DNA of 64,000 nucleotides, from assembly GCF_032813545.1 (NCBI RefSeq), contig NZ_CP136520.1:4954001-5018000 (forward strand), given 5' to 3'. This document shows, in pieces, positions 1-64,000 of the stretch. Source of the stretch: Nodosilinea sp. E11 (GTDB lineage Bacteria > Cyanobacteriota > Cyanobacteriia > Phormidesmidales > Phormidesmidaceae). The first letter of the stretch is position 1. The number at the start of each line of letters is the position of its first letter. The notes below the pieces were generated by a model. The model saw only the letters and a program-made list of their open reading frames with translations, was not told where the DNA came from and did not search any database. The position numbers and the translations under genes are program-made.

Positions 1-1
1 G

Positions 2-175
2 TTTGTGCTGGGTGAGGGCATTGAAAAAGAAGAAACCAACTTCGCCGACGAAGTAGCGGCCCAGACGGGGCAGAAGAAAGCTCAGCCTGAAGCAACAGTG
101 GCCGAGGCTGCCCCCGAACCCACGCCCGAACCTGCTCCCGAGCCTACTGCAAAGAAGGCTAAGAAAAAGAAGTAG
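2..175 (+). CDS. tsf: Elongation factor Ts, C-terminal end (partial)
   Basis: This is the last 57 codons of a gene that enters from the left edge. The visible protein starts FVLGEGIEKEETNFADEVAAQ, which matches the conserved C-terminal end of cyanobacterial EF-Ts, and continues into an Ala/Pro/Glu-rich tail ending in a lysine cluster (KKAKKKK). EF-Ts recycles EF-Tu by exchanging GDP for GTP in the cytoplasm. Cyanobacterial tsf usually follows rpsB and often lies near recG, which is found 1.5 kb downstream here. Identification rests on a short stretch, so it is good but not absolute. Confidence 0.85.
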   Translation, partial: FVLGEGIEKEETNFADEVAAQTGQKKAQPEATVAEAAPEPTPEPAPEPTAKKAKKKK

Positions 176-228
176 TCTCCTGGGGCTAGTAGTCTGCCAA
201 GCTAGAGGTGACAGGTGAGTGGGTTCAA

Positions 229-269
229 GGTGTCAGGTGTCAGGTTCTAGATCTGTCATGAACCTGACA
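229..269. repeat. Heptamer repeat plus 10-bp inverted repeat after tsf
   Basis: Two and a third copies of the heptamer GGTGTCA (229-245) run into a perfect 10-bp inverted repeat, TGTCAGGTTC at 238-247 and GAACCTGACA at 260-269, with a 12-nt spacer. There is no T-run after it. Similar degenerate heptamers recur near 52.5 kb, which suggests a short dispersed repeat type of this genome rather than a gene part. Confidence 0.6.
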
Positions 270-359
270 TCTGATCTCCTCAACGTTCAGAGCCTGTCAC
301 AATCAGCTTGGTTAAGGACTAGCTACCTTAAAGGGCAGGTTGGCCCGCTAATCACCCAG

Positions 360-391
360 AACGGGGGTACTCTAATGGGTCCCCCGTTTTC
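360..391 (+). terminator. Rho-independent terminator downstream of tsf
   Basis: A perfect 8-bp stem, AACGGGGG (360-367) with CCCCCGTT (381-388), a 13-nt loop and a short T-run. It lies between tsf and the next plus-strand gene and most likely ends the tsf transcript. Confidence 0.7.
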
Positions 392-430
392 GATATTCTT
401 TATAATCAGGTATGGCATGGACAGAGAGGC

Positions 431-1678
431 ATGGTAAGGCCGGTTGAAAGCATTCGCAAAGATCTCAAGGCGCTTGAGGGGGTTACAGCCACTCTGGCCG
501 AAGAGTTTAGCCAAAATTATGCCACCTACCTAACGGTGCTAGGCCAGGCCCTTCACCGTCAGGTGATTATGGCCACCTATCATCTCTGTACCCAGGTTTA
601 TCCCGAAGAATTTTTGGCTCTGACGGTGAGCGATCGCTCCCGACTACAGCAAAATATTCAGACCTTGGGGCGAAACTCCCGGCAATGGCTTCTGGACCTG
701 CTAGAGCCCAACCAAACGCCCGTTGACCTAGACCAGCGGCTCGACCCCGATGAGCTCAACCGCTTAGGGAGTGCCCTAGCGGCCCTGACTTCAGGGATTG
801 ACTCTGCTGAGAATCACGACTCTGAGAGTCATGATTCCGAAAATCGAGATTCCGAAAACCAAGATTTTGGCGATCAAGACTTGGCCAAAACCCCTGAGGA
901 AAGTTATGGGGACGTGGATATCCCCAATGCCGCCGAGTCAGACAGAGCCGAGCCAGATGGAGCCGAGTCTGCTGTAGAGGCATCACAGATCGCCGCTGAT
1001 GCTTCAGACGATGGTGAATCTCTAAAGGATTCAGAGGTCACTTCCCGGCTCGATCCCAAAACTCTGGTGCAGTCAGTGATCATGGCTGCCATGGCTAGCG
1101 ACCCTGAAGCTTCCTTGAGCGATCGCCCCTTTACTGGCGACCCGCTGACTCCCACTTTGGTGGCTAAGCACCATCTCATCCTGGAGCAGAGGATTCGCGA
1201 GGTGTTGCAGCGGGTATCGAGAAAAGCCAACCAGCTGCTAAGACAGGCCAAACTGATTCCCGACCTGCCCGAGGCGGTGCTGGAGGCGGCAGCCGATGCC
1301 GACATAGCTACTGCCAAGGGGCGCTCTGCTCCCAACGTGCTCAATGTGCTGGTGGCCATCACAGGCGATATCCCCGAGGAGTTTGGTGACCCAGAACCCG
1401 ATGGTGATGACGACACAATCGCCGACTCTGATGATGGCGATGGCGATGACGATGAGGCCCTAGAAGGCACGATGACCCACCTAGCCGCCATTCAGCTCAG
1501 GCTGAGCGATCTTGAATTTGGCGATGTGCAGTCGGCCCTGTGGCGCAGTAAACTGCGTACGGCGGTAGGGCGGTTGCGCAAGTTGGGCAAACAGTACCAG
1601 CAGGCCGAGCGTGAGCTGGCGATCGCCCAGGCCGAGCAAGCCTGGCGAGCAGTCTGGTACGACGACTCATCCCGGTAA
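431..1678 (+). CDS. Conserved cyanobacterial protein with acidic insert, upstream of recG
   Basis: A 415-aa protein of unknown function. The N-terminal ~110 residues are predicted mostly helical. Residues ~115-215 are a low-complexity acidic segment with near repeats of the type DSENxD (SENHDSESHDSENRDSENQD) encoded by degenerate 18-nt DNA repeats at about 800-870. Another acidic stretch (DPEPDGDDDTIADSDDGDGDDD) lies near residues 320-345, and the C-terminus is a basic helical segment. There is no signal peptide or membrane segment. It ends 19 nt before recG, so the two are probably co-transcribed. The start ATG follows an AGAGAGG ribosome-binding site. The real coding frame is supported by codon usage and by the close recG junction; function is unknown. 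Confidence 0.8.
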   Translation: MVRPVESIRKDLKALEGVTATLAEEFSQNYATYLTVLGQALHRQVIMATYHLCTQVYPEEFLALTVSDRSRLQQNIQTLGRNSRQWLLDLLEPNQTPVDLDQRLDPDELNRLGSALAALTSGIDSAENHDSESHDSENRDSENQDFGDQDLAKTPEESYGDVDIPNAAESDRAEPDGAESAVEASQIAADASDDGESLKDSEVTSRLDPKTLVQSVIMAAMASDPEASLSDRPFTGDPLTPTLVAKHHLILEQRIREVLQRVSRKANQLLRQAKLIPDLPEAVLEAAADADIATAKGRSAPNVLNVLVAITGDIPEEFGDPEPDGDDDTIADSDDGDGDDDEALEGTMTHLAAIQLRLSDLEFGDVQSALWRSKLRTAVGRLRKLGKQYQQAERELAIAQAEQAWRAVWYDDSSR

Positions 1679-1697
1679 AATTCTGGGAATTGGACCT

Positions 1698-4235
1698 ATG
1701 GCGGAAGCACAACCTTCCCCGCCCGATTGGGTGCGGCTGCAGCGGGCTCTCTCCGTGGAGGCCGAAACCGGCTTTAACGACCTAGTGGGTAAACAGCAAC
1801 GCTTCAGCGAGTTTTTGCGCGATAGCTTACACCAGCCGCCCGCTAGTTTGCCTGGAGATCAGCAGGGTGCTTGGCAGACCCTGGCCCACAAGTATGCGGG
1901 TTATATCGACCTGAGCTTTGCCCAGCGTCAGCATTTAGTAGCCGAGACCCGTCGTTTTCTCTACGGTACCCAGCGCCTGCTGGAGAAAGTGGCGGAAACC
2001 AAAACCCTCCGCACCAAGGAGGGTAGCCCGGTAGAACCGGGTGAATCTACCCCCGCTAAAACCTCTCGACGGCCCAAAACCACCCCCAAAACCACCCAAC
2101 TAGCGGAGACCTCCGGGACGGGTAGCTTGCGCGTTGGCCTCGAACAGCCAATCACTTACTTGAAGGGTATTGGGCCTAAAAACAGCGATCGCCTTGCCAA
2201 GTTGGGCCTCTTTACGGTTCAAGATGTCCTCTATTACTACCCCCGCGATCACATCAACTACGCCCAGCAGGTCAAAATTCGCGACTTAGAACCGGGCGAA
2301 ACCGTCACGATTGTCGGCACCGTCAAGCGGGTCAACTGCTTCACCAGCCCCCGCAATAAAAAGCTGACCATTTTTGAGTTGCAACTCTCCGACGGCAGTG
2401 GCACCCTCAAGCTCAACCGCTTTTACCCCGGCAATCGTTACGCTACCCCCAGCTGGCAGCAGCAGCAAAAACGCCAGTATCCTCAGGGGGCGATCGTCGC
2501 CGCCTCGGGCCTGGTGAAGGCGGGCAAGTTTGGGGTGACGCTGGAAGATCCACACCTAGAGGTGTTGGATAGCCTGAGCGATCGCATCGAGTCGCTCACC
2601 ATTGGCCGTATGGTGCCGGTGTATGCGCTCACCGAGGGCGTTCCTGCCGATCTGGTACGCAAAGCAGTGGCCGCCGCCCTGCCCGCCCTTCCAGACCTAC
2701 AGGATCCGCTACCGGTAGATCTGCGACAGCGGTACGAGTTGATTGGGGTGGGGGATGCGATCGGGCAAATCCACTTTCCCGACGACGAAGCGCACCTAGC
2801 CCAAGCCCGCCGCCGCCTAATCTTCGACGAATTTCTTTACCTTCAGCTTGGTTTACTGCGCCGTCGCCAGCAGCAGCAGGCTCAGCAAACCGCCATTACC
2901 CTGGCTCCCACCGGAGCCCTGATCGACGACTTTTACAACATCATTCCCTTTAGCCTCACCGGGGCTCAACAGCGTGTCGTCAACGACATTCTCTCCGACC
3001 TGCAAAAGCCCGTCCCCATGAACCGCTTAGTGCAGGGCGATGTGGGGTCTGGGAAAACCGTAGTAGCGGTGGTCGCGACCCTCGCTGCCATTCAGTCGGG
3101 CTACCAGGCCGCCATTATGGCCCCCACCGAAGTACTAGCCGAGCAGCACTACCGCAAGCTAGTGGAGTGGTTCAACCAGCTGCACCTCACTGTAGAACTG
3201 CTGACGGGGTCTACCCGAGCCGCCAAACGGCGTCAAATGCTGGGAGAACTCGCCACCGGAGAGCTTCCCATTCTGGTTGGCACCCATGCCCTGATCGAAG
3301 ATCCCGTTCAATTTCGCGACCTGGGTCTGGTCGTGATCGATGAGCAGCACCGCTTTGGTGTGCAGCAGCGGGCCAGGCTGACCCAAAAAGGGGCTAACCC
3401 CCACGTACTTACCCTCACGGCTACCCCCATTCCCCGCACGCTAACGCTGACCATGCACGGCGATTTAGACGTAAGCCAGATCGACGAACTGCCGCCGGGG
3501 CGCAAAACGATTCAAACCACCCTGCTGACCAATAAAGAACGCACCCATGCCTACGACCTCATGCGCCGCGAGATCGCCCAGGGTCGCCAGGTCTACGTCG
3601 TGCTACCCCTGGTAGACGAGTCAGAAAAGCTCGATCTAAAATCGGCGGTGGAAGAGCACCAGCGGTTAGCAGAGGTGATTTTTCCGGAGTTCACTGTTGG
3701 TCTGCTCCACGGGCGCATGTCTTCCGCCGAGAAAGATGCCGCCATTACCGCCTTTCGTAATCAGGAGAGCCACATTCTGGTATCGACTACCGTGGTGGAA
3801 GTTGGGGTAGATGTGCCCAATGCCTCGGTAATGCTGATCGAGCATGCCGAACGGTTTGGCCTGTCTCAACTGCACCAGCTGCGGGGCCGGGTGGGGCGCG
3901 GGGCAGCACAGTCGTTTTGCCTCTTGCTCAGCGGCAGCCGCAGCGAAAATGCCTTGCAGCGGCTCAAAGTATTAGAGCAATCTCAAGATGGCTTCTTTAT
4001 CGCCGAGATGGATCTGCGCTTTCGCGGTCCTGGAGAGGTGCTGGGTACCCGTCAGTCGGGCCTGCCTGACTTTGCGCTGGCGAGTTTGATTGAGGATCAA
4101 GATGTGCTGATGGTCGCTCGTCAGGCGGCAGAAGCGCTGCTTAAAGAAGATCCAGCCCTAGCTCGCTGGCCCAAACTGTCCAAAGAGCTCCAGCGCCGCT
4201 ACGAAAAACTGATGGGCGGCGCAATTATGACCTAA
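1698..4235 (+). CDS. recG: ATP-dependent DNA helicase RecG
   Basis: An 845-aa RecG, which remodels stalled replication forks and Holliday junctions. After a cyanobacteria-type N-terminal extension (~150 aa), the wedge/OB domain begins near PITYLKGIGPKNSDRLAKLG. The helicase core shows Walker A GDVGSGKT (residues 447-454), motif Ia APTEVLAEQH, the DEQH Walker B box (548-551), motif III TLTATPIPRTL and motif VI QLRGRVGRG, followed by the RecG C-terminal domain. I chose the ATG at 1698 (protein begins MAEAQPSPPDWVR); the frame stays open 29 codons further upstream, but that would overlap the preceding gene. Confidence 0.97.
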   Translation: MAEAQPSPPDWVRLQRALSVEAETGFNDLVGKQQRFSEFLRDSLHQPPASLPGDQQGAWQTLAHKYAGYIDLSFAQRQHLVAETRRFLYGTQRLLEKVAETKTLRTKEGSPVEPGESTPAKTSRRPKTTPKTTQLAETSGTGSLRVGLEQPITYLKGIGPKNSDRLAKLGLFTVQDVLYYYPRDHINYAQQVKIRDLEPGETVTIVGTVKRVNCFTSPRNKKLTIFELQLSDGSGTLKLNRFYPGNRYATPSWQQQQKRQYPQGAIVAASGLVKAGKFGVTLEDPHLEVLDSLSDRIESLTIGRMVPVYALTEGVPADLVRKAVAAALPALPDLQDPLPVDLRQRYELIGVGDAIGQIHFPDDEAHLAQARRRLIFDEFLYLQLGLLRRRQQQQAQQTAITLAPTGALIDDFYNIIPFSLTGAQQRVVNDILSDLQKPVPMNRLVQGDVGSGKTVVAVVATLAAIQSGYQAAIMAPTEVLAEQHYRKLVEWFNQLHLTVELLTGSTRAAKRRQMLGELATGELPILVGTHALIEDPVQFRDLGLVVIDEQHRFGVQQRARLTQKGANPHVLTLTATPIPRTLTLTMHGDLDVSQIDELPPGRKTIQTTLLTNKERTHAYDLMRREIAQGRQVYVVLPLVDESEKLDLKSAVEEHQRLAEVIFPEFTVGLLHGRMSSAEKDAAITAFRNQESHILVSTTVVEVGVDVPNASVMLIEHAERFGLSQLHQLRGRVGRGAAQSFCLLLSGSRSENALQRLKVLEQSQDGFFIAEMDLRFRGPGEVLGTRQSGLPDFALASLIEDQDVLMVARQAAEALLKEDPALARWPKLSKELQRRYEKLMGGAIMT

Positions 4236-4554
4236 GCTAGCGTTCGATTTAAGCGTAAGAGCTATAGCTGTGGCCAAGCAGGTGAGTCATCTCCCCCATC
4301 AATATCTCCCCGTAAATACCTAACATTTGAACCTTTTGCAGCCCTTCTAGCTGCCCTCTCTAATGGACCGAGGCCTCTCTAGACCCTCCAGCGGTGGTGG
4401 CGAATTATCTATGCGACAATAAACACCTATGGCTTGAGCGAAGCGCACTCAATCTTCCCCATCGCCTTGGCGCTTGGCAACTCTCTGGCTGCTCAAGTCG
4501 TCAATCTCTGCACGCTCTGTAAACCATCGCCCCACCCCCTACTTCACCCTGCCC
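4236..4554. other. Intergenic region between recG and helicase-like gene
   Basis: About 320 bases with no convincing gene, RNA or strong hairpin. If the following gene starts at the earlier ATG (4474) the gap is 238 bases. It presumably holds the promoter of the downstream gene, but I could not assign -35/-10 boxes. Confidence 0.4.
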
Positions 4555-6087
4555 GTGATTGAGGCCCAAGTACACCAACAACTGCGCGCCCTGCTGCGGG
4601 AATGGGGAGAGCCAAGCTGGCCCCATCATTTGACGCTGGCACGGCTGGTGGCGCGGGCGTTGCGGCTGGGGCGCAGTGCTCTATTACAGGTAGGCGGCCT
4701 GTCGGCTTACCAGGGAGAATACCGCCTCAGCTACCTCATTGCCTTGATGATGTGGCCTGGTCCGGCCATCATTGTGGCTCCTGAGTCCACTATCCAGCGG
4801 GTGCTGATGGTCGAGTTGCCGCGCCTACAGGAAAAGCTGCGGCTGCGTAAGTCGGTGCAGCGGGGTAGTCATTGGCCCGGTGACACCTTCTCAGGTCTGC
4901 TAATGACCACGCCTGAGGACTGGCTGAGCGATCGCCTAGGGGGTGAAAACCGCTTTCCTGAAGGCATTCCAACCCTGATTGACGATGCCGATAACCTGGA
5001 GCGGTGGCTGCGTCAGCAACTCACCGCCGACCTCGGCCCCCTCGACTGGAATCAGCTAGCCTTGGCCTATCCCGATCATCAGAGGCTGATTCAAGATACC
5101 CATGTAGCCCTTACCCACGCCGCCTTTCAGCGCCCGACCAACCCCTACCATCGCTATCTTTTAGAAGAAGGGGACAGCCAACAGCTCCAGCGACTACACC
5201 AGATCCTCACCGCCAGTCGGGTGGAGTCCTCCCATGTCGAGGGGCCGATGCCGCCCCGATGGGCTGAGTTTTGGCGGCAGTTCAACCCGCCCAATCACCT
5301 GCTGTGGTTTGCAGTCGAGCGCGATCGCGGCCAAATGAGCCTCCACTGCGCTCCGGTCGAGCTAGCCACAGCGTTAGCCCCCATCTGGGCTCAGCAGCCC
5401 GTGGTGCTGATCGGCGCTGCCCTCGACCTCGATGCGGCAGCCGATAATTTTCGCCAGCGGCTGGGGCTAGACGACCTCACCTGCCTTCAGTTTGCCCCTA
5501 ACCGCCACAACGACGCCATTCAGTTATACCTGCCCAGCCACCTACCGTTGCCGAATACGCCCGAATTCCAGGGAGGACTGCACCAGGAGATTCGTCGTCT
5601 GCTGATGGCGGTTCGCCCCGATCGCCCTGGCCCCACGGTGATTTTGCTGGACGATCTCCCTCTCAAAGGACAACTGGGGGCCGCCCTAGCAGGAGAGTTT
5701 GGCTCGCGAGTACAGGTAGAGCAGGCCGACATTGGCCCCAACAGCATTCTGGTAAGCGGCTGGGAGTTTTGGCGGCAGCACCGCGCCCTGGTGCCGCCGC
5801 CGGCCCTGTTGATCGTCGCGACTCTGCCATTGCCTTCCCTAGAAAACCCGATGGTGGCGAGTCGGGTAGCCTTTCACAAGCGGCGGCGGCAAGATTGGTT
5901 TCGCCTATACCTGTTGCCCACGGCGGTGACCGAGCTCCAGCGGGCGATCGCCCCTTCGCGGCAGCACCAGGGCATGGTGGCCCTGCTCGATACCCGCGTG
6001 CACTATCGCAGCTACGGAGCGCAAATTTTAGAGGCGCTGAGCCCAGCTGCCTGTGTGCGATCGCTGCCCGATGAGTGGAGGCCGTAG
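4555..6087 (+). CDS. Cyanobacterial DinG/Rad3-like helicase-fold protein, degenerate motifs
   Basis: A ~510-aa protein resembling a cyanobacterial family usually annotated as ATP-dependent DNA helicase (DinG/XPD-like). The pattern HHLTLARLVARALRLGRSALLQ, then RLSYLIALMMWPGPAIIVAPE, matches the region around helicase motifs I and Ia. However, the phosphate-binding loop expected there reads GGLSAYQGEYRL with no GK(T/S), and the motif II position reads LIDDADNL instead of DEAH. The protein may have lost ATPase activity or use divergent motifs. GTG at 4555 gives the family-like start MIEAQVHQQLRALLREWG; an ATG at 4474 in frame is the alternative. Function as a helicase is inference. Confidence 0.7.
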   Translation: MIEAQVHQQLRALLREWGEPSWPHHLTLARLVARALRLGRSALLQVGGLSAYQGEYRLSYLIALMMWPGPAIIVAPESTIQRVLMVELPRLQEKLRLRKSVQRGSHWPGDTFSGLLMTTPEDWLSDRLGGENRFPEGIPTLIDDADNLERWLRQQLTADLGPLDWNQLALAYPDHQRLIQDTHVALTHAAFQRPTNPYHRYLLEEGDSQQLQRLHQILTASRVESSHVEGPMPPRWAEFWRQFNPPNHLLWFAVERDRGQMSLHCAPVELATALAPIWAQQPVVLIGAALDLDAAADNFRQRLGLDDLTCLQFAPNRHNDAIQLYLPSHLPLPNTPEFQGGLHQEIRRLLMAVRPDRPGPTVILLDDLPLKGQLGAALAGEFGSRVQVEQADIGPNSILVSGWEFWRQHRALVPPPALLIVATLPLPSLENPMVASRVAFHKRRRQDWFRLYLLPTAVTELQRAIAPSRQHQGMVALLDTRVHYRSYGAQILEALSPAACVRSLPDEWRP

Positions 6088-6158
6088 CCAGAGTGATTGG
6101 CTTCCCAATTCGCTACCGTTAATGGTAGAACGAACGTAGAACGTAGCGGCGTATACCC

Positions 6159-6374
6159 ATGGGCGAATCAAAGCGACGCAAAGAACAGTTAGGAGATCAG
6201 TACGGGCAGGCCGAGCCGATTTTGCCTTGGCTCCCTATTACCAAAGACCAATCGCAGCAGTTTATGAAGTGGACCACTCGGGGCACCTGGGGATCCATTA
6301 TTGTGATTATTGCGTTTTGGATTACCCTGCGGTTTGTTGGGCCTGGGCTGGGCTGGTGGACCCTGGCAGACTGA
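6159..6374 (+). CDS. DUF2839 family small membrane protein
   Basis: A 71-aa protein starting MGESKRRKEQLGDQYGQ, with LPWLPITKDQSQQFMKWTTRGTW and one C-terminal hydrophobic helix (SIIVIIAFWITLRFVGPGLG). This is the signature of DUF2839, a family confined to cyanobacteria and plastids with no assigned function. The basic/polar N-terminus is expected to be cytoplasmic, with a single membrane span. It stands alone after the helicase-like gene. Confidence 0.88.
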   Translation: MGESKRRKEQLGDQYGQAEPILPWLPITKDQSQQFMKWTTRGTWGSIIVIIAFWITLRFVGPGLGWWTLAD

Positions 6375-6475
6375 GCGATGGTGCGCTGAGATAACAACCT
6401 CAGGGTTTCAACACAATCGGTCGCCTAATTGGCGATGATATAGCCATAGTCACTTGGGTTAGGACATCCAGAAAC

Positions 6476-6509
6476 CCTAGAAACGTTCGAACGTTCAAAC
6501 GTTCTTAGG
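6476..6509. promoter_or_regulatory. Imperfect 34-nt palindrome with 8-nt periodic CGTTC
   Basis: CGTTC occurs at 6484, 6492 and 6500, exactly 8 nt apart. The central GAACGTTC (6489-6496) is a perfect palindrome, and the whole block from CCTAG (6476) to TTAGG (6509) is palindromic with a few mismatches. It lies ~120 bases upstream of the 6629 gene and looks like a multi-site operator; no regulator can be named. Confidence 0.45.
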
Positions 6510-6628
6510 AGACATGTCTTAACCGAACTGGCTACAGCCATAGCTAAGAAATCGTAATCTAGGCTTTCCGTCTCCCGTAGATTCTAGGTAGAGTTAGGGG
6601 AGGTGGTTACGCTGGAGTTTAGGGGTAT

Positions 6629-8812
6629 ATGCTGAGCCAACAACGGCAGTCTGGGCCACAGCCGGGAGAGCCGTTAGCAGACGGATTATCCACCAATTTT
6701 CACTTAATTGACGATAGCGATGACCCAGCTCTGGCATTGCCCCAGATCCTGACCCCTGCTCCGGTAGGCAGCCAGTCGTGGCGCTTGCTGGTGATTTCTC
6801 TGCTGGGCTGCTTCGTCGCCAGCGGCGCAGCGGTAGGAGCTTTTCTTTGGCTGATCAACTTACCGCCTACCGCCAACTGCGAGACTACGGCTACCGTTAC
6901 CACCGATCGCGCTCAGTTATTCTGTGCCCAAACGGCTGCCGAATCGGGCGAGTTGAGCGATGTCTTGGCGGCCCTAGCCTTAGTCGGCAGTTGGACCGCC
7001 GACCATCCCCTCTACTACGAGGTACAGCCTCTGGTAGAGCAATGGTCGTGGGTGGCCCTGAAAGCCGCCGAGCAAGAACTGCGCAGCAATGGCAGTATGG
7101 CCGAAGCCCAGGCTTTAGTCGGGTATATTCCAGCCGACAGCGCAGTCTTTGCTACGGCGCAAAACACCATCGCTACCTGGCAGAGCGAGTGGGAGCAGGG
7201 GGAGGCTCTCTTGGCCATCGCCCAGGAAGCCCTAAAGCAGAAAGATTGGCCTACCGCTACGCTGCAAGTGCAGGCCCTAGCAGAACTGAACAACTCTCAC
7301 TGGCGGGTGAATCAGGTCCAGGCTCTATCTCGCCAGATTCGCCAGGAGCGCCAGGCCCAGGAACTGCTCGATCGGGCTGTAGCCACAGCGGCCCCTGGGG
7401 GCAGCGATCGCCTCGCCGCCGCTCTGGACACCGCCAGCCAGATCGATGAGGGCACCTACGCCCGCCAGCATGCCCAGCCTTACCTCAATCGCTGGAGCGA
7501 CCTACTGCTCGATCTGGGCTTAGACAAGTGGTACAGCTCAGAGTTAGATGCTGCTCTTGCCCTGGGCCGCAGTGCCGCCCTCAACCCCAGCCGCGCCAAA
7601 GTCGCCCAAGACCTGATCTGGCTGAGTCAGTCTCGACAACTGGCTCAGCAAAGTCTGACTGCCTGGCGCACCTCTCCCGACCAAATGGTCAAGCTTTACC
7701 AAGCTATGCTGCTGGCCAACCGAGTCTCGACCGACAGCCCCTACTACGCTCAGGCCCAGTCTAGTGTAGCCACCTGGCGGGGCCATCTGGGCGATCTGGC
7801 TCGGTTACAAACGGCCCAGGCCATTGGGCAGGTGCGCCATCGCGATGCTTTCAACGCAGCCATTGACCAAGCTGCCCAGGTTCCCCTGGGTCACCCTCGC
7901 CGGGTGCAGGCCCAAACCATGGTGGCCCACTGGCGGCAAGAAATCGAGCGGATTGAAGACCGTCCCCAGCTCATCCAGGCCCACACCCTGGCTAGTGCCA
8001 AAACCGTTGAAGGTCTGCAAGCGGCAATTCAAACCGCCAATGGAGTGGCGCTGCATCGCGCCTTGCGCAACGAGGCCCAGAGCTGGATTTACATCTGGAC
8101 TAGCGAGCTGCAGGTGATGGAAGACCAACCCCAGCTCAACCGAGCGCGATCGCTGGCTGCCCAGGGCAACCTCTCTCAAGCCATAGTGCAAGCCTCCAGT
8201 ATTCGACCAGGTCGGGCGCTGTATGGGGAAGCCCAAGCGGCGATCGCAGGCTGGCAGCGTCAGATCGCTGCCGCCGAACAGGCTCGCCTCCGTGCGCTTC
8301 AGCGCGCTGCCGCCCCCAGTATCGACCCAGCCCCAGCCCCCCTAGAACTGGAGGTAGACGCCTCCTCCAACGATCCGAGCATGCCGCCAGAAGAGGCCTT
8401 GCCCATAGCCCCAGCCCCGGCGATGCCCGATCAGCGGTTGCGGCGTGCGCCCCTGCCAGCTCGCATTGAAACCATCCCTGGCGACCCTGCCCCAGCGGCC
8501 ATCGAAGCCGTGCCCCCGTCCCCACCGTCATCCCAGCCCGCCGCCTATCCTACGCCAGATACAGTGCCAACAGAGGTGGTCCCGTTCCAGGCCCCGCCAG
8601 CGCCCTTGCCAGCCCCCGCTGCCGCACCTAGCCCGCTGCTAATCGTGCCACCAGTCGTCGCGCCTCAACCCCTTGAGATGGCCCCCGATTCAGGCGCTTC
8701 CCCCCTTAGAGAACCTCAGGCCGCGCAACCAGTAGTGCCTCGGGTATCTGTTCAACCCCAGCCCGAAGACAGCATTGGGGGCAGCCTGCGAACAATTGGC
8801 TCACTCCCCTAG
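6629..8812 (+). CDS. Single-span membrane protein with helical repeats and Pro-rich tail
   Basis: A 727-aa protein of unknown function. Residues 1-50 are polar, followed by one membrane span (RLLVISLLGCFVASGAAVGAFLWLI, ~52-76). Residues ~100-570 are Ala/Gln/Leu-rich helical repeats of about 40 residues carrying a pattern like A-x-x-x-I-A-x-W-Q (for example TAQNTIATWQ, AQSSVATWR, AQTMVAHWR, AQAAIAGWQ). The C-terminal ~160 residues are rich in Pro/Ala. The repeat resembles the C-terminal module of the caspase-fold protein at 44706-46694, so it may be a shared protein-interaction scaffold. The last 12 bases overlap the convergent DUF790 gene. Confidence 0.8.
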   Translation: MLSQQRQSGPQPGEPLADGLSTNFHLIDDSDDPALALPQILTPAPVGSQSWRLLVISLLGCFVASGAAVGAFLWLINLPPTANCETTATVTTDRAQLFCAQTAAESGELSDVLAALALVGSWTADHPLYYEVQPLVEQWSWVALKAAEQELRSNGSMAEAQALVGYIPADSAVFATAQNTIATWQSEWEQGEALLAIAQEALKQKDWPTATLQVQALAELNNSHWRVNQVQALSRQIRQERQAQELLDRAVATAAPGGSDRLAAALDTASQIDEGTYARQHAQPYLNRWSDLLLDLGLDKWYSSELDAALALGRSAALNPSRAKVAQDLIWLSQSRQLAQQSLTAWRTSPDQMVKLYQAMLLANRVSTDSPYYAQAQSSVATWRGHLGDLARLQTAQAIGQVRHRDAFNAAIDQAAQVPLGHPRRVQAQTMVAHWRQEIERIEDRPQLIQAHTLASAKTVEGLQAAIQTANGVALHRALRNEAQSWIYIWTSELQVMEDQPQLNRARSLAAQGNLSQAIVQASSIRPGRALYGEAQAAIAGWQRQIAAAEQARLRALQRAAAPSIDPAPAPLELEVDASSNDPSMPPEEALPIAPAPAMPDQRLRRAPLPARIETIPGDPAPAAIEAVPPSPPSSQPAAYPTPDTVPTEVVPFQAPPAPLPAPAAAPSPLLIVPPVVAPQPLEMAPDSGASPLREPQAAQPVVPRVSVQPQPEDSIGGSLRTIGSLP

Positions 8813-10015
8813 TACCGCTAGCACCACCTTGGGCTGAAGCTTGGTCTTGAACCACACCACCTGGGCAGGGACGTTCGCAATATCTACTCCAGCATTCTCC
8901 AGGTTGAGCCGTTCTGACACCGCTAAAATTAGGTTGTCGCGCCCCGACTGGCGCACCTGGGCAAACTTCTTACGCAAGTATTCAGGCCGCCAGTAGCCGA
9001 CAATTTCTAGCAGATACTCGCGCCCATCGGGGTGCACCAGGCGGAAGTCAGGAATCATCACGCTGCCAGGAATCGGCACCAGATCAACCTCTCGCTCTAG
9101 CCGCCAGGGCGTCTTGGCGGGCCAGCGGCTGACGAACGATTCTTCGACCATGCTGTCATAGGTTTTGCCGGGGGGGTAGTGGGTGATTAGCCCACAGTCG
9201 CTGTCGAGGGTAAATTGGCGGGACTTCACCTGCTGGGTGAAGTTATCCTTCATTTGTAAAGTTGCCGTCAGCCGCCACTTGCTCACATGCAGAATAGCCG
9301 GGATTAGCTTAGCGATATCCACCCCATAGCGAGTACTCGGCTTAAACAAACTGGCCGGGCCATCAATGGTGATAGTAAACCCCTGGTCTGCATCACCCTC
9401 AATGTAGGTCATCAGCCGAAACAACTTTAGGTAGCGAAACATCAGCTTATACTCGCCGGGGTCGTTGCGGTAGAGGTGCATGACCAGATCGCTGGCCTTA
9501 TAAAACACCCCCTGGGTCTGAGACAGGTTGTAGCGATGAATCAGTGCGTCAGGAGTAGGCGGCTCAAACTCGGTCAGAATGTGGTTGTCCTGGCGATCGG
9601 CATAGAGCCCCTGACGAATGTCAGCTACCGTCACTTCGCGATCCAGTTCTTCAGACAGTTGCTGGCCGAGAAGCGACAGGTGTTGCTCGGCAGCCGTGGG
9701 GGAGGGCACCGCCAGGGCCGCCAGGGCAAACACCCGCCGCCGCAGCTCGATCGGTTCCAACGGGCTAATCGCCTCGAAGGTGGAAAAGCTATTGCGCAAA
9801 ATGTGAGCCAGCCCCCGCTTGATGCGGTAGTTGGTATCTTCGCCTTCTAAATCTTGCAGTTGGCGGTTGAGCTCGCCCTGGGTGCGGCTCACCTGCTGCT
9901 GAAAAAGCTGGATTAAGTCGGCTGCGATCGCCCGATTGGCCGCATCCAACGCTAGCCGCTTCGGCTGAATCGCCTCTCCCTGATACCGGTAGATTAAAAG
10001 TTCGCTAGGTAACGT
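8801..10015 (-). CDS. DUF790 family nuclease (Bax1-like)
   Basis: A ~405-aa DUF790 protein. In archaea the DUF790 protein Bax1 is a structure-specific endonuclease partner of the XPB helicase. The expected nuclease core is visible near the C-terminus: MIPDFRLVHPDGREYLLEIVGYWRP, with the acidic D and E of a PD-(D/E)xK-like site; the rest is helical. Start choice is unusual: a GTG at 10024 overlaps the Shine-Dalgarno AGGAGG (10024-10029), whereas an ACG at 10015 sits 8 nt after it and yields the family-typical start (M)LPSELLIYRYQGE. An XPB gene is not adjacent, but a degenerate helicase-like gene lies 4 kb away. Confidence 0.85.
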   Translation of the reverse strand, partial: TLPSELLIYRYQGEAIQPKRLALDAANRAIAADLIQLFQQQVSRTQGELNRQLQDLEGEDTNYRIKRGLAHILRNSFSTFEAISPLEPIELRRRVFALAALAVPSPTAAEQHLSLLGQQLSEELDREVTVADIRQGLYADRQDNHILTEFEPPTPDALIHRYNLSQTQGVFYKASDLVMHLYRNDPGEYKLMFRYLKLFRLMTYIEGDADQGFTITIDGPASLFKPSTRYGVDIAKLIPAILHVSKWRLTATLQMKDNFTQQVKSRQFTLDSDCGLITHYPPGKTYDSMVEESFVSRWPAKTPWRLEREVDLVPIPGSVMIPDFRLVHPDGREYLLEIVGYWRPEYLRKKFAQVRQSGRDNLILAVSERLNLENAGVDIANVPAQVVWFKTKLQPKVVLAVLGE

Positions 10016-10092
10016 AGGCCTCACCTCCTAAAATAGTTGGAACAGCCGCCCATTGGATTGAACCCCAGGGCCTAAATCTTATCGGACTTCCC

Positions 10093-10992
10093 ATGCTCAA
10101 CTTTCAGCCCCTCGGCTTTATCCAGCAGGCGCTCCCGACCGATCTAGGGGTCATGGCTTACTACACTCCCGGCGGCTGGCCCTGGCAAGACGGTACAGCA
10201 GAATCCTCTCCGCCCCTGGTATTTCTTCACAGCCTAGGGGGCGGCTCCTCTGCCTATGAGTGGTCCCAGGTCTATGCCGCCTTTGGCGCTACCCACCGGG
10301 TGATTGCCCCTGACCTGATTGGCTGGGGCCAGTCTACCCATCCCGCCCGCGCCTACTCCACAGAAGACTACTTCTATATGATTACCCATCTGCTAGAGTC
10401 GGTGGCCCAGCCCCCCGCCCTAGTCGCGGCCACCTCGCTCACGGCTGGCGTGGTCATCCGTTTAGCAGGGCTGCGGCCCGATTTATTCAAGGGGTTGTTT
10501 TTGGTGTCGCCCTCCGGCAATAGCGACTTTGGCCGCGACTATAGAGCCAGTCTGCCGGCCCTGCTAGCCAGCACCCCCGGCGTTGACAAGGTGCTCTACC
10601 AGGTGGGGGCGGCCAATGAACTGGCGGTGCGATCGTTCCTTTCGACCTTTCTGTTTGCTGATCCTCGTCGCATCACGACTAACACTGTGCAGGCTTACCT
10701 CACCTGCACTCAGCAGCCCAACGCTGAATACTCAGCCCTGGCCTCCCTCAACGGAGCGGTTAGCTTTGATCTATCGCGCTATATCAACCAGTTGCAGACC
10801 CCAACCACCGTGGTACTGGGGTCTGGATCGCGGTTTAGCGCCCCGGCCATGGTTAAACGGCTGGCCAGCCTCAACCCCCAGTCAATCCAGCAGGTGATTG
10901 AAGTCCCTAACTCTGGGGTATTACCCCATGTCGAACACCCCGCCGTCGTCACAGGGCTGCTACGTCAGTTTCTCGCTACCCACAGCAGTTAA
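10093..10992 (+). CDS. Alpha/beta hydrolase
   Basis: A 299-aa alpha/beta-hydrolase-fold protein. The oxyanion segment FLHSLGGGSSAYEW, then VIAPDLIGWGQSTHP, fits the family. The nucleophile elbow reads AATSLTAG rather than GxSxG, so a Ser is present in an altered setting. The usual acid segment (GxxD) reads VVLGSGSRFS with no clear Asp, while the C-terminal His is present (LPHVEHP). Substrate is unknown, and activity may be unusual or reduced. Similar proteins occur throughout cyanobacteria. It is divergent from the DUF790 gene, with a 69-98-bp gap depending on the start used. Confidence 0.88.
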   Translation: MLNFQPLGFIQQALPTDLGVMAYYTPGGWPWQDGTAESSPPLVFLHSLGGGSSAYEWSQVYAAFGATHRVIAPDLIGWGQSTHPARAYSTEDYFYMITHLLESVAQPPALVAATSLTAGVVIRLAGLRPDLFKGLFLVSPSGNSDFGRDYRASLPALLASTPGVDKVLYQVGAANELAVRSFLSTFLFADPRRITTNTVQAYLTCTQQPNAEYSALASLNGAVSFDLSRYINQLQTPTTVVLGSGSRFSAPAMVKRLASLNPQSIQQVIEVPNSGVLPHVEHPAVVTGLLRQFLATHSS

Positions 10993-11035
10993 ATGACCGC
11001 TGAGAATTCACCCACTCATCCACCCACCTACCTGC

Positions 11036-11620
11036 TCAGTTGCGGGCTAGCCACTTTTGACCATTTAGGCGGCGTAGCGTAAATAAGACCAGAAGATCTA
11101 GAGTAATTTTTCGCTCGTCACCCATAAATTGTTCAATCGTGCTGGGCTGAGACCCCTGATCGGCAAAATAGAACAGCTTTGGACTAGTAATACTGTCTTT
11201 CGTAAACGCGATATTAAATTGGCGATTCCCCGCAAGGGAGGTTTCACCAACGCCCTTTTGCCATTGGCCCTTCACGTGCCAATAGTTTTCTTGATCGTTG
11301 ATGCCAAACACGCCTAGAGGCCGCTGATCAAGGGTGAGCTGAATGTCGTCAAGGCCTTTTTCCTTCAGGGCAGAGGTCAACGAAGGGATAAAGTGCTGCT
11401 CAATGAACTCAGTAAAGGGTTTATCTTCTAGGGCCGGGGGCTTTTCTTTCTTCGCCGCCGCTTTAGGAGCCGATTTGGCTTCAGCTCCAGCAGTTCCCTT
11501 GGGGGCTGCCTTGGCTTCAGCAGCCTGAGGGGCTGCCTCTGTCGCTCCAGTTTCAGTCTTGGGGGCCGCTGCGTCGGCAGCGGATGCAGAATCTACCGGG
11601 GGGGTCTTTTCGTCAGCCAT
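11036..11620 (-). CDS. DUF2996 domain-containing protein
   Basis: A 194-aa cyanobacterial protein. Residues 1-65 are low-complexity Ala/Lys/Glu/Pro (KAAPKGTAGAEAKSAPKAAAK). The conserved DUF2996 part begins KKEKPPALEDKPFTEFIEQHFIPSL and continues to the C-terminus with no membrane span or signal peptide. Function is unknown. The ATG at 11620 (MADEKTPPV) is preferred because it matches the family N-terminus; the frame is open to 11671. It lies downstream of the gmd terminator, so it is probably transcribed separately. Confidence 0.85.
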   Translation of the reverse strand: MADEKTPPVDSASAADAAAPKTETGATEAAPQAAEAKAAPKGTAGAEAKSAPKAAAKKEKPPALEDKPFTEFIEQHFIPSLTSALKEKGLDDIQLTLDQRPLGVFGINDQENYWHVKGQWQKGVGETSLAGNRQFNIAFTKDSITSPKLFYFADQGSQPSTIEQFMGDERKITLDLLVLFTLRRLNGQKWLARN

Positions 11621-11730
11621 ACAAGGAAAACCTACAACAGCAATAGGGGCAAACTCAGGGGGTTGAGTCACTCACCCAGTTGTTCTCTCTCATACTAGAG
11701 GAAAGCCTTCTAAAACGCATGGCCTATCTC

Positions 11731-11771
11731 AGAAAAAGCGGTGCTTACCCAGGCTAGGCACCGCTTTTTCT
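11731..11771 (-). terminator. Bidirectional terminator after gmd
   Basis: A perfect 14-bp inverted repeat, AGAAAAAGCGGTGC (11731-11744) and GCACCGCTTTTTCT (11758-11771), with a 13-nt loop. The T-rich arm on either strand makes it a strong intrinsic terminator; it lies 18 bases past the gmd stop codon. Confidence 0.85.
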
Positions 11772-11788
11772 AGGAAGGACCCGGTCTC

Positions 11789-12868
11789 TTAACCCTGAGG
11801 GGCTAGGTTCATCAGGTCCTTGCGCACAGTCGCGATATCGCGCTTGTCCCCATTCCCGTTACCGTGGGCAATACCTAGAGCTTCTAGGTCGCTTTCTACC
11901 ATCAGGTGCACTAGCTGCTCAAACGTCACGCTGGGCTCCCAGCCCAATTTTTGTTTGGCCCTCGTGGCATCGCCAATCAGGAGATCGACTTCGGCAGGTC
12001 GTAGATAGCGCGGGTCAAACTCAACATAGTCATGCCAGTCGAGGTTGACATGATTAAAAGCAATATCTAAAAATTCGCTGATGGCATGGGTTTCGTTAGT
12101 GGCAACCACGTAATCGTCGGGCTGGTCTTGCTGGAGCATAAGCCACATAGCCCGCACATAGTCTTTGGCATAGCCCCAGTCACGCTTAGATTCGAGGTTA
12201 CCCAGATAAAGTTTCTTTTGCTGACCGGCCACAATACGCGCGATCGCTCGGGTAATTTTGCGGGTCACAAAGGTTTCGCCGCGCCGAGGTGACTCATGGT
12301 TAAACAAGATGCCGTTACAGGCAAACAGATCGTAAGACTCACGGTAGTTGATGGTTTGCCAGTGGGCAAATACCTTGGCGCAGGCATAGGGGCTGCGGGG
12401 GTAGAAGGGGGTTGTCTCCTTCTGGGGAATTTCTTGCACTTTGCCAAACATTTCAGAAGACCCGGCCTGATAAAACCGCACTTCTAAGCTGGTGCGCTGC
12501 TGGTAGTCACGAATCGCCTCCAGCAACCGCAGTGTCCCCATGCCCACCGCATCAACGGTGTACTCAGGCGAATCAAAGCTAACCCGCACGTGAGACTGTG
12601 CCCCTAGGTTATAAACTTCCTGGGGCTGTACCTGCTCTAGAATGCGCCGCAGCATGGTGCCATCGGTCAGGTCACCATAGTGCAAAAACAACCGGGCGTC
12701 GGCACTATGGGGGTCAACATAGACGTGGTCAATGCGATCGGTATTAAACGTAGAAGTGCGGCGAATAATACCGTGAACTTCATACCCTTTATCTAGAAGT
12801 AACTCCGCTAGGTAAGATCCGTCCTGACCAGTAATACCAGTAATTAAGGCTCGCTTAGATTGACTCAT
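11789..12868 (-). CDS. gmd: GDP-mannose 4,6-dehydratase
   Basis: A 359-aa short-chain dehydrogenase/reductase enzyme that converts GDP-D-mannose to GDP-4-keto-6-deoxy-D-mannose, the precursor of GDP-fucose and GDP-rhamnose in surface polysaccharides. Visible are the NADP-binding loop [10 protein letters not shown] (11-20), the catalytic segment AGSSEM (residues 136-140) and [15 protein letters not shown] with Tyr161 and Lys165. The usual partner fcl (GDP-fucose synthase) is not next to it. A strong terminator follows. Confidence 0.97.
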
Positions 12869-13100
12869 AGGGGTTTAGTCTCTTAAATTGACAATCAACT
12901 TAATCAATTTCAACTCGTCCCGACAGCACAAGACCAGCCCATACCTGTCCTAACAGCTAGACCCAAAAGTTAGAGTTCTAAGCAGCTTAAAGGGCAACTC
13001 AACCTAGACCCTGGAGGGGAATTCTGCATATAGCTTTCTTAACTCGTCCTAGGCAATCACTGGTCAAAACGTTTCCTGTCTCCAATGGCTGCACACGAAT

Positions 13101-14156
13101 CTAACGCTGAGCCACAGGGTAGTCATGGGAGAGAAAGGGCACCTCTATCACTATTCCCCTAACTTCACCTACCGTAACTTCTAAGCCTGCCCCACCGGCT
13201 TTGGTGCGAATGTAACCTAACCCCAAAGCCCCCGGATCCATAGGAATTGAGCTAGTCAGCATGCCAATGGTGTCGCCATTGGCCGTAATGGGAGTGCCGG
13301 CTTCTACTAAGGCGCTCAGCTGAATCCCCCAAAGTTTCTGCTTGACACCTTTGTAGGTATTTAGCCGGGCAATGGTTTCTTGGCCGATATAGCATCCTTT
13401 GTCAAAGGAAATCGCCTGCCACAATCCTGCTTCTAAAGGATTGTAGTCGTCAGTAAGTTCACAGGCTGGAGCAGGACGCCCCTGCTGAACCCTGAGTTGT
13501 TGCCATAGATCTTCTCCAGCCGGGATTCCCCCTGCATTGATCAGGTGTTGCCACACTGGAGCAGCGGCATCAGCAGGCACAAGTAGGGTATACCCAGCTA
13601 GGGTCAGACCACTGCCCACCGCTAGGCGCATAGAGAGACTGCCAATGTTGACAGTGCGGTGATGGGCATAGGGCATTTCAGCTTCTAGGGAAATGCCTAA
13701 GGTTTCAAGGCAGGCGGTGCTGCCTGGCCCAATCAGCGAAAATACCGCCATCGATCCCGTTAAATTTGATAAAGAAACCTGATCTGCTGGAAAAATGTAG
13801 CGATCCATCCAGTCCATCAGGCGTTGGTCTTGGCCAGGGGAAGTAAGTATCAGCAGGGCATCGTCGGTGACATAGACGGTGGCTAAGTCAATGGTACGAG
13901 CGGTAGACGTCACAAATACGGTGTCGCAGCCCTCTCCAGGCTGACGTTCGGTAAAGGTATTGGTGGTTTGGTTGTGAAGAAAGCGAAGGCGATCGCGCCC
14001 TTTCAGCTCAAGCAAACCCCAGTGGCTGCGATCGACCACAACAGCGCCCGTAGATACTGCCTTGAAAGCATCTGCATCTTGCCCAAAAGAGGTTGGGAAG
14101 CTCTCATTGGTTAAGGTCGCCCCCTGGCTCTGCTGTAAATCCCGAAGTGCTTGCAT
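13101..14156 (-). CDS. ygfZ: YgfZ/GcvT folate-binding Fe-S assembly protein
   Basis: A 351-aa folate-binding protein of the YgfZ (IbaG/COG0354) group, related to the aminomethyltransferase GcvT and needed for maintenance of some Fe-S enzymes. The diagnostic motif KGCYIGQE is at residues 253-260. The ATG at 14156 (MQALRDLQQSQ) is preferred: the frame remains open to 14234, but that extension runs into the psbA terminator palindrome and would begin inside it. Same strand as psbA, but separated from it by the terminator. Confidence 0.93.
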   Translation of the reverse strand: MQALRDLQQSQGATLTNESFPTSFGQDADAFKAVSTGAVVVDRSHWGLLELKGRDRLRFLHNQTTNTFTERQPGEGCDTVFVTSTARTIDLATVYVTDDALLILTSPGQDQRLMDWMDRYIFPADQVSLSNLTGSMAVFSLIGPGSTACLETLGISLEAEMPYAHHRTVNIGSLSMRLAVGSGLTLAGYTLLVPADAAAPVWQHLINAGGIPAGEDLWQQLRVQQGRPAPACELTDDYNPLEAGLWQAISFDKGCYIGQETIARLNTYKGVKQKLWGIQLSALVEAGTPITANGDTIGMLTSSIPMDPGALGLGYIRTKAGGAGLEVTVGEVRGIVIEVPFLSHDYPVAQR

Positions 14157-14210
14157 TATTGGCCCGTCAAAATCTTGTTTACCAAGCCCCATTCTAAAGC
14201 GGTAGACGGA

Positions 14211-14258
14211 ATTAACTAGAACGGGTGCCCCCAATTGGGAGCACCCGTTCTAGTTAAT
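14211..14258 (-). terminator. psbA terminator, near-perfect 48-nt palindrome
   Basis: An 18-bp perfect stem (14211-14228 with 14241-14258) continues after one mismatch into CCCAATTGGG (14230-14239). It starts 22 bases past the psbA stop codon and will end the very abundant psbA mRNA. Because it is a palindrome, the same peptide (GAPVLVN) can be read out of it on both strands. Confidence 0.9.
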
Positions 14259-14279
14259 CAATGGGGTAGTCAGCTAAGA

Positions 14280-15341
14280 CTAGCCGATGATTTCAGGCGC
14301 CTCAGCGGTAGCGAGGTCGAGGGGGAAGTTGTGAGCATTGCGCTCGTGCATCACTTCCATACCCAGGTTCGCCCGGTTGATCACGTCAGCCCAGGTGCCA
14401 ATCACACGACCCTGAGAGTCAAGGATGGACTGGTTGAAGTTGAACCCGTTCAGGTTGAACGCCATGGTGCTGATGCCCAGCGCGGTGAACCAGATGCCAA
14501 TTACCGGCCACGCACCCAGGAAGAAGTGCAGAGAACGGCTGTTGTTGAAGCTGGCGTATTGGAAGATCAACCGACCGAAGTAGCCGTGGGCTGCAACGAT
14601 GTTGTAGGTCTCTTCTTCTTGGCCAAACTTGTAACCGTAGTTCTGAGACTCAGTCTCGGTGGTCTCACGCACCAGTGAACTGGTCACCAGTGAACCGTGC
14701 ATAGCCGAGAACAAAGAACCACCAAACACACCGGCTACACCCAGCATGTGGAAGGGGTGCATCAGAATATTGTGCTCAGCCTGGAACACTAGCATGAAGT
14801 TGAAGGTACCCGAGATACCCAAGGGCATGCCGTCAGAGAAGGAGCCTTGACCCAGGGGGTAGATCAAGAACACAGCAGAGGCAGCGGCCACAGGTGCGCT
14901 ATAGGCAACGCAGATCCAGGGGCGCATGCCCAGGCGGTAGCTCAGTTCCCACTCACGACCCATGTAGCAGAAGACGCCAATGAGGAAGTGGAAGATTACC
15001 AACTGGTAAGGGCCACCGTTGTACAGCCACTCATCGAGGGAAGCAGCTTCCCAGATGGGGTAGAAGTGCAGGCCGATGGCGTTAGAAGAAGGCACAACCG
15101 CACCAGAGATGATGTTGTTGCCGTACATCAAAGAGCCAGCGACGGGCTCACGGATGCCGTCGATGTCGACGGGAGGGGCTGCGATGAACGCAACCACGAA
15201 GCAGGCGGTAGCAGCCAGCAGGGTGGGAATCATCAGTACGCCGAACCAGCCCACATACAGGCGGTTCTCGGTGCTGGTGACCCACTGGCAAAACTGCTCC
15301 CACAGGGAAGCGCTTTCGCGCCGCTGTAGAGTAGTGGTCAT
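14280..15341 (-). CDS. psbA: Photosystem II reaction-centre protein D1
   Basis: A complete 353-aa D1 protein, five transmembrane helices, thylakoid membrane. Redox-active Tyr161 (FLIYPLGQG), chlorophyll ligand His198 (MHPFHMLG), the QB niche with Ser264 (YASFNNSRS) and the C-terminal processing site after Ala344 ([15 protein letters not shown]) are all present. Residue 130 is Glu (GREWEL), the form associated with high-light D1 isoforms, rather than Gln. D1 turns over rapidly in light, and cyanobacteria usually keep several psbA copies; only one is in this window. An AT-rich leader with an HLR1-like half site lies upstream. Confidence 0.99.
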
Positions 15342-15402
15342 GATGTATTAGTCCAGGTAATGTACTTGTGTAATTATTTAGCTGAGAATTACTTCAGCTA
15401 TC

Positions 15403-15410
15403 GTTACATT
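15403..15410 (+). promoter_or_regulatory. HLR1-like half site upstream of psbA
   Basis: GTTACATT, one half of the RpaB-binding HLR1 consensus, lies ~65 bases upstream of the psbA start (it reads AATGTAAC in the psbA direction). The second half, 2 nt away, does not match, so this is only suggestive. Confidence 0.3.
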
Positions 15411-15556
15411 AGCACGGATTCCTAAATAGAGTTTGGCAAAAAATAGGGTTATGACTGGCTTTAGGCTGTATTACGCTTTAATGGAGTTGCATTCGAGCCC
15501 GGTTGGTGCTGGAATAGGAGTCTGCATTGCTCGGCCTTAGGGCTAGAGACAACTGT

Positions 15557-15911
15557 GGGGGCGTGGCGGAATGGTAGACGCTACGGACTTAGAAAACTGA
15601 GCCTTAACGGAGAAATCTGTTAAGTGGAAGCTCTCAAACTCAGGGAAACCTACCTTTGGCAGGGTTATGGCAACGCTGTGACCTCCGGCCAGACATGGCA
15701 ATCCTGAGCCAAGCCGGCATAAGATTCTATGCCGGAAGGTGCAGAGGCCCGACGGGAGCTACCCTAACGTGCAGTCGAGGGTAAAGGGAGGGTCCAATTC
15801 TCAAAGCCTGGTCTTAGCTAAAGCGAAGCCCCAGGCAGCAGCGAAAGCTGCGGGAGGATGAAAATCCGTTGACCTTAAACGGTCGTGAGGGTTCGAGCCC
15901 CTCCGCCCCCA
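15557..15911 (+). tRNA. trnL-UAA: tRNA-Leu(UAA), interrupted by a group I intron
   Basis: The 5' exon is 15557-15590 (34 nt) and the 3' exon 15861-15911 (51 nt), giving an 85-nt tRNA typical of Leu. The acceptor arms GGGGGCG and CGCCCCC pair, followed by discriminator A; CCA is not encoded. The anticodon stem ACGGA/TCCGT encloses C-U-U plus A-A-A-A, with the break after U34 of the UAA anticodon, the conserved insertion site of the ancient cyanobacterial and plastid intron. Confidence 0.97.
15591..15860 (+). other. Group I intron in tRNA-Leu(UAA)
   Basis: A 270-nt intron that starts AGAAAACTGAGCC and ends in the terminal G before exon 2. Conserved core segments are visible: AATCCTGAGCCAAG (15700-15713), GTGCAGAGGCCCGACGGGAG, then AGTCGAGGGTAAAGGGAGGG. 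The variable P6b hairpin is CCGGCATAAG...TATGCCGG. It has no open reading frame and is expected to self-splice using exogenous guanosine. Confidence 0.95.
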
Positions 15912-16604
15912 TACCAATGACAACTGGGTGAGTACCATCAGCGTGGGCAAGCCTAGGGCGATCGCGATGTAGTTCTTGCCGAGTTTTCGTGCTGGACTTA
16001 GGATTTGAGCTAACAAACTGTATTACTTGTTAGAAGCTTATCAGTTTCTTTGTAGAACTATTACAAGCCTTGCTTTAGATGGCCAAGCCGTTGAGCTTGA
16101 CAGTGAAAAGGACTGCGTTAATTGTCTGATGATCAACTGAATTTAGGTTGATTGACATAAATATAACTACTTAGACAGAGACAGATGGTGTCAACGCACC
16201 GCTAGGTTAAGTATATTTTTGTTAATAACAGGGTTGCAGTTGTTCACTAAGCATAATGGCCGATCTAGCGCAGGGTTGGCATGATTTGTGCTAATTTATA
16301 CGGATAATTTACCTGTCTACTGAGATCTGGGTTTGGTCTGAAGTGGTCAATGCGATGGTGGCTTTAAAGCATCTTCAGCCGCTATTGGGTGAATATTCAT
16401 CAGGGTGATCGGTCTTGTATTGGCTGACTTGAGAGGTCTCAAGCAATTTGTTTCGGGGTAAGGCCGCTGTAGCCGGTTGCCCCCACATTTTTGCCAGCGG
16501 CTGCGGTAAATAGATACCGCTAGTCAATCAAGACATTAAGCTGCCAAGTTAATTTCGGGTCGGGTAGTTAACTCAGGTCAGCTCCGGTCGTTCTGGAGTA
16601 AGGC
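15912..16604. other. AT-rich intergenic region upstream of the 466-aa gene
   Basis: About 690 bases without a credible gene on either strand; the only open frame overlaps the intron and has no coding signature. The composition is more AT-rich than its surroundings. TTGACA-like hexamers occur near 16096 and 16152, but no partner TATAAT at correct spacing was found. It may be a long leader or regulatory region for the 16605 gene. Confidence 0.4.
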
Positions 16605-18005
16605 ATGGGACCGATGTCTCAAACAACTGTGGATACATATCCTGCAATGGAGTCGAGTGAGTTTAGGTCTGGACCTGGATTAACCTTAGCCCAGGCTCAA
16701 CAGGTCATCTATGACTTTTTGCTGGAGATTGTTAAAATCTGGCACCCTGAGGATGTTTTAGAGGAATTTCGTCACCTCTTTATTCACCATACGGACTCGG
16801 TCAGTTCGCAAACCCTGCCGGCTCTGCATATCATTCTGTTTGCCAATAACGAGCAAGAATTTCGCCATACCATTAAGCGATGTTGTTACATCCTGGTTAA
16901 CAATTGGGAAGTATCCCGGCAGTATGATGCAATTCAGTCTCTGGTAAGTATCTTTTCAGATCCTTTGCTTCAGCGCCGCACACTGTCGCCAACCTTAAAA
17001 CGGTTACGTCATTGGCTAATTGATTTTACTCAGAGCGATGACTTTGAGGAACTGCGATTGTTCGCAGCCCGCTATAGCGAAGATCGTACGTTAAATCGTC
17101 CTGACGAATGGGCTAGTCGCTACACGTCATACTTGTTAGTTTCTCAGTATGTCAACGAATCTAACCCCGTTGAGCAGCGGCACGCGGCCCGCATGCTGTC
17201 TCGTCGTCTCAAGGAAAAGTTCAAGTTTGATCTGGCTATGTACACAGCTTACGGTCAGTCGGGGCAGAGCCATGGCCGCCCGGTGCAAAACCCAACGGCC
17301 TTGGGAGATAGTACTTTACGCTTAGTAAAAACAATTGTGGCTAAACGGGGGGAGTTTAGCTATAAAAATTTATCGCGGCTATTTTTAGAGCAAATTAAAG
17401 ACAGTACCTACGGTGAATTTAAACGGAGTTTGCCACGCTACTTGCTGTATAGCATCAGTGGTAATTCCATAACCCAGCAAATTCATGAGCATTTGGAGGA
17501 TCGCTTAGCCAATCTCTACAGCGAATTTGAATACGAGCGGTTGAATCCGTCACTCCTGTTGCGGACGAGTAATCGAACCATTGATTATTTGATGACTGAA
17601 GATTTGGAGCATCCGTCATCTCTATTTTCACTGGTATTATCCCAGGGAAATGCTTTGACTCTAGTCATTATTTTGCTGAAATTGATTTTGGTGTCGCGCC
17701 GTTCTCTACCCTATTTAGAGGCTAGGGTAGCTAGTCTCATTCGCTACTATGAGCAGTTTCCCCGTAGCGAATGTCAGTGGGTAATTAACTTTTTGGAGGT
17801 GTTTCAAATCACCTTTGCTATTTATGGCGAGAACATTGAGTACAATCTGGTTCAGATCAACCCAAACACTAGTACGGGGAGTGCCACAGTTCTTTTGGAT
17901 AACCACAATTTAGAGACCTTTCGCATTTTCTCGCAGACCATAGATCAGCATCTGGCCGGTTTGCTCGATGGCAATGAAGAGTTGCCTAGGGTCGATCCAG
18001 ACTGA
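16605..18005 (+). CDS. Conserved cyanobacterial protein of unknown function
   Basis: A 466-aa cytoplasmic protein with no signal peptide. It is mostly alpha-helical and rich in Leu, Arg and Tyr (for example AQQVIYDFLLEIVKIWHPEDVLEEFRHLF near the N-terminus). One hydrophobic stretch, LTLVIILLKLILVSRRSLPYL (~residue 345), is more likely a buried helix than a membrane span. A GGAG ribosome-binding site precedes ATG 16605; a second ATG is three codons in. I recognise no domain. Its codon use has more A/T at third positions than its neighbours, in line with the AT-rich leader. Confidence 0.82.
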   Translation: MGPMSQTTVDTYPAMESSEFRSGPGLTLAQAQQVIYDFLLEIVKIWHPEDVLEEFRHLFIHHTDSVSSQTLPALHIILFANNEQEFRHTIKRCCYILVNNWEVSRQYDAIQSLVSIFSDPLLQRRTLSPTLKRLRHWLIDFTQSDDFEELRLFAARYSEDRTLNRPDEWASRYTSYLLVSQYVNESNPVEQRHAARMLSRRLKEKFKFDLAMYTAYGQSGQSHGRPVQNPTALGDSTLRLVKTIVAKRGEFSYKNLSRLFLEQIKDSTYGEFKRSLPRYLLYSISGNSITQQIHEHLEDRLANLYSEFEYERLNPSLLLRTSNRTIDYLMTEDLEHPSSLFSLVLSQGNALTLVIILLKLILVSRRSLPYLEARVASLIRYYEQFPRSECQWVINFLEVFQITFAIYGENIEYNLVQINPNTSTGSATVLLDNHNLETFRIFSQTIDQHLAGLLDGNEELPRVDPD

Positions 18006-18013
18006 GAGACCCT

Positions 18014-19558
18014 TTAAGACTCCTGGGCTTGTCCCGGCAGTGATGGCTGGCTGTACCAAGCGGTAATGGCACTGTGATAGATCACCTGCCATGGCAAGTG
18101 GTGGTGGCGGGCCAAAAGAGCGCAATCTTCGTACTCTGGATGGATATTGAGAATGGCCTGGGTCTGGGGGTGGTAGGCAAGTTTGACCGTCACCGGCCCG
18201 TAGGTGGTCTGGAGGGTCTGAAGCTGCCGGGATAAGAGCCAACGCTGCTGAGATTGGCGGCGAATGCCGAGGGTCGGCGTTTCGGCAAACAGAATATCGG
18301 TGCAGGGCGGCTCGTGCTCTGGGGTGCAGATAACGGTAATTAACAGCCCAGGGCGCGACTTTTTCATGGCGATAGGCTGGGTAAAGACCTCCAGGGCACC
18401 AGCCGCATAGAGCCGTTCGTGGAGATAGCCTACAACCTGGGGCACCATGTCGTCGATCTGGGTTTCAAGCAGAATGATGGTCTCGTGATCGTAGGGAATG
18501 GATTTAGGGGCTGACTGTGGTGTTTGGCCTGGCACTGGGCTCGACAGTGAAGTTGGGTTGGGGTTGGCCGTAGTCTGCCCTAACCAAAGCCGCAGAATAT
18601 TGGCTACTGGCAGATCTTTGCCCCCTGCCCCTAGACCGACGCGGTGCAGCGTCATGGCTGGGGGATCGCCAAAGTGATCGGCCAGGGCGATCGCGATCGC
18701 CGCTCCTGTAGGGGTCACCAGTTCCCCCTCTAGTCCGTTGCTGTAGAGTGGCACTGGACGGCTTTCCATCAGTTTCAGCACCGCTGGCGCTGGCACTGGT
18801 AGCCAGCCGTGGGCAGCGCGTACCCGACCTCGACCCGTGGGCAGCGGTGAGCACACCAGCATATCTACCCCTAAATAGTCGAGCCCTAAACAGGTGCCCA
18901 CAATATCGACAATGGCATCGGTGGCCCCAACCTCGTGAAAGTGCACCTGGTCGAGGGCGATGCCGTGGACGGCAGCTTCGGCTTCAGCGAGACAACGAAA
19001 TACCTTTAGGCTCCACTGACGGGCGCGATCGGGCAACGTTGCCTGGGTAATGAGCCGCTCAATGGCAGACAAGTTACGCGTGGGATCAGCCGCAGGGGCT
19101 AATAGAGGATGGCTATGGCTATGGTCTGAGCCAGGGTGGCGATGGTCATGGTCATGGGCCGGGGCAGAGGGGCGATCGCCCCCAGGCGCAGTGCTTTCCA
19201 TAGGAGCTGCCTGACCATGGTTTGCCTGACTATGGTTTGCCTGACTATGGTTTGCCTGACTATGGTTTGCCTGACTATGGTTTGCCTGACTATGGTTTGA
19301 TTGAAGGCTAACGGCCTCACCCCTGATTTCTGTAGTAGCACTTGTCTCGGTGACCGCAGTGACCTGCACTTGGGCGTAGCAGGCCCGCAACCCTTGGCGA
19401 TGGGTGGAGGTGACAGAGAGGGTAAATTCGTGGTTTAGCCCCAGGTTAGTGAGCTGCTGTTGCAGGTAATCGAGGGGGACCCCCGCATCGACTAGGGCGG
19501 CCAGGCACATATCGCCTGCGATGCCGGTGGGGCAGTCGAGGTAAACTATGGTTTTCAA
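18014..19558 (-). CDS. larC: Nickel pincer cofactor biosynthesis protein LarC
   Basis: A 514-aa LarC, the CTP-dependent nickel insertase that finishes the nickel-pincer cofactor of lactate racemase-type enzymes. The start [17 protein letters not shown] and the motifs [16 protein letters not shown] and [11 protein letters not shown] are typical. Between residues ~87 and 150 lies a species-variable His-rich linker: six [10 protein letters not shown] pentapeptides followed by [17 protein letters not shown], likely metal-binding. Unlike the Lactobacillus gene, the two halves are one continuous frame. It is divergent from the 19586 gene with a 27-bp gap. larB and larE are not nearby. Confidence 0.95.
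19212..19301 (-). repeat. Six 15-bp tandem repeats inside larC
   Basis: Six 15-bp units of TGACTATGGTTTGCC (plus strand; first copy C for T, last copy ending GAT) encode NHSQA x5 and NHGQA on the minus strand. Units are in frame, so copy-number change lengthens the His-bearing linker without breaking LarC. Confidence 0.97.
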
Positions 19559-19585
19559 CAGATCAAACGCATCGGGGACAGGGCA

Positions 19586-20236
19586 ATGGCGACGGTTTAC
19601 AAGCTACATCCTGAAAACCCGCAGGGGCGAAAGGTAGAGACCATTGCAGCGGCGCTACGCCAAGGTGCAGTGGCACTTTACCCCACAGACACAGTTTACG
19701 CCATCGGTTGTGACCTCAACCACAAGGGTGCGGTGCAACGGGTGCGGCAGATCAAGCAGCTGGCAAACGACAAGCCCCTGACGTTTTTGTGTGCCTCGCT
19801 CTCCAATATTGCCGACTATGCGATCGTCAGCGATGGGGCCTACCGCCTGATCCGGCGGTTGATTCCAGGGCCGTTCACGTTTTTGTTGCCCGCAACCCGC
19901 CAGGTGCCGCGTCTGGTCATGAGCCCCAAACGGCGCACCACGGGGATTCGAGTACCCAATTCTGCTATCTGTCTGGCCCTAGTAGAGACGCTTCAAAACC
20001 CAGTGATTTCGACCTCGGCCCTGACGCTACTGCCTGACTCTGAAACGGGCCAGATCGCTGACAAAATGGTGATGTTTGACGCCTTAGAGCAGTTTGTCGA
20101 CATCATTGTTGATGATGATCAACCTTTAGCCCATGACGTGTCGACCATTCTCGATATGGAAGGGGAAGAGCCGCTGATGATACGCCAGGGCTTGGGTTGG
20201 CAAAAAGCGCTGGACTGGGGTGCACAGTTGGTCTAG
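19586..20236 (+). CDS. YciO/YrdC/Sua5 family protein
   Basis: A 216-aa YrdC-fold protein. The family includes TsaC/Sua5, which makes threonylcarbamoyl-AMP for the tRNA t6A modification, and the less understood YciO. The N-terminus [23 protein letters not shown] and the segment [20 protein letters not shown] resemble YciO more closely than TsaC. The nucleotide-binding strand [16 protein letters not shown] is present. Which activity it has cannot be settled from the sequence alone. It is divergently paired with larC. Confidence 0.9.
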
Positions 20237-20621
20237 CGGTACCGTTCGGCAGGGCAACTGGGCAATTGGCACTGCTGGGCTAAGGGAGCGAGGGCCAGGG
20301 GCCGGTTTTGAAATCTAAGTGTGACGACCCAGCAGCGGCTTCCCCTACGAGGGGATGGCTACGGAGAATCCTAAGGTAGGCCAAGGGATTGAGCGATTGT
20401 GATGACGTGGTGGTCGGTGCAGTTTTGCCTCGCTGGTTCCATTTTTGGCACGGCGGTTGGCGGCGGGGGCGTCCGAGGTAGCTTTTACCACTGGCACATT
20501 TCCTAGGAAATTGCTGTAGCTCAATTGGAATTACATAACAACCCCACAAAGTTAGACCAGCCGATGGATTGGCCAGGTTGGTTATTCGCTATCTCAGTGT
20601 CGTTGTTAGGATTGGGTAACT
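20237..20621. other. Intergenic region upstream of the HetZ-like gene
   Basis: About 385 bases with no convincing gene; short frames on both strands lack coding character. It holds a perfect 14-nt palindrome, ATTTCCTAGGAAAT (20498-20511), about 110 bases upstream of the next start codon, which could be an operator. Confidence 0.4.
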
Positions 20622-21857
20622 ATGAAGACCGCATCTACCTGCTGTGCTATGCCCCCATCGTCCCCTGGGTTTACACCACAACCCCTAGATCATTCGCCCG
20701 CATCTGGTGACGGAGCCCCTACCGTTGCCCCTCTAGTCAACGATCTCTTTATGGCCCATCTACAACGGCGGCCGGCCGGGCTGGTGGGGGTGATGGGTCG
20801 AATGACGGCAGAAGTGGACCGCATTTGCGCGATGAGCGATCGCATCCAGACCTCAGGGGAGGTGGGCCACTGGCAAACCGCCTTAGTGCGCCACCGGGTG
20901 AGCAAGTGTCTGGCCTACTACGATATGGGGTCTAACCACCAGGGCCGGGTAGAGCTACACAGCAGCCTTAGCGCCATTGTCTACCGCCACGTGGCTCCTC
21001 GGGGCAGCAATCTGGGGTTTCAGGGCCGCTATGCCCTGCTCGAAGATTTCATGCAAAACTTTTACATTGAGGTGCTCAATGCCTTTCGGCGAGAGCACGG
21101 GTTAGCGGAGACCTATACCCCTCGCACTCGCATTGAGCTGGCGGAGTATATGGCCTTTAGTGAACAGTACGCCAAGCGCCGAATTTCCCTGCGGGGAGGG
21201 CACAGCCAGCAGCTCATTGTGCTGCGAGCTCAGGCCTTTAGCCGCCGCCAGCCCAGCGAAACCTCGGTCGATATGGCGTTGGTCACCGAGGGGGCCAAAA
21301 CCGAGGCTGCCGAAGGCCACGCTCGCAGCTCCGTGGTGCAGCAGGTGCGCGAAAAAATGATGGCCGATGCCGATGATCCTGGCGATGGGGTGATGCGCGA
21401 TCGCGTCGTTAACGCCCTGATGCAGTACCTAAAAGAGCAAAACCAGCCTGACTGCGTCGATTACCTGGTGCTCAAACTGCAAGATTGCTCAGCGGCAGAA
21501 ATTGACGATATTTTGGGGCTGTCGTCTCGGGAACGCGACTATCTTCAGCAGCGCTTCAAGTACCACGTCGAGAAATTTTCCCAGCAGCACGAGTGGGAGT
21601 TGGTACACCAGTGGTTAGGGGCCAACCTGGAGTCTCGTCTGGGCATGACTCCCAGGGAGTGGGGCGGCTTTTTAGCCACCCTACCCACCGACTATCGAAA
21701 CTTTTTGACCCTCAAACAAACTCAGCCTAGCTTGAGTAACGAGGCGATCGCCCAAGCCCTCGGCTGGACACCCAAAAAGGTCCAGCGCAACTGGACCAAA
21801 TTGCTCAAGCTAGCCTGGCACTACCGCAACCAGTCTCACGGGTCGGAGGCTAGCTGA
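20622..21857 (+). CDS. HetZ-like regulator
   Basis: A 411-aa protein resembling HetZ, a DNA-binding regulator of early heterocyst differentiation in Nostoc that also occurs in non-heterocystous filamentous species. Supporting segments: RMTAEVDRICAMSDRIQTSGEV, GRVELHSSLSAIVYRHV, QNFYIEVLNAFRREHGLAETYTP, ELAEYMAFSEQYAKRRI and ILGLSSRERDYLQQRFKYHVEKF, with a C-terminal helix-turn-helix-like tail (NEAIAQALGWTPKKVQRNWTKLL). The first ~45 residues are low-complexity, so the true start could be later. The companion gene patU3 is not adjacent. The assignment is from remembered family features and would need a database search to confirm. Confidence 0.68.
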   Translation: MKTASTCCAMPPSSPGFTPQPLDHSPASGDGAPTVAPLVNDLFMAHLQRRPAGLVGVMGRMTAEVDRICAMSDRIQTSGEVGHWQTALVRHRVSKCLAYYDMGSNHQGRVELHSSLSAIVYRHVAPRGSNLGFQGRYALLEDFMQNFYIEVLNAFRREHGLAETYTPRTRIELAEYMAFSEQYAKRRISLRGGHSQQLIVLRAQAFSRRQPSETSVDMALVTEGAKTEAAEGHARSSVVQQVREKMMADADDPGDGVMRDRVVNALMQYLKEQNQPDCVDYLVLKLQDCSAAEIDDILGLSSRERDYLQQRFKYHVEKFSQQHEWELVHQWLGANLESRLGMTPREWGGFLATLPTDYRNFLTLKQTQPSLSNEAIAQALGWTPKKVQRNWTKLLKLAWHYRNQSHGSEAS

Positions 21858-21867
21858 GCCCAGGTGG

Positions 21868-22584
21868 CTAGCCTGCGATCGCTTCTTCTCCAATGCCGGG
21901 CGGCTCAAACTTGTAGCCTACCCCGCGCACCGTCTGAATGAGCGCTGGTTGAGTGGTATCTTTCTCAATTTTTTTGCGAATTTGGCCGACGTGCACATCG
22001 ACCACCCGTTGATCGCCCACGTAGTCGTAGTCCCACACCTTTTGAATTAGCTCGGCCCGCCGCCACACCCGGCCTGGGTGACTCGCTAAGAAGTGCAAAA
22101 GATCAAACTCTAGGGCCGTCAGGGGCACCATTTCTTCGTTGAGCATGACCTCTCGACGGACTGGGTCGATGGCCAGGCTATTGAACATAAGACACTGCTG
22201 CTCGGCAGCAGTCACCGGGCGTTGGCGTTTGAGAATGGCCCCTACCCGCACCTCTAGCTCGCCTAGGCTAAAGGGCTTAGTCAGGTAGTCGTCGGCCCCT
22301 TCGTTAAAGCCCCGAATTTTGTCTGACTCGTCGGTGCGGCTGGTCAACATGAGCACAAAGACACCCGTGCGTGACTGCATCTCTTTACACAGGTCATAGC
22401 CGTTGGTATCGGGCAAGTTGAGGTCGAGAATGACCAAGTCCGGGGTAAATTGCTCAAATACCGCTAGGGCCTTTTTGCCGTCCTCGGCCGACTCCATTTC
22501 ATAGTCCTGCTTGGCCAGGAACCGATGAATCAAGTTGCGAATTGCGGGGTCGTCATCGACAACGAGGATCTTGGCTTCCGCCAT
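21868..22584 (-). CDS. OmpR-family response regulator
   Basis: A 238-aa two-component regulator. The receiver domain (1-120) has the acidic pocket VVDDD, phospho-acceptor Asp in LVILDLNLPD (residue ~54), Thr in MLTSRTDE and Lys in YLTKPF. The winged-helix DNA-binding domain (~130-232) ends VDVHVGQIRKKIEKD...IQTVRGVGYKFEPP. No sensor kinase is adjacent, as is common for cyanobacterial orphan regulators. It is convergent with the HetZ-like gene, 10 bases away. Which named cyanobacterial regulator it corresponds to I cannot tell. Confidence 0.96.
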   Translation of the reverse strand: MAEAKILVVDDDPAIRNLIHRFLAKQDYEMESAEDGKKALAVFEQFTPDLVILDLNLPDTNGYDLCKEMQSRTGVFVLMLTSRTDESDKIRGFNEGADDYLTKPFSLGELEVRVGAILKRQRPVTAAEQQCLMFNSLAIDPVRREVMLNEEMVPLTALEFDLLHFLASHPGRVWRRAELIQKVWDYDYVGDQRVVDVHVGQIRKKIEKDTTQPALIQTVRGVGYKFEPPGIGEEAIAG

Positions 22585-22856
22585 AGTCGTACCTATCTGT
22601 AAGTTGACTGGTCTAGCTAAGATTCAGGAACTTGCGGGGTGCTGGCGACAGCGTAACTTTACGCTCCCTTAGTGCTTTTCAAGCACTTTTAACGGCATCA
22701 GCAATAAAACCACAAATAATTCTCTAGCTTACTCGAGAACTTTATGAAGTTACCACCCGTGGTGAGTCTCAAGACCGCAAAGCCTTGATGACTTCTGTGA
22801 ATTCACCGATGACCCAAACGGTATTGGGAGACCACAGCAGGGGCGAAGGCTAGGGG

Positions 22857-23561
22857 TCAGCGGCGGGGCGATCGCGGTTTAGGAGCCATCAGCCCCAGCA
22901 GCGGTCCTAAGATCAGGCCAAACACAAACCCGCCCGAGTGGGCCCAGTAGGCGACTCCACTCGACCCCAGGTTGACGTCGCTGCTGAGGCTGGCCAGGCT
23001 GAACAGCGCCTGCTGTACAAACCAAAACCCCAGGAAAAAAATCGCCGGAATACGAACCGTGGTAAAGAAAATAATCAGCGGGATCAGCGTCACAATGCGA
23101 GCCCTAGGGAACCGCAGAATGTAGGCCCCCATCACCCCGGCGATCGCCCCGCTGGCTCCGATGGTGGGCACCGTCGAGGATGGGTCAAAAACCCACTGAG
23201 TGAGGCCCGCCAGCACACCGCAGCCCAGATAGAAAATCAAAAACCTCAAATGGCCTAACCGATCTTCAATGTTGTTGCCAAAGACCCATAGGTACAATAA
23301 GTTCCCTCCTATGTGAAAAAAGCCCCCGTGGAGAAACTGAGACGATATCAGGGTGAACCACTCGTAGGCAGGGGCCTGCATGGCCCCTTGAAAACTCTCG
23401 GTTAGCTGGGCTGGCACTAATGCCCAGGTGTCAAAAAAGCGATCTAGCCCCTCCCTCGACAGGCTGAGCTGAAACACAAACACGGCAATGTTAAGTCCAA
23501 TCAGCCCGTAGGTCACCCCAGGGGTAATGCTGACGGGGTTGTCGTCACGGAGCGGAACCAC
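22857..23561 (-). CDS. Rhomboid family intramembrane serine protease
   Basis: A 234-aa polytopic membrane protease. Motifs present: HGGFFHIGGNLLYLWVFGNNIED (78-100), catalytic Ser137 in GASGAIAGV and catalytic His208 in AYWAHSGGF, with about six transmembrane segments. It cleaves transmembrane substrates within the bilayer; the substrate is unknown. The start codon is GTG (VPLRDDNPV). The C-terminus is a short basic cytoplasmic tail. Confidence 0.96.
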   Translation of the reverse strand: MVPLRDDNPVSITPGVTYGLIGLNIAVFVFQLSLSREGLDRFFDTWALVPAQLTESFQGAMQAPAYEWFTLISSQFLHGGFFHIGGNLLYLWVFGNNIEDRLGHLRFLIFYLGCGVLAGLTQWVFDPSSTVPTIGASGAIAGVMGAYILRFPRARIVTLIPLIIFFTTVRIPAIFFLGFWFVQQALFSLASLSSDVNLGSSGVAYWAHSGGFVFGLILGPLLGLMAPKPRSPRR

Positions 23562-23639
23562 GGCTGTACCTAATGTGTGACTTTAATTGTAGAAATACTC
23601 AGATAAAACACCCAGGCCAAGATTCCCAGCCGCAACGAT

Positions 23640-24605
23640 CTAGGCGGCCGACAAAATTTCGAGGCTCCCGGTATCACCATTTAGCCGGGCCAGGGATCCT
23701 ACCGGCAGGGCCGCATTGTCACCATCATGACCAAACGGTAAACCAGATACCACCGGTATGCCCAGGTCGCCCAGGCGATCGCGCAGCACCTCTGCCACCG
23801 TCAAGCTGGGCACCCCGTCGGGCGGCTCGCAGCGGCTAAACCGCCCCAGGGCAATGCCTTTAACCCCTACCAACTTGCCCGCCATCCGCCAGTGGGTCAG
23901 CATGCGATCGATTCGGTACGGGGCCTCAGTGACGTCCTCAAAGGCCACGATCGCCCCAGTTAGGTCGGGTGCGTGGGCCGTGCCCAGCAAATGGGTGGCT
24001 ACGGTCAGATTGGCGGGCCACAGCCGGCCAGTCACCGTCCCTCCACCCCAGCCTTCGCCGTGGAGGGGCAGTAGACCGTGCCCCGTCACCAGCGATTTCA
24101 ACCGCTGCTGCGACCAGTCGGGCTCGGTGGCCAGGGTCGTGAGCAATGGTCCGTGCACCCCCACCATGCCCCGGCACCCCAAACTCCACAGCAGACTGGT
24201 GATATCGGAAAAGCCAATGAGCCACTTGGGAGCCAGGACCTCGGGCCATTGCCATCCTTCGAGCAGACGAGTGCCCCCATAGCCGCCTCGGGCACAGAGA
24301 ATGCCTTTGTAGGTGGGATCGGCCAGGGCAGAGCCCAGCTGATGGCGGCGGTTGTCGTCGGCCCCAGCCAGATAGCCCCACTGCTCTCTAACCCCAGGGC
24401 TAACGTCAACCCCAAAACCCCAACTGCGCCAGACCTCTAGCCCCTGGTTAAAACTTTCTAGCTCTCGCAGGGCACCGCTAGGGGCGATCACCCGCAGGCG
24501 ATCGCCCGGCTGTAGAGGTGGTGGATAGCGAAAGTCTCCTGCCCCACCGCTGGTAACACTGTACTGACTCAATCCCCTAGCTCCTGGCCCGTAACTTATG
24601 AACAA
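23640..24605 (-). CDS. LD-carboxypeptidase (peptidase S66, LdcA-type)
   Basis: A ~321-aa serine peptidase that removes the terminal D-Ala from murein tetrapeptides during peptidoglycan recycling. Triad residues: Ser133 (IGFSDITSL), Glu223 ([14 protein letters not shown]) and His293 (LPFGHDGDN). The family start [17 protein letters not shown] begins near residue 28. The only upstream initiators are TTG codons (24605, or 24572 preceded by GGAG), so the exact N-terminus is uncertain. Divergent from the hli gene, with the two 5' ends nearly touching. Confidence 0.94.
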
Positions 24606-24611
24606 ACTCGC

Positions 24612-24617
24612 TATAAT
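24612..24617 (+). promoter_or_regulatory. -10 box of the hli promoter
   Basis: A perfect TATAAT, 29 bases before the hli start codon. There is no good TTGACA at 17-nt spacing, which suggests an activator- or repressor-controlled promoter. The predicted transcription start falls inside the HLR1 box. Confidence 0.6.
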
Positions 24618-24619
24618 GC

Positions 24620-24637
24620 TTTACAAAGCGTTACAAA
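24620..24637 (+). promoter_or_regulatory. HLR1 box (RpaB-binding site) at the hli promoter
   Basis: TTTACAAA-GC-GTTACAAA matches the HLR1 consensus (G/T)TTACA(T/A)(T/A)NN(G/T)TTACA(T/A)(T/A) at every defined position. In cyanobacteria, RpaB bound at HLR1 represses hli genes under low light and releases them at high light. Its place just after the TATAAT box fits a repressor site. Confidence 0.85.
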
Positions 24638-24645
24638 AGAAAACT

Positions 24646-24804
24646 ATGTCCAACTCCCCTACCTCTGCTGAATCTCGCGAATGGGGCTTTACCCGTGCCG
24701 CCGAAAGTCTCAACGGTCGACTAGCGATGCTGGGATTTTTCTTTGCCGTTGTGATCGAGCTGTTGAGCGGTGAAGGAGTACTGCACTTTCTAAACCTGGT
24801 GTAA
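24646..24804 (+). CDS. hli: High-light-inducible protein (one-helix CAB-like)
   Basis: A 52-aa single-helix protein with the chlorophyll-binding motif [20 protein letters not shown]. Hli proteins sit in the thylakoid membrane, bind chlorophyll and carotenoid, and protect photosystem assembly in strong light. ATG 24646 ([15 protein letters not shown]) is the natural start; upstream codons cover the promoter and HLR1 box. Confidence 0.95.
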
Positions 24805-24871
24805 ACGCAGGTCGGGGAAATGACACCACTCAATACGCTGTCTGAGAGCCCGGGATCTACAGCTTTCCCAA

Positions 24872-25795
24872 TTACCCTAAAACGCTTGCTAGCAAAGCCT
24901 TTTGAGCATGCATCCGATTCTCCGCCTGATCCCATACTCGGGAGGCGGTACCCTCAATGACATCGTGGGTGATTTCTTCGCCGCGATGAGCAGGCAGGCA
25001 GTGGAGCACAATCGCATCGGCACTGGCCTGAGCCAGCAGCGCATCGTTGACTTGGTAAGGCTGAAACACCGGCAGGCGCTGGTCGGCTTCTGATTCCTGG
25101 CCCATGCTAGCCCAGACATCGGTATAGAGCACCTGGGCCTCTTTCACGGCTAGCTCTGGGTCGGTGGTGATCATCACTTTGCCCTGTCCCTGCATCAACC
25201 GCTGGGCCTGTTCGACTATGGCAGGGCTGGGGGCATAGCCCTCAGGACAAGCGATATGGACGTTCATACCCACTAGGGCGCAGCCAATCAAGAGTGAGTG
25301 GGCGACGTTGTTGCCATCGCCTAGGTACGTCAGAGTTAGCCCCTCCAGAGATTTAAAGGCTTCTTGTATGGTCAGCAGGTCGGCCAAAATTTGGCAGGGA
25401 TGCTCTAGATCGGTCAGTGCATTGATGACCGGAATCGACGCGTAGTCGGCAAATTCTTGAATCTCGGCTTGATCAAAGGTGCGAATCGCGACCACATCGA
25501 GATAGCGATCGAGCACTCGGGCGGTGTCGCTAGTTGGCTCACCCCGGCTCACCTGGGTCACCCCCGAGTGTAAGTCGAGCACCTGACCCCCCAGTTGGTA
25601 CATAGCCACCGAAAAGCTGACGCGGGTGCGGGTTGAGGCTTTGCGAAACAGCAGCCCCAGCACTTTATGCGGAAACTGGGGGTTGTGCTTGCCTGCTTTA
25701 AGCTCGGCGGCAAAGGTGAGCAGGTCGCTCAGTTCGGTGGCTGTCAGGTCGCTTAGGCTCAGCAGGTCGCGCCCGCTTAGGGGTGGCATGGACAT
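24872..25795 (-). CDS. argF: Ornithine carbamoyltransferase
   Basis: A 307-aa enzyme of arginine synthesis that makes citrulline from ornithine and carbamoyl phosphate. Carbamoyl phosphate-binding STRTRVSF (54-61) and HPCQ (132-135), and the ornithine loop HCLPAHRGEEIT near residue 267, are intact. I chose ATG 25795; a TTG two codons earlier and an ATG two codons later are alternatives. It converges on the hli gene. Confidence 0.97.
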   Translation of the reverse strand: MSMPPLSGRDLLSLSDLTATELSDLLTFAAELKAGKHNPQFPHKVLGLLFRKASTRTRVSFSVAMYQLGGQVLDLHSGVTQVSRGEPTSDTARVLDRYLDVVAIRTFDQAEIQEFADYASIPVINALTDLEHPCQILADLLTIQEAFKSLEGLTLTYLGDGNNVAHSLLIGCALVGMNVHIACPEGYAPSPAIVEQAQRLMQGQGKVMITTDPELAVKEAQVLYTDVWASMGQESEADQRLPVFQPYQVNDALLAQASADAIVLHCLPAHRGEEITHDVIEGTASRVWDQAENRMHAQKALLASVLG

Positions 25796-26070
25796 GGGCA
25801 AGCTTCAGTAAAAATAAGACATTAGCAGATTATGGGGAAGGCTCTGATGGGTCTGTATCGGCAGGGGCAGAACCGTAATCTAGGATGCAGCTATGGAGTT
25901 GGAGCGATGGTTAGCGCTAAGGTGTGTCGCCCTTTCAAGTCTGAACTATGATTGGGGGCATTGCACCTGCCGTGGCTATTGTTGCCTCTGGCATCAAGCC
26001 CTCAGAGCAGTGCACTCAGGGGGGTTTACAGCCATCCTTTCCTTGCTGTCTTGTTTACTTTTATACGTTT

Positions 26071-28470
26071 ATGATTAGTGCGGTTGTTCCTCCCCAGGCG
26101 TTGCCTTCAGGGCCACTACCTCAGCCTCCTACGGTACGGGAGCGGGCAGCGGCAGGATATTTTCGGGATATTGCGCTGTGGCTCAACCAGCCCCTGGCCC
26201 CCCACGGTATTTTTGTGCAGGTGCAGGCCGAACGACCTGGCTGTTTACGGCTGGTGGTTGAATTTCAGCAGCAGCCGATTAAAGATCACCTACTGCGATT
26301 TTTATGCCATCGCTTGTGGTTGCTGAATTCAGAACTGATTGAGGGCATCTATGTGGTGGCACGTCCCCTCGGCCACCGCCGGGTGTTGTGGGAGCAGCGG
26401 ATCAAAATTGTTACCCCGGCGCTCAAACAGAGCCAGCAGCGCCCAGTGGTGAAGCTCCAGCGCAGTCAGTCGTCAACGATGCCGCCCAAAATTCGCCCGC
26501 CCCGGCCATCGGCTAAGGGATTGTCGCGCCAGCATTTGCAAACTCTGAGGGCTTTTGTGCTGTCGGGCTCGGCGGTCGCCGCCTTTGTGATGGGTTGCCT
26601 GCTAGAGATCATTATTTCATCGCCATCGCCATCGCTGCCTCAGTTTTCGGCTCAGTCTGAGGTGCGATCGCAGGAGCGCGCCAACCGAGGGGAAGGTACC
26701 CCCGCTACCCAGCCGTCCTTTGAGGTGGGGGCACGGGAGTCGGTACCGGCGATCGCCCTAGAGGCCTCAACTTCAGCAGCACCCTTGGCTAACCGCCCTA
26801 CCGTAGTGGATACGGTCCTAGAGCCCGTAGGCGTGATTACTCACCAGAAGTCAACGCCCATTCCCTCTAACGATGTCACCCTGCTATTTGGCGGCGACAT
26901 TTCTCTCGATGACATTGCTCCAGACACACTGGACGCTCCGGGCGGCTTTTTTGCCGACGTGGCTGAATACAGCCAGGCTGACCTGGCCTTGGTCAACCTG
27001 GCCACCCCCTTAGCTACCGCCGCCACCAACCTCGAAGAAGAATTTCGCCAAAAAACCCGCGCCGATGCCGTCGACCTCCTGGTCAACAGTGGGGTAGACA
27101 TTGTTAACCTCACCCACAGTCGCCTGATGGACTATGGGGCTGCGGGTCTCGACGAAACGATTACCACCCTCGATAGCAAAGGGCTCTACCGCATTGGGGC
27201 TGGGCGCAACGCCATGGAAGCTCGCCGTCCTGAAGTGCTAGATGTCAAAGGTAAGCGAATTGCCTACTTGAGCTACGCCATGGGCGGCAACAACGCCGCC
27301 CACGACGACGCCATTCTTAAAGAGCGGGCCGGAGCCGACAACCAGGCCGTAGCCAAAGAGGTCGAAAACTTCAAAGCCGCCACCGCCTTCAAAAACCGGG
27401 CTGGGTTCAATGCCCAAGACATGCCCGAAATTGTGGCCGACATTCAGGCCCTGCGCAACGACGTAGACTGGATTGTCGTGAACTTTCGCTGGGTCGATCA
27501 TCTCAGTGAAACTCCCAATTTTATGCAGACTAACCTGGCTCGTTTGGCCATTGATCAAGGAGCCGACGTGGTGGTGGGCTATCACCCCACAGTCATTCAA
27601 GGGGGCGAAATTTATAAAGGGCGACCCATTGCCTACTCCCTAGGCGACTTTGTCTTTCGCCCCGATGACCCCATCGAAAATCAAGACTCTGCCGTGCTGA
27701 AGGTCTCGCTCAAAGACGACCAAATGCAGATCGAGTTGGTGCCTGTGCGGGTGCGTGACTCTCGCCCTAAAACCTTAACCGGCCCCGCTAGTGAGTCGGT
27801 GCTACAGCGCATTGAGCAGGCCTCTTCACAGTTTGACCAGCCGCTTAAGTCACCAGTGCTGCTGGATCTCAAAACGCCAGAACTGCCTCCTGAAACCGTC
27901 AGCGACCCCAATAGCCCCTTTGTGTCGCCTGAGGCTGAAGAGGTACTGCCGGTGGAGCTAGAACCTAAGCAAAACCTTCAACCCGAGAGCTTGGTTGAAC
28001 CAGATAGCTCAGGTGATGATATTCCCGTCGATCCCTCAGCTCCCACACCGTCGTCTGAGGCGGAGGAGCCTGCGGTATTGCCCGAGCTAGAAGTGGAGTT
28101 CGATGGCGACCTGAAGGAGTGGGGACCCAAAGTATCGCCCGAACAGCGTGAGTTTCAGCCGGTGCCGCCCCAGCGTTCGGGCGGCGACGCGCCCAGTGCC
28201 CCCGCGGGTAACAAGCCCAGCGCCGAGGCCGCTGCTCCCAAACCCCAACCCCAGCCCCACCTGTGGGGTGAAGAACCCGTGGCTCAACTAGCCCCCCTAG
28301 AGACCCTCCAGCAGGAAGCTCCCCCGCTCGATGCCTCTGAGTTAAAGTCTTCTGCAGCGATCGTGCCCTCTGCGGATTCTCTAGAACCCACGGTTCCTTT
28401 AGCACCTGTGGAAGCAACGACCTGGACTGATACCGTTCCCGATAGCCCAGTGCTACCGGCAGAGGACTAA
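26071..28470 (+). CDS. CapA/PGA_cap-domain membrane protein
   Basis: A 799-aa protein. Residues 1-165 are a cytoplasmic region ending in a basic stretch, then one span (FVLSGSAVAAFVMGCLLEIII), a linker and a CapA-type metallophosphatase-like domain starting VTLLFGGDISLDD (Asp276). Family blocks follow: VNLTHSRLMDYGAAGLDETI, VVVGYHPTVIQGGEIYKGRPIAYSLGDFVF. Where CapA proteins usually have HWG, this one reads NFRWVDH, so one metal ligand may be missing. The last ~230 residues are Pro/Glu-rich. ATG 26071 is preferred over an upstream start at 25948. CapA proteins take part in polyglutamate capsule formation, but the role here is unproven. Confidence 0.88.
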   Translation: MISAVVPPQALPSGPLPQPPTVRERAAAGYFRDIALWLNQPLAPHGIFVQVQAERPGCLRLVVEFQQQPIKDHLLRFLCHRLWLLNSELIEGIYVVARPLGHRRVLWEQRIKIVTPALKQSQQRPVVKLQRSQSSTMPPKIRPPRPSAKGLSRQHLQTLRAFVLSGSAVAAFVMGCLLEIIISSPSPSLPQFSAQSEVRSQERANRGEGTPATQPSFEVGARESVPAIALEASTSAAPLANRPTVVDTVLEPVGVITHQKSTPIPSNDVTLLFGGDISLDDIAPDTLDAPGGFFADVAEYSQADLALVNLATPLATAATNLEEEFRQKTRADAVDLLVNSGVDIVNLTHSRLMDYGAAGLDETITTLDSKGLYRIGAGRNAMEARRPEVLDVKGKRIAYLSYAMGGNNAAHDDAILKERAGADNQAVAKEVENFKAATAFKNRAGFNAQDMPEIVADIQALRNDVDWIVVNFRWVDHLSETPNFMQTNLARLAIDQGADVVVGYHPTVIQGGEIYKGRPIAYSLGDFVFRPDDPIENQDSAVLKVSLKDDQMQIELVPVRVRDSRPKTLTGPASESVLQRIEQASSQFDQPLKSPVLLDLKTPELPPETVSDPNSPFVSPEAEEVLPVELEPKQNLQPESLVEPDSSGDDIPVDPSAPTPSSEAEEPAVLPELEVEFDGDLKEWGPKVSPEQREFQPVPPQRSGGDAPSAPAGNKPSAEAAAPKPQPQPHLWGEEPVAQLAPLETLQQEAPPLDASELKSSAAIVPSADSLEPTVPLAPVEATTWTDTVPDSPVLPAED

Positions 28471-28547
28471 AGCCTTAGGTTCCTGCCCTAGACCGAGGCT
28501 AGGGCGGGAGCTCGGAGGGGTAAGCCGCTCTCCACCAGGGGTGTACT

Positions 28548-29450
28548 GTGGTAACGTCTAGGCGTAGTGCCCTGAGGTGTTCTGTGTTTGCCGTTGCTCT
28601 AAAAGCAGACCCCGCTGCAACTTACGTTCTGTCTGACACCGATACCGCTCGGCTAGAGATCGTGCCCGATCGCGGTGGGTTGGTGACCCGCTGGCAGGTC
28701 GAAGGCCAAGACATCTTTTACTTTGACCGCGATCGCTTTGCCCACCCCGAACTGTCGGTACGGGGTGGCATTCCAATTCTGTTTCCGATCTGCGGTAATT
28801 TGCCCGATAACCAATATCATCTCGGTGATCAGAGCTTCAGCCTTAAGCAGCACGGCTTTGCCCGCGATCTACCCTGGCAGGTTACCCAGCAAGATGTCTC
28901 TGAAGCCGCTAGCCTCACCCTCGAATTGACCAGCACCGAGGCAACCCTAGGGCAGTACCCCTTTGCCTTCAAGCTGGCCTTTACCTTTAAGCTAAAAGGC
29001 CATTCTCTAGAGATTCAGCAGCGGTTTACTAATCTTGCCGACCAGGCCATGCCCTTTGCGACTGGGCTACACCCCTACTTTTTAGTCGAAGACAAGTCTC
29101 AGCTAGACTTTGACATTCCTGCGATTGAGTATCGCGACCACCTGAGTGGCAGCGTGGAAACCTTCGGGGGCAGCTTTGATTTTGAGCAAGCCGAAATTGA
29201 TCTGGCATTCCAGGGGTTAACGGCCTCAACCGCTACGGTCATCGACCGTCATCTGGGGCGGCAACTGACCCTTACCTGGAGCGCCGACTATACCAAACTG
29301 GTATTTTGGACGGTGAAGGGAAAAGACTATTACTGTCTAGAGCCCTGGACTGCCCCACGCAATGCCCTAAATACAGGTGAAGATCTGTTGATGTTGGCAC
29401 CCCAAGAGACTCTAGAAACCACAGTCGGTATGGCGGTTTCGTTTTTATAG
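28548..29450 (+). CDS. Aldose 1-epimerase family protein
   Basis: A ~300-aa galactose mutarotase-fold protein of the kind found in cyanobacteria as aldose 1-epimerase or hexose-6-phosphate mutarotase. Features: RGGIPILFPICGNLPDNQY, catalytic-type His in LKQHGFARDLPW and in FATGLHPYFLV, and the closing Glu in YYCLEPWTAPRNAL. It interconverts alpha and beta sugar anomers; the substrate is not certain. The start is GTG 28548 or GTG 28584 (MFAVALKADPAATY). Confidence 0.92.
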   Translation: MVTSRRSALRCSVFAVALKADPAATYVLSDTDTARLEIVPDRGGLVTRWQVEGQDIFYFDRDRFAHPELSVRGGIPILFPICGNLPDNQYHLGDQSFSLKQHGFARDLPWQVTQQDVSEAASLTLELTSTEATLGQYPFAFKLAFTFKLKGHSLEIQQRFTNLADQAMPFATGLHPYFLVEDKSQLDFDIPAIEYRDHLSGSVETFGGSFDFEQAEIDLAFQGLTASTATVIDRHLGRQLTLTWSADYTKLVFWTVKGKDYYCLEPWTAPRNALNTGEDLLMLAPQETLETTVGMAVSFL

Positions 29451-29816
29451 TCCCGTCTTTCTGTCGCCTCCAGATGTCGTCGAAGTCGTCAGCCCGCTGC
29501 CCAGTAACCGCCTAATACTAAATCTTGTTTGGTTACCCCCGGTTCAGCAGGGCGCATGCCATGGGCCCCTACGGTTTGGTCTTTTGGAAATCGGGGTTAT
29601 GCAATTCGGATGTGGTATCCCTCAGGCTCAGAGTCTGGTTGTCCGGGGTTGAGGATACGCCTGAGCTAACTTCCGTTTGCCCGGTGCCCCAGCGTGGGAT
29701 CACGGCTGGCAAGGCGATCCCCGCTACAGGCAGCAGGCAACAAGATCCGCTAAAATGTGCTTCTGCCTGGGGGTGACCACCTACCGGGATTGGTTCCCCG
29801 CCCCATAGTTGCTTTT
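29451..29816. other. Intergenic region upstream of the permease gene
   Basis: About 366 bases with no credible coding frame. It contains two complementary segment pairs in swapped order: GTATCC (29615-29620) with GGATAC (29653-29658) and CTCAGGC (29621-29627) with GCCTGAG (29659-29665), so only one hairpin can form at a time. No known riboswitch motif was recognised. Confidence 0.4.
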
Positions 29817-30839
29817 ATGACCCAACTTAACAACGGCATTACGCTATTTTTTAGCTTGCTGGTCGAGGCTATGCCCTTTTTGCTGCTGGGCGTGGTGTTT
29901 TCGAGCGTGCTGCTGCTGTTTGTCGATGAACAAAAGCTGCTGAAGATGATGCCTAAAAACGTCGTCTTGGCGGCGCTGGCGGGGAGTCTAATCGGATTTA
30001 TGTTTCCGGTGTGCGAGTGTGGCAATATCCCCGTGGCTCGGCGGCTGCTGACGAAGGGAGCGCCGACAGCGGTGGCGATCGGATATTTGCTGGCGGCCCC
30101 AACAGTGAACCCCATTGTGTTTTGGGCCACCTGGATTGCCTTTCGTGACCAGCCCGAAATTGTGTTTTTGCGGGTGGGCTTCAGCCTGCTGATTGCCACT
30201 ACGATCGCCTTGATTTTTAGCACCCAGGCCGATATCCGTCCTTTCTTGCAGGACAATCTCACTCGCCTAATGGCGGAGCCAGAACCGGTGGCAGGCGAGG
30301 CCAAGGCGCAAGAGGTGTCGCCGCTGCTCAAGTCAGGTACGTTCTTAATGCAGTCGCCGGGGCAGGTGCTACAGCTCGATGCGCCCCCGGCCCAGGTGCT
30401 CGCCCAGGTGGCTACGGCCCCACCACCCCTGGCTGCTCGTCTGCGCATGATGGTCGACAATATGGTGCTTGAGCTGCGCGAACTGGGGGCCGTATTGGTG
30501 ATCGGCAGTGCGATCGCCGCCTTTGTCCAAGTGGCTGTGCCCCGTGAGGTGATTTTGGGCTTGGGTCAGGGACCTGTGACCTCGATTTTGGCGATGATGA
30601 CCTTGGCCTGGGTAGTGTCGATCTGTTCTACGGTTGACTCTTTCTTTGCGCTATCATTTGCCTCGACGTTTACCAGTGGTGCTCTGCTGGCATTTCTGGT
30701 ATTTGGCCCGATGATCGATCTCAAAAACATTAGCCTGTTGCTGACGGTGTTTAAGGGGAGAGCGATCATTTACATGTTTGTGCTGGCGGCCCAACTCACA
30801 TTTTTGCTGACCCTAGTGATGAATTTTTATACGGGCTAG
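29817..30839 (+). CDS. Permease, UPF0718/DUF318 (COG0701) family
   Basis: A 340-aa polytopic membrane protein with roughly eight spans. The motifs FMFPVCECGNIPVARRLL and AAPTVNPIVFWATW define the COG0701 permease family. A cytoplasmic loop lies between spans (~residues 150-220). ATG 29817 (MTQLNNGITLFFSLLVEAMPF) is chosen; an upstream GTG is unlikely. It forms a conserved pair with the next gene (TIGR03943), a two-component membrane system of undetermined substrate; a metal or anion is often suggested. Confidence 0.92.
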   Translation: MTQLNNGITLFFSLLVEAMPFLLLGVVFSSVLLLFVDEQKLLKMMPKNVVLAALAGSLIGFMFPVCECGNIPVARRLLTKGAPTAVAIGYLLAAPTVNPIVFWATWIAFRDQPEIVFLRVGFSLLIATTIALIFSTQADIRPFLQDNLTRLMAEPEPVAGEAKAQEVSPLLKSGTFLMQSPGQVLQLDAPPAQVLAQVATAPPPLAARLRMMVDNMVLELRELGAVLVIGSAIAAFVQVAVPREVILGLGQGPVTSILAMMTLAWVVSICSTVDSFFALSFASTFTSGALLAFLVFGPMIDLKNISLLLTVFKGRAIIYMFVLAAQLTFLLTLVMNFYTG

Positions 30840-30990
30840 CCCCTAGATTGTTGGAGATTGGCTTTCAAGATTGGTTGTATAGCGGCGCAAAACTGGCGTT
30901 TAAGCTGAGTAGTTCACGATCTAGGCGGCCTTGCTGCCAGTCTGGTCTAACGACATTGTTTTTGCTGATGTGTAACATCGACCTACGCCC

Positions 30991-31788
30991 ATGACCTCAC
31001 GTTCTAGCTCTAACGGTTCTCGGGCCTCGGCGAGGCGACCCATCCCCTGGCAGGCCCTGGTAGACGCGGTCATGCTGATCCTTTGGGGTCTGATGCTGCT
31101 GCGCTTTACGGTGACAGGTAAGCTTTACCTGCTGCTGCACCCCGACTATATGTGGCTGGCCCACCTAGCTATGGTGCTGCTGCTGGCCATGGGCACCGCT
31201 CGCTCGGTGCAGATATGGTCGAGCTACCGCCAGGGACGCGGGCAAACCCTACGCAGTCAAGAGCACATTGCTCTACTGCCCCGGCAGTTGAGCGTGGGCT
31301 TGCTAATTGCGATCGCGGTGTTTGGGCTGATTTACACCCCTCGCCCCTTTGCCAGCGAAACCGCCTTTCAGCGGGGCATTACCGATGTGCTGGGCCAGAC
31401 GCGATCGCGGCCCCAGCGGTTTTCTCTCGGGGGCGACTCAGAAGAACGCACCATTGTGGACTGGGTGCGCACGCTCAATGTGTATCCTGAACCTGACGCC
31501 TACGCGGGGCAGGCGGTTAGAGTGAGTGGGTTTGTCACCCACATTCCCGGTTGGCCCGACAACTACTTTATGATTTCTCGGTTTGTGCTGACCTGTTGTG
31601 CTGCCGATGCCTACCCCGTGGGCCTGCCGGTAGTGTTACCCGAGGGCACCCCTCGCCCTGCCCCTGACACCTGGCTTGAGATTGCGGGTACGGTACAAAC
31701 GAATACTCTTGACGGTAAGCGCCAGCTCACCATTGGCTCCCCCACCCTGACCGAAATTCCTGAACCCCGGACTCCTTACGAATACTAA
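30991..31788 (+). CDS. TIGR03943 (DUF1980) permease partner
   Basis: A 265-aa protein with three to four N-terminal hydrophobic segments (VMLILWGLMLLRFTVTGKLYLLL and later) and a soluble C-terminal OB-like domain containing VRVSGFVTHIPGW and RFVLTCCAADAYPVGLPV, the signature of the YcgQ/TIGR03943 family. This family is routinely encoded beside a COG0701 permease, as here. Two cysteines in LTCCAAD could bind a metal. It ends 2 bases before the next start codon. Confidence 0.93.
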   Translation: MTSRSSSNGSRASARRPIPWQALVDAVMLILWGLMLLRFTVTGKLYLLLHPDYMWLAHLAMVLLLAMGTARSVQIWSSYRQGRGQTLRSQEHIALLPRQLSVGLLIAIAVFGLIYTPRPFASETAFQRGITDVLGQTRSRPQRFSLGGDSEERTIVDWVRTLNVYPEPDAYAGQAVRVSGFVTHIPGWPDNYFMISRFVLTCCAADAYPVGLPVVLPEGTPRPAPDTWLEIAGTVQTNTLDGKRQLTIGSPTLTEIPEPRTPYEY

Positions 31789-31790
31789 CT

Positions 31791-33449
31791 ATGGCCCGTC
31801 GCCGTTCTCGCCGTCGTTCTCGCACCCATCACCCCCTCGACCGAGTTGCCATAGCCGTTATGGTTGGCCTGGCGCTGGCCCTAGGGCTGCTGGTGCTCTC
31901 GGGCGACCACGCTACGGCACGGGTGCGTGACTTTACCTGGCAAGACCGCCAGGTCGGGGCCGAAGATCGGGCGTTTTTAATCACCTTTAGTCGGCCGATG
32001 GATGTGGCCAGCGTAGAAAAAAACCTCATCTTAGAGCCCCCCCTGCCGGGTAAGGTGAGCTGGGCCGGGCGGCGGATGGCCTATACCCTCACCGAGCCCC
32101 TGCCCTACGGGGAATCGTTTAAAGTCAGCCTTGAGGGTGCGCGCGATCGCTACGCTGCCCTCACCGCTGGCACCAGCCGTTTTGAGCCCTTTGTCAGCCA
32201 GTTTGAGACTCGCCGCCGGGCCTTTTTGTACATCGGTACAGAGGGCGACGAGGCCAACCGCCTGGTGTTAGCCGATCTGGTGCGTCAAGAGCGCACCATT
32301 CTTACCCCCAAGAGCCTATCGGTCCTGGCCTTTAAGCCCTATCCCCTGGGCGATCGCGTGTTGTTTTCAGCCACCGACACCAGCCAGGATGGCAGCTTGC
32401 TAAACCAGCAGATCTACACCGTCACCACGGGCATTACCCCCCGTCCACCCGTCGATTTCATCGGCGATCGCCCGCCCCTGTGGCGACGGCTGCTGCCTCA
32501 GCCCCGGGCATCGGCCTCGGGCGAACTCGAACTGGTGCTCAACAACCAAAATTATCAGAATCTCAAGTTTGATCTGTCTGCCGATGGCCAAACTATTGTG
32601 GTGCAGCGGGTCAACCAGCAAAACCCCGCCGACTTTGGCCCCTGGCTAATACGAGCCGGATCTGCCCCCCAACCCATTGAAACAGAGCCTGGGGGAGATT
32701 TCTTAATTGCTCCCGACAGTCAATCGCTGCTGCTGCTCCAGGGCCAGGGCACCGCCATCATCGATCTCAATGACGGCACCCACAGTGGTCCCCGGCAGCC
32801 CCTCGACTTTTTGCCCAACTATGGCCGCGTGCTCGATATGGCCACCGACGGATCCGCTGCCGCCATGGTTAATTTCAACCAAGACGATCCTGAGAAGCGG
32901 TTTACCGAATCGCTGTTTTTAGTCACCAACCAGGGTCGTGAAGCAGAACTTCTACAGGTCAGCGGCTCGATCTTAGACGCCCAGTTTGACCCCACTGGCC
33001 AGGTGCTCTACGTGTTGGCCAGTGAACTCGTCGATGCCGAAACCCTGGCCGACGAGAATACCCTCCAATCCGCCGATGCCTATATTGAGCAGCCCCTGCT
33101 GTTGGCTATTACCCTGAGCGATGGAGCGGTCAACCCCTTGCTACGGCTGCCTCAACAGCAGCGCAGCCACCTGAGCGTGGCCCCTGATGGGCGATCGCTC
33201 CTGCTCGATCTTGCCGGTCAATCGGTCGCCCTAGACGCAGCAGAGGCGGCAAAAATCTGGCATTTGCCCATCGTTTACCAGCCCGTAGTCGCCGACCCCG
33301 AAACTGCCGAGATCACTGATTTAGAAGATCTACAAGCCTCTGAGGCCAGCGACCCCGAGGCGTCTGTCAGCCCGCTGGCGGATGTTCCCACAGTCGTCGT
33401 TCCAGAGGCGTTTCCCTTCAGCGGTATTCAGGCTACCTGGCTGCCCTAG
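31791..33449 (+). CDS. Membrane-anchored Ig-like and beta-propeller protein
   Basis: A 552-aa protein. A very basic N-terminus (MARRRSRRRSRTHH) precedes one membrane segment (VAIAVMVGLALALGLLVLS). An SbsA-type Ig-like domain (~55-135, FLITFSRPMDVASVEKNLILEPP) follows, then a WD40/TolB-like propeller with repeats such as KFDLSADGQTIVVQR, FLIAPDSQSLLLLQG and AQFDPTGQVLYVLAS. It is probably anchored in the inner or thylakoid membrane. The 2-bp gap suggests translational coupling to the TIGR03943 gene. The stop codon lies within the left arm of a MITE-like repeat. Confidence 0.85.
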   Translation: MARRRSRRRSRTHHPLDRVAIAVMVGLALALGLLVLSGDHATARVRDFTWQDRQVGAEDRAFLITFSRPMDVASVEKNLILEPPLPGKVSWAGRRMAYTLTEPLPYGESFKVSLEGARDRYAALTAGTSRFEPFVSQFETRRRAFLYIGTEGDEANRLVLADLVRQERTILTPKSLSVLAFKPYPLGDRVLFSATDTSQDGSLLNQQIYTVTTGITPRPPVDFIGDRPPLWRRLLPQPRASASGELELVLNNQNYQNLKFDLSADGQTIVVQRVNQQNPADFGPWLIRAGSAPQPIETEPGGDFLIAPDSQSLLLLQGQGTAIIDLNDGTHSGPRQPLDFLPNYGRVLDMATDGSAAAMVNFNQDDPEKRFTESLFLVTNQGREAELLQVSGSILDAQFDPTGQVLYVLASELVDAETLADENTLQSADAYIEQPLLLAITLSDGAVNPLLRLPQQQRSHLSVAPDGRSLLLDLAGQSVALDAAEAAKIWHLPIVYQPVVADPETAEITDLEDLQASEASDPEASVSPLADVPTVVVPEAFPFSGIQATWLP

Positions 33450-33577
33450 GGGCTGTCATCAATTCACCGCTGATGACCAAGAATTAGGGGTTGCAGCCCC
33501 TAGGCTGTTCTGGGGTCGGGCGTGGCAATGCTGGTGGGATCAAGATTTTAGCCACAATTGATGACACGCCCTAGGGC
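33443..33577. repeat. MITE-like element with 22-bp terminal inverted repeats
   Basis: The arms 33443-33464 and 33556-33577 are complementary at 20 of 22 positions; shared core TGTCATCAATT / AATTGATGACA, each flanked by CCCTAGGG. The 135-bp unit fills the gap between two convergent genes and includes the stop codon of the left one. An inner hairpin AGGGGT-TGCA-GCCCCT is present. It could be a miniature transposable element or a large bidirectional terminator. Confidence 0.6.
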
Positions 33578-33583
33578 CTAGCC

Positions 33584-34372
33584 TCAGCAGCTACCTGAGT
33601 GGTCGCTGACAATGCCCGACCACTGCACCTGCTTTTCTCCCGTGCGGCGATAGGAAAAGAACCGCCCTGGTTCCTGAAAGGTGCAGTGGGGAGCCACGGC
33701 CACCTGGTTGGGGCTCAGGCCTAGCTGCACTAGCTGCCAAACATTGGCCAGGCGCACGTCCAGACGGGCTTTGCCCGGGGTCTGATCGCTGAGCACGGGG
33801 GAATTTTCCCAGGTCTGGAGTTGTGCGATCAGCGCAGCATCGTCATCGGGAGCCTCAGCGATGAGAGTACGCCCCACGGTGGCAGCAACCTCCACCGACA
33901 CCTGGTACACGGCTCCGGCGATCGCCGGGCCAATGGCCACCACCAAATCCTCTAGGCGACTGCCGTGGGCCTGGAGTTGGCCCACGGCCACCGGCACAAT
34001 GGCCTGAGCCGTGCCCCGCCAGCCTGCGTGGATCGCCGAAACTTGCCCAGTGGCGCGATCGCCAATTAGCACCGGGCTACAGTCTGCCGAGCACACCCAG
34101 AGGGCTTGACCGGGGCGATCGCTCACTAACCCATCGGCCTCGGCCATGGCCACTGGGCGGTTGTCCTGGGGCAGAGCGGCTGGGGTCAATACCCGGTTGC
34201 CATGAACCTGCTTTACCCGCTGTACCGTCGCCTCTTCCCTCAGGGCCGCTACTAAATCAGCTGGAGGCTGGGGCCAAAACTGCCGCGTAAAAAAGCCATG
34301 GGGCCATGGGCGCAGTAGCTCGCAGGTCAAAAACTCTTGCCCCTGCCAGGTTTGCCAGTGCCAATCTGCCAT
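33584..34372 (-). CDS. pgeF: Peptidoglycan editing factor PgeF (laccase domain)
   Basis: A 262-aa multicopper-like YfiH/PgeF family protein; members act as purine nucleoside phosphorylases or help exclude wrong amino acids from murein peptides. Metal ligands are visible in VKQVHGNRV, WVCSADCSPVLIGD and AIHAGWRGTAQ, and the C-terminal CTFQEPGRFFSYRR block is present. ATG 34372 follows a GGGAG ribosome-binding site; the frame stays open further upstream to 34489 but without family similarity. Confidence 0.95.
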   Translation of the reverse strand: MADWHWQTWQGQEFLTCELLRPWPHGFFTRQFWPQPPADLVAALREEATVQRVKQVHGNRVLTPAALPQDNRPVAMAEADGLVSDRPGQALWVCSADCSPVLIGDRATGQVSAIHAGWRGTAQAIVPVAVGQLQAHGSRLEDLVVAIGPAIAGAVYQVSVEVAATVGRTLIAEAPDDDAALIAQLQTWENSPVLSDQTPGKARLDVRLANVWQLVQLGLSPNQVAVAPHCTFQEPGRFFSYRRTGEKQVQWSGIVSDHSGSC

Positions 34373-34604
34373 GGTGCGCTCCCATTCCTTTGCAATTGTC
34401 TGTACGATGCTACAGCGCCAATGTCCGTTCTTGGCCTGTGAATCCCGAGAGTGTAGAGCAGAGGTCAAGCTATCTAGAAGTTTTATCAAGTTCTACCGAG
34501 GTGCTGGGCCGCCACAATTTTTAGATTGGCTGGGGTGGTAGCGTAATCATTATGCATAAACCTCTATTTGTACCTCTATAGTTACTGCCTAGGATCCCTG
34601 CCGG

Positions 34605-35432
34605 GTGAACTTAAACCACCTCCATCAAGCCCTCCTCCAGCCTCCTAAAGCCCTGGGAGTTATGCGTGAATACCAGGCATTACGGCCTCGTTTTCAGCTT
34701 CAGGTAGTCGAACAAATCGATTCTACCAACCGGGCCTTAGCAACCATGATGGCCGCTGGAGCTCCTGCTGGTAGCGTCCTGATTGCGGTTAGCCAGCAGT
34801 CGGGTCGGGGCCAGTGGGGACGACAGTGGCAGTCTCCTCCTGGTGGCCTGTACCTATCCCTAGGGCTCAAGCCTGAGCTACCGGCTCACCGCAGCCCCTA
34901 CCTCACCTTGGCTAGTGCCTGGGGGGTCGTCACCAGCCTGGCCCATTTAGGTCTGCCCGTGCAGGTCAAATGGCCCAACGATCTTGTGGCCCAGGGCAAA
35001 AAACTGGGCGGGGTGCTGGCCGAAACCCGCATCGAAGCAGGCCAGGTCCAGGATGTGGTGATTGGGCTGGGGCTGAATGGATTCAACCCGGTGCCCACCA
35101 CCGGAATTTCGATTCAGCAGCTGATTCAACCGGAATTGGCCCCTGGTCCCCTGAAGACCTTGGAGGGTCTGGCCGCCGTAGTTCTCTATGGTCTGATGCA
35201 GGGCTATCTCCACTGGCAAAACCAGGGGGATGAGACTTTTCTTAAGACCTATCAGGCTCGTATGGCCAATCTCGGCCAAACATTGACCCTGGAGGGGAAC
35301 CCGGCACAGGTAATTGGGGTGGCCCCCTCGGGTAACCTGCGGGTACAAATAGCGCAATTGCATGAAACTGCACCAGCGGTCAAGACGCTGGAGATTGAAC
35401 CAGGTAAAGTAACTTTGGGCTACAATGCGTAG
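34605..35432 (+). CDS. birA: Biotin-[acetyl-CoA-carboxylase] ligase
   Basis: A 275-aa biotin protein ligase that attaches biotin to the carboxyl carrier protein AccB. It has the biotinyl-AMP loop GRGQWGRQW (67-75), KWPND (122-126) and GGVLAETR. There is no N-terminal helix-turn-helix, so it should be a pure ligase and not a biotin repressor. The start codon is GTG. Confidence 0.96.
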   Translation: MNLNHLHQALLQPPKALGVMREYQALRPRFQLQVVEQIDSTNRALATMMAAGAPAGSVLIAVSQQSGRGQWGRQWQSPPGGLYLSLGLKPELPAHRSPYLTLASAWGVVTSLAHLGLPVQVKWPNDLVAQGKKLGGVLAETRIEAGQVQDVVIGLGLNGFNPVPTTGISIQQLIQPELAPGPLKTLEGLAAVVLYGLMQGYLHWQNQGDETFLKTYQARMANLGQTLTLEGNPAQVIGVAPSGNLRVQIAQLHETAPAVKTLEIEPGKVTLGYNA

Positions 35433-35441
35433 CGGCTGATT

Positions 35442-36887
35442 ATGACAGAAACTTATAACTTAGAGTCCATCCAAACGGCCAAGCCTTCTAGGATGTATAC
35501 CTCCGTGGCTTGGCTACAGATGCTAATGGTCATCGGAGGTACCGGCTTGACCTACAGTGGTTGGGCCATGGCAGAAACCGGCAATCCTGCTGACCAGCAG
35601 GATACAGTCAAAACCTCCGCAGACTATCTGGCACCGGGTCATACCAATACCCATCGTTCAGGGTCTACGGCTACTCTAAGCCTACCGTCTCAATCTGCGG
35701 CAAAACCAGAGTTTTCCCCCCCGCGCCCGTCACCATCAGCCGTTGTGACCTCTCCCCCTCCAGCGAGCCAGCCGATGTTTTCTCCGGTTCCCCCTCCACC
35801 GCCCGCGGCTATCACCATTACTATTCCGACTGCCCCTTCGGCCCCCACTATGGCCGAAACATTGCTCAAGCCTGCTGTCACCTCCCTGGCCAATGAAGCA
35901 GCTAGTGAAGGAAGCCCCTCGGAGGCCCCCGCCGCTAACAGTAGCCCTGTCGCCCCCGCTGTCGAGCCCACCCCTGCTGTGCCTCCCAGCATTGCAGCCG
36001 ATGAGTCGGTGCCCGCAGGCTACAACAGTGTCTTTATCGACTCCACTGACTACAACTTGGGCGCGACCCAAGCCCCGGCGACCAATGCTCCCAATGTCGT
36101 CTTTTCAGAGCGCTCCACGGGCTGCCAAATTACGGTCGCTCCCGGTCAACCCGGCCCCAGTTCATCCTGCGCCGCCAGTGCCTCGACTGCCCAGGCAACC
36201 GCTGTAGCGGGCGGCGATCAGGGAGAGATTCGGGTGGGGCCAATCGCCGTCGGAGCCCAGGGGGTACGCCTGGGTAGCACTACAATTATTAGCCGAGAGG
36301 CTCTGAACGAACGGCTACGGCCCCTCAATATTTTGCGACGCGGCAATGAAGAATACGTCTTCCCGCTGTCTATTCCGGCCTCGATATCGTCGCTGTTTGG
36401 CTGGCGGATGCACCCGATTCATCAGAGCTGGCGGTTTCACGCCGGTACTGACTTGGCGGCTCCTACGGGTACCCCAGTGCTGGCTACCCGGTCCGGGCGC
36501 GTCGCGGTGTCAGACTTTTTGGGCGGCTACGGCCTCACCGTGATTTTGCGCCACGATGAGGGCAGTTTAGAGTCTCGCTACGCCCACCTGTCTCAGCTGG
36601 CGGTAAAAGCTGGAGAATGGGTTGAACAGGGCGAAGTGATTGGTTTAGTCGGCAGTACCGGTAACTCTACTGGGCCTCACCTACACTTTGAGCTGCGCCA
36701 GCTTACCGGAGATGGTTGGGTCGCTAAAGATCCGATCGAGGTTTTGGAATATGGCTTGGCCAATCTCCTGGAGCTGGTAGGAAATCCATTAGTGGCCCTT
36801 GGGCGGGGCGCGGCCACGGCGGCTGAACCCGAAGAGACCCTTCCTGGCGACTACCCCTTCCGTCCGGCCCAGCCCAATGCTAGCTAA
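35442..36887 (+). CDS. M23 family metallopeptidase (LytM domain), secreted
   Basis: A 481-aa envelope peptidase. An N-terminal hydrophobic segment (VAWLQMLMVIGGTGLTYSGWAMAE) is a likely signal peptide, followed by ~230 residues rich in Pro, Ala and Ser. The LytM domain begins near ISSLFGWRMHPIHQSWRFHAGTD with zinc ligands His333, Asp337 and His415 in GPHLHFELR. Such enzymes cut peptidoglycan cross-links or act as amidase activators. It starts 9 bases after birA and is probably co-transcribed. Confidence 0.94.
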   Translation: MTETYNLESIQTAKPSRMYTSVAWLQMLMVIGGTGLTYSGWAMAETGNPADQQDTVKTSADYLAPGHTNTHRSGSTATLSLPSQSAAKPEFSPPRPSPSAVVTSPPPASQPMFSPVPPPPPAAITITIPTAPSAPTMAETLLKPAVTSLANEAASEGSPSEAPAANSSPVAPAVEPTPAVPPSIAADESVPAGYNSVFIDSTDYNLGATQAPATNAPNVVFSERSTGCQITVAPGQPGPSSSCAASASTAQATAVAGGDQGEIRVGPIAVGAQGVRLGSTTIISREALNERLRPLNILRRGNEEYVFPLSIPASISSLFGWRMHPIHQSWRFHAGTDLAAPTGTPVLATRSGRVAVSDFLGGYGLTVILRHDEGSLESRYAHLSQLAVKAGEWVEQGEVIGLVGSTGNSTGPHLHFELRQLTGDGWVAKDPIEVLEYGLANLLELVGNPLVALGRGAATAAEPEETLPGDYPFRPAQPNAS

Positions 36888-36931
36888 GGTCTCTGGGGTT
36901 AGCCATTACGTTGAGGCTGGGGAAAGCCGTT

Positions 36932-37354
36932 ATGGGCTACTGCTTTGAGCATCAGGTTCGGTTTCACGAAACCGATGGGGCGGGGGTGGTGTACTTCGCC
37001 AACGAACTAACGATGTGCCACGCCGCCTATGAAGCCTCGTTGGCGGCGGCAGGGCTAGACCTAGGGACCTTCTTTAAAGCTGAAGTCGTGGCCTATCCAG
37101 TTGTGCATGCCAGCATAGACTATTGCCGACCCCTGGGCTGTGGCGATCGCATCACCATTGACCTGACCCCTACCCGTCTAGATGACAACTGCTTTGAAAT
37201 TCAGTATCTGGTCAAGCTAGACGATGCCGTGGCGGCCCAGGCGCTAACTCAGCACGTCTGCATTGAGGTGGCGACTCGTCGGCGTTATCCCCTCCCTGCC
37301 GCCATGGAGCAGTGGCTAGAGCGCTGGGGTAATAGTGCTGCCCCATTGAATTAG
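36932..37354 (+). CDS. 1,4-dihydroxy-2-naphthoyl-CoA thioesterase (4HBT fold)
   Basis: A 140-aa hotdog-fold thioesterase matching the cyanobacterial DHNA-CoA hydrolase of phylloquinone synthesis (the Synechocystis slr0204 type). The active-site segment RFHETDGAGVVYFANELTMCHAAYEA contains the essential Asp. ATG 36932 (MGYCFEHQVRFH) is the family start; a TTG seven codons earlier is less likely. The stop codon overlaps the ribosome-binding site of the next small gene. Confidence 0.93.
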   Translation: MGYCFEHQVRFHETDGAGVVYFANELTMCHAAYEASLAAAGLDLGTFFKAEVVAYPVVHASIDYCRPLGCGDRITIDLTPTRLDDNCFEIQYLVKLDDAVAAQALTQHVCIEVATRRRYPLPAAMEQWLERWGNSAAPLN

Positions 37355-37363
37355 GAGTCGGAA

Positions 37364-37465
37364 ATGATGGAGGGGAGCTGGCAGGAGTGGCTGTTTGTCG
37401 CTGGCTATGTGGGATTTTTGGTGGCGATCGCGGCCCTTGTGCTCACGGCCCCACCCAATAGATGA
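37364..37465 (+). CDS. 33-residue single-span membrane peptide
   Basis: A short frame reading MMEGSWQEWLFVAGYVGFL followed by VAIAALVLTAPPNR and stop. A good ribosome-binding site (AGGAG, 37353-37357) lies 6 nt before the start and overlaps the stop of the thioesterase gene, which implies translational coupling. One hydrophobic helix of about 20 residues is predicted. Size and topology are like small photosystem, cytochrome b6f or NDH subunits, but it matches none I can recall. Confidence 0.6.
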   Translation: MMEGSWQEWLFVAGYVGFLVAIAALVLTAPPNR

Positions 37466-37627
37466 GCGTGTCGTGATTAGTTTTTAAAGGTTGCCGTGTT
37501 GTTTCCGTAAATTCTCGGTAGTACCCTACCCCAGACAGCGCGTAATTGGCTAATCTTAGGAACAAGCGCTTAAAGGGCGGCTTAATTTTTCACTTAAACG
37601 TCAGATAGGCGTCTCCTGATGGGGTTT

Positions 37628-37652
37628 CCCCCGGCTTCGGTCGGGGGTTTTT
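37628..37652 (+). terminator. UUCG-capped terminator with competing upstream arm
   Basis: CCCCCGGC-TTCG-GTCGGGGG (8-bp stem, one G-T pair) followed by TTTTT. Just before it, GGGG (37621-37624) can pair with the same C-run through GGGGTTTCCCC, so terminator and anti-terminator forms are mutually exclusive. Confidence 0.85.
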
Positions 37653-37742
37653 ATTGGCAGGGTTTGCTCAGCAGCGGCAGCCCAGCGGACGGCAGGGACA
37701 GCGTGCATTAGCTTGATGGGGGCGCTGAACCTTGTCACAATA

Positions 37743-37760
37743 GAATCACAATTGTGATTC
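37743..37760. promoter_or_regulatory. Perfect 18-nt palindrome before the methyltransferase gene
   Basis: GAATCACAATTGTGATTC, 28 bases ahead of the start codon, is exactly self-complementary. The half-site order (TCACA...TGTGA) is the reverse of a CRP site. An operator is likely; the regulator is unknown. Confidence 0.55.
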
Positions 37761-37788
37761 AAACCCTACCCCAGCAGCTTCCTCTTGC

Positions 37789-38778
37789 ATGAACGCATTC
37801 ACCAGTCTTGGCCTACTACTTGCCCTCTTGTCCGGGGGGGCGGCGCTTTACCTATTTACCCCTCGCCGCTACGAGTCGGCCAACTCCGTCGCCAACTCCT
37901 ACGATCAATGGACCAACGACGGTATTTTAGAGTTTTACTGGGGTGAACACATTCACCTGGGCCACTACGGATCGCCACCCCGCCGTAAAGATTTTCTCGC
38001 CGCCAAAGCTGACTTCGTCCATGAAATGGTGCGCTGGGGCGGTCTAGACCGCCTGCCAGCGGGCACCACGGTGCTAGATGTGGGCTGCGGTATTGGCGGC
38101 AGCAGCCGAATGCTGGCCCGCGACTATGGCTTTGAGGTAACCGGTGTCACCATTAGCCCCAACCAGGTAAAGCGGGCTCAGCAACTCACCCCCGAGGGGG
38201 TGTCTGCTCGCTTTCAGGTAGATGACGCCATGGCGCTGTCGTTTCCCGATGCCAGCTTTGATGTGGTGTGGTCGGTGGAGGCCGGCCCTCACATGCCTGA
38301 CAAAGCTATTTTTGCCCGCGAACTACTACGGGTGCTCAAGCCCGGTGGGGTGCTAGTCGTTGCCGACTGGAACCAGCGGGATGACCGCAAAAAACCCCTC
38401 AACGCCTGGGAAAGACCAGTAATGCGTCAGCTACTTGACCAGTGGTCGCACCCCGCCTTTGCTAGCATTGAAGGCTTTGCCGAACAGCTAGAGGCCACCG
38501 GATTTGTGGCTGGCCAGGTAACAACCGCCGACTGGTCTAAAGAAACCCTACCCTCCTGGCTCGACTCGATCTGGCAGGGGGTGATTCGGCCTCAGGGCAT
38601 GGTGCGTTTTGGGCCAGCCGGAATTATCAAGTCGGTGCGGGAGGTGCCGACTTTGCTGCTCATGCGGCTGGCCTTTGGGGCCGGGCTGTGTCGGTTTGGC
38701 ATGTTTCGAGCGGTGCGGGCCAACCCGGCAGAACACCCTCAGGCGATGGTGATGTCGTCAGATAGGTACACATCTTGA
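37789..38778 (+). CDS. MPBQ/MSBQ methyltransferase (plastoquinone/tocopherol synthesis)
   Basis: A 329-aa membrane-anchored SAM methyltransferase very like Synechocystis sll0418, which methylates 2-methyl-6-phytyl- and 2-methyl-6-solanesyl-benzoquinol. An N-terminal span ([17 protein letters not shown]) precedes [24 protein letters not shown]. The SAM-binding motif is [15 protein letters not shown], followed by [14 protein letters not shown] and the C-terminal [10 protein letters not shown]-type block ([19 protein letters not shown]). Its 3' end overlaps the convergent aldolase gene by 40 bases. Confidence 0.95.
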
Positions 38779-39821
38779 ATTAGGTGAAAGAGTTTCACCC
38801 CTTCTTTGAAGTCGCGCTGGAAGGTTTTGCGGCCCGAAATTAGCCCCATGCCCCCGGCCCGCTTGTTGATCACGGCGGTGCGGATGGCCTCAGCAAAGTC
38901 GGTTTTGCCGGAGCCACCGCCGGAGTTGATCAGCCCCATGCGCCCGGCGTAGCAGTTGAGTACCTGGTAGCGGGTGAGATCAATGGGGTGGTCGGTGGTG
39001 AGGTCGCTATAGATTAAGTCGTGGGTTTTGCCGTAGGTGCCGCCAATGGCTTTGGCCACTGCCCCATAGCCGTTGTTGACCTCGGGCAGCTTTTGCTTGA
39101 TGATGTCGGCCTCGATGGTGACGCCTAGGTGGTTAGCCTGGCCGGTGAGGTCGGCGGCGACGTGGTAGTCTTTGTCTTGCTTAAAGTCGCTGCTGCGCAG
39201 ATAGCACCAGAGAATGGTGGCCATACCCAGCTCGTGGGCCCGCTGAAAGGCAGCGCTGACCTCTTGAATTTGCCGGGTCGATTCTTCAGAGCCGAAGTAG
39301 ATAGTGGCCCCTACGGCTACAGCTCCCAAATTCCAGGCCTGGTCGACATCGGCAAACATGATCTGGTCGAAGCGGTTGGGGCTAGTGAGCAGCTCATTGT
39401 GGTTGAGCTTGACGATGAAGGGAATTTTGTGGGCATAGCGACGGGCCACGCTGCCCAGTACGCCCAGGGTGGTGGCGACGGCGTTGCAGCCCCCTGCGAT
39501 CGCCAGTTCGACAATATTTTGCGGGTCAAAATAAATTGGGTTGGGGGCAAAGGAGGCTCCAGCGGAATGCTCAATGCCCTGGTCTACGGGCAAAATCGAC
39601 AGGTAGCCAGTGTTGGCTAGGCGACCATGGCCGTAGAGCTGTTGCAGACTGCGCAATACTTGGGGGTTGCGATCGCTCTGGGCAAAAATGCGATCGACCC
39701 AGTCTGGCCCTGGTAGGTGCAGCATCGACTTCGACACTTTGGCGCTATAGCTCAGCAGCGATTCGGCATCGGGGCCAAGCCAGTCGGCAATTGTCTCTGG
39801 AGATGACAGGGTAGTAACCAT
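38739..39821 (-). CDS. fbaB: Class I fructose-bisphosphate aldolase
   Basis: A 360-aa FbaB/DhnA-type class I aldolase, which splits fructose-1,6-bisphosphate in glycolysis and the Calvin cycle. Signature segments: [35 protein letters not shown], and the Schiff-base Lys region [18 protein letters not shown]. This metal-independent enzyme is usually an accessory to the class II aldolase in cyanobacteria. Confidence 0.95.
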
Positions 39822-39984
39822 AAAGAGTGAGTTGAGTCACGGCACAAACTGTCTAAACGTTAGCCCAAGGATAGAGAACCGTGAACCTACCAAAGGGCAA
39901 GGGTTAGCTGTTGGTGCCCCATGGAATTTTGACCAGGGTGCCATAATCGGGAGAACGTACCCTTGAGCTGCCCGGTCACCGCCT

Positions 39985-40971
39985 ATGCCTGCCATTGACT
40001 ACCTCCGTATTAGCCTGATCGATCGCTGCAATTTTCAGTGTCAGTACTGCATGCCCGAGGGGGCCGACTTGCAGTACCTGCCTCAGGCAGAATGGCTGAC
40101 CCGCGCTGAGCTGCGGCAGCTCTTGCAGGAGGTGTTTATGCCGCTGGGGTTCTCGAATTTTCGGTTGACCGGGGGCGAACCGCTGGTGCGTTCAGAGGTG
40201 GTCGATATTGTGCGCGACATTGCTACCCTGCCGGGAGTCACAGACTTGGCCCTGACCACCAACGCTTTTCTACTCAGCGGCCTAGCCCAAAATCTGTGGG
40301 ATGCCGGGCTGCGACGGCTCAACATCAGTCTCGATTCTCTTGACCCAGCGATTTTCGATCGCATTGTAGGCGGTCGAGGAAAATCGCGGTGGCCCCAGGT
40401 GTGGGAGGGCATTCAGGCCGCCCACCGGGTGGGGTTTTCGCCCTTAAAACTCAACGTGGTGGTAATTCCCGGCGTCAACGACCACGAGGTGCTAGACCTG
40501 GCGGCGCTGACCCTCGATCGCACCTGGCATGTGCGATTTATTGAATTTATGCCGATTGGCAACGACAGTTTATTTGAGCAAAAGGGCTGGGTAGATTCAG
40601 CCACCCTGCGCGATCGCATTCGTCAGCGCTGGGGCCTCAACGCTGGCACCGTTCGCGGCAATGGTCCAGCCGATGTGTTTCAAATTCCTGGGGCCAAGGG
40701 CACCGTCGGCTTTATCAGCCAGATGTCGGAGTGCTTCTGCGATCGCTGTAACCGGATGCGGCTGTCGGCTGATGGCTGGCTGCGCCCCTGTCTGCTCAAC
40801 GAAACTGGACAGCTTGATCTAAAAACTGCTCTACGCCAGGGCATTTCTACCGCTGAGATCAAACACCAGGTCGCCATGCTGCTAGCCGAAAAACCCGAGA
40901 TTAACTACAAAATGCGCCAGTCGGGCACTTCGGGTGCCTACCAGCGCACCATGTCCCAAATTGGCGGTTGA
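39985..40971 (+). CDS. moaA: GTP 3',8-cyclase MoaA
   Basis: A 328-aa radical-SAM enzyme that starts molybdopterin synthesis from GTP. The SAM cluster cysteines are Cys15, Cys19 and Cys22 (RCNFQCQYC). The C-terminal cluster is in [22 protein letters not shown]. The GGEPLVR motif is also present. Other mo genes are not adjacent. Confidence 0.97.
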
Positions 40972-41186
40972 GCTTAACCTTCAATCGCTCAAAGAACGGC
41001 ATAAAATGTACTGGTCAGTAGATTGACTACTCTAAAGCTTAACTATTCGGGTATAAAGTGAGGCAGGTGTGCCTAACGTCTACCTTTGCTCTATCCGATT
41101 CAGGGTAGCTGTCCCCGATGTAGCCGTTCCCGATATCGATTGTTAGCTAGCCTTCAGCCGTCTGGCCCAGCCGCTTCTCATGCCCT

Positions 41187-41999
41187 ATGGATCACTCCTC
41201 TGATTTTATCGAATCGCCTGCCGCACCTGCCCCTCCCTTAGGCCATGGGGACGGGCGGTCTCCCCAGCGACCGGTTTCCTTCACCATTGGGAGCAGTAAG
41301 CCCCCCGACGCTAGTAGCGCCCCAACCCCTAGTCCAGCTGCCGCGCCCCAGCCAGCTAAGGCCCAGGCTCATCTGTCTCCCTTTCCGGTACGGGCTCCGG
41401 CCTCCCATTTGCCGTTGTTGCCCCGGCGCAAACGCCCCACCTTTAGCCGCCACCGCCACGACGCCAACCCCGCCCTGGCAACTAAGGTGCTTCAAGACAT
41501 TCAGATGGCCGTGGAAGCCTGGCACCAAGATCTGAGGGAAACCCTGCAGCGCATCCAGACCCTTTACATGGAAGGCCCGATTGTCGATGGCTGGCTCGAA
41601 ACTGTTGAAGACGGCGCACCCGTCGAGAGTCATGCTCTCGACACCGCTCTGCTGCGCCACGGCGACCCCCAGGCCCTATCGGGTTATGTAGAACGACTGT
41701 GCCAATCTCTAGATTCTCCTGCCCCATCTGCGGCCCCCGGGGTCGATCTGGGTCGGGCTGGTTACCGCCTGTGCAGTTTAGATTCTGACGGTCGGGTGCA
41801 GCACTTCCCCTGCCCGCCCGAGCAGCTGTCTACGATCAGTTTGGCGATCGCCCGTCATCAGAAGCTACGGCAGATGCTCGACCACAAGCGGTTTCTAGAA
41901 GCCAAGCTCAAGCGTACGGTAGAGGTTATGACCAGCAGCCGCGACACCCTGGGCATTGCCCCCACCTGTAGTTCTGAACCAGAAGCAACGGGTGAGTAG
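41187..41999 (+). CDS. Conserved cyanobacterial protein, Pro-rich N-terminus
   Basis: A 270-aa protein of unknown function. Residues 1-85 are Pro/Ala/Ser-rich and probably disordered; residues ~95-260 are conserved-looking and helical (VLQDIQMAVEAWHQDLRETLQRIQTLYMEGPIVDGWLE, then YRLCSLDSDGRVQHFPCPPEQLSTISLAIARHQKLRQML). There is no signal peptide or membrane span. Coding reality is supported by codon pattern and domain structure. Confidence 0.75.
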   Translation: MDHSSDFIESPAAPAPPLGHGDGRSPQRPVSFTIGSSKPPDASSAPTPSPAAAPQPAKAQAHLSPFPVRAPASHLPLLPRRKRPTFSRHRHDANPALATKVLQDIQMAVEAWHQDLRETLQRIQTLYMEGPIVDGWLETVEDGAPVESHALDTALLRHGDPQALSGYVERLCQSLDSPAPSAAPGVDLGRAGYRLCSLDSDGRVQHFPCPPEQLSTISLAIARHQKLRQMLDHKRFLEAKLKRTVEVMTSSRDTLGIAPTCSSEPEATGE

Positions 42000-42046
42000 G
42001 CCGCTGGAGGCAACCCCAACGGCTGTATCTTGACCGATGGCTACAA

Positions 42047-42571
42047 TCACCAACCCCAGGTACCAGGATCGCCTTTGAAGGGGCCGACAATGTCTGATGT
42101 GATCCAGCCGCCGTAGAAATCGCCCGGTTGGGACTGCACCAGTTCATCATCCACATAGCAGGCATCCATCCGGCTGGGATAGACGGCAATGTAATTGGCG
42201 ATCGCCTGAAACGCTTCTGTGGGCTGAGGATAGCTCCAGGCAGCCTGTTCTGCTATGCGTTGGCCTCCGGTGGGGCTTTGCCCCTCGCCTACGGCAATGG
42301 TGAAGTAGGTGGCTGCGCCCTTCCACTCGCACAGGGTGGTGCGGGGTACCGGCTGAAAATACTGCATCTGCACATCCTCGGGCGGCAGGTAGTAGGTGGG
42401 CGGGTGGCTGGTCTCTAACACCCGCTTGGCCTGGCGCGAGTCGGCTAGGGTCACGCCGTTGAACACAATGCGAATGCGCCGGGTCGAATCTTCCAGGCGC
42501 GGCGGACGGGGATAGTCCCACACCGATTCTTGGCCAGGGCCGGGGGAGGTGTGGCGGGGGGGCGTGAACAT
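42047..42571 (-). CDS. DUF427 domain-containing protein
   Basis: A 174-aa protein. The DUF427 fold covers residues ~30-150: RIVFNGVTLADSRQAKRVLETSHPPTYYLPPEDV, CEWKGAATYFTI, and AWSYPQPTEAFQAIANYIAVYPSRMDACYVDDE. This small beta-rich family is widespread and has no established function. It converges on the preceding gene. Confidence 0.93.
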   Translation of the reverse strand: MFTPPRHTSPGPGQESVWDYPRPPRLEDSTRRIRIVFNGVTLADSRQAKRVLETSHPPTYYLPPEDVQMQYFQPVPRTTLCEWKGAATYFTIAVGEGQSPTGGQRIAEQAAWSYPQPTEAFQAIANYIAVYPSRMDACYVDDELVQSQPGDFYGGWITSDIVGPFKGDPGTWGW

Positions 42572-42743
42572 GGCTCTAAACAGAAATAATGGACAAAATA
42601 ATGTCTTAAATCTAAAGGATCAGCGGCTTAACTGTGGCGATACGAGCGTTTTGCGGCCGGTTTGCGATCGCATGTTGCTGGTGGGGCTACGGCTACAGAG
42701 ACGGTAGCCAGCTGTAGGGTCAAGCACGCCGCTAACGTCAAAA

Positions 42744-42775
42744 TTTAGCCAATCGCTCGTCGGTGATTGGCTAAG
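42744..42775 (+). promoter_or_regulatory. Hairpin in the leader of the M3 peptidase gene
   Basis: TAGCCAATC (42746-42754) pairs with GATTGGCTA (42765-42773), extendable by flanking and wobble pairs, 31 bases before the ATG. There is no T-run. It may be a leader structure or an operator. Confidence 0.4.
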
Positions 42776-42806
42776 CTAAGGGCACCCTCTTCGCTCTATT
42801 GCCCCT

Positions 42807-44621
42807 ATGCCTCATCTCCAATCCACCTGGGATAACAGCGCTTTTTACACCGGCAGTGACGACCCTCAGATCGCGATCGCAGTAGATAGCCTCAAGACTG
42901 AAATTGTCACGCTTTCAACCCTCTGTGCCCCGTTCGCCGAGCACATCGAGCAGGCCTCTCTCCCCGCCGATCAGGTTGAGCCTTTACTGGCCCAGGTTAG
43001 AGCTGCCCACCAGCAGCGCACCGCTACGTCTAAGCGCTTGGGCAATCTGCGCACGTTTATCTCGTCGGTGCTCAGTGTTGACTCCCGCGATGCCAGAGCC
43101 AGCGAGTGGAAACCTACCCTCCAACAGCTAGGGGCCGAAATCAGCCAGGCTACCAAAGCTCTGGATATTTTTCTATTGCGGGTCAACGACGCTTTTATCC
43201 AGGCCCTAGTTGCCGATCCGGTGCTCGAAGAGATCAGCTTCTCGCTGCTGCACCAGCGCCAGCTCAACGACCAGCTACTCAGTCTGGCAGAAGAAAAGCT
43301 GATCACCGGTCTGGCGGTGAATGGGCTCCAGGGCTGGGGTAACCTCTACACCGAGCTATCGGGCACGCTACAGTGCACCGTTGACGGCAGCTCGGTAGGG
43401 CTGGCCAAAGCCTTCAATCTGCTGAGTTCCCCCGATCGCACTCTGCGTTCTGAGGCGTGGCACGGTGTCAACGCCGCCTGGGAGAGCCGTGCCGATACGG
43501 TGGCCGCCATTCTCAACGCGATCAACGGCTGGCGGCTAGAAGAAACCAAGCAGCGATCGCACCACCGACCGCTACACTACCTCGACAAAAGCTGCCACCA
43601 AAGCCGCATCGATCGCGCCACCCTCGACGCCATGATGCAGACCACCTATCAGCGGCGATCGGTTGGCCAACGCGCCTTAAAGGCCATGGGTAAGGTGCTC
43701 GATCTCCAAACGATGGAACCCTGGGATTTATTTGCCCCACCCCCGTCAGCAAGCCAAGATGCTGGGTTCTCCTTTAGCGAGGCGATTGATTTAGTAGCAA
43801 ACGCCTTTCGCCAGTTCAACCCGGCCATGGGTGACTTTGCGGTGATGATGGCCGAAAAGGGCTGGATTGATGCCACCCCCACCCCCAACCGAGCCACAGG
43901 GGCCTACTGCACCAGCTTTGCAGAGCCAAAAGAGCCCCGCATTTTTATGACCTTTGAAGGCAGTATGAATAACGTGCTGACCCTAGCCCATGAACTGGGC
44001 CATGCCTGGCACAACTGGGTAATGGCCGATTTGCCCCGCTACAAAACCTTCTACCCGATGACTCTGGCCGAAACCGCCAGCATTTTTGGCGAAACGCTGG
44101 TGCGTGACGCTCTCTTTGAGCAGGCCAGCACCCCTGAACAAAAGCTCGCCATTGCCTGGGAAGAAGGAACCGCCGCCGCCACCTTTTTACTGAATATTCC
44201 CGCGCGGTTTCGCTTTGAGCAAACATTGGTTGAGGCCCGCAAGCAGGGCTTTGTGATTGCAGACAACCTCAAAACCATGATGCGTGACAGTTGGCAGCAC
44301 TGGTATGAAGACAGCCTGGCCAGCTATGACGACATGTTTTGGGCTAGCAAGCTCCACTTTTCGATCGCAGAACTGAGTTTTTACAACTATCCCTACCTGT
44401 TTGGCTATTTGTTTAGTCTGGGCATCTATGCCCAAAAAGACCACTATGGCGATGGGTTCAATGACCTCTATACCCAGCTACTGCGAGATACCGGCACCAT
44501 GACAGCGGAAAAGGTCGTGCAGCGCCACCTTCAACAAGACATTCGCCAGCCACAGTTTTGGCAGGCCAGCCTAGAGATTGTCGATCGCGCCGTCAGCCGG
44601 TTAGAGAGCCTGGTGGCGTAA
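42807..44621 (+). CDS. M3 family oligoendopeptidase (PepF-like)
   Basis: A 604-aa zinc peptidase of the thimet oligopeptidase/PepF group that degrades short peptides in the cytoplasm. The zinc motif HELGHAWH starts at His395, and the third ligand Glu lies in MTLAETASIFGE downstream. The N-terminal ~190 residues are the helical PepF N-domain. A 48-bp octamer satellite follows its stop codon. Confidence 0.95.
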   Translation: MPHLQSTWDNSAFYTGSDDPQIAIAVDSLKTEIVTLSTLCAPFAEHIEQASLPADQVEPLLAQVRAAHQQRTATSKRLGNLRTFISSVLSVDSRDARASEWKPTLQQLGAEISQATKALDIFLLRVNDAFIQALVADPVLEEISFSLLHQRQLNDQLLSLAEEKLITGLAVNGLQGWGNLYTELSGTLQCTVDGSSVGLAKAFNLLSSPDRTLRSEAWHGVNAAWESRADTVAAILNAINGWRLEETKQRSHHRPLHYLDKSCHQSRIDRATLDAMMQTTYQRRSVGQRALKAMGKVLDLQTMEPWDLFAPPPSASQDAGFSFSEAIDLVANAFRQFNPAMGDFAVMMAEKGWIDATPTPNRATGAYCTSFAEPKEPRIFMTFEGSMNNVLTLAHELGHAWHNWVMADLPRYKTFYPMTLAETASIFGETLVRDALFEQASTPEQKLAIAWEEGTAAATFLLNIPARFRFEQTLVEARKQGFVIADNLKTMMRDSWQHWYEDSLASYDDMFWASKLHFSIAELSFYNYPYLFGYLFSLGIYAQKDHYGDGFNDLYTQLLRDTGTMTAEKVVQRHLQQDIRQPQFWQASLEIVDRAVSRLESLVA

Positions 44622-44652
44622 TTTACAGCAGGGCAAACACCGTTTGCCCCTA

Positions 44653-44700
44653 CCCATCCACCCATCCACCCATCCACCCATCCACCCATCCACCCATCCA
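44653..44700. repeat. Six perfect 8-bp tandem repeats (CCCATCCA)
   Basis: Six uninterrupted copies of CCCATCCA fill the 84-base gap between the convergent M3 peptidase and caspase-fold genes. An 8-bp unit cannot expand in frame, so its non-coding position is expected. Confidence 0.97.
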
Positions 44701-44705
44701 CTCCC

Positions 44706-46694
44706 CTACTGCCCCTGCCACCCCCGAATCTCCTCCTGAGCCTGATCGTAGGCACTGGTGCCCGCTGGCACTAAACCAGCGGCAGAAATCGCGCTGGAAA
44801 ATTCGCCTGCGGCGGCACGGGCACGGGCGATCGCCAAAATGTCTCGGCTCCACTGGTCGATGCGATCTTGGGCGATCGGCGACTCGGGGTAGTTGGGGGG
44901 AATTTGCTGGGCCAGGTCGATCGCCGCCTGAAACGACGTCGCCTGGTCAGGCTGTAGCAGGCTTTGGGCCTCTCGCAACAGCCGTCGGTTGGCCTGGCGC
45001 TGCTCCCACTGTTGAATTTGGCTTTGGGCCTGGCCCCAGGTTTCGCCCTGATCTTCAGGCACGAGGCGAGCGGCGCTAATCGCTCCCTCCAGGTCACCGG
45101 AGGCTGCCCGGCCCAGGGCCAGATCTAAAATCACCTGACTCCAGCGGGCAATATTCACCTGGGCCTGGTCGTAGGCCGGGTCACCCACGGGCACCTGGCG
45201 GGCCTGCTCAATGGCATCGTTAAACAGCGAGGCCGACACAGGCTCGATCAGTCGGCGGGCCTGGTTGAGGGCCGCATCGCCCGACAATTCAGCATTGGCG
45301 TAGCCGGTTTCGGCCTGGGTGACCAGGGCATCATAGTCAACGGGGCGCTCTACCTCAGGAATTTGGTTCAACCAGCTCAGGGCTTCACCAAACTGACGCT
45401 GGTCGAGGGCGGTTCTAGCCCGGGCTAGGGCCTCGGCCCCGCTGACTGCGCCTGGAAACAATGATTCGCCTGCCGGGGTAGCCCCAGGCTCGGGAGCATC
45501 GGTGGCCGGGTCTGGCTCTGCCGGATCTGGCTCTACTGGGGCCGTAACCGGAGGAATAGTCGTCTCTGGAGCCGGGCTCTGCCCCAGAAAACTATCTTGA
45601 TTGCGCCACAGCACCCCCAGCAATAACAACCCAGCCGCCACTAATCCCCAGCGCAGCCAGGGAATTGAACTGGGTTCGGGGTCTACCTTGGCCACGGTGG
45701 ACGGGTCGGTGACTGTAAGCAAGGTGCCGGGCGCTAGATCGGGAAAAGGGGCAACGGCAGAGGGCAACGGCTGAGAGGGTGCACCATTGTCGGGGGCTTG
45801 GCGTAGAGGTTCTGGGGAGACATCCGTTTCGTGGGCCTCACCCGGTAAAGGCCCGCCTACCTCTGGGAAAAGCAGCTCTGAGGCCGGGGGAGCGTCAGGT
45901 AAAGGCTCTGCCTCGGGCGGCACCCCCACGGGCATTTGCCCCACCAGGCTAGAGGGCACTAGCATGGCGTGCTGCTGCCCCGGAGGCACTACGGCTACAG
46001 GGTTTTGCACGGGTCGCCAGTGGTGCTGACACAGTTCGGGCAGGCGATCGCCTAGGTAGTCGAGCACCTGTGCCAAGGTCAGGCAGCCGTGGAACCGCAT
46101 GCCCTCGATCAGCGCTTCTGTGAACAGCCCGTGGCGCACCGCCAGCGTCTCTTGAGAAAACTGGTCGGGCTGACAGGAGAGCACCAGGGGAATGTTGAGG
46201 GCTTGGGCCAGGGTGAGCGACTGAGCCCCTAGCCCCTGGCTGCCGGGAGCCGGGTTGAGGGCGCTCTGGGGCCGGTTGATGTCGAGCATGACAATGGACT
46301 GACGCTGGTTGCCCTCTGCCAGCCGCTGGAGCATAGTCTCGACTAAAATACCGGTCTGCTCAATGCGGTTGGGGTCGGCATCGATGGGCAGCAGGTAATC
46401 TTGCCCCTGCCACTGCACCCCATAGCCGCTAAAGAAAAACCACACCGTATCTTCAGGGCCAGCGCGATCGCAGCTCTGAGCCAACCGCTGCAAGAGTACT
46501 GCCTGGGTCGGGGCCGCAGCCCCCTGGTACACCATGGGCGACACGTCGCTCAGCAGTGAACAATACTGGGGAGGCAAGCCGACCTCATTCACCAAAAAAT
46601 CCCGCAGTTCGAGGGCGTCGAACTGGGCGTACATGAGCGGCTGAAGCGATTGATACTGATTGATACCGACGATTACGGGCCAGTGGCTTGCCAT
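44706..46694 (-). CDS. Caspase-fold protein (pseudo-orthocaspase) with helical repeats
   Basis: A 662-aa protein. Residues 1-250 are a C14 caspase-like domain (VIVGINQYQSLQPLMYAQFDALELRDFL). The catalytic His position reads FFFSGYGVQW (Tyr91) and the Cys position reads VMLDINRPQ (Asn140), so the His/Cys dyad is replaced by Tyr/Asn and proteolysis is not expected. One membrane span (WGLVAAGLLLLGVLW, ~345-362) is followed by an acidic Pro linker and helical repeats of ~50 residues (AIEQARQVPVGDPAYDQAQ, AIDLAQQIPPNYPESPIAQ, AISAAGLVPAGTSAYDQAQ). Such inactive variants are known in cyanobacterial orthocaspases. The repeat resembles the 6629-8812 protein. Confidence 0.9.
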   Translation of the reverse strand: MASHWPVIVGINQYQSLQPLMYAQFDALELRDFLVNEVGLPPQYCSLLSDVSPMVYQGAAAPTQAVLLQRLAQSCDRAGPEDTVWFFFSGYGVQWQGQDYLLPIDADPNRIEQTGILVETMLQRLAEGNQRQSIVMLDINRPQSALNPAPGSQGLGAQSLTLAQALNIPLVLSCQPDQFSQETLAVRHGLFTEALIEGMRFHGCLTLAQVLDYLGDRLPELCQHHWRPVQNPVAVVPPGQQHAMLVPSSLVGQMPVGVPPEAEPLPDAPPASELLFPEVGGPLPGEAHETDVSPEPLRQAPDNGAPSQPLPSAVAPFPDLAPGTLLTVTDPSTVAKVDPEPSSIPWLRWGLVAAGLLLLGVLWRNQDSFLGQSPAPETTIPPVTAPVEPDPAEPDPATDAPEPGATPAGESLFPGAVSGAEALARARTALDQRQFGEALSWLNQIPEVERPVDYDALVTQAETGYANAELSGDAALNQARRLIEPVSASLFNDAIEQARQVPVGDPAYDQAQVNIARWSQVILDLALGRAASGDLEGAISAARLVPEDQGETWGQAQSQIQQWEQRQANRRLLREAQSLLQPDQATSFQAAIDLAQQIPPNYPESPIAQDRIDQWSRDILAIARARAAAGEFSSAISAAGLVPAGTSAYDQAQEEIRGWQGQ

Positions 46695-46889
46695 GCCTTG
46701 CGAATGCCTCCGGAGGAGCTGAGCTAAAGAGATGAAAAATTCACCTGCAATAGTAGCGCCTGCACAGCTAAACGGAAGCTTAACCAGGAGATTAGGTCTA
46801 GGACAATTCTTTATTGACGATTGTTGGCTCTGTCGCTATGGTTAAGGCACTTTTGGGGCATCCTGTAGGGATGCTTGGAGCGATCGGCT

Positions 46890-47333
46890 ATGAAATCTAT
46901 GTCTTTTCTGAGCGGACACCCTGGGACGAGCGTTGAGGGACGCACCATGCTACCCCGCAGAGCATCCCTGGGCCTACGGTTGACCTTGGCCGTGCTGATG
47001 GGCCTAGGTAGCGTGGCCCTACCAACCTTGGTGATGCCGCCTGTGGCCCAAGCCTACACATCGCGAGTCAACCTCTACCTGGTGCGCGAGCAGGGCGAAA
47101 GCTTTGACACCCTCGTGCAGCGATCGGAGATTATTGCCCGCGCCGCCATTCAGCGCAGTTTTGATGCCGATGTGCTGATGACCGACGTGATCGTCACCAT
47201 CATTGGCGACAACCAGGGTATCTCTGTGCCCATTCTCACGGTGCCGGTTAGTCGCGGCGAGTGGCGACTCAGCCCCGATGTTACCCAGTGGGCCAAGTAC
47301 TTTGAGGCCTCCCGATATCTAGTCATTGATTAA
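46890..47333 (+). CDS. Secreted conserved protein of unknown function
   Basis: A 147-aa protein. A signal peptide spans ~residues 20-55 (LTLAVLMGLGSVALPTLVMPPVAQA), with a likely cleavage after AQA. The mature part (~95 aa, VNLYLVREQGESFDTLVQRSEIIARAAIQRSFD...ITVPVSRGEWRL-like) is a compact mixed alpha/beta domain, presumably periplasmic or thylakoid-luminal. ATG 46890 is chosen; ATG 46947 (MLPRRASLGLRL) would give a more standard signal-peptide length. Confidence 0.82.
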   Translation: MKSMSFLSGHPGTSVEGRTMLPRRASLGLRLTLAVLMGLGSVALPTLVMPPVAQAYTSRVNLYLVREQGESFDTLVQRSEIIARAAIQRSFDADVLMTDVIVTIIGDNQGISVPILTVPVSRGEWRLSPDVTQWAKYFEASRYLVID

Positions 47334-47350
47334 TCCCACCTGAGGGTGAC

Positions 47351-47380
47351 GGCAAGATTGCGCAGAACAGCCATCTTGCC
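47351..47380 (+). terminator. Hairpin between secreted protein gene and rpmF
   Basis: GGCAAGAT (47351-47358) pairs with ATCTTGCC (47373-47380); 14-nt loop, no T-run. It may be a weak terminator or part of the rpmF leader. Confidence 0.4.
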
Positions 47381-47419
47381 CTATAGTTGAAAGGTTGTGA
47401 AGTACTAACTATTTCTGTC

Positions 47420-47596
47420 ATGGCGGTTCCCAAGAAGAAAACCTCCAAACAAAAGCGTGACCAGCGTCGCGCTACTTGGAAGCGCACTGGCGCACTGCAA
47501 GCTCAAAAGGCGCTGTCCCTAGGCAAGTCTGTGCTCACCGGGCGGTCTACCAGCTTTGTCTATCCCGGCGATGATGAGGACGACGACGAAGAGTAA
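47420..47596 (+). CDS. rpmF: 50S ribosomal protein L32
   Basis: A 58-aa L32, part of the large ribosomal subunit. It has the classic start [21 protein letters not shown] and an acidic C-terminus (GDDEDDDEE) seen in some cyanobacteria. The four zinc-ribbon cysteines found in many L32 proteins are absent, as is usual for the cyanobacterial form. A strong terminator follows. Confidence 0.98.
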
Positions 47597-47637
47597 GGTC
47601 GTACGTTGCCTTAAGGGTCTCACCCTCATACTCTTTC

Positions 47638-47680
47638 TAACCCCCACGCTCTGCGCAAACTCGCAGGGCGTGGGGGTTTA
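47638..47680 (+). terminator. Strong terminator after rpmF
   Basis: CCCCCACGC (47641-47649) with GCGTGGGGG (47668-47676), and inner CTGCG/CGCAG, followed by TTTA. Flanking A and T bases extend the stem, so it can act in both directions. Confidence 0.9.
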
Positions 47681-47808
47681 GTCTTGAGTACCTGCCTGAG
47701 TCCTGGGGCCTTCACTGGTGAATACTACATTTTGTAAGCAGGCTAGAGACTCTATCCTGCTTCTTGAGTTAGGTTGGCGGCACATTCACTCGTTTTTGTC
47801 ACCTAACT

Positions 47809-48162
47809 ATGAATCAGCTTGACTCAAACCCAGAATCGCGGATGTGGGCCATGTTAGCTCACCTTAGTGCTTTGTCTGGCTTTGTTATTCCCTTTGGCAA
47901 TATTGTCGGCCCCCTGATTATTTGGCTGGTTAAGCGCGATGAAATGTCGTTTGTTAACGACCAGGCCAAAGAGGCGCTTAACTTCAACATCTCCATGACC
48001 ATCTATATGCTGGTGTCGTTGGTGTTGATTTTTGTGGTGGTTGGGATTCTGCTCACAATTGTTGTGGGCCTAGCCTGGCTAGTTTTGGTGATTTTGGCGG
48101 CGGTCAAAGCCAACGAAGGCATAGCTTACCGTTATCCTCTCACCCTCAGACTGGTGAAGTAG
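47809..48162 (+). CDS. DUF4870 (Tic20-like) membrane protein
   Basis: A 117-aa protein with three to four hydrophobic helices. The pattern MWAMLAHLSALSGFVIPFGNIVGPLIIWLVKRDEMSFVNDQAKEALNFNISMTIY is the DUF4870 signature; the family is related to the Tic20-like fold. Its function in bacteria is not settled. It converges on the next gene. Confidence 0.94.
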   Translation: MNQLDSNPESRMWAMLAHLSALSGFVIPFGNIVGPLIIWLVKRDEMSFVNDQAKEALNFNISMTIYMLVSLVLIFVVVGILLTIVVGLAWLVLVILAAVKANEGIAYRYPLTLRLVK

Positions 48163-48181
48163 GCCTTGAGTCAGCAACAAC

Positions 48182-50134
48182 TTAGATAAAGGGGCGCACC
48201 TCGCGCATCAGGGGCGATCGCGGGGCGACCCGAGGCGATTCAGTGGGGAGAGGCTCAACGGATGGTTCCTCCGAGGGCTCTACATCGGTGTCTGGACCGG
48301 GCAGAGGGGATGGCGATGGTTCATCCACGTCAGGTTCTGGCTCTGGCGAATCGGGGGCGATAGCTTCAGGGGCATTGTCGAGCGCTTCACCGGCCTCAGG
48401 GTTAACTAACACTCTGGGGTTGTTGTCTGGAACGCGCCCGAAAGTGTCAGGTTGTGTGTTGGGGGCCGGTGAAGTTGGGGCCGGGGAAATTGGGCCTGGC
48501 TGGCTTGGCTGACTGCGCCACTGCTTGAAGCGATCAATCAATCCCTTGGAGGCAGGCGCTGGGCTAGCAGATCGTTCAGCGTCTTTAGGGCTTTGAGGGC
48601 GCAGGGGTATGGGCTCGGGTAAGACCTCCGGGGCATTTAAAGCAGGGGGAATTGCTGGACTTCCCTGGGAGTCTTGAACGCCCGTAGCGCCCTCTGGTGA
48701 GTTCTCCAGATCTAATTGCACCTCTTCAAGGTCTGATTGCAAGTTCTCTAGATCTGCCTGCAAGTCTTCAAGGTCTGATTGCACGTCCTCCAGCGCGGGG
48801 TCGGTCGGTTCAGCGACGTCATCTTCTGAGACAGCGCCGTCTGCTTCAGGGGCGATCGCCGCCGGGGGTGCTTCCTCTACGGGTAGTTCGGGCTGCAACA
48901 CTGGGTTGGGCTGAAGCTCACCGTCAAGATCAACCGGCGGCTGTCTTTTCTCAGCGGTATCAGGTTCGGCAGGCTCAGACTCGGTGGGCTCTGGCTCAGT
49001 GAGTTTATCTGGCAATTCTTCAGGGGCAAGGCTTGGCTGAGCTGGCGCTTTGTCTGGGGCGGCTGGCGAGAGTGGCGCTACCTCTGGTTGTGGTTCGTCT
49101 ACTTCTGGCACAGGCGCTTCAGCACTTTCAGTGGCTGTACCTTCCGGCTCGCTGACGGGGGCAGGCTCTGGTAGTGGCGGTACGTAGGTGGGGTCAATAA
49201 TGCCCGCTACCTCTTGGAGCGTCAATTCGCCGCGCACCAAACGAGAGAGGGTATCGGTGCCACCGGGCTGGTAGTCGATGATGCGCACGGTGTTGTTGAA
49301 GCGGTTGTCGATGGGGTTGCCAGCATCATCGATCAGTTCGAGCTGCACCCAATTGCGGCCTGGCTTAAAGCCCTTCAGCCAGATCGGCTGCCACTGGTCA
49401 AACACAAAGCTCTGGTCGTTGACGGTGCAGCGAATGCGCCAGTCGTGGAGGTCGTCGTTGGCATCGGCCTGGGCGCTCATGTGCAGGGGCGCGTTGGTGA
49501 GGTAAAAGTCGAGCATGATCGGCTCGGCCCCATAGCTGCTCTGGGGGCGGCTGTAGGTGAGCAGCGGAGCGCTAGCATCTAGCTCGTTCTGGGGAGTGGG
49601 GGCAATTACGTGAAAGGTGCGCTGGTCGAAGGCTCCCTGGTTTTTGAAGCTTTCGTGCCAGGGCCGTGAGGCAAACACGCGCAGGGTGTGGGTGCCGGGC
49701 GACAGCCCCTCAAAGGTGATCGGTTCGCTCAGGTCGTAGATAGCCTGGTAGGGTTCATTATCAATGAAGAGATGCAGGTGGGGGCCGAGCTGCCAGTCAT
49801 CGTTTCTAAACAGCGGTAGACCGCGCACCTGGAGCCGCACGGCGGCGGTGGTGTCGTTGAGCACCTCGCCGGGACGAGGGCTGAGAATGCGCACCTGGGG
49901 GGTGTAGGCGTCAATAATTTGCTTGAGGGTCTCTAGGGCGGCGGGGGGCGAGACCTCGGCCATTTGCCCCGTGAGGCGATTGGGCTGGGGGGTCGGCTCT
50001 GAGATCAGCTCGGTGGGCTGAGTGGGCTTGGCGCAGCTGGCGGTGGTGAAGGTGAGTAGTGCGATCGCAACTAGAGCGACAAGCCGCCGTCCGAGGGCTG
50101 TCACCCTGCGGATTCCCCCATGTATCGTGCCCAT
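48182..50134 (-). CDS. Secreted or lipid-anchored protein with Pro/Glu-rich coiled tail
   Basis: A 650-aa protein. The N-terminal signal LVALVAIALLTFTTASC resembles a lipoprotein signal, though the lipobox is weak. Residues ~70-330 form a conserved beta-rich region (VRILSPRPGEVLNDTTAAVRLQVRGL, LGPHLHLFIDNEPYQAIYDL, SPGTHTLRVFASRPWHES), like an Ig-type fold. The remaining half is Pro/Glu-rich, with a heptad segment LEDVQSDLEDLQADLEN repeated at ~495-530. ATG 50134 is chosen since the open frame upstream (to 50344) overlaps the divergent gene. Function is unknown. Confidence 0.83.
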   Translation of the reverse strand: MGTIHGGIRRVTALGRRLVALVAIALLTFTTASCAKPTQPTELISEPTPQPNRLTGQMAEVSPPAALETLKQIIDAYTPQVRILSPRPGEVLNDTTAAVRLQVRGLPLFRNDDWQLGPHLHLFIDNEPYQAIYDLSEPITFEGLSPGTHTLRVFASRPWHESFKNQGAFDQRTFHVIAPTPQNELDASAPLLTYSRPQSSYGAEPIMLDFYLTNAPLHMSAQADANDDLHDWRIRCTVNDQSFVFDQWQPIWLKGFKPGRNWVQLELIDDAGNPIDNRFNNTVRIIDYQPGGTDTLSRLVRGELTLQEVAGIIDPTYVPPLPEPAPVSEPEGTATESAEAPVPEVDEPQPEVAPLSPAAPDKAPAQPSLAPEELPDKLTEPEPTESEPAEPDTAEKRQPPVDLDGELQPNPVLQPELPVEEAPPAAIAPEADGAVSEDDVAEPTDPALEDVQSDLEDLQADLENLQSDLEEVQLDLENSPEGATGVQDSQGSPAIPPALNAPEVLPEPIPLRPQSPKDAERSASPAPASKGLIDRFKQWRSQPSQPGPISPAPTSPAPNTQPDTFGRVPDNNPRVLVNPEAGEALDNAPEAIAPDSPEPEPDVDEPSPSPLPGPDTDVEPSEEPSVEPLPTESPRVAPRSPLMREVRPFI

Positions 50135-50270
50135 GCCGGTATTCTCTCCGTCTTTGCACCTATAACGATAGGCCACTTTAGGGCGTTTACCGCAATCGCC
50201 ACACAGGTTTTTGCTAGCGTAGAATTGCTGAGCTACACTGGCTCGACAGGAGTAGAGAGGGCTATCTGAG

Positions 50271-50981
50271 ATGCGGGCAAAACAGATTGTGGTACTCACC
50301 CTATCGCTGGTGGTCGGCCTCTCGGCGGGGGCCGTTGCAGCCACTGCGTTCTACTGGAACCGGGCCACGGCGTTGCCCACCTGGTACAGCACCAGCGGGG
50401 CCGATACCGCTGTGGCCGATGTCAGCACTGGTAACAGCAACCTGCTCCGAGCCAAGCTAGCCAGTGGCCAGGGAGTGCGCTATGGCGACAACAACCGGGT
50501 CGAGATTTCGCTCACCGAGGCCGAACTCACTCAGCTGCTGGCCGAGGGCATCGCCCAGACTCCCCAGGCCGCTCCGTTTTTGCCTGCCACTAGGAGCCTT
50601 AACGCGACGATTAGCGGCGATCGCGTCGCCGGAGGCATGGTTGTCAACCCTGCCGATATCCCCACCCAGGCGCTGCCTCCCCAGGCCCGCCAGGCTCTCG
50701 AAACTGCCTTTAATACTATCCCCATGCTGGGCGATCGCCCCCTCTACGTTGGCATTGAGGGCAGTCCCCAGATCGACAATGGCCGCTTGGTGCTGAGCAA
50801 CGACACCCGCGTGCAGATTGGCCGGGTTAATCTATCCCTAGAGGATGTCTCTCGGCTTACGGGCATCAGCCCCGCCCAGCTGAATGAGCGCATTAACGTA
50901 GCCCTGCCCCACGCGGGCCTCACCCTCGACGGGCTAGAGTTTATCAACGGCGAAGCGGTATTGCGGGGCGTGACCCAATAA
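50271..50981 (+). CDS. Membrane-anchored protein of unknown function
   Basis: A 236-aa protein with an N-terminal membrane anchor or signal (IVVLTLSLVVGLSAGAVAATAFYW). The exported part contains RVEISLTEAELTQLLAEGIAQ and LETAFNTIPMLGDRPLYVGIEGSPQI, and resembles small lipid- or sterol-binding-like cyanobacterial exported proteins only in general shape. It is divergent from the 48182-50134 gene with a 136-bp gap. Confidence 0.8.
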   Translation: MRAKQIVVLTLSLVVGLSAGAVAATAFYWNRATALPTWYSTSGADTAVADVSTGNSNLLRAKLASGQGVRYGDNNRVEISLTEAELTQLLAEGIAQTPQAAPFLPATRSLNATISGDRVAGGMVVNPADIPTQALPPQARQALETAFNTIPMLGDRPLYVGIEGSPQIDNGRLVLSNDTRVQIGRVNLSLEDVSRLTGISPAQLNERINVALPHAGLTLDGLEFINGEAVLRGVTQ

Positions 50982-51067
50982 CGGCTCGTCATTGGGGTGG
51001 TGAAAGGTTCGGAGTTAGTTAGAGGGCTCGGTTCTGGGCGGGGTCTGGACGGCGGCGATCGCAAGGG

Positions 51068-51385
51068 TCATGCGCTCTGTAGAAAAATGTGCTGATTCTG
51101 CAAAATCTGTTTGGCAAACGAAAGCTTTGACCGCAGGTCTGCATCTGCCAAAGTTTCTAAAAAGCTCAAAAATTCAACTTGCTGCCCAGGGTTTCTAAAG
51201 GGAAGTGCCTTGGTGGCCAAGTTGGGCAAATTTGCCCTAACTCGTAGCAGTTCAACTCCAACGACCTGATTCTTAGCATCATAGTCATACACCACATCAG
51301 CTTCAATCGATTCCGAGTCCGTCACCTCCTCTTCTAGGAACCGCAGATACAGGGCATCCGCCTCTGAGTCGAACTGGATCTTCAT
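51068..51385 (-). CDS. DUF2283 domain protein
   Basis: A 105-aa protein. Residues 1-50 are a DUF2283 domain (MKIQFDSEADALYLRFLEEEV, SIEADVVYDYDAKNQVVGVELLRV); the rest is a helical tail. DUF2283 genes often follow a DUF4258 gene in toxin-antitoxin-like pairs. Here the start ATGA overlaps the stop of a decayed DUF4258 reading frame. The gene itself is intact. The frame joins upstream sequence only through the frameshift, so 51385 is the right start. Confidence 0.88.
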   Translation of the reverse strand: MKIQFDSEADALYLRFLEEEVTDSESIEADVVYDYDAKNQVVGVELLRVRANLPNLATKALPFRNPGQQVEFLSFLETLADADLRSKLSFAKQILQNQHIFLQSA

Positions 51386-51649
51386 AGTCTGCCTCGCATC
51401 CGCCGATCGAAGTGAACCGTCACCACGCGCTAAGGCTTGGTAACCGCATTTATAGACAACCTTCAAGACTCGCCCTTCTGCTTCTGGAAACTCTCGATAG
51501 GCGCATTGACAATCGGCATCGTCTGGATGAGGTTCGAGTAGAGACGGTTCCATTAGGGTTAGCGCAACCCATTGCAAATCAATTTTTCGCTCAGTCAGCC
51601 GGTTCTTGGCATGGTCACTGAGAGCGTAGGGGAATGGCTAATTGCTCAT
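51382..51649 (-). pseudogene. Decayed DUF4258 gene
   Basis: Reading from ATG 51649 gives M-S-N-stop, then PFPYALSDHAKNRLTERKID and LQWVALTLMEPSLLEPHPDD, continuing to RVLKVVY. There an extra A shifts the frame. After the shift it reads NAVTKP-stop-RVVTVHFDRRMRGRL-stop, the typical DUF4258 ending. Lesions: TAG at codon 4, a +1 insertion in an A-run (near 51450) and a second TAG (near 51431). Three lesions argue for true decay over a sequencing error. Confidence 0.85.
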
Positions 51650-51700
51650 TCATCGGGTGGCTAAACCAACAGTTAAAGGCACCTCATCTTCCCAAGGCTA

Positions 51701-51880
51701 GAGCGTCGGAACGTGCCATCAGACGCTCCAGCGTCTTTGAGATTGGGACGCAGGAGCGCCAGGGTAGCCTTCCCCCATAGAGGGTGGGAACGAGGATGTG
51801 AGAAGACCAGAAACCGGTTTCTAGCGGGGCGTTTGCCTAGGCCCAAGGGCTGGGCCGAGAAGCCCGGTTTCTAGGCTCGG
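51701..51880. repeat. Cluster of short palindromes between DUF4258 remnant and ndk
   Basis: Contains GAGCGTC/GACGCTC (51701-51707 and 51722-51728), AGACGC-TCCA-GCGTCT (51721-51736), the perfect palindrome AGAAACCGGTTTCT (51809-51822) and a near copy AGAAGCCCGGTTTCT (51858-51872), flanked by CCGAG/CTCGG (51855-51859 and 51876-51880). The last may form the ndk terminator; the cluster looks like a dispersed repeat. Confidence 0.6.
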
Positions 51881-51882
51881 GT

Positions 51883-52332
51883 CTATTCGTAGAGCCAGCC
51901 TTGAGCAGCGGGTTCCCAGCTAACCAGTTCGCTGTCGCCAAACCACAGGGCGATCTCGGACTGGGCCGTCTCGGGCGCGTCGGAGCCGTGGATAATGTTG
52001 CGGCCTACGGTGACCCCCAGGTCGCCGCGAATGGTGCCGGGGTCAGCTTCTAGGGGCTTGGTGGCACCAATAATTTTGCGGGCCGAGGCGATCACACCCT
52101 CGCCTTCCCATACCATGGCCACCACGGGGCCAGAGGTAATGAAATCGACCAGTCCGGCGAAGAAGGGGCGCTCGCGGTGCACGTCGTAGTGCTTCTCCGC
52201 TAGCTCACGGGAGACGGCCATGAACTTCATGCCCACCAGCTTAAAACCCTTGGTTTCAAACCGACCAATGATGTTGCTGACCAGGCCGCGCTGCACGCCG
52301 TCGGGCTTGATCATCAAAAAAGTGCGTTCCAT
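51883..52332 (-). CDS. ndk: Nucleoside diphosphate kinase
   Basis: A 149-aa enzyme that balances nucleoside triphosphate pools by phosphate transfer through a phospho-His. It begins [16 protein letters not shown]; the catalytic His115 is in [13 protein letters not shown]. Full-length and typical of the family. Confidence 0.98.
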
Positions 52333-52447
52333 AGATACCTGTTCCTAATGCCTGGTAAAAGAGTTGATTGCGAAAGGGTCTGCGGTAAAAGACCTACACT
52401 ATGGTCAGAAACGGTGGCCACTTTGTAAAGGATTTGGCCAAAGATTT

Positions 52448-52592
52448 ATGGTTTCGGTTTGTGGTTTACGGTCTGCGGTTTACGGTCTGCGGCTCTACCT
52501 TGCACCTGCACCTGGCGCCATTCACCGCTTACACCTGCCACCTGGCACCTTCCACCTTCCACTGCACCTTGCCCCTTCCACCGTTTACCCAA
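52448..52592. repeat. Degenerate heptamer-like repeat region
   Basis: Two perfect 14-nt copies of GTTTACGGTCTGCG (52464-52477, 52478-52491) are followed by variants of CACCTGC, CACCTGG and CACCTTC to about 52592. This matches the style of cyanobacterial short tandem heptamer repeats. Frames crossing it are artefacts of the repeat. Confidence 0.75.
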
Positions 52593-52601
52593 CACCCCAC
52601 C

Positions 52602-53192
52602 CTAACCCACCGGCCAATACCGATCGCTCCCTTGGTCATATCGCCAGCCACAGCCATCGGGGTCGCGATCGCGGCTCCAGGCAGACAAATCAGGGGTAGC
52701 ACGGTAGATCGCCAGATCGGCTTCGGTACAGCCCAGGCGCTGGGCGAGGGCGGCGGCGGTGAGCGAAAGGGCGATCGCTGGGGTCGTGGTGGGGGCGGGG
52801 TCTGCTGTGGTCTGGCTCCAGGAGCGAAAGGTGTAGAGCACATCCCCGCCTGGAGTGGGTTCAAAGTCGCCCCAAAAGTCTTTGGCCCGCTGGTCGAGAA
52901 ATTGGCGGGCCTCGCTGCCGGTTAGCTGGGCCGCGATCGCAAAATCGAGCACACTAATGCGGCCCTGGTGCGCTGCAATTTGGTCATAGAACAGCTGGTG
53001 GAGAGCCCGCTGCCGCGCCCGCTGTCGCCGCCAACCCCACACCGCGCCGCCGACGATACCCCCTAGCACCAGCCAGGGCAGCAGCAGCCGAATTACTAAC
53101 ACACCCAACAGCGCCACGGCGGCCAAGGCCAGCGCTACCCTCAAACGATATTCAAACCCGGCACCGGGGTTATGGAAAGGCCGCAGGGGCAT
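52602..53192 (-). CDS. Conserved membrane protein of unknown function
   Basis: A 196-aa protein. Two close hydrophobic segments (VALALAAVALLGVLVIRLLLP and WLVLGGIVGGAVWGW) form a hairpin anchor near residues 18-55, then a cytoplasmic domain with QLFYDQIAAHQGRISVLDFAIAAQLTGSEARQFLDQRAKDF, resembling a winged-helix-like segment, and a C-terminal tail. Function is unknown. Divergent from the 53236 gene by 43 bp. Confidence 0.8.
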   Translation of the reverse strand: MPLRPFHNPGAGFEYRLRVALALAAVALLGVLVIRLLLPWLVLGGIVGGAVWGWRRQRARQRALHQLFYDQIAAHQGRISVLDFAIAAQLTGSEARQFLDQRAKDFWGDFEPTPGGDVLYTFRSWSQTTADPAPTTTPAIALSLTAAALAQRLGCTEADLAIYRATPDLSAWSRDRDPDGCGWRYDQGSDRYWPVG

Positions 53193-53235
53193 ATATCCTC
53201 AAGAGTGAATTGCTTTCTATGCTGCCACAGCCGCC

Positions 53236-53766
53236 ATGCTAACCTTTGCCACCCCCGCCGACGAGACCCAGGCCGCCCAGCTCATGCAGCCCTGCCTGAT
53301 TCGCGTCGTTGACAACATTCGCAAGCACACTGAAACCCTCGACTGGCGCAGCGAATACCTAGAGCAGGTGCGCTGGCCGGGCACTGCCACCGCTGAGCAG
53401 CGCCAGCAGGTGCGCGATTTGGCCGCTCAGCTCGAAGGAGCATCCCCCCAGCAGGTCGAAGTGATTCGTCAGCAGTTGAGTCAGCTGCCCACCCCTACCC
53501 CGGCCTACGAACTGCGCCTGACCCAGGGCGACGCCGCTGCACCCACTCGCACCGCTACCCTTGATCTGTGGGAACTGTGCTTTGAGGTCTGTTTTGACCA
53601 CTACCACCCCCAACAGCCGGTTGCGGTCGATACCGCGCTTTTGTTTGAGGACGGCGAAATCAACTGGTTGGTGCTCGACGAAAAGGCGAAAGCTCGGGTA
53701 GAACGGGCCATTGACCAGGCCACAGCGGCGGTTTCACCAGGGCCATACGGCACAATAGAGCAGTAG
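53236..53766 (+). CDS. Conserved cyanobacterial protein of unknown function
   Basis: A 176-aa cytoplasmic protein. The N-terminal ~90 residues are helical (QPCLIRVVDNIRKHTETLDWRSEYLEQVRWPG), and the C-terminal part includes LDLWELCFEVCFDHYHP and LFEDGEINWLVLDEKAKARVERAI. There is no membrane span. It is recognisable as a conserved hypothetical protein of cyanobacteria, with no assigned role. Confidence 0.8.
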   Translation: MLTFATPADETQAAQLMQPCLIRVVDNIRKHTETLDWRSEYLEQVRWPGTATAEQRQQVRDLAAQLEGASPQQVEVIRQQLSQLPTPTPAYELRLTQGDAAAPTRTATLDLWELCFEVCFDHYHPQQPVAVDTALLFEDGEINWLVLDEKAKARVERAIDQATAAVSPGPYGTIEQ

Positions 53767-53767
53767 T

Positions 53768-53792
53768 GTTCTCTCTAGAGGGTTCTCTCTAG
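53768..53792. repeat. Short direct repeat
   Basis: GTTCTCTCTAG occurs at 53768-53778 and again at 53782-53792, immediately after a stop codon. No function is evident. Confidence 0.6.
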
Positions 53793-53930
53793 GCCTAACT
53801 CCCACCCCGACCTGAGGCGATGGCCAGCAGATGCCAGGGTTTACCTGCCAAGACCAACCGCTGTGGCGTTGCCCACCACCGGGGAGAACCGAGTCACAAG
53901 CTTGCTTTTAGTCTGTTTTAGCCATAAATC

Positions 53931-54773
53931 ATGCTCGATCTGCACAGTCACACCACCTTCTCAGACGGCTCCCTGACGCCGACGGAGTTAGTCGCTGCCG
54001 CCCTAGAGTCGGGACTTCGGGCGCTGGCTATCACCGACCATGACACCCTAGCTGGGTGGGATGAGGCAGAGCTGGCGGCTGGCGATCGCCTGGAGGTGGT
54101 GCCGGGGGTAGAGCTGAGCACGGTGGAAGGGGGCCGATCGCTCCATATTTTGGGCTTTTATCCCAACCGCACGGCCCTTGAGCCACCCCTCAGCCAGCGC
54201 CTGGCGGGTCGCCGCCGCCGTGCCCAACACATGGTCGATAAGCTTGGCGAATTGGGTTATCCCATCGAACTGCCGCCCATGGGGGGCAATATGGCCCCTG
54301 GTCGGCCCCACTTGGCGGCGGCACTGGTTAAGGCGGGCCACGCCGAGTCAAAACGAGAGGCCTTTGATCGCTGGCTGGGCGATCACGGCCCCGTCTTTGT
54401 GCAGTACGAAAAGTTTTCGGCGGCTGAGGGCATTCAGCTCTTGCGCGACTGTGGTGCAGTACCGGTGTGGGCGCACCCGCACCTGTTTAAGGGATCAACG
54501 GTGACGGCCCTGCTGCCCCAGCTAGTCGATGCCGGGCTGATGGGGGTCGAAGTCTACCATCCTCACCACAGCCCTAGCGATGTGCGGCGGCTAGAAGACT
54601 ATTGCCGCAGCCACAATCTGGTGATGACCGGCGGCAGCGATTACCATGGGCCAGCAGAAAACAGCAAGCGCGATCGCAAAGCCCCGGCCCCGGCTACTCT
54701 CAACCAACTGCACCTGCCCCTAGACCTGCTAGTCCCCTTAAAACAGGCGGCGGCGACCCTCTCTCACCCATGA
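53931..54773 (+). CDS. PHP domain phosphoesterase
   Basis: A 280-aa PHP-fold protein of the TrpH/RNase AM type; such enzymes hydrolyse nucleotide or oligonucleotide 5' phosphates using a trinuclear metal site. Metal ligands are visible in LDLHSHTTFSDG (His5, His7), ITDHDTL, VPGVELS, VWAHPHLF and TGGSDYHGP. The stop codon TGA overlaps the ATG of the next gene (ATGA), which indicates translational coupling. Confidence 0.95.
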   Translation: MLDLHSHTTFSDGSLTPTELVAAALESGLRALAITDHDTLAGWDEAELAAGDRLEVVPGVELSTVEGGRSLHILGFYPNRTALEPPLSQRLAGRRRRAQHMVDKLGELGYPIELPPMGGNMAPGRPHLAAALVKAGHAESKREAFDRWLGDHGPVFVQYEKFSAAEGIQLLRDCGAVPVWAHPHLFKGSTVTALLPQLVDAGLMGVEVYHPHHSPSDVRRLEDYCRSHNLVMTGGSDYHGPAENSKRDRKAPAPATLNQLHLPLDLLVPLKQAAATLSHP

Positions 54774-57700
54774 TTGAACCGACCTTTGAAACCCTCTGGC
54801 AGGCCCTAGCAGGTATTTTGAGCTTCAGCCCTGAGGCCTTTCTAGCCCTGCGCCAGTTTCCAGACGATACCGTAGACGCCCTGGCCCTGGTGGTGGTGTT
54901 CGTGGCAGGGTTTTCCCAGGCGGTGGCCCAAAGCATTATTTTGTTTGTTAACCAGGTCAAGCCTCTGCGGTTTGTGCTCAGTCTGGTGCTGGCGGCGCTG
55001 CTGTTCGTGGCAGGCTATCTGTTTTGGGCGCTGAGTATCTGGCTGGCTAGCCGCTGGTTTCTAGAACAGTCGATTAGCTGGCAGGCGGTGACCGACGCCC
55101 TCGCTTTTAGTTATTTACCGCTGGTGTTTAGTTTTTTGGGTGCTATGCCCTACCTAGGAGTGCCCGTTCTGCGGCTGCTCTGGGTCTGGAACTTGCTGGC
55201 GGTGGTGGTGGGGTTTGCGGTGTTGGCTAACCTCAGCGCCCCTCAGGCAATGGGCCACGTCGGGTTGGGCTGGGTAGTGCTGCTAGTGCTTCAACAGACC
55301 GTGGGACAGCCAATTGTTAACCTGGGCCGCTGGCTAGCTAACCATACAGCCGGAGTCAAGCTGGTGATTAACCGGGGTCAGCTCAAGACCCTGATTGCCG
55401 CCAATCCCCTGGGGCCAAACCCAGCGGAATCGATCGCCAAGCGATCCTCATCGGCGGCCACGAGCCTCCCTCCCCTGCCCTCGCCCCCTAAGCCTGGTTT
55501 AACCCCGCCGCCGTCCTCTGATCTGTCGCCATCGACCTTGGCAGATATTGCCCCCCGTCGCTTCTCGCGGCGATCGATCTTGGCATCGCGGCAGCTGACC
55601 TTACTGGGCATCTATGTAGGGTTGGCAGGATTGGCGCTGGTGGTCGCCCTCAGCCTAGAGCCCCTGCGGGCCATGATCACCACCGGGCATGGTCAGAGCC
55701 GCACGGCCCGCTGGCTGGCTGACTTGCTCTGGATTGGGGCGATCGCCCTGGTGGTGGCGGCCATGCTCGCTCCCCTAGAGGCCCTGGGCTGGTGGGCTGG
55801 CTGGTATGGCGACGGTGTCGATACCCGCCACCCCGAGCGGCTGAACGACCCCGTCGCCACCCCCTCGCCCCGGCGGCGGTTTATTGTTTACCTCGACGGC
55901 ATTAACCAGGCCACCGCCGACTACCAGCCCACCGTGGCCCGTTACCTCGATCATCTGAGCGACCAGTTGCCCGCCGATATTGCTCTGGTCAAGGGGCTGA
56001 TTCCTTACTCGGTACTCAACCGATCGCTCACCCAAGACCGGCCCCTGGCCTTCTTCTGGCGCGGCATAGAAGCCCTGACCCAGCGGCTTGGCCCCTGGGT
56101 GGGAATGATTATCAACCTGCGTAATATTTTGATCGTGGCGGTTTCCGCCGACCAGCGCTTTGGGCCCATTTATAATCAGGGTGTTGCCCAGCGGGTGTAC
56201 GAAAGCCTCATCCGTCAGGGCTACCCTCCGACCGGCGGCATTCCCCTCACCCTAATTGGCTACAGCGGCGGCGGGCAGATTGCTATGGGCATTTTGCCCT
56301 TTCTTAAACAGGCGCTAGGGGCACCCATAGAGGTAATCTCGTTGGCCGGAGTGATCAGCGGCAACAGTCGCGCCCTAGAGGCCGAGCAGCTTTACCACTT
56401 GGTAGGTACCCAAGACCGAGTCGAACGGTTGGGGCCAATTATGTTTCCTCGCCGCTGGGCGATCGCGCCCCTGTCTTACTGGAACCGAGCCAAGCGTAAA
56501 GGCAAAATCAGCCTGGTTTCCCTAGGCCCAGTGCGTCACCAGGTGCCCGGTGGTGTGCTCGACGACCAAGCCTTTTTACCTGATGGTCGTAGTCATCTGC
56601 AACAGACCCTAGACCTAACCCTCGATATTTTGGTCGGTGACCTGCGCCAACACCTCGACTTACAAAAAATTCAGGTGGTTAACCTCGGTAACTACTACCA
56701 TTTTCAAGCTGCTCCCTTTAACCACCCCAGCTACTACCTGGTGCAGCAAACCTTGGCCGCACCGGAGTATCGCCCCGTGGGCCAATGGCTAGGGCGACTG
56801 GTGCTACCTGAGCTAGACCAGCGCGCCGACCTCGATGGCGTGTGGCTAGAACTGCTGCATACACCGCCCGCCTACCGAGACTGGCTGGGGCAGCGGGTGC
56901 TGCTGCGCTGGCAATATCCTAAGGACCTCAACCAACGCTTGCAGACCGTTAGCCGCGACATTCACTTCAGTGCCGAGGCCGAAGACTCGCACCGCCAGGG
57001 GCTAATTTTGCCTACCCGCCTCAACCACTGGCGACTGGTCACTCCCCTTGAATCGCTGGCCGGAGCCCGCCCCGTCGACGATGTCATCGTTAAACTGCCC
57101 GACCCAGTCAGCGTTGGGGGGGGCTTCGACCGAGGCCCCAACCAGCGTCACCCACTCACCCTCACGATCGCCCACGAACCGATCCAAATTGCAGGACTTT
57201 ACTACGCCCTGGTGCAGTTTCTCGGTCCTGTAGAGGAAGGTCTGGAACGCTATCGAGTGGTGCACTACAACCCGGCGACGAAAGCCTTTGATGGCTTTCA
57301 AGAAACCGTGCGGCTGCCGCTGGTGATACCCGACGGAGATGGCATTGCCCCCTCGACTAATCGCGATCTGGAGCGATCGCTCCTCAATACCGCTGGCTGG
57401 TATATCCACGGCGCTCAGGCCCATGACGGCGAGTTTGTAGTGCAGGCCCTGCGGCCCCGCTGTCTGTTTCAGCTGCGGCCCGATCACATTGTGACTAGCG
57501 CCCGTCAAGGACGACAATACCTGCGCCGTGAGTCGTGGGCCAATTTAGTGGCCAAAAAAGGCACCACTGAGTCAGTGCTGATTGACCCCAAAGCGAAGGA
57601 TGCCCAGGCGGCGATCGCTCAGTGGCAGCTAGGCGACCAGGCTCTGCTGGTGCATGTCTATGGCGGCATTGGTGGCGAACAGCGCGAGCCCGCCGCCAAA

Positions 57701-58471
57701 GGGCCGATTTACTTTGGCCACTTTGCCTACGGCATCGCCACTGTGGTGCGTGAACCTCTCACCCAAGAGCTTCAGTTTGACATTCATTACCACCAGGTCT
57801 ATACCCACAACCGGCGCGGGCTGATTGCAGGCACCCTCGATTGGTCGCTGTATATGGGCGATCGCCAGTGGGGGTTTATGGGCACTCGGCCCGTATCCGA
57901 CATCCTAATTAAACTCCCTGCCTATACCGAACCCTTCGACTTCAAGGGTGTTCCCTGGGCCGCCCTTGACGACCTCCGCATAGAGCTAGAACTGATGACG
58001 GCCCGCTACCGTACCGGTGATGGCACTGGCGTTACCTACGTCGGCCCAGCCAACAACTGCGCCCAAGACTCAAACCAAGCCATGTATGCCAGTGCCGCTC
58101 ATCTAGAGGCCTCAGTCCTAGCCCATCGAGCCACTCTCAAAGCCTGGGAAGCCGACAATCCCCACCAAGCCCAGCAGTTTCAGCAGTTGCTAAAACTGCG
58201 CCGAGACATTCAGCGCCAGCTATTGCCCTTAGGCAGTGCCCGCGCTGATTGGGCTCACGAACATGAATCCCTTGGCAGTAATCTCTCCGACTACCCGCTT
58301 AAAACCCTGGGGCGGGGTTTGCTGAGCTGGCGCACCATGCTGCCGCGTAAAGCTAGTGACACCATAACTCAACTCTGTCTGCGCCATGGCGCGGCCCTAT
58401 GGGTACTGCGCACCAACCAAATCGGCGGTCACGATCCCGCTATCGAGCCGCTTGCCCCCCTAACCCTGTAA
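54770..58471 (+). CDS. 1,233-aa multidomain membrane hydrolase
   Basis: Domain order: residues ~1-190, a Yip1-like membrane domain with about five spans; ~270-340, two more spans; ~365-640, an alpha/beta-hydrolase domain (RRFIVYLDGINQATADYQP, nucleophile elbow LIGYSGGGQIAMG with Ser499, VISLAGVISGNSR, YHLVGTQDRVERLG); ~690-950, a C-terminal domain unknown to me; ~960-1110, a region with HFAYGIATV (His984) and YVGPANNCAQDSNQAMY (Cys1097) that might be a cysteine-hydrolase fold; and a helical tail. ATG 54770 overlaps the PHP stop. Similar long proteins in cyanobacteria are sometimes labelled CAAX protease-like, but I see no supporting motif. Function is unknown. Confidence 0.85.
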   Translation: MIEPTFETLWQALAGILSFSPEAFLALRQFPDDTVDALALVVVFVAGFSQAVAQSIILFVNQVKPLRFVLSLVLAALLFVAGYLFWALSIWLASRWFLEQSISWQAVTDALAFSYLPLVFSFLGAMPYLGVPVLRLLWVWNLLAVVVGFAVLANLSAPQAMGHVGLGWVVLLVLQQTVGQPIVNLGRWLANHTAGVKLVINRGQLKTLIAANPLGPNPAESIAKRSSSAATSLPPLPSPPKPGLTPPPSSDLSPSTLADIAPRRFSRRSILASRQLTLLGIYVGLAGLALVVALSLEPLRAMITTGHGQSRTARWLADLLWIGAIALVVAAMLAPLEALGWWAGWYGDGVDTRHPERLNDPVATPSPRRRFIVYLDGINQATADYQPTVARYLDHLSDQLPADIALVKGLIPYSVLNRSLTQDRPLAFFWRGIEALTQRLGPWVGMIINLRNILIVAVSADQRFGPIYNQGVAQRVYESLIRQGYPPTGGIPLTLIGYSGGGQIAMGILPFLKQALGAPIEVISLAGVISGNSRALEAEQLYHLVGTQDRVERLGPIMFPRRWAIAPLSYWNRAKRKGKISLVSLGPVRHQVPGGVLDDQAFLPDGRSHLQQTLDLTLDILVGDLRQHLDLQKIQVVNLGNYYHFQAAPFNHPSYYLVQQTLAAPEYRPVGQWLGRLVLPELDQRADLDGVWLELLHTPPAYRDWLGQRVLLRWQYPKDLNQRLQTVSRDIHFSAEAEDSHRQGLILPTRLNHWRLVTPLESLAGARPVDDVIVKLPDPVSVGGGFDRGPNQRHPLTLTIAHEPIQIAGLYYALVQFLGPVEEGLERYRVVHYNPATKAFDGFQETVRLPLVIPDGDGIAPSTNRDLERSLLNTAGWYIHGAQAHDGEFVVQALRPRCLFQLRPDHIVTSARQGRQYLRRESWANLVAKKGTTESVLIDPKAKDAQAAIAQWQLGDQALLVHVYGGIGGEQREPAAKGPIYFGHFAYGIATVVREPLTQELQFDIHYHQVYTHNRRGLIAGTLDWSLYMGDRQWGFMGTRPVSDILIKLPAYTEPFDFKGVPWAALDDLRIELELMTARYRTGDGTGVTYVGPANNCAQDSNQAMYASAAHLEASVLAHRATLKAWEADNPHQAQQFQQLLKLRRDIQRQLLPLGSARADWAHEHESLGSNLSDYPLKTLGRGLLSWRTMLPRKASDTITQLCLRHGAALWVLRTNQIGGHDPAIEPLAPLTL

Positions 58472-58729
58472 ACAAACCCACGTCATCATTTCGTTAAGTA
58501 ATGTAAACGTAAAGGTACAGTAAATCCTGTTTCAGGAACTTTATACCTTCCTTATGGATCTGTTATTACAGGACTAGTAAATATACGTAGATTATATATA
58601 GGCTGCTGCGGTACGGATTCTGTACCTGACTTCGGTAGTCATCTTGCAAGAATGCCAGTTGACCCGTCTATCTACCACTATCACGTTATCAAGACCTAGA
58701 GACCAACGAGCTGTTACTGCGGTTATGCC

Positions 58730-60364
58730 ATGCTGAACGTCAGCAAATTTGCCCGTCGAAACCAAGGGCGCGTTGTCTCTGGAGCCGTGGGGCTAGTTTC
58801 GCTCATTGCCACTGCCCTGCTGGGCTTGCCAGCCCAAGCCAGCGTGCCCCTCACCCGAGCTGAGGTAGCTGCACTGCGGAATCGGGTTGAGCTATTGCCC
58901 CGCGGTCGAACCGCTCGACCGGCTCGCATGGCAGACCTTTTAGCCGCCGGCGATGCTCTCCGCACGGCCCCAGCGTCCCAAGCCGACTTGCGGTTTAACG
59001 ACGGTTCTTTGGCTCGGGTGGGTGAGCGGGCGACCTTTCGGTTTGTGCCCAACACCCGCAACTTTCGGTTGACCAACGGCACCGTCTTGCTGCTGATTCC
59101 GCCAGGGCAGGGACGCACCAATATACAAACCCCCAGTGCGGTTACCGGTATTCAGGGGTCAGCGGTGGTGGTGCGCTACATTCCTGAACGCGACCTCACC
59201 TTGGTGATGGCTCTGACCAACAACCCTACTGGGCCGATGACCATTACCGCGAGTGGCTGTGGCGCAGGTGGTGACGAAACCTGCACTAGCAGAGAATACT
59301 CCCTCTATGGCGGGCAAATGGCCCTGATTCAAAATAATCAGGTGCAGGTGGTCGAGTTTGACTTACCGCAGTTTTACCAGACCAGTCCTTTGGTCGATGG
59401 GTTAGAGCTAGACAACCCCAATGCTGAGTCGCCCCTGGGGCCTGCCCTAGAGCGAGTGCGCGAAGAAACCCTCGAAGCCTTAGCAGAGCAAGCGCCTTTT
59501 TCGGAGGGCATCACCCTGAATCCTGCTTTCATTGGCATGGATGCCTCTAGCGCGATCGCCAGTGAGCAGCCCTGGCTGCTGTCTCCCGCTGAGGTTGGGG
59601 TGTCACCGCTGTCGCCGATTAGTGTTGTGCTTACGCCCAGCAATTCTCTAGTCACCACCATTACTCCCCCCCAAGGTGTTGAAGCGCCGGCGATCATAGG
59701 TGGCGATACCCCCAATCCAGGTAGAAACCCTGGAGTGAACCCCAATCCTGGGGCGAATCCTAACCCTAATCCCAACCCCAACCCCAATCCTGGGGCGAAC
59801 CCTAACCCTAATCCCAACCCCAACCCCAATCCTGGGGCGAATCCTAACCCCAATCCCAATCCTGGGGCGAACCCCAACCCCAGGCCCAACCCCAGTCCCA
59901 GTCCCAGTCCCAACCCCAACCCTGGGGCGAATCCTAATCCCAATCCCAACCCTGGGGCGAATCCTAATCCTAATCCCAATCCCAGTCCCAACCCTGGGGC
60001 GAACCCTAACCCCAACCCCAGTCCCAGTCCCAACCCTGGGGCGAACCCTAACCCTAATCCCAATCCCAACCCTGGGGCGAATCCTAATCCCAATCCCAAC
60101 CCTAATCCCAATCCCAACCCTGGGGCGAATCCCAACCCCAACCCCAACCCTGGGGCGAATCCCAACCCCAACCCCAATCCTGGGGCGAATCCTAACCCCA
60201 ATCCCAACCCTAATCCTGGGGCAAATCCTAATCCCAATCCCAACCCCAATCCAGGCGGACCTGGCAATGCCAACCCGCCGCCGTTTAACGGCGGTGTGCC
60301 CGCGAATCCGCCTGCTGAACCACCGCCATTTTTCCCGCCCGCTGAACCAGCCCCCGATAAGTAG
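58730..60364 (+). CDS. FecR-domain exported protein with Asn-Pro repeat tail
   Basis: A 544-aa exported protein. A signal peptide ([19 protein letters not shown]) is followed by a FecR-like domain (~45-200; [54 protein letters not shown]). A conserved stalk runs to ~residue 320. Residues ~340-508 are NPNP repeats interrupted by 13 PGAN units and a few SPSP, then a short Pro-rich end. Non-TonB FecR proteins of this kind are common in cyanobacteria, and the tail may be extended and surface-exposed. Residues 4-283 are almost identical to the next gene. Confidence 0.92.
59740..60252 (+). repeat. 6-nt-period Asn-Pro codon repeat with PGAN units
   Basis: A stretch of (AAY CCN) codons, broken by 13 CCTGGGGCRAAY units (PGAN), spans about 510 bases. 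Third positions vary (AAT/AAC, CCC/CCT), which shows it is not a freshly expanded array. One subregion carries AGT in place of AAT (Pro-Ser). Confidence 0.95.
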
Positions 60365-60471
60365 GCGTTGGCTAACGCTAAGGCTATAGTTGAGTTGGTA
60401 AGCCGATGGCTATGGCTAGGCAATGTGAGGCTAGCTACTTCAAACTGAAACTCTGTTATTGCGGTTGTGTC

Positions 60472-61764
60472 ATGGTCAATGTCAGCAAATTTGCCCGTCG
60501 AAGCCAAGGGCGCGTTGTCTCTGGAGCCGTGGGGCTAGTTTCGCTCATTGCCACTGCCCTGCTGGGCTTGCCAGCCCAAGCCAGCGTGCCCCTCACCCGA
60601 GCTGAGGTAGCTGCACTGCGGAATCGGGTTGAGCTATTGCCCCGCGGTCGAACCGCTCGACCGGCTCGCATGGCAGACCTTTTAGCCGCCGGCGATGCTC
60701 TCCGCACGGCCCCAGCGTCCCAAGCCGACTTGCGGTTTAACGACGGTTCTTTGGCTCGGGTGGGTGAGCGGGCGACCTTTCGGTTTGTGCCCAACACCCG
60801 CAACTTTCGGTTGACCAACGGCACCGTCTTGCTGCTGATTCCGCCAGGGCAGGGACGCACCAATATTCAAACTCCCAGTGCGGTTACCGGTATTCAGGGG
60901 TCAGCGGTGGTGGTGCGCTACATTCCTGAGCGCGACCTCACCTTGGTGATGGCTCTGACCAACAACCCTACTGGGCCGATGACCATTACCGCGAGTGGCT
61001 GTGGCGCAGGTGGTGACGAAACCTGCACTAGCAGAGAATACTCCCTCTATGGCGGGCAAATGGCCCTGATTCAAAATAATCAGGTGCAGGTGGTCGAGTT
61101 TGACTTACCGCAGTTTTACCAGACCAGTCCTTTGGTCGATGGGTTAGAGCTAGACAACCCCAATGCTGAGTCGCCCCTGGGGCCTGCCCTAGAGCGAGTG
61201 CGCGAAGAAACCCTCGAAGCCTTGGCAGAGCAAGCGCCTTTTTCGGAAGGCATCACCCTGAATCCTGCCTTCATTGGCATGGATACCTCTAGCGCGATCG
61301 CCAGTGAGCAGCCCTGGCTACTGGCCCCCACCGAGGCTGGGGAAGCCTCGCTGTCGCCGATTGGTAGTGCGATCGCCCCCGGTGACGCTTTGCTTCCCTT
61401 CAGTGGGCAAGGACAGGGCGTAATCGGTAATATTCCCCCTATGGAAGGGAATAGAGGAGACATTCTTACTCCCATCGGGAATACCGGTATTGGTATAGGC
61501 GGCAGCAATGGCATCGGCATTGGTGTGGGCGGCACCAGCAATGGCATCGGTATTGGTGTGGGCGGCACCAGCAATGGCATTGGTATTGGTGTGGGCGGTA
61601 CTGGCAACGGCAACGGCAACGGCGGTATTGGTAATGGCATCGGTATTGGTGTGGGCGGTACTGGCAATGGCAACGGCTTGGGCCTGGAGGAGCAGGCTGA
61701 ACCTTTGCTAGACCAGGTTGAACCTTTGCTGGAACAAACGCCGTTTGTTTCTACTGAGCTGTAG
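60472..61764 (+). CDS. FecR-domain exported protein with Gly-rich tail (tandem paralogue)
   Basis: A 430-aa protein beginning [18 protein letters not shown]. Its first ~280 residues (signal peptide, FecR domain, stalk) are nearly identical to the preceding gene; at the DNA level I count nine differences over about 830 nt, two changing an amino acid (N11S and A272T). The C-terminus is different: 11-residue repeats [11 protein letters not shown] (three to four copies), NGNG stretches and an end with [16 protein letters not shown] 60472 matches the paralogue start. About 20 nt of upstream leader is duplicated as well. Confidence 0.92.
61500..61680 (+). repeat. 33-nt repeat encoding [11 protein letters not shown]
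   Basis: Units of GGCATCGGCATTGGTGTGGG followed by CGGCACCAGCAAT, three to four copies with some base changes, and shorter GGCAACGGCAAC insertions. In frame throughout; encodes the Gly-rich tail of the second FecR protein. Confidence 0.9.
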
Positions 61765-61909
61765 AAGATCGGTAGAAGCTAGCTGGCGCAAGGCTTTTTG
61801 CTGTTAGTTATCTGTTAGTTAACAGTGGGTCTGAAGGGCCGGTGTGCTGTGACACATCAAGGCCTCCCTGCTTTAGGCTAAACGTGGCCATTACCGACAG
61901 TGCTATTCC

Positions 61910-63091
61910 ATGCTGAGCCAGATCAAATCTATTGTTGAGACCATTGCACCGCGTTTAGTTGAGATTCGCCGTCACCTCCACAGCCACCCCGAACTCAGCG
62001 GCCAAGAGTATAAAACAGCGGCCTATGTGGCTGGGGTGCTTTCCTCCTGCGGGCTGAGGGTGCAGGAGCTGGTGGGCAAAACAGGGGTGGTGGCGGAGTT
62101 GCCGGGCGACCTTGACTCTAGAATCTTGGCCATTCGAGCCGATATGGACGGCCTGCCCATTGCTGAGCGGGTAGAGCTGCCCTTTGCCTCTACCCAGACC
62201 GGCATTATGCATGCCTGTGGCCACGATGTGCACACCACCGTGGGGCTCGGGACGGCCATGGTGCTGGCGCAGCTCGGTGTGCCCATGCCGGGTACCACTC
62301 GGTTTTTGTTTCAGCCCGCTGAAGAAACGGCCCAGGGTGCCCGCTGGATGATTGAAGACGGGGTGATGGCAGGGGTATCGGCAATTTTGGGACTGCATGC
62401 CTACCCTTCTGTACCAGCGCGGGCGATTGGGGTGCGCTATGGAGCCCTCACCGCTGCCGCCGATGACTTAGAACTGGTGATTGTGGGCGAGTCGGGCCAC
62501 GGAGCGCGCCCCCACGAGGCTATTGACGCGATTTGGATTGCGTCCCAAGTGATTACGACCTTGCAGCAGGCGATTAGCCGCACCCAAAACCCGCTGCACC
62601 CGATTGTGCTGACCATTGGTCAAATTCAGGGCGGTCGTGCCCCCAACGTGATTGCCGACACGGTGAAATTGCTGGGCACAGTGCGATCGCTCCATCCCGA
62701 CACCCGTAACCACCTGCCCCAGTGGATTGAGTCGATTGTTGCCGGGGTGTGCCAGCCCTACGGAGCCAAGTATGAAATTAACTATCGGCGGGGAGTGCCC
62801 TCGGTGCTCAATGACCCCACCCTGACTGAGCTAACGGCTCGCTGTGTCAGCGAAGCGTTGGGTAACGAATACCTACAAATCATTCATGAGCCCTCCCTAG
62901 GAGCCGAAGATTTTTCGCTCTACCTAGAGCATGCGCCGGGCACAATGTTTCGCTTGGGGGTAGGCTTTACCGATCGCCCCGTGAACTACCCCCTGCACCA
63001 CCCTAAATTTGAAGTCGATGAGTCTGCGATCGCCGCCGGGGTGCTCACCATGGCCTACGCCAGCTATCGCTACTGGCAGCTCCCCACTTGA
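61910..63091 (+). CDS. M20 family amidohydrolase
   Basis: A 393-aa metal-dependent hydrolase of the M20D group (N-acyl amino acid, hippurate or IAA-conjugate hydrolases). Features: RRHLHSHPELSGQEYKTA, IRADMDGLPIAE, MHACGHDVHTTVGLG, FQPAEETAQGA with adjacent metal-binding Glu, and the C-terminal SLGAEDFSLYLEHAPG. Cytoplasmic. Two hairpins follow and may terminate transcription. Confidence 0.95.
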   Translation: MLSQIKSIVETIAPRLVEIRRHLHSHPELSGQEYKTAAYVAGVLSSCGLRVQELVGKTGVVAELPGDLDSRILAIRADMDGLPIAERVELPFASTQTGIMHACGHDVHTTVGLGTAMVLAQLGVPMPGTTRFLFQPAEETAQGARWMIEDGVMAGVSAILGLHAYPSVPARAIGVRYGALTAAADDLELVIVGESGHGARPHEAIDAIWIASQVITTLQQAISRTQNPLHPIVLTIGQIQGGRAPNVIADTVKLLGTVRSLHPDTRNHLPQWIESIVAGVCQPYGAKYEINYRRGVPSVLNDPTLTELTARCVSEALGNEYLQIIHEPSLGAEDFSLYLEHAPGTMFRLGVGFTDRPVNYPLHHPKFEVDESAIAAGVLTMAYASYRYWQLPT

Positions 63092-63189
63092 CCAAGCTGA
63101 TTTTGACCGGCTCAACGGCTTGGGGTTCAAGGTTGGTGGTGCAAGATGCCAGGCTGGTCCTAAATCTGAAACCCTGAATCCTCACTTAC

Positions 63190-63230
63190 CCGTCATCTTT
63201 GGCTTGACGGTCTACCAAACGGTAGTTGTT
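63190..63230 (+). terminator. Two successive hairpins after the M20 gene
   Basis: CCGTCA (63190-63195) with TGACGG (63205-63210), then CTACC-AAAC-GGTAG (63212-63225) followed by TTGTTT. A plausible but weak terminator. Confidence 0.5.
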
Positions 63231-63338
63231 TAAGTGTGGAGGGGCAAGAGACTTAGCCTGCCCTGGGCCAGAACACCTCCACGGTTTCACCCCAGAGCCC
63301 AAAACTTCGATAGACTGATTGATTTGCGTGCTACCCCT

Positions 63339-63343
63339 GGAGG
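63339..63343 (+). promoter_or_regulatory. Ribosome-binding site that sets a TTG start
   Basis: GGAGG, 8 nt before TTG 63352. It supports the rare TTG initiator of the aminopeptidase gene; no in-frame ATG or GTG is suitably placed. Confidence 0.75.
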
Positions 63344-63351
63344 ATTTTACG

Positions 63352-64000
63352 TTGTCAACGCCGATTCCCATTTACCTGGTCAATCAGACCGACCTTGCTA
63401 AAGACCACGCCGACAGCCAAGCCTGGGCGCAGTCTACTGGATTTAAGGCAGACCCCAGTACCGTTTGCCTGGTGCCTGGTTCCGAGGGTAGCATCGCCAA
63501 AGTTCTGGTTGGCAAACCCGACCCGGTCGATACCTGGACTCTGGGAAATCTGCCCAAAACTCTGCCACCCCAGACCTATGCTCTGGCCGACGATTGGCCT
63601 GCCGCTCTGGCCACTAAGCTCTGGCTGGGCTGGCAGTTGGGCCGCTATAGCTTCACCCCCTACAAGCGTCAGGCTGCGCCCCCCATGGCCGAGCTGGTGC
63701 CCCCCGCCGGGGCCGACGCCACCTACGTCACCGCGACGACAGCGGCTACTACCTTGGTGCGAAACCTAATCACCACCCCAGCGGGTGATATGGGGCCAGA
63801 GCAGCTACAGGCCGCAGCCCAGGGGCTATGCGATCGCCACTCCGCCAACCTCACCGCCCTCATCGGCGATGAGCTGATCAACCAAAACTATCCTCTGATT
63901 CACGCCGTGGGACGGGCCTATAGCCAAGCACCCCGCCTGCTCGACATCACCTGGGGTAACCCCGATGCTCCCAAAGTCACCCTAGTGGGCAAAGGCGTTT
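63352..64000 (+). CDS. Leucyl aminopeptidase family (M17), N-terminal part
   Basis: The first 216 codons of an M17 aminopeptidase that runs off the right edge. The translated start is STPIPIYLVNQTDLAKDHA; the region LVRNLITTPAGDMGPEQL matches the segment before the metal-binding domain of leucyl aminopeptidases, and the window ends at KVTLVGKGV, just before the expected zinc-site motif. The start is TTG with a GGAGG ribosome-binding site. Catalytic residues lie beyond the window, so activity cannot be judged. Confidence 0.92.
   Translation, partial: MSTPIPIYLVNQTDLAKDHADSQAWAQSTGFKADPSTVCLVPGSEGSIAKVLVGKPDPVDTWTLGNLPKTLPPQTYALADDWPAALATKLWLGWQLGRYSFTPYKRQAAPPMAELVPPAGADATYVTATTAATTLVRNLITTPAGDMGPEQLQAAAQGLCDRHSANLTALIGDELINQNYPLIHAVGRAYSQAPRLLDITWGNPDAPKVTLVGKGV

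Follow-up and report, generated by a model that had tools for sequence, protein, structure and literature searches.

The question raised by this locus is what a membrane protein of 1,233 amino acids carrying two sets of catalytic-looking residues might do in the cell, and whether the PHP phosphoesterase encoded directly in front of it contributes to that activity. Both genes lie within the window, that is, the whole stretch of 64,000 nucleotides of DNA analysed here. The reading that we favour, at slightly better than an even chance, is that the 1,233-aa protein is anchored in the membrane and handles acyl groups at two separate centres, one a serine hydrolase and the other a permuted papain-like domain, and that the PHP enzyme is not part of it.

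Both open reading frames are real genes. They overlap through an ATGA at 54770-54773, as an earlier note on this DNA had claimed, and Ser499, His984 and Cys1097, which that note had singled out, were found at the named positions in the translation and in the alignment (Table 1). The mechanical ORF listing puts the start of the larger frame at an upstream TTG at position 54602, but the ATG at 54770 is the better start because the alignments of several close relatives (L004 and L006-L010, for example) begin at residue 1. The genome carrying the window is 6.1 Mb in size, and the nearest named relatives are Nodosilinea and its neighbours. Further downstream in the window, two tandem FecR-domain genes (PF04773; 58730-60364 and 60406-61764) have near-identical N-terminal parts and differing low-complexity tails (GANPNPN repeats versus a G/I/N-rich sequence).

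Table 1. Features of the PHP and membrane protein genes, in window positions; residue numbers refer to the 1,233-aa protein.
Feature	Position	Strand	Basis
PHP phosphoesterase gene, 280 aa	53931..54773	+	Pfam PHP, E 1e-10
1,233-aa membrane protein gene	54770..58471	+	ORF, translation, homology
N-terminal TM module, about 5 helices, residues 1-195	54770..55354	+	predicted, model m9add4b98c824
Two long hydrophobic helices N-terminal to the hydrolase, residues 264-343	55559..55798	+	model
Alpha/beta hydrolase domain, residues 365-625	55862..56644	+	model, VIA-align
Ser499, nucleophile in GYSGGGQ	56264..56266	+	73/73 rows
Asp549, putative catalytic acid	56414..56416	+	73/73 rows
His590, putative catalytic His	56537..56539	+	73/73 rows
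Beta-rich subdomain of the C-module, perhaps OB/SH3-like, residues 640-915	56687..57514	+	model; OB-fold matches weak, Z 2.0-2.3
Predicted permuted papain-like (NlpC/P60-type) domain, residues 916-1233	57515..58468	+	model match to 3kw0
GD motif, Gly955-Asp956, just ahead of beta-1 (residues 957-964)	57632..57637	+	G955 76/79, D956 64/79
His984, start of beta-2	57719..57721	+	79/79; CPBP fusions 35/35
Gln1009, beta-3, candidate third triad residue	57794..57796	+	79/79; CPBP fusions 35/35
Tyr1080, candidate NlpC/P60 signature Tyr	58007..58009	+	78/79; CPBP fusions 35/35
Cys1097, N-terminus of a helix	58058..58060	+	78/79; CPBP fusions 35/35

The 1,233-aa protein matched no Pfam or NCBIfam model over cut-off. 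Matches to it were found in 35 of the 57 genomes searched, its own genome counted, and a search of genome contigs yielded 78 homologous loci with best-segment identities of 37-83%. Nearly all of these loci are labelled cyanobacterial; three family members come from contigs that carry the label Eremiobacterota/Eremiobacteria (L078, L093 and L103, the first two on long branches), and could stem from an old transfer, shared ancestry or mis-binning. In L094, L105 and L108, the family gene is split into two or more frames, and these are probably pseudogenes or assembly errors. Conservation was assessed in an alignment of 79 rows, which left out the same-genus loci L001-L020 and truncated or broken ORFs, and from which five rows with last 500 residues identical to those of another row had been dropped (84 to 79). 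Over residues 640-1233, these 79 sequences have a median pairwise identity of 51% and form 41 clusters at 70%; for the Ser-Asp-His triad, counts are over the 73 rows with a hydrolase domain. What gives the family its interest is a strictly conserved C-terminal module (C-module) with catalytic-looking residues, unnamed by Pfam and NCBIfam and present in 67 of 194 sampled cyanobacterial genomes, about a third. In line with the view of the earlier note that no function was described for this architecture, our literature search, as far as the accessible text of open-licence papers goes, gave no description of this protein family.

Does the PHP enzyme belong to the same machine? By its matches it seems to be an ordinary phosphatase or nuclease of the nucleotide type: the NCBIfam model for nucleoside bisphosphate phosphatases matched with an E-value of 2.9e-45, but with 154.6 bits versus a cut-off of 400. 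Residues E61, H72, H182, D237 and H239 are present in 26 of 26 sequences and H5 and H7 in 23 of 23, as three of the 26 sequences lack the N-terminal end. The proposal that phosphoesterase and membrane protein form one new envelope or signalling system finds support in the ATGA overlap and in the adjacency of the two genes in all 17 Nodosilinea-group loci that keep an N-terminus; the arrangement is thus not a peculiarity of this genome, because it holds through a clade. The PHP gene is nevertheless no constant neighbour, since outside this group it adjoins the family gene in none of 52 loci with at least 1 kb upstream. These counts cover the 78 loci L031-L108 (17 with PHP, 52 without, 2 with too little upstream sequence and 7 without N-terminus), and the truncated PHP loci L043, L055, L098 and L107 were placed in the group by identity (62-77% over the best segment), off the tree. 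In the tree of 73 rows, a single change explains the 14 PHP rows (the window and 13 loci). The spacing between the PHP and family genes ranges from -146 to +29 bp with mechanical ORF starts, and the large overlaps arise because such starts use upstream start codons. A full-length paralogue in the same genome (L109) has no PHP neighbour, and neither does L149, a same-family relative in another genus that is 59% identical over the C-module (of the two extra outgroups, L148 is the same stretch as L097, so that L149 alone is new). The two proteins also occur without each other: PHP orthologues (E < 1e-80) are present in 14 of 19 genomes tested, among them G032, G033, G045, G050 and G054 without a match to the 1,233-aa protein, and G028, G038, G039 and G047 have the C-module and no PHP orthologue. 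The adjacency counts, the tree and this separate occurrence contradict a general partnership, and we regard a joint system as very improbable. The PHP gene shares an operon with the family gene in one clade and stands outside the machine formed by the TM module, the hydrolase and the C-module. Two small genes, at 53236-53766 (+) and 52602-53192 (-) of the window, recur by the PHP gene in 16 and 14 loci of its group, respectively; neither matches a Pfam model over cut-off, and all other loci of the set lack them.

The membrane protein itself begins with a predicted bundle of TM helices, for which model m9add4b98c824 has a pLDDT of 69 over the first ten residues and of 86-96 per ten-residue block thereafter. 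This model, of residues 1-645 (overall pLDDT 80), places TM helices, a low-confidence linker, two hydrophobic helices and an alpha/beta hydrolase in succession, and hydropathy maxima lie at residues 276-294 and 316-334. The protein had been called Yip1-like; the model shows a helix bundle, and the label itself is weak, as the Yip1 family (PF04893) matched in 1 of 39 members with an E-value of 0.2. In 23 of the 78 loci, the TM module is encoded separately and directly upstream of a gene for the hydrolase and C-module, with a 4-bp overlap in 11 of the 23 (mechanical ORF ends). As TM module and hydrolase stay together when split, the TM-hydrolase-C-module set is the conserved unit. Its other neighbours vary; over flanks reaching at most 6 kb, the recurrent ones are DUF3611 and BrkB (10 loci each), MarC (5) and DUF308 (4), each cluster named from one example. 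Divergent stand-alone hydrolase and TM genes lie side by side in the genome carrying the window (L111) and in L057; in the latter (3719-10287) they adjoin a full-length gene of the family, and genes for DUF308 and DUF3611 are found nearby. The loop charges give conflicting signals on the sidedness of the window protein: for the full-length form, mean charges are +1.47 in the TM1-2 loop, +2.11 in the first part of the linker after TM5 and -3.14 after TM7, and for 25 split forms +1.56 in the N-terminal flank, +0.56 in the loop and -2.64 after the second TM helix.

The suggestion that an alpha/beta hydrolase with Ser499 as nucleophile follows the membrane segments is well borne out. The predicted domain aligned with dienelactone hydrolase in VIA-align with a Z-score of 12.8 (201 residues, rmsd 3.5) and with PETase with a Z-score of 12.7, and the best Foldseek E-value was 0.056. 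Together with the invariant G-x-S-x-G nucleophile, Asp549 and His590, the predicted fold places the domain in the alpha/beta hydrolase superfamily. Pfam matches to Thioesterase, Scabin-like, ParBc_2 and Herpes_UL49_2 were all under their cut-offs and confined to few members, and were rejected as family assignments; the Thioesterase match, with a best E-value of 0.018, occurs in 10 of 39 members and spans residues 490-523 around the nucleophile in the window protein.

The second centre lies in the C-module. Ser499, His984 and Cys1097 are conserved in 73 of 73, 79 of 79 and 78 of 79 rows, respectively, and the conservation of both residue sets gives good support to two catalytic centres on one membrane protein, as first proposed. 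Cys1097 is the sole conserved Cys among three, the other two being present in 6 and 14 of 79 rows. A single locus (L049, 5977-9708) has Ser in its place within an otherwise conserved context, which is either a natural active-site variant or a sequencing error. The AlphaFold model of residues 640-1233 (pLDDT 87, pTM 0.91) contains a beta-rich part followed by strands beta1-beta5, a helix, the Cys-bearing helix, further helices and a late beta strand. Its best match in the PDB was 3kw0, with a Z-score of 6.2 (158 residues, rmsd 3.9) over residues 916-1216 (model 277-577), which falls below the value of 8 that the structure-alignment tool calls safe. This was the only chain with a Z-score of at least 5 among 995 aligned, the next reaching 2.3; YiiX (2if6) and further chains of the permuted papain-like type are absent from the VIA list, and their absence is no evidence against the fold. 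According to the accessible text of PMC3142127, the protein in 3kw0, BcPPNE, has the same element order and the same succession of His, polar residue, Tyr and Cys as the C-module model, and the DSSP order in our model agrees with it. The catalytic arrangement used for this comparison is also given in the parts of the papain-like enzyme survey PMC10318531 available to us. The conservation of His984 and Cys1097 suggests a Cys/His dyad with the His first, and the motif order GD, Gln1009, Tyr1080 is kept, with Gln1009 and Tyr1080 as candidates for the catalytic polar residue and Tyr. The Asp of the GD motif, present in 64 of 79 rows, speaks against the assignment.

Foldseek and sequence-based comparisons gave no further support for this assignment. 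Foldseek searches of the C-module model against PDB or BFVD returned nothing at E <= 0.001, and Pfam matches to Peptidase_C92 (PF05708), LRAT (PF04970) and NlpC/P60 were absent from 54 members at E <= 1; the genome carrying the window has no C92 match, and the gene that matches LRAT there is a different one. Profile-profile alignment (hhalign) of residues 930-1233 gave no credible match to three cyanobacterial C92 proteins (P 0.44) or to 12 cyanobacterial LRAT proteins, where a P of 0.052 came from 37 helix columns outside the catalytic core and compares with 0.066 for the lowest of 23 unrelated controls, at a low profile diversity (Neff 2.9). A PDB sequence search with two profiles produced no credible match, and on the hhalign and Pfam results we rejected the idea that the C-module is homologous in sequence to LRAT or C92 proteins. 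The middling Z-score and the negative profile tests would also suit a fold that is not papain-like, in which His984 and Cys1097 serve structure or metal binding, as would a second invariant His, His962 (79/79), located 22 residues N-terminal to His984. As 3kw0 is a single, well-separated structural match that agrees with the model in the order of both catalytic motifs and secondary structure elements, we consider such a fold quite unlikely. We propose that residues 916-1233 probably adopt a permuted papain-like fold of the NlpC/P60 type, which is not proven because the Z-score is middling, Foldseek was not significant and the profiles gave no credible match.

The C-module is also used in a second setting, namely at the N-terminal side of a CAAX/Rce1-type CPBP domain in proteins of 796-895 amino acids, one of which is encoded in the same genome (L110, 4298-6853; PF02517 E 3e-12). 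PF02517 was over cut-off in 3 of 3 fusions scanned, and the CPBP/Rce1 assignment thus concerns these paralogues only. CPBP domains carry the motifs EExxxR, FxxxH and H, with an N/D position in motif 3. Among 35 rows (33 distinct proteins), the first Glu of EExxxR is present in 34, the second Glu and the Arg in 35, the motif-2 His in 32 and the motif-3 His in 35, and the motif-3 N/D position is V, I or F in all 35; Gly955 and Asp956 of the GD motif each have their counterpart in 34 of 35. Hydrolase-type and CPBP-type genes are direct neighbours in L112 (14 bp apart) and L146 (112 bp), and lie about 1.5 kb apart in L147. In six genomes (G039, G060, G083, G154, G165 and G206), an open frame of some 590-700 aa carries the C-module but no CPBP domain, and a CPBP protein of roughly 200 aa that resembles the fused one is encoded separately; such CPBP proteins were also found in genomes lacking the C-module.

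An N-terminal TM helix is present in 29 of the 33 fusions, and the charge bias of every one of these puts the module outside the cytoplasm. Such a location, and the presence of cell-wall hydrolases in the NlpC/P60 superfamily (as described in the accessible text of PMC3142127 and PMC10318531), would fit a C-terminal NlpC/P60-type cysteine peptidase or peptidoglycan amidase that trims envelope proteins or the wall, with the serine enzyme removing esters such as O-acetyl groups. We consider this unlikely: 3kw0, the chain matched by the model, belongs to the permuted branch, for which the available part of PMC3142127 describes a hydrophobic pocket and a probable lipid-amide specificity; none of 54 members has a Pfam match to NlpC/P60, C92 or LRAT at E <= 1; and the membrane anchor and the pairing with CPBP may suit lipid substrates better.

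We therefore return to the acyl-handling enzyme. The main ground for proposing acyl chemistry is that the combination of NlpC/P60 and CPBP parts parallels that of LnsA/LnsB, described in the accessible sections of PMC7387801 as the S. aureus lipoprotein N-acylation system, composed of LnsA, a permuted NlpC/P60 enzyme, and LnsB, which is remotely related to CPBP; 3KW0 is listed there among the closest homologues of LnsA. Both centres of the window protein might thus act on acylated substrates, which could be lipids, lipid-modified proteins or amines. The Ser499-Asp549-His590 centre would cut ester or thioester bonds, and the His984-Gln1009-Cys1097 centre would cut or transfer acyl groups via an acyl-cysteine, in the manner supposed for its nearest structural relatives. 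One might speculate further that an undescribed family of permuted papain-like acyltransferases forms two membrane machines in cyanobacteria, namely the LnsA-LnsB-like CPBP fusion and a version with a TM module and serine esterase in place of the CPBP half, so that acyl release at one centre and transfer or cleavage at the other could take place on a single chain; to this extended proposal we assign a low probability. Lnt was over cut-off in 169 of 194 cyanobacterial genomes, including the genome carrying the window, and matched at E <= 0.001 in 193. Hence, there is no evident basic need for lipoprotein N-acylation, the C-module is unlikely to substitute for a missing Lnt, and any acceptor would have to be of another kind or a particular subset of lipoproteins. 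A role in phage defence was dismissed, as neither the membrane protein nor its CPBP paralogue nor the PHP enzyme had a PADLOC match at E <= 0.1. The extended proposal, if correct, would add a new acyl-remodelling system to the cyanobacterial membrane, at work beside Lnt. A C-module that is a lipid- or lipoprotein-acyl enzyme would by itself mean a further bacterial family of acyl-modifying enzymes and an independent case of the pairing of permuted NlpC/P60 and CPBP parts seen in Lns. The role of the CPBP-related partner in Lns is an open question according to the text of PMC7387801 at hand, and the natural C-module-CPBP fusions make the role of such a partner directly testable.

How does the protein compare with known systems? 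Among phosphoesterases, the PHP enzyme resembles RNase RNM and the 3',5'-nucleoside bisphosphate phosphatases, although its matches to NF041577 (E 2.9e-45) and NF047791 (E 1.7e-39) are both under the curated cut-offs. The hydrolase shares its predicted fold (Z 11.7-12.8 over the 50 rows listed) and the Ser-Asp-His triad with dienelactone hydrolase, PETase and cutinase, but is only 7-17% identical to them in the same rows and is membrane-anchored and fused to other modules. BcPPNE of B. cereus is a YaeF/YiiX-like (C92) permuted NlpC/P60 enzyme, and the C-module is like it in predicted fold, in the GD ahead of beta-1, in the Cys at a helix start and in the succession of the site residues (His, then a polar residue, Tyr and Cys). 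Unlike BcPPNE, with which it has no detectable sequence similarity, the window protein is much larger, has an extra beta-rich domain and membrane modules, and has Gln as candidate third polar residue where C92-type enzymes have Glu. LRAT/HRASLS proteins (PF04970) have a permuted papain-like order and carry out acyl transfer on membrane lipids, as the accessible parts of PMC7387801 and PMC10318531 describe; in contrast to them, the C-module has no Pfam match, and separate LRAT proteins are present in cyanobacteria (50 of 96 genomes), including the genome carrying the window. The likeness to Lns is one of described make-up. The window protein differs from Lns in having a TM module and an alpha/beta hydrolase and no CPBP domain, whereas its 796-895-aa paralogues unite the predicted permuted NlpC/P60-type and CPBP-related parts in one chain and keep the EExxxR residues, motifs that, according to the available text of PMC7387801, have diverged in LnsB.
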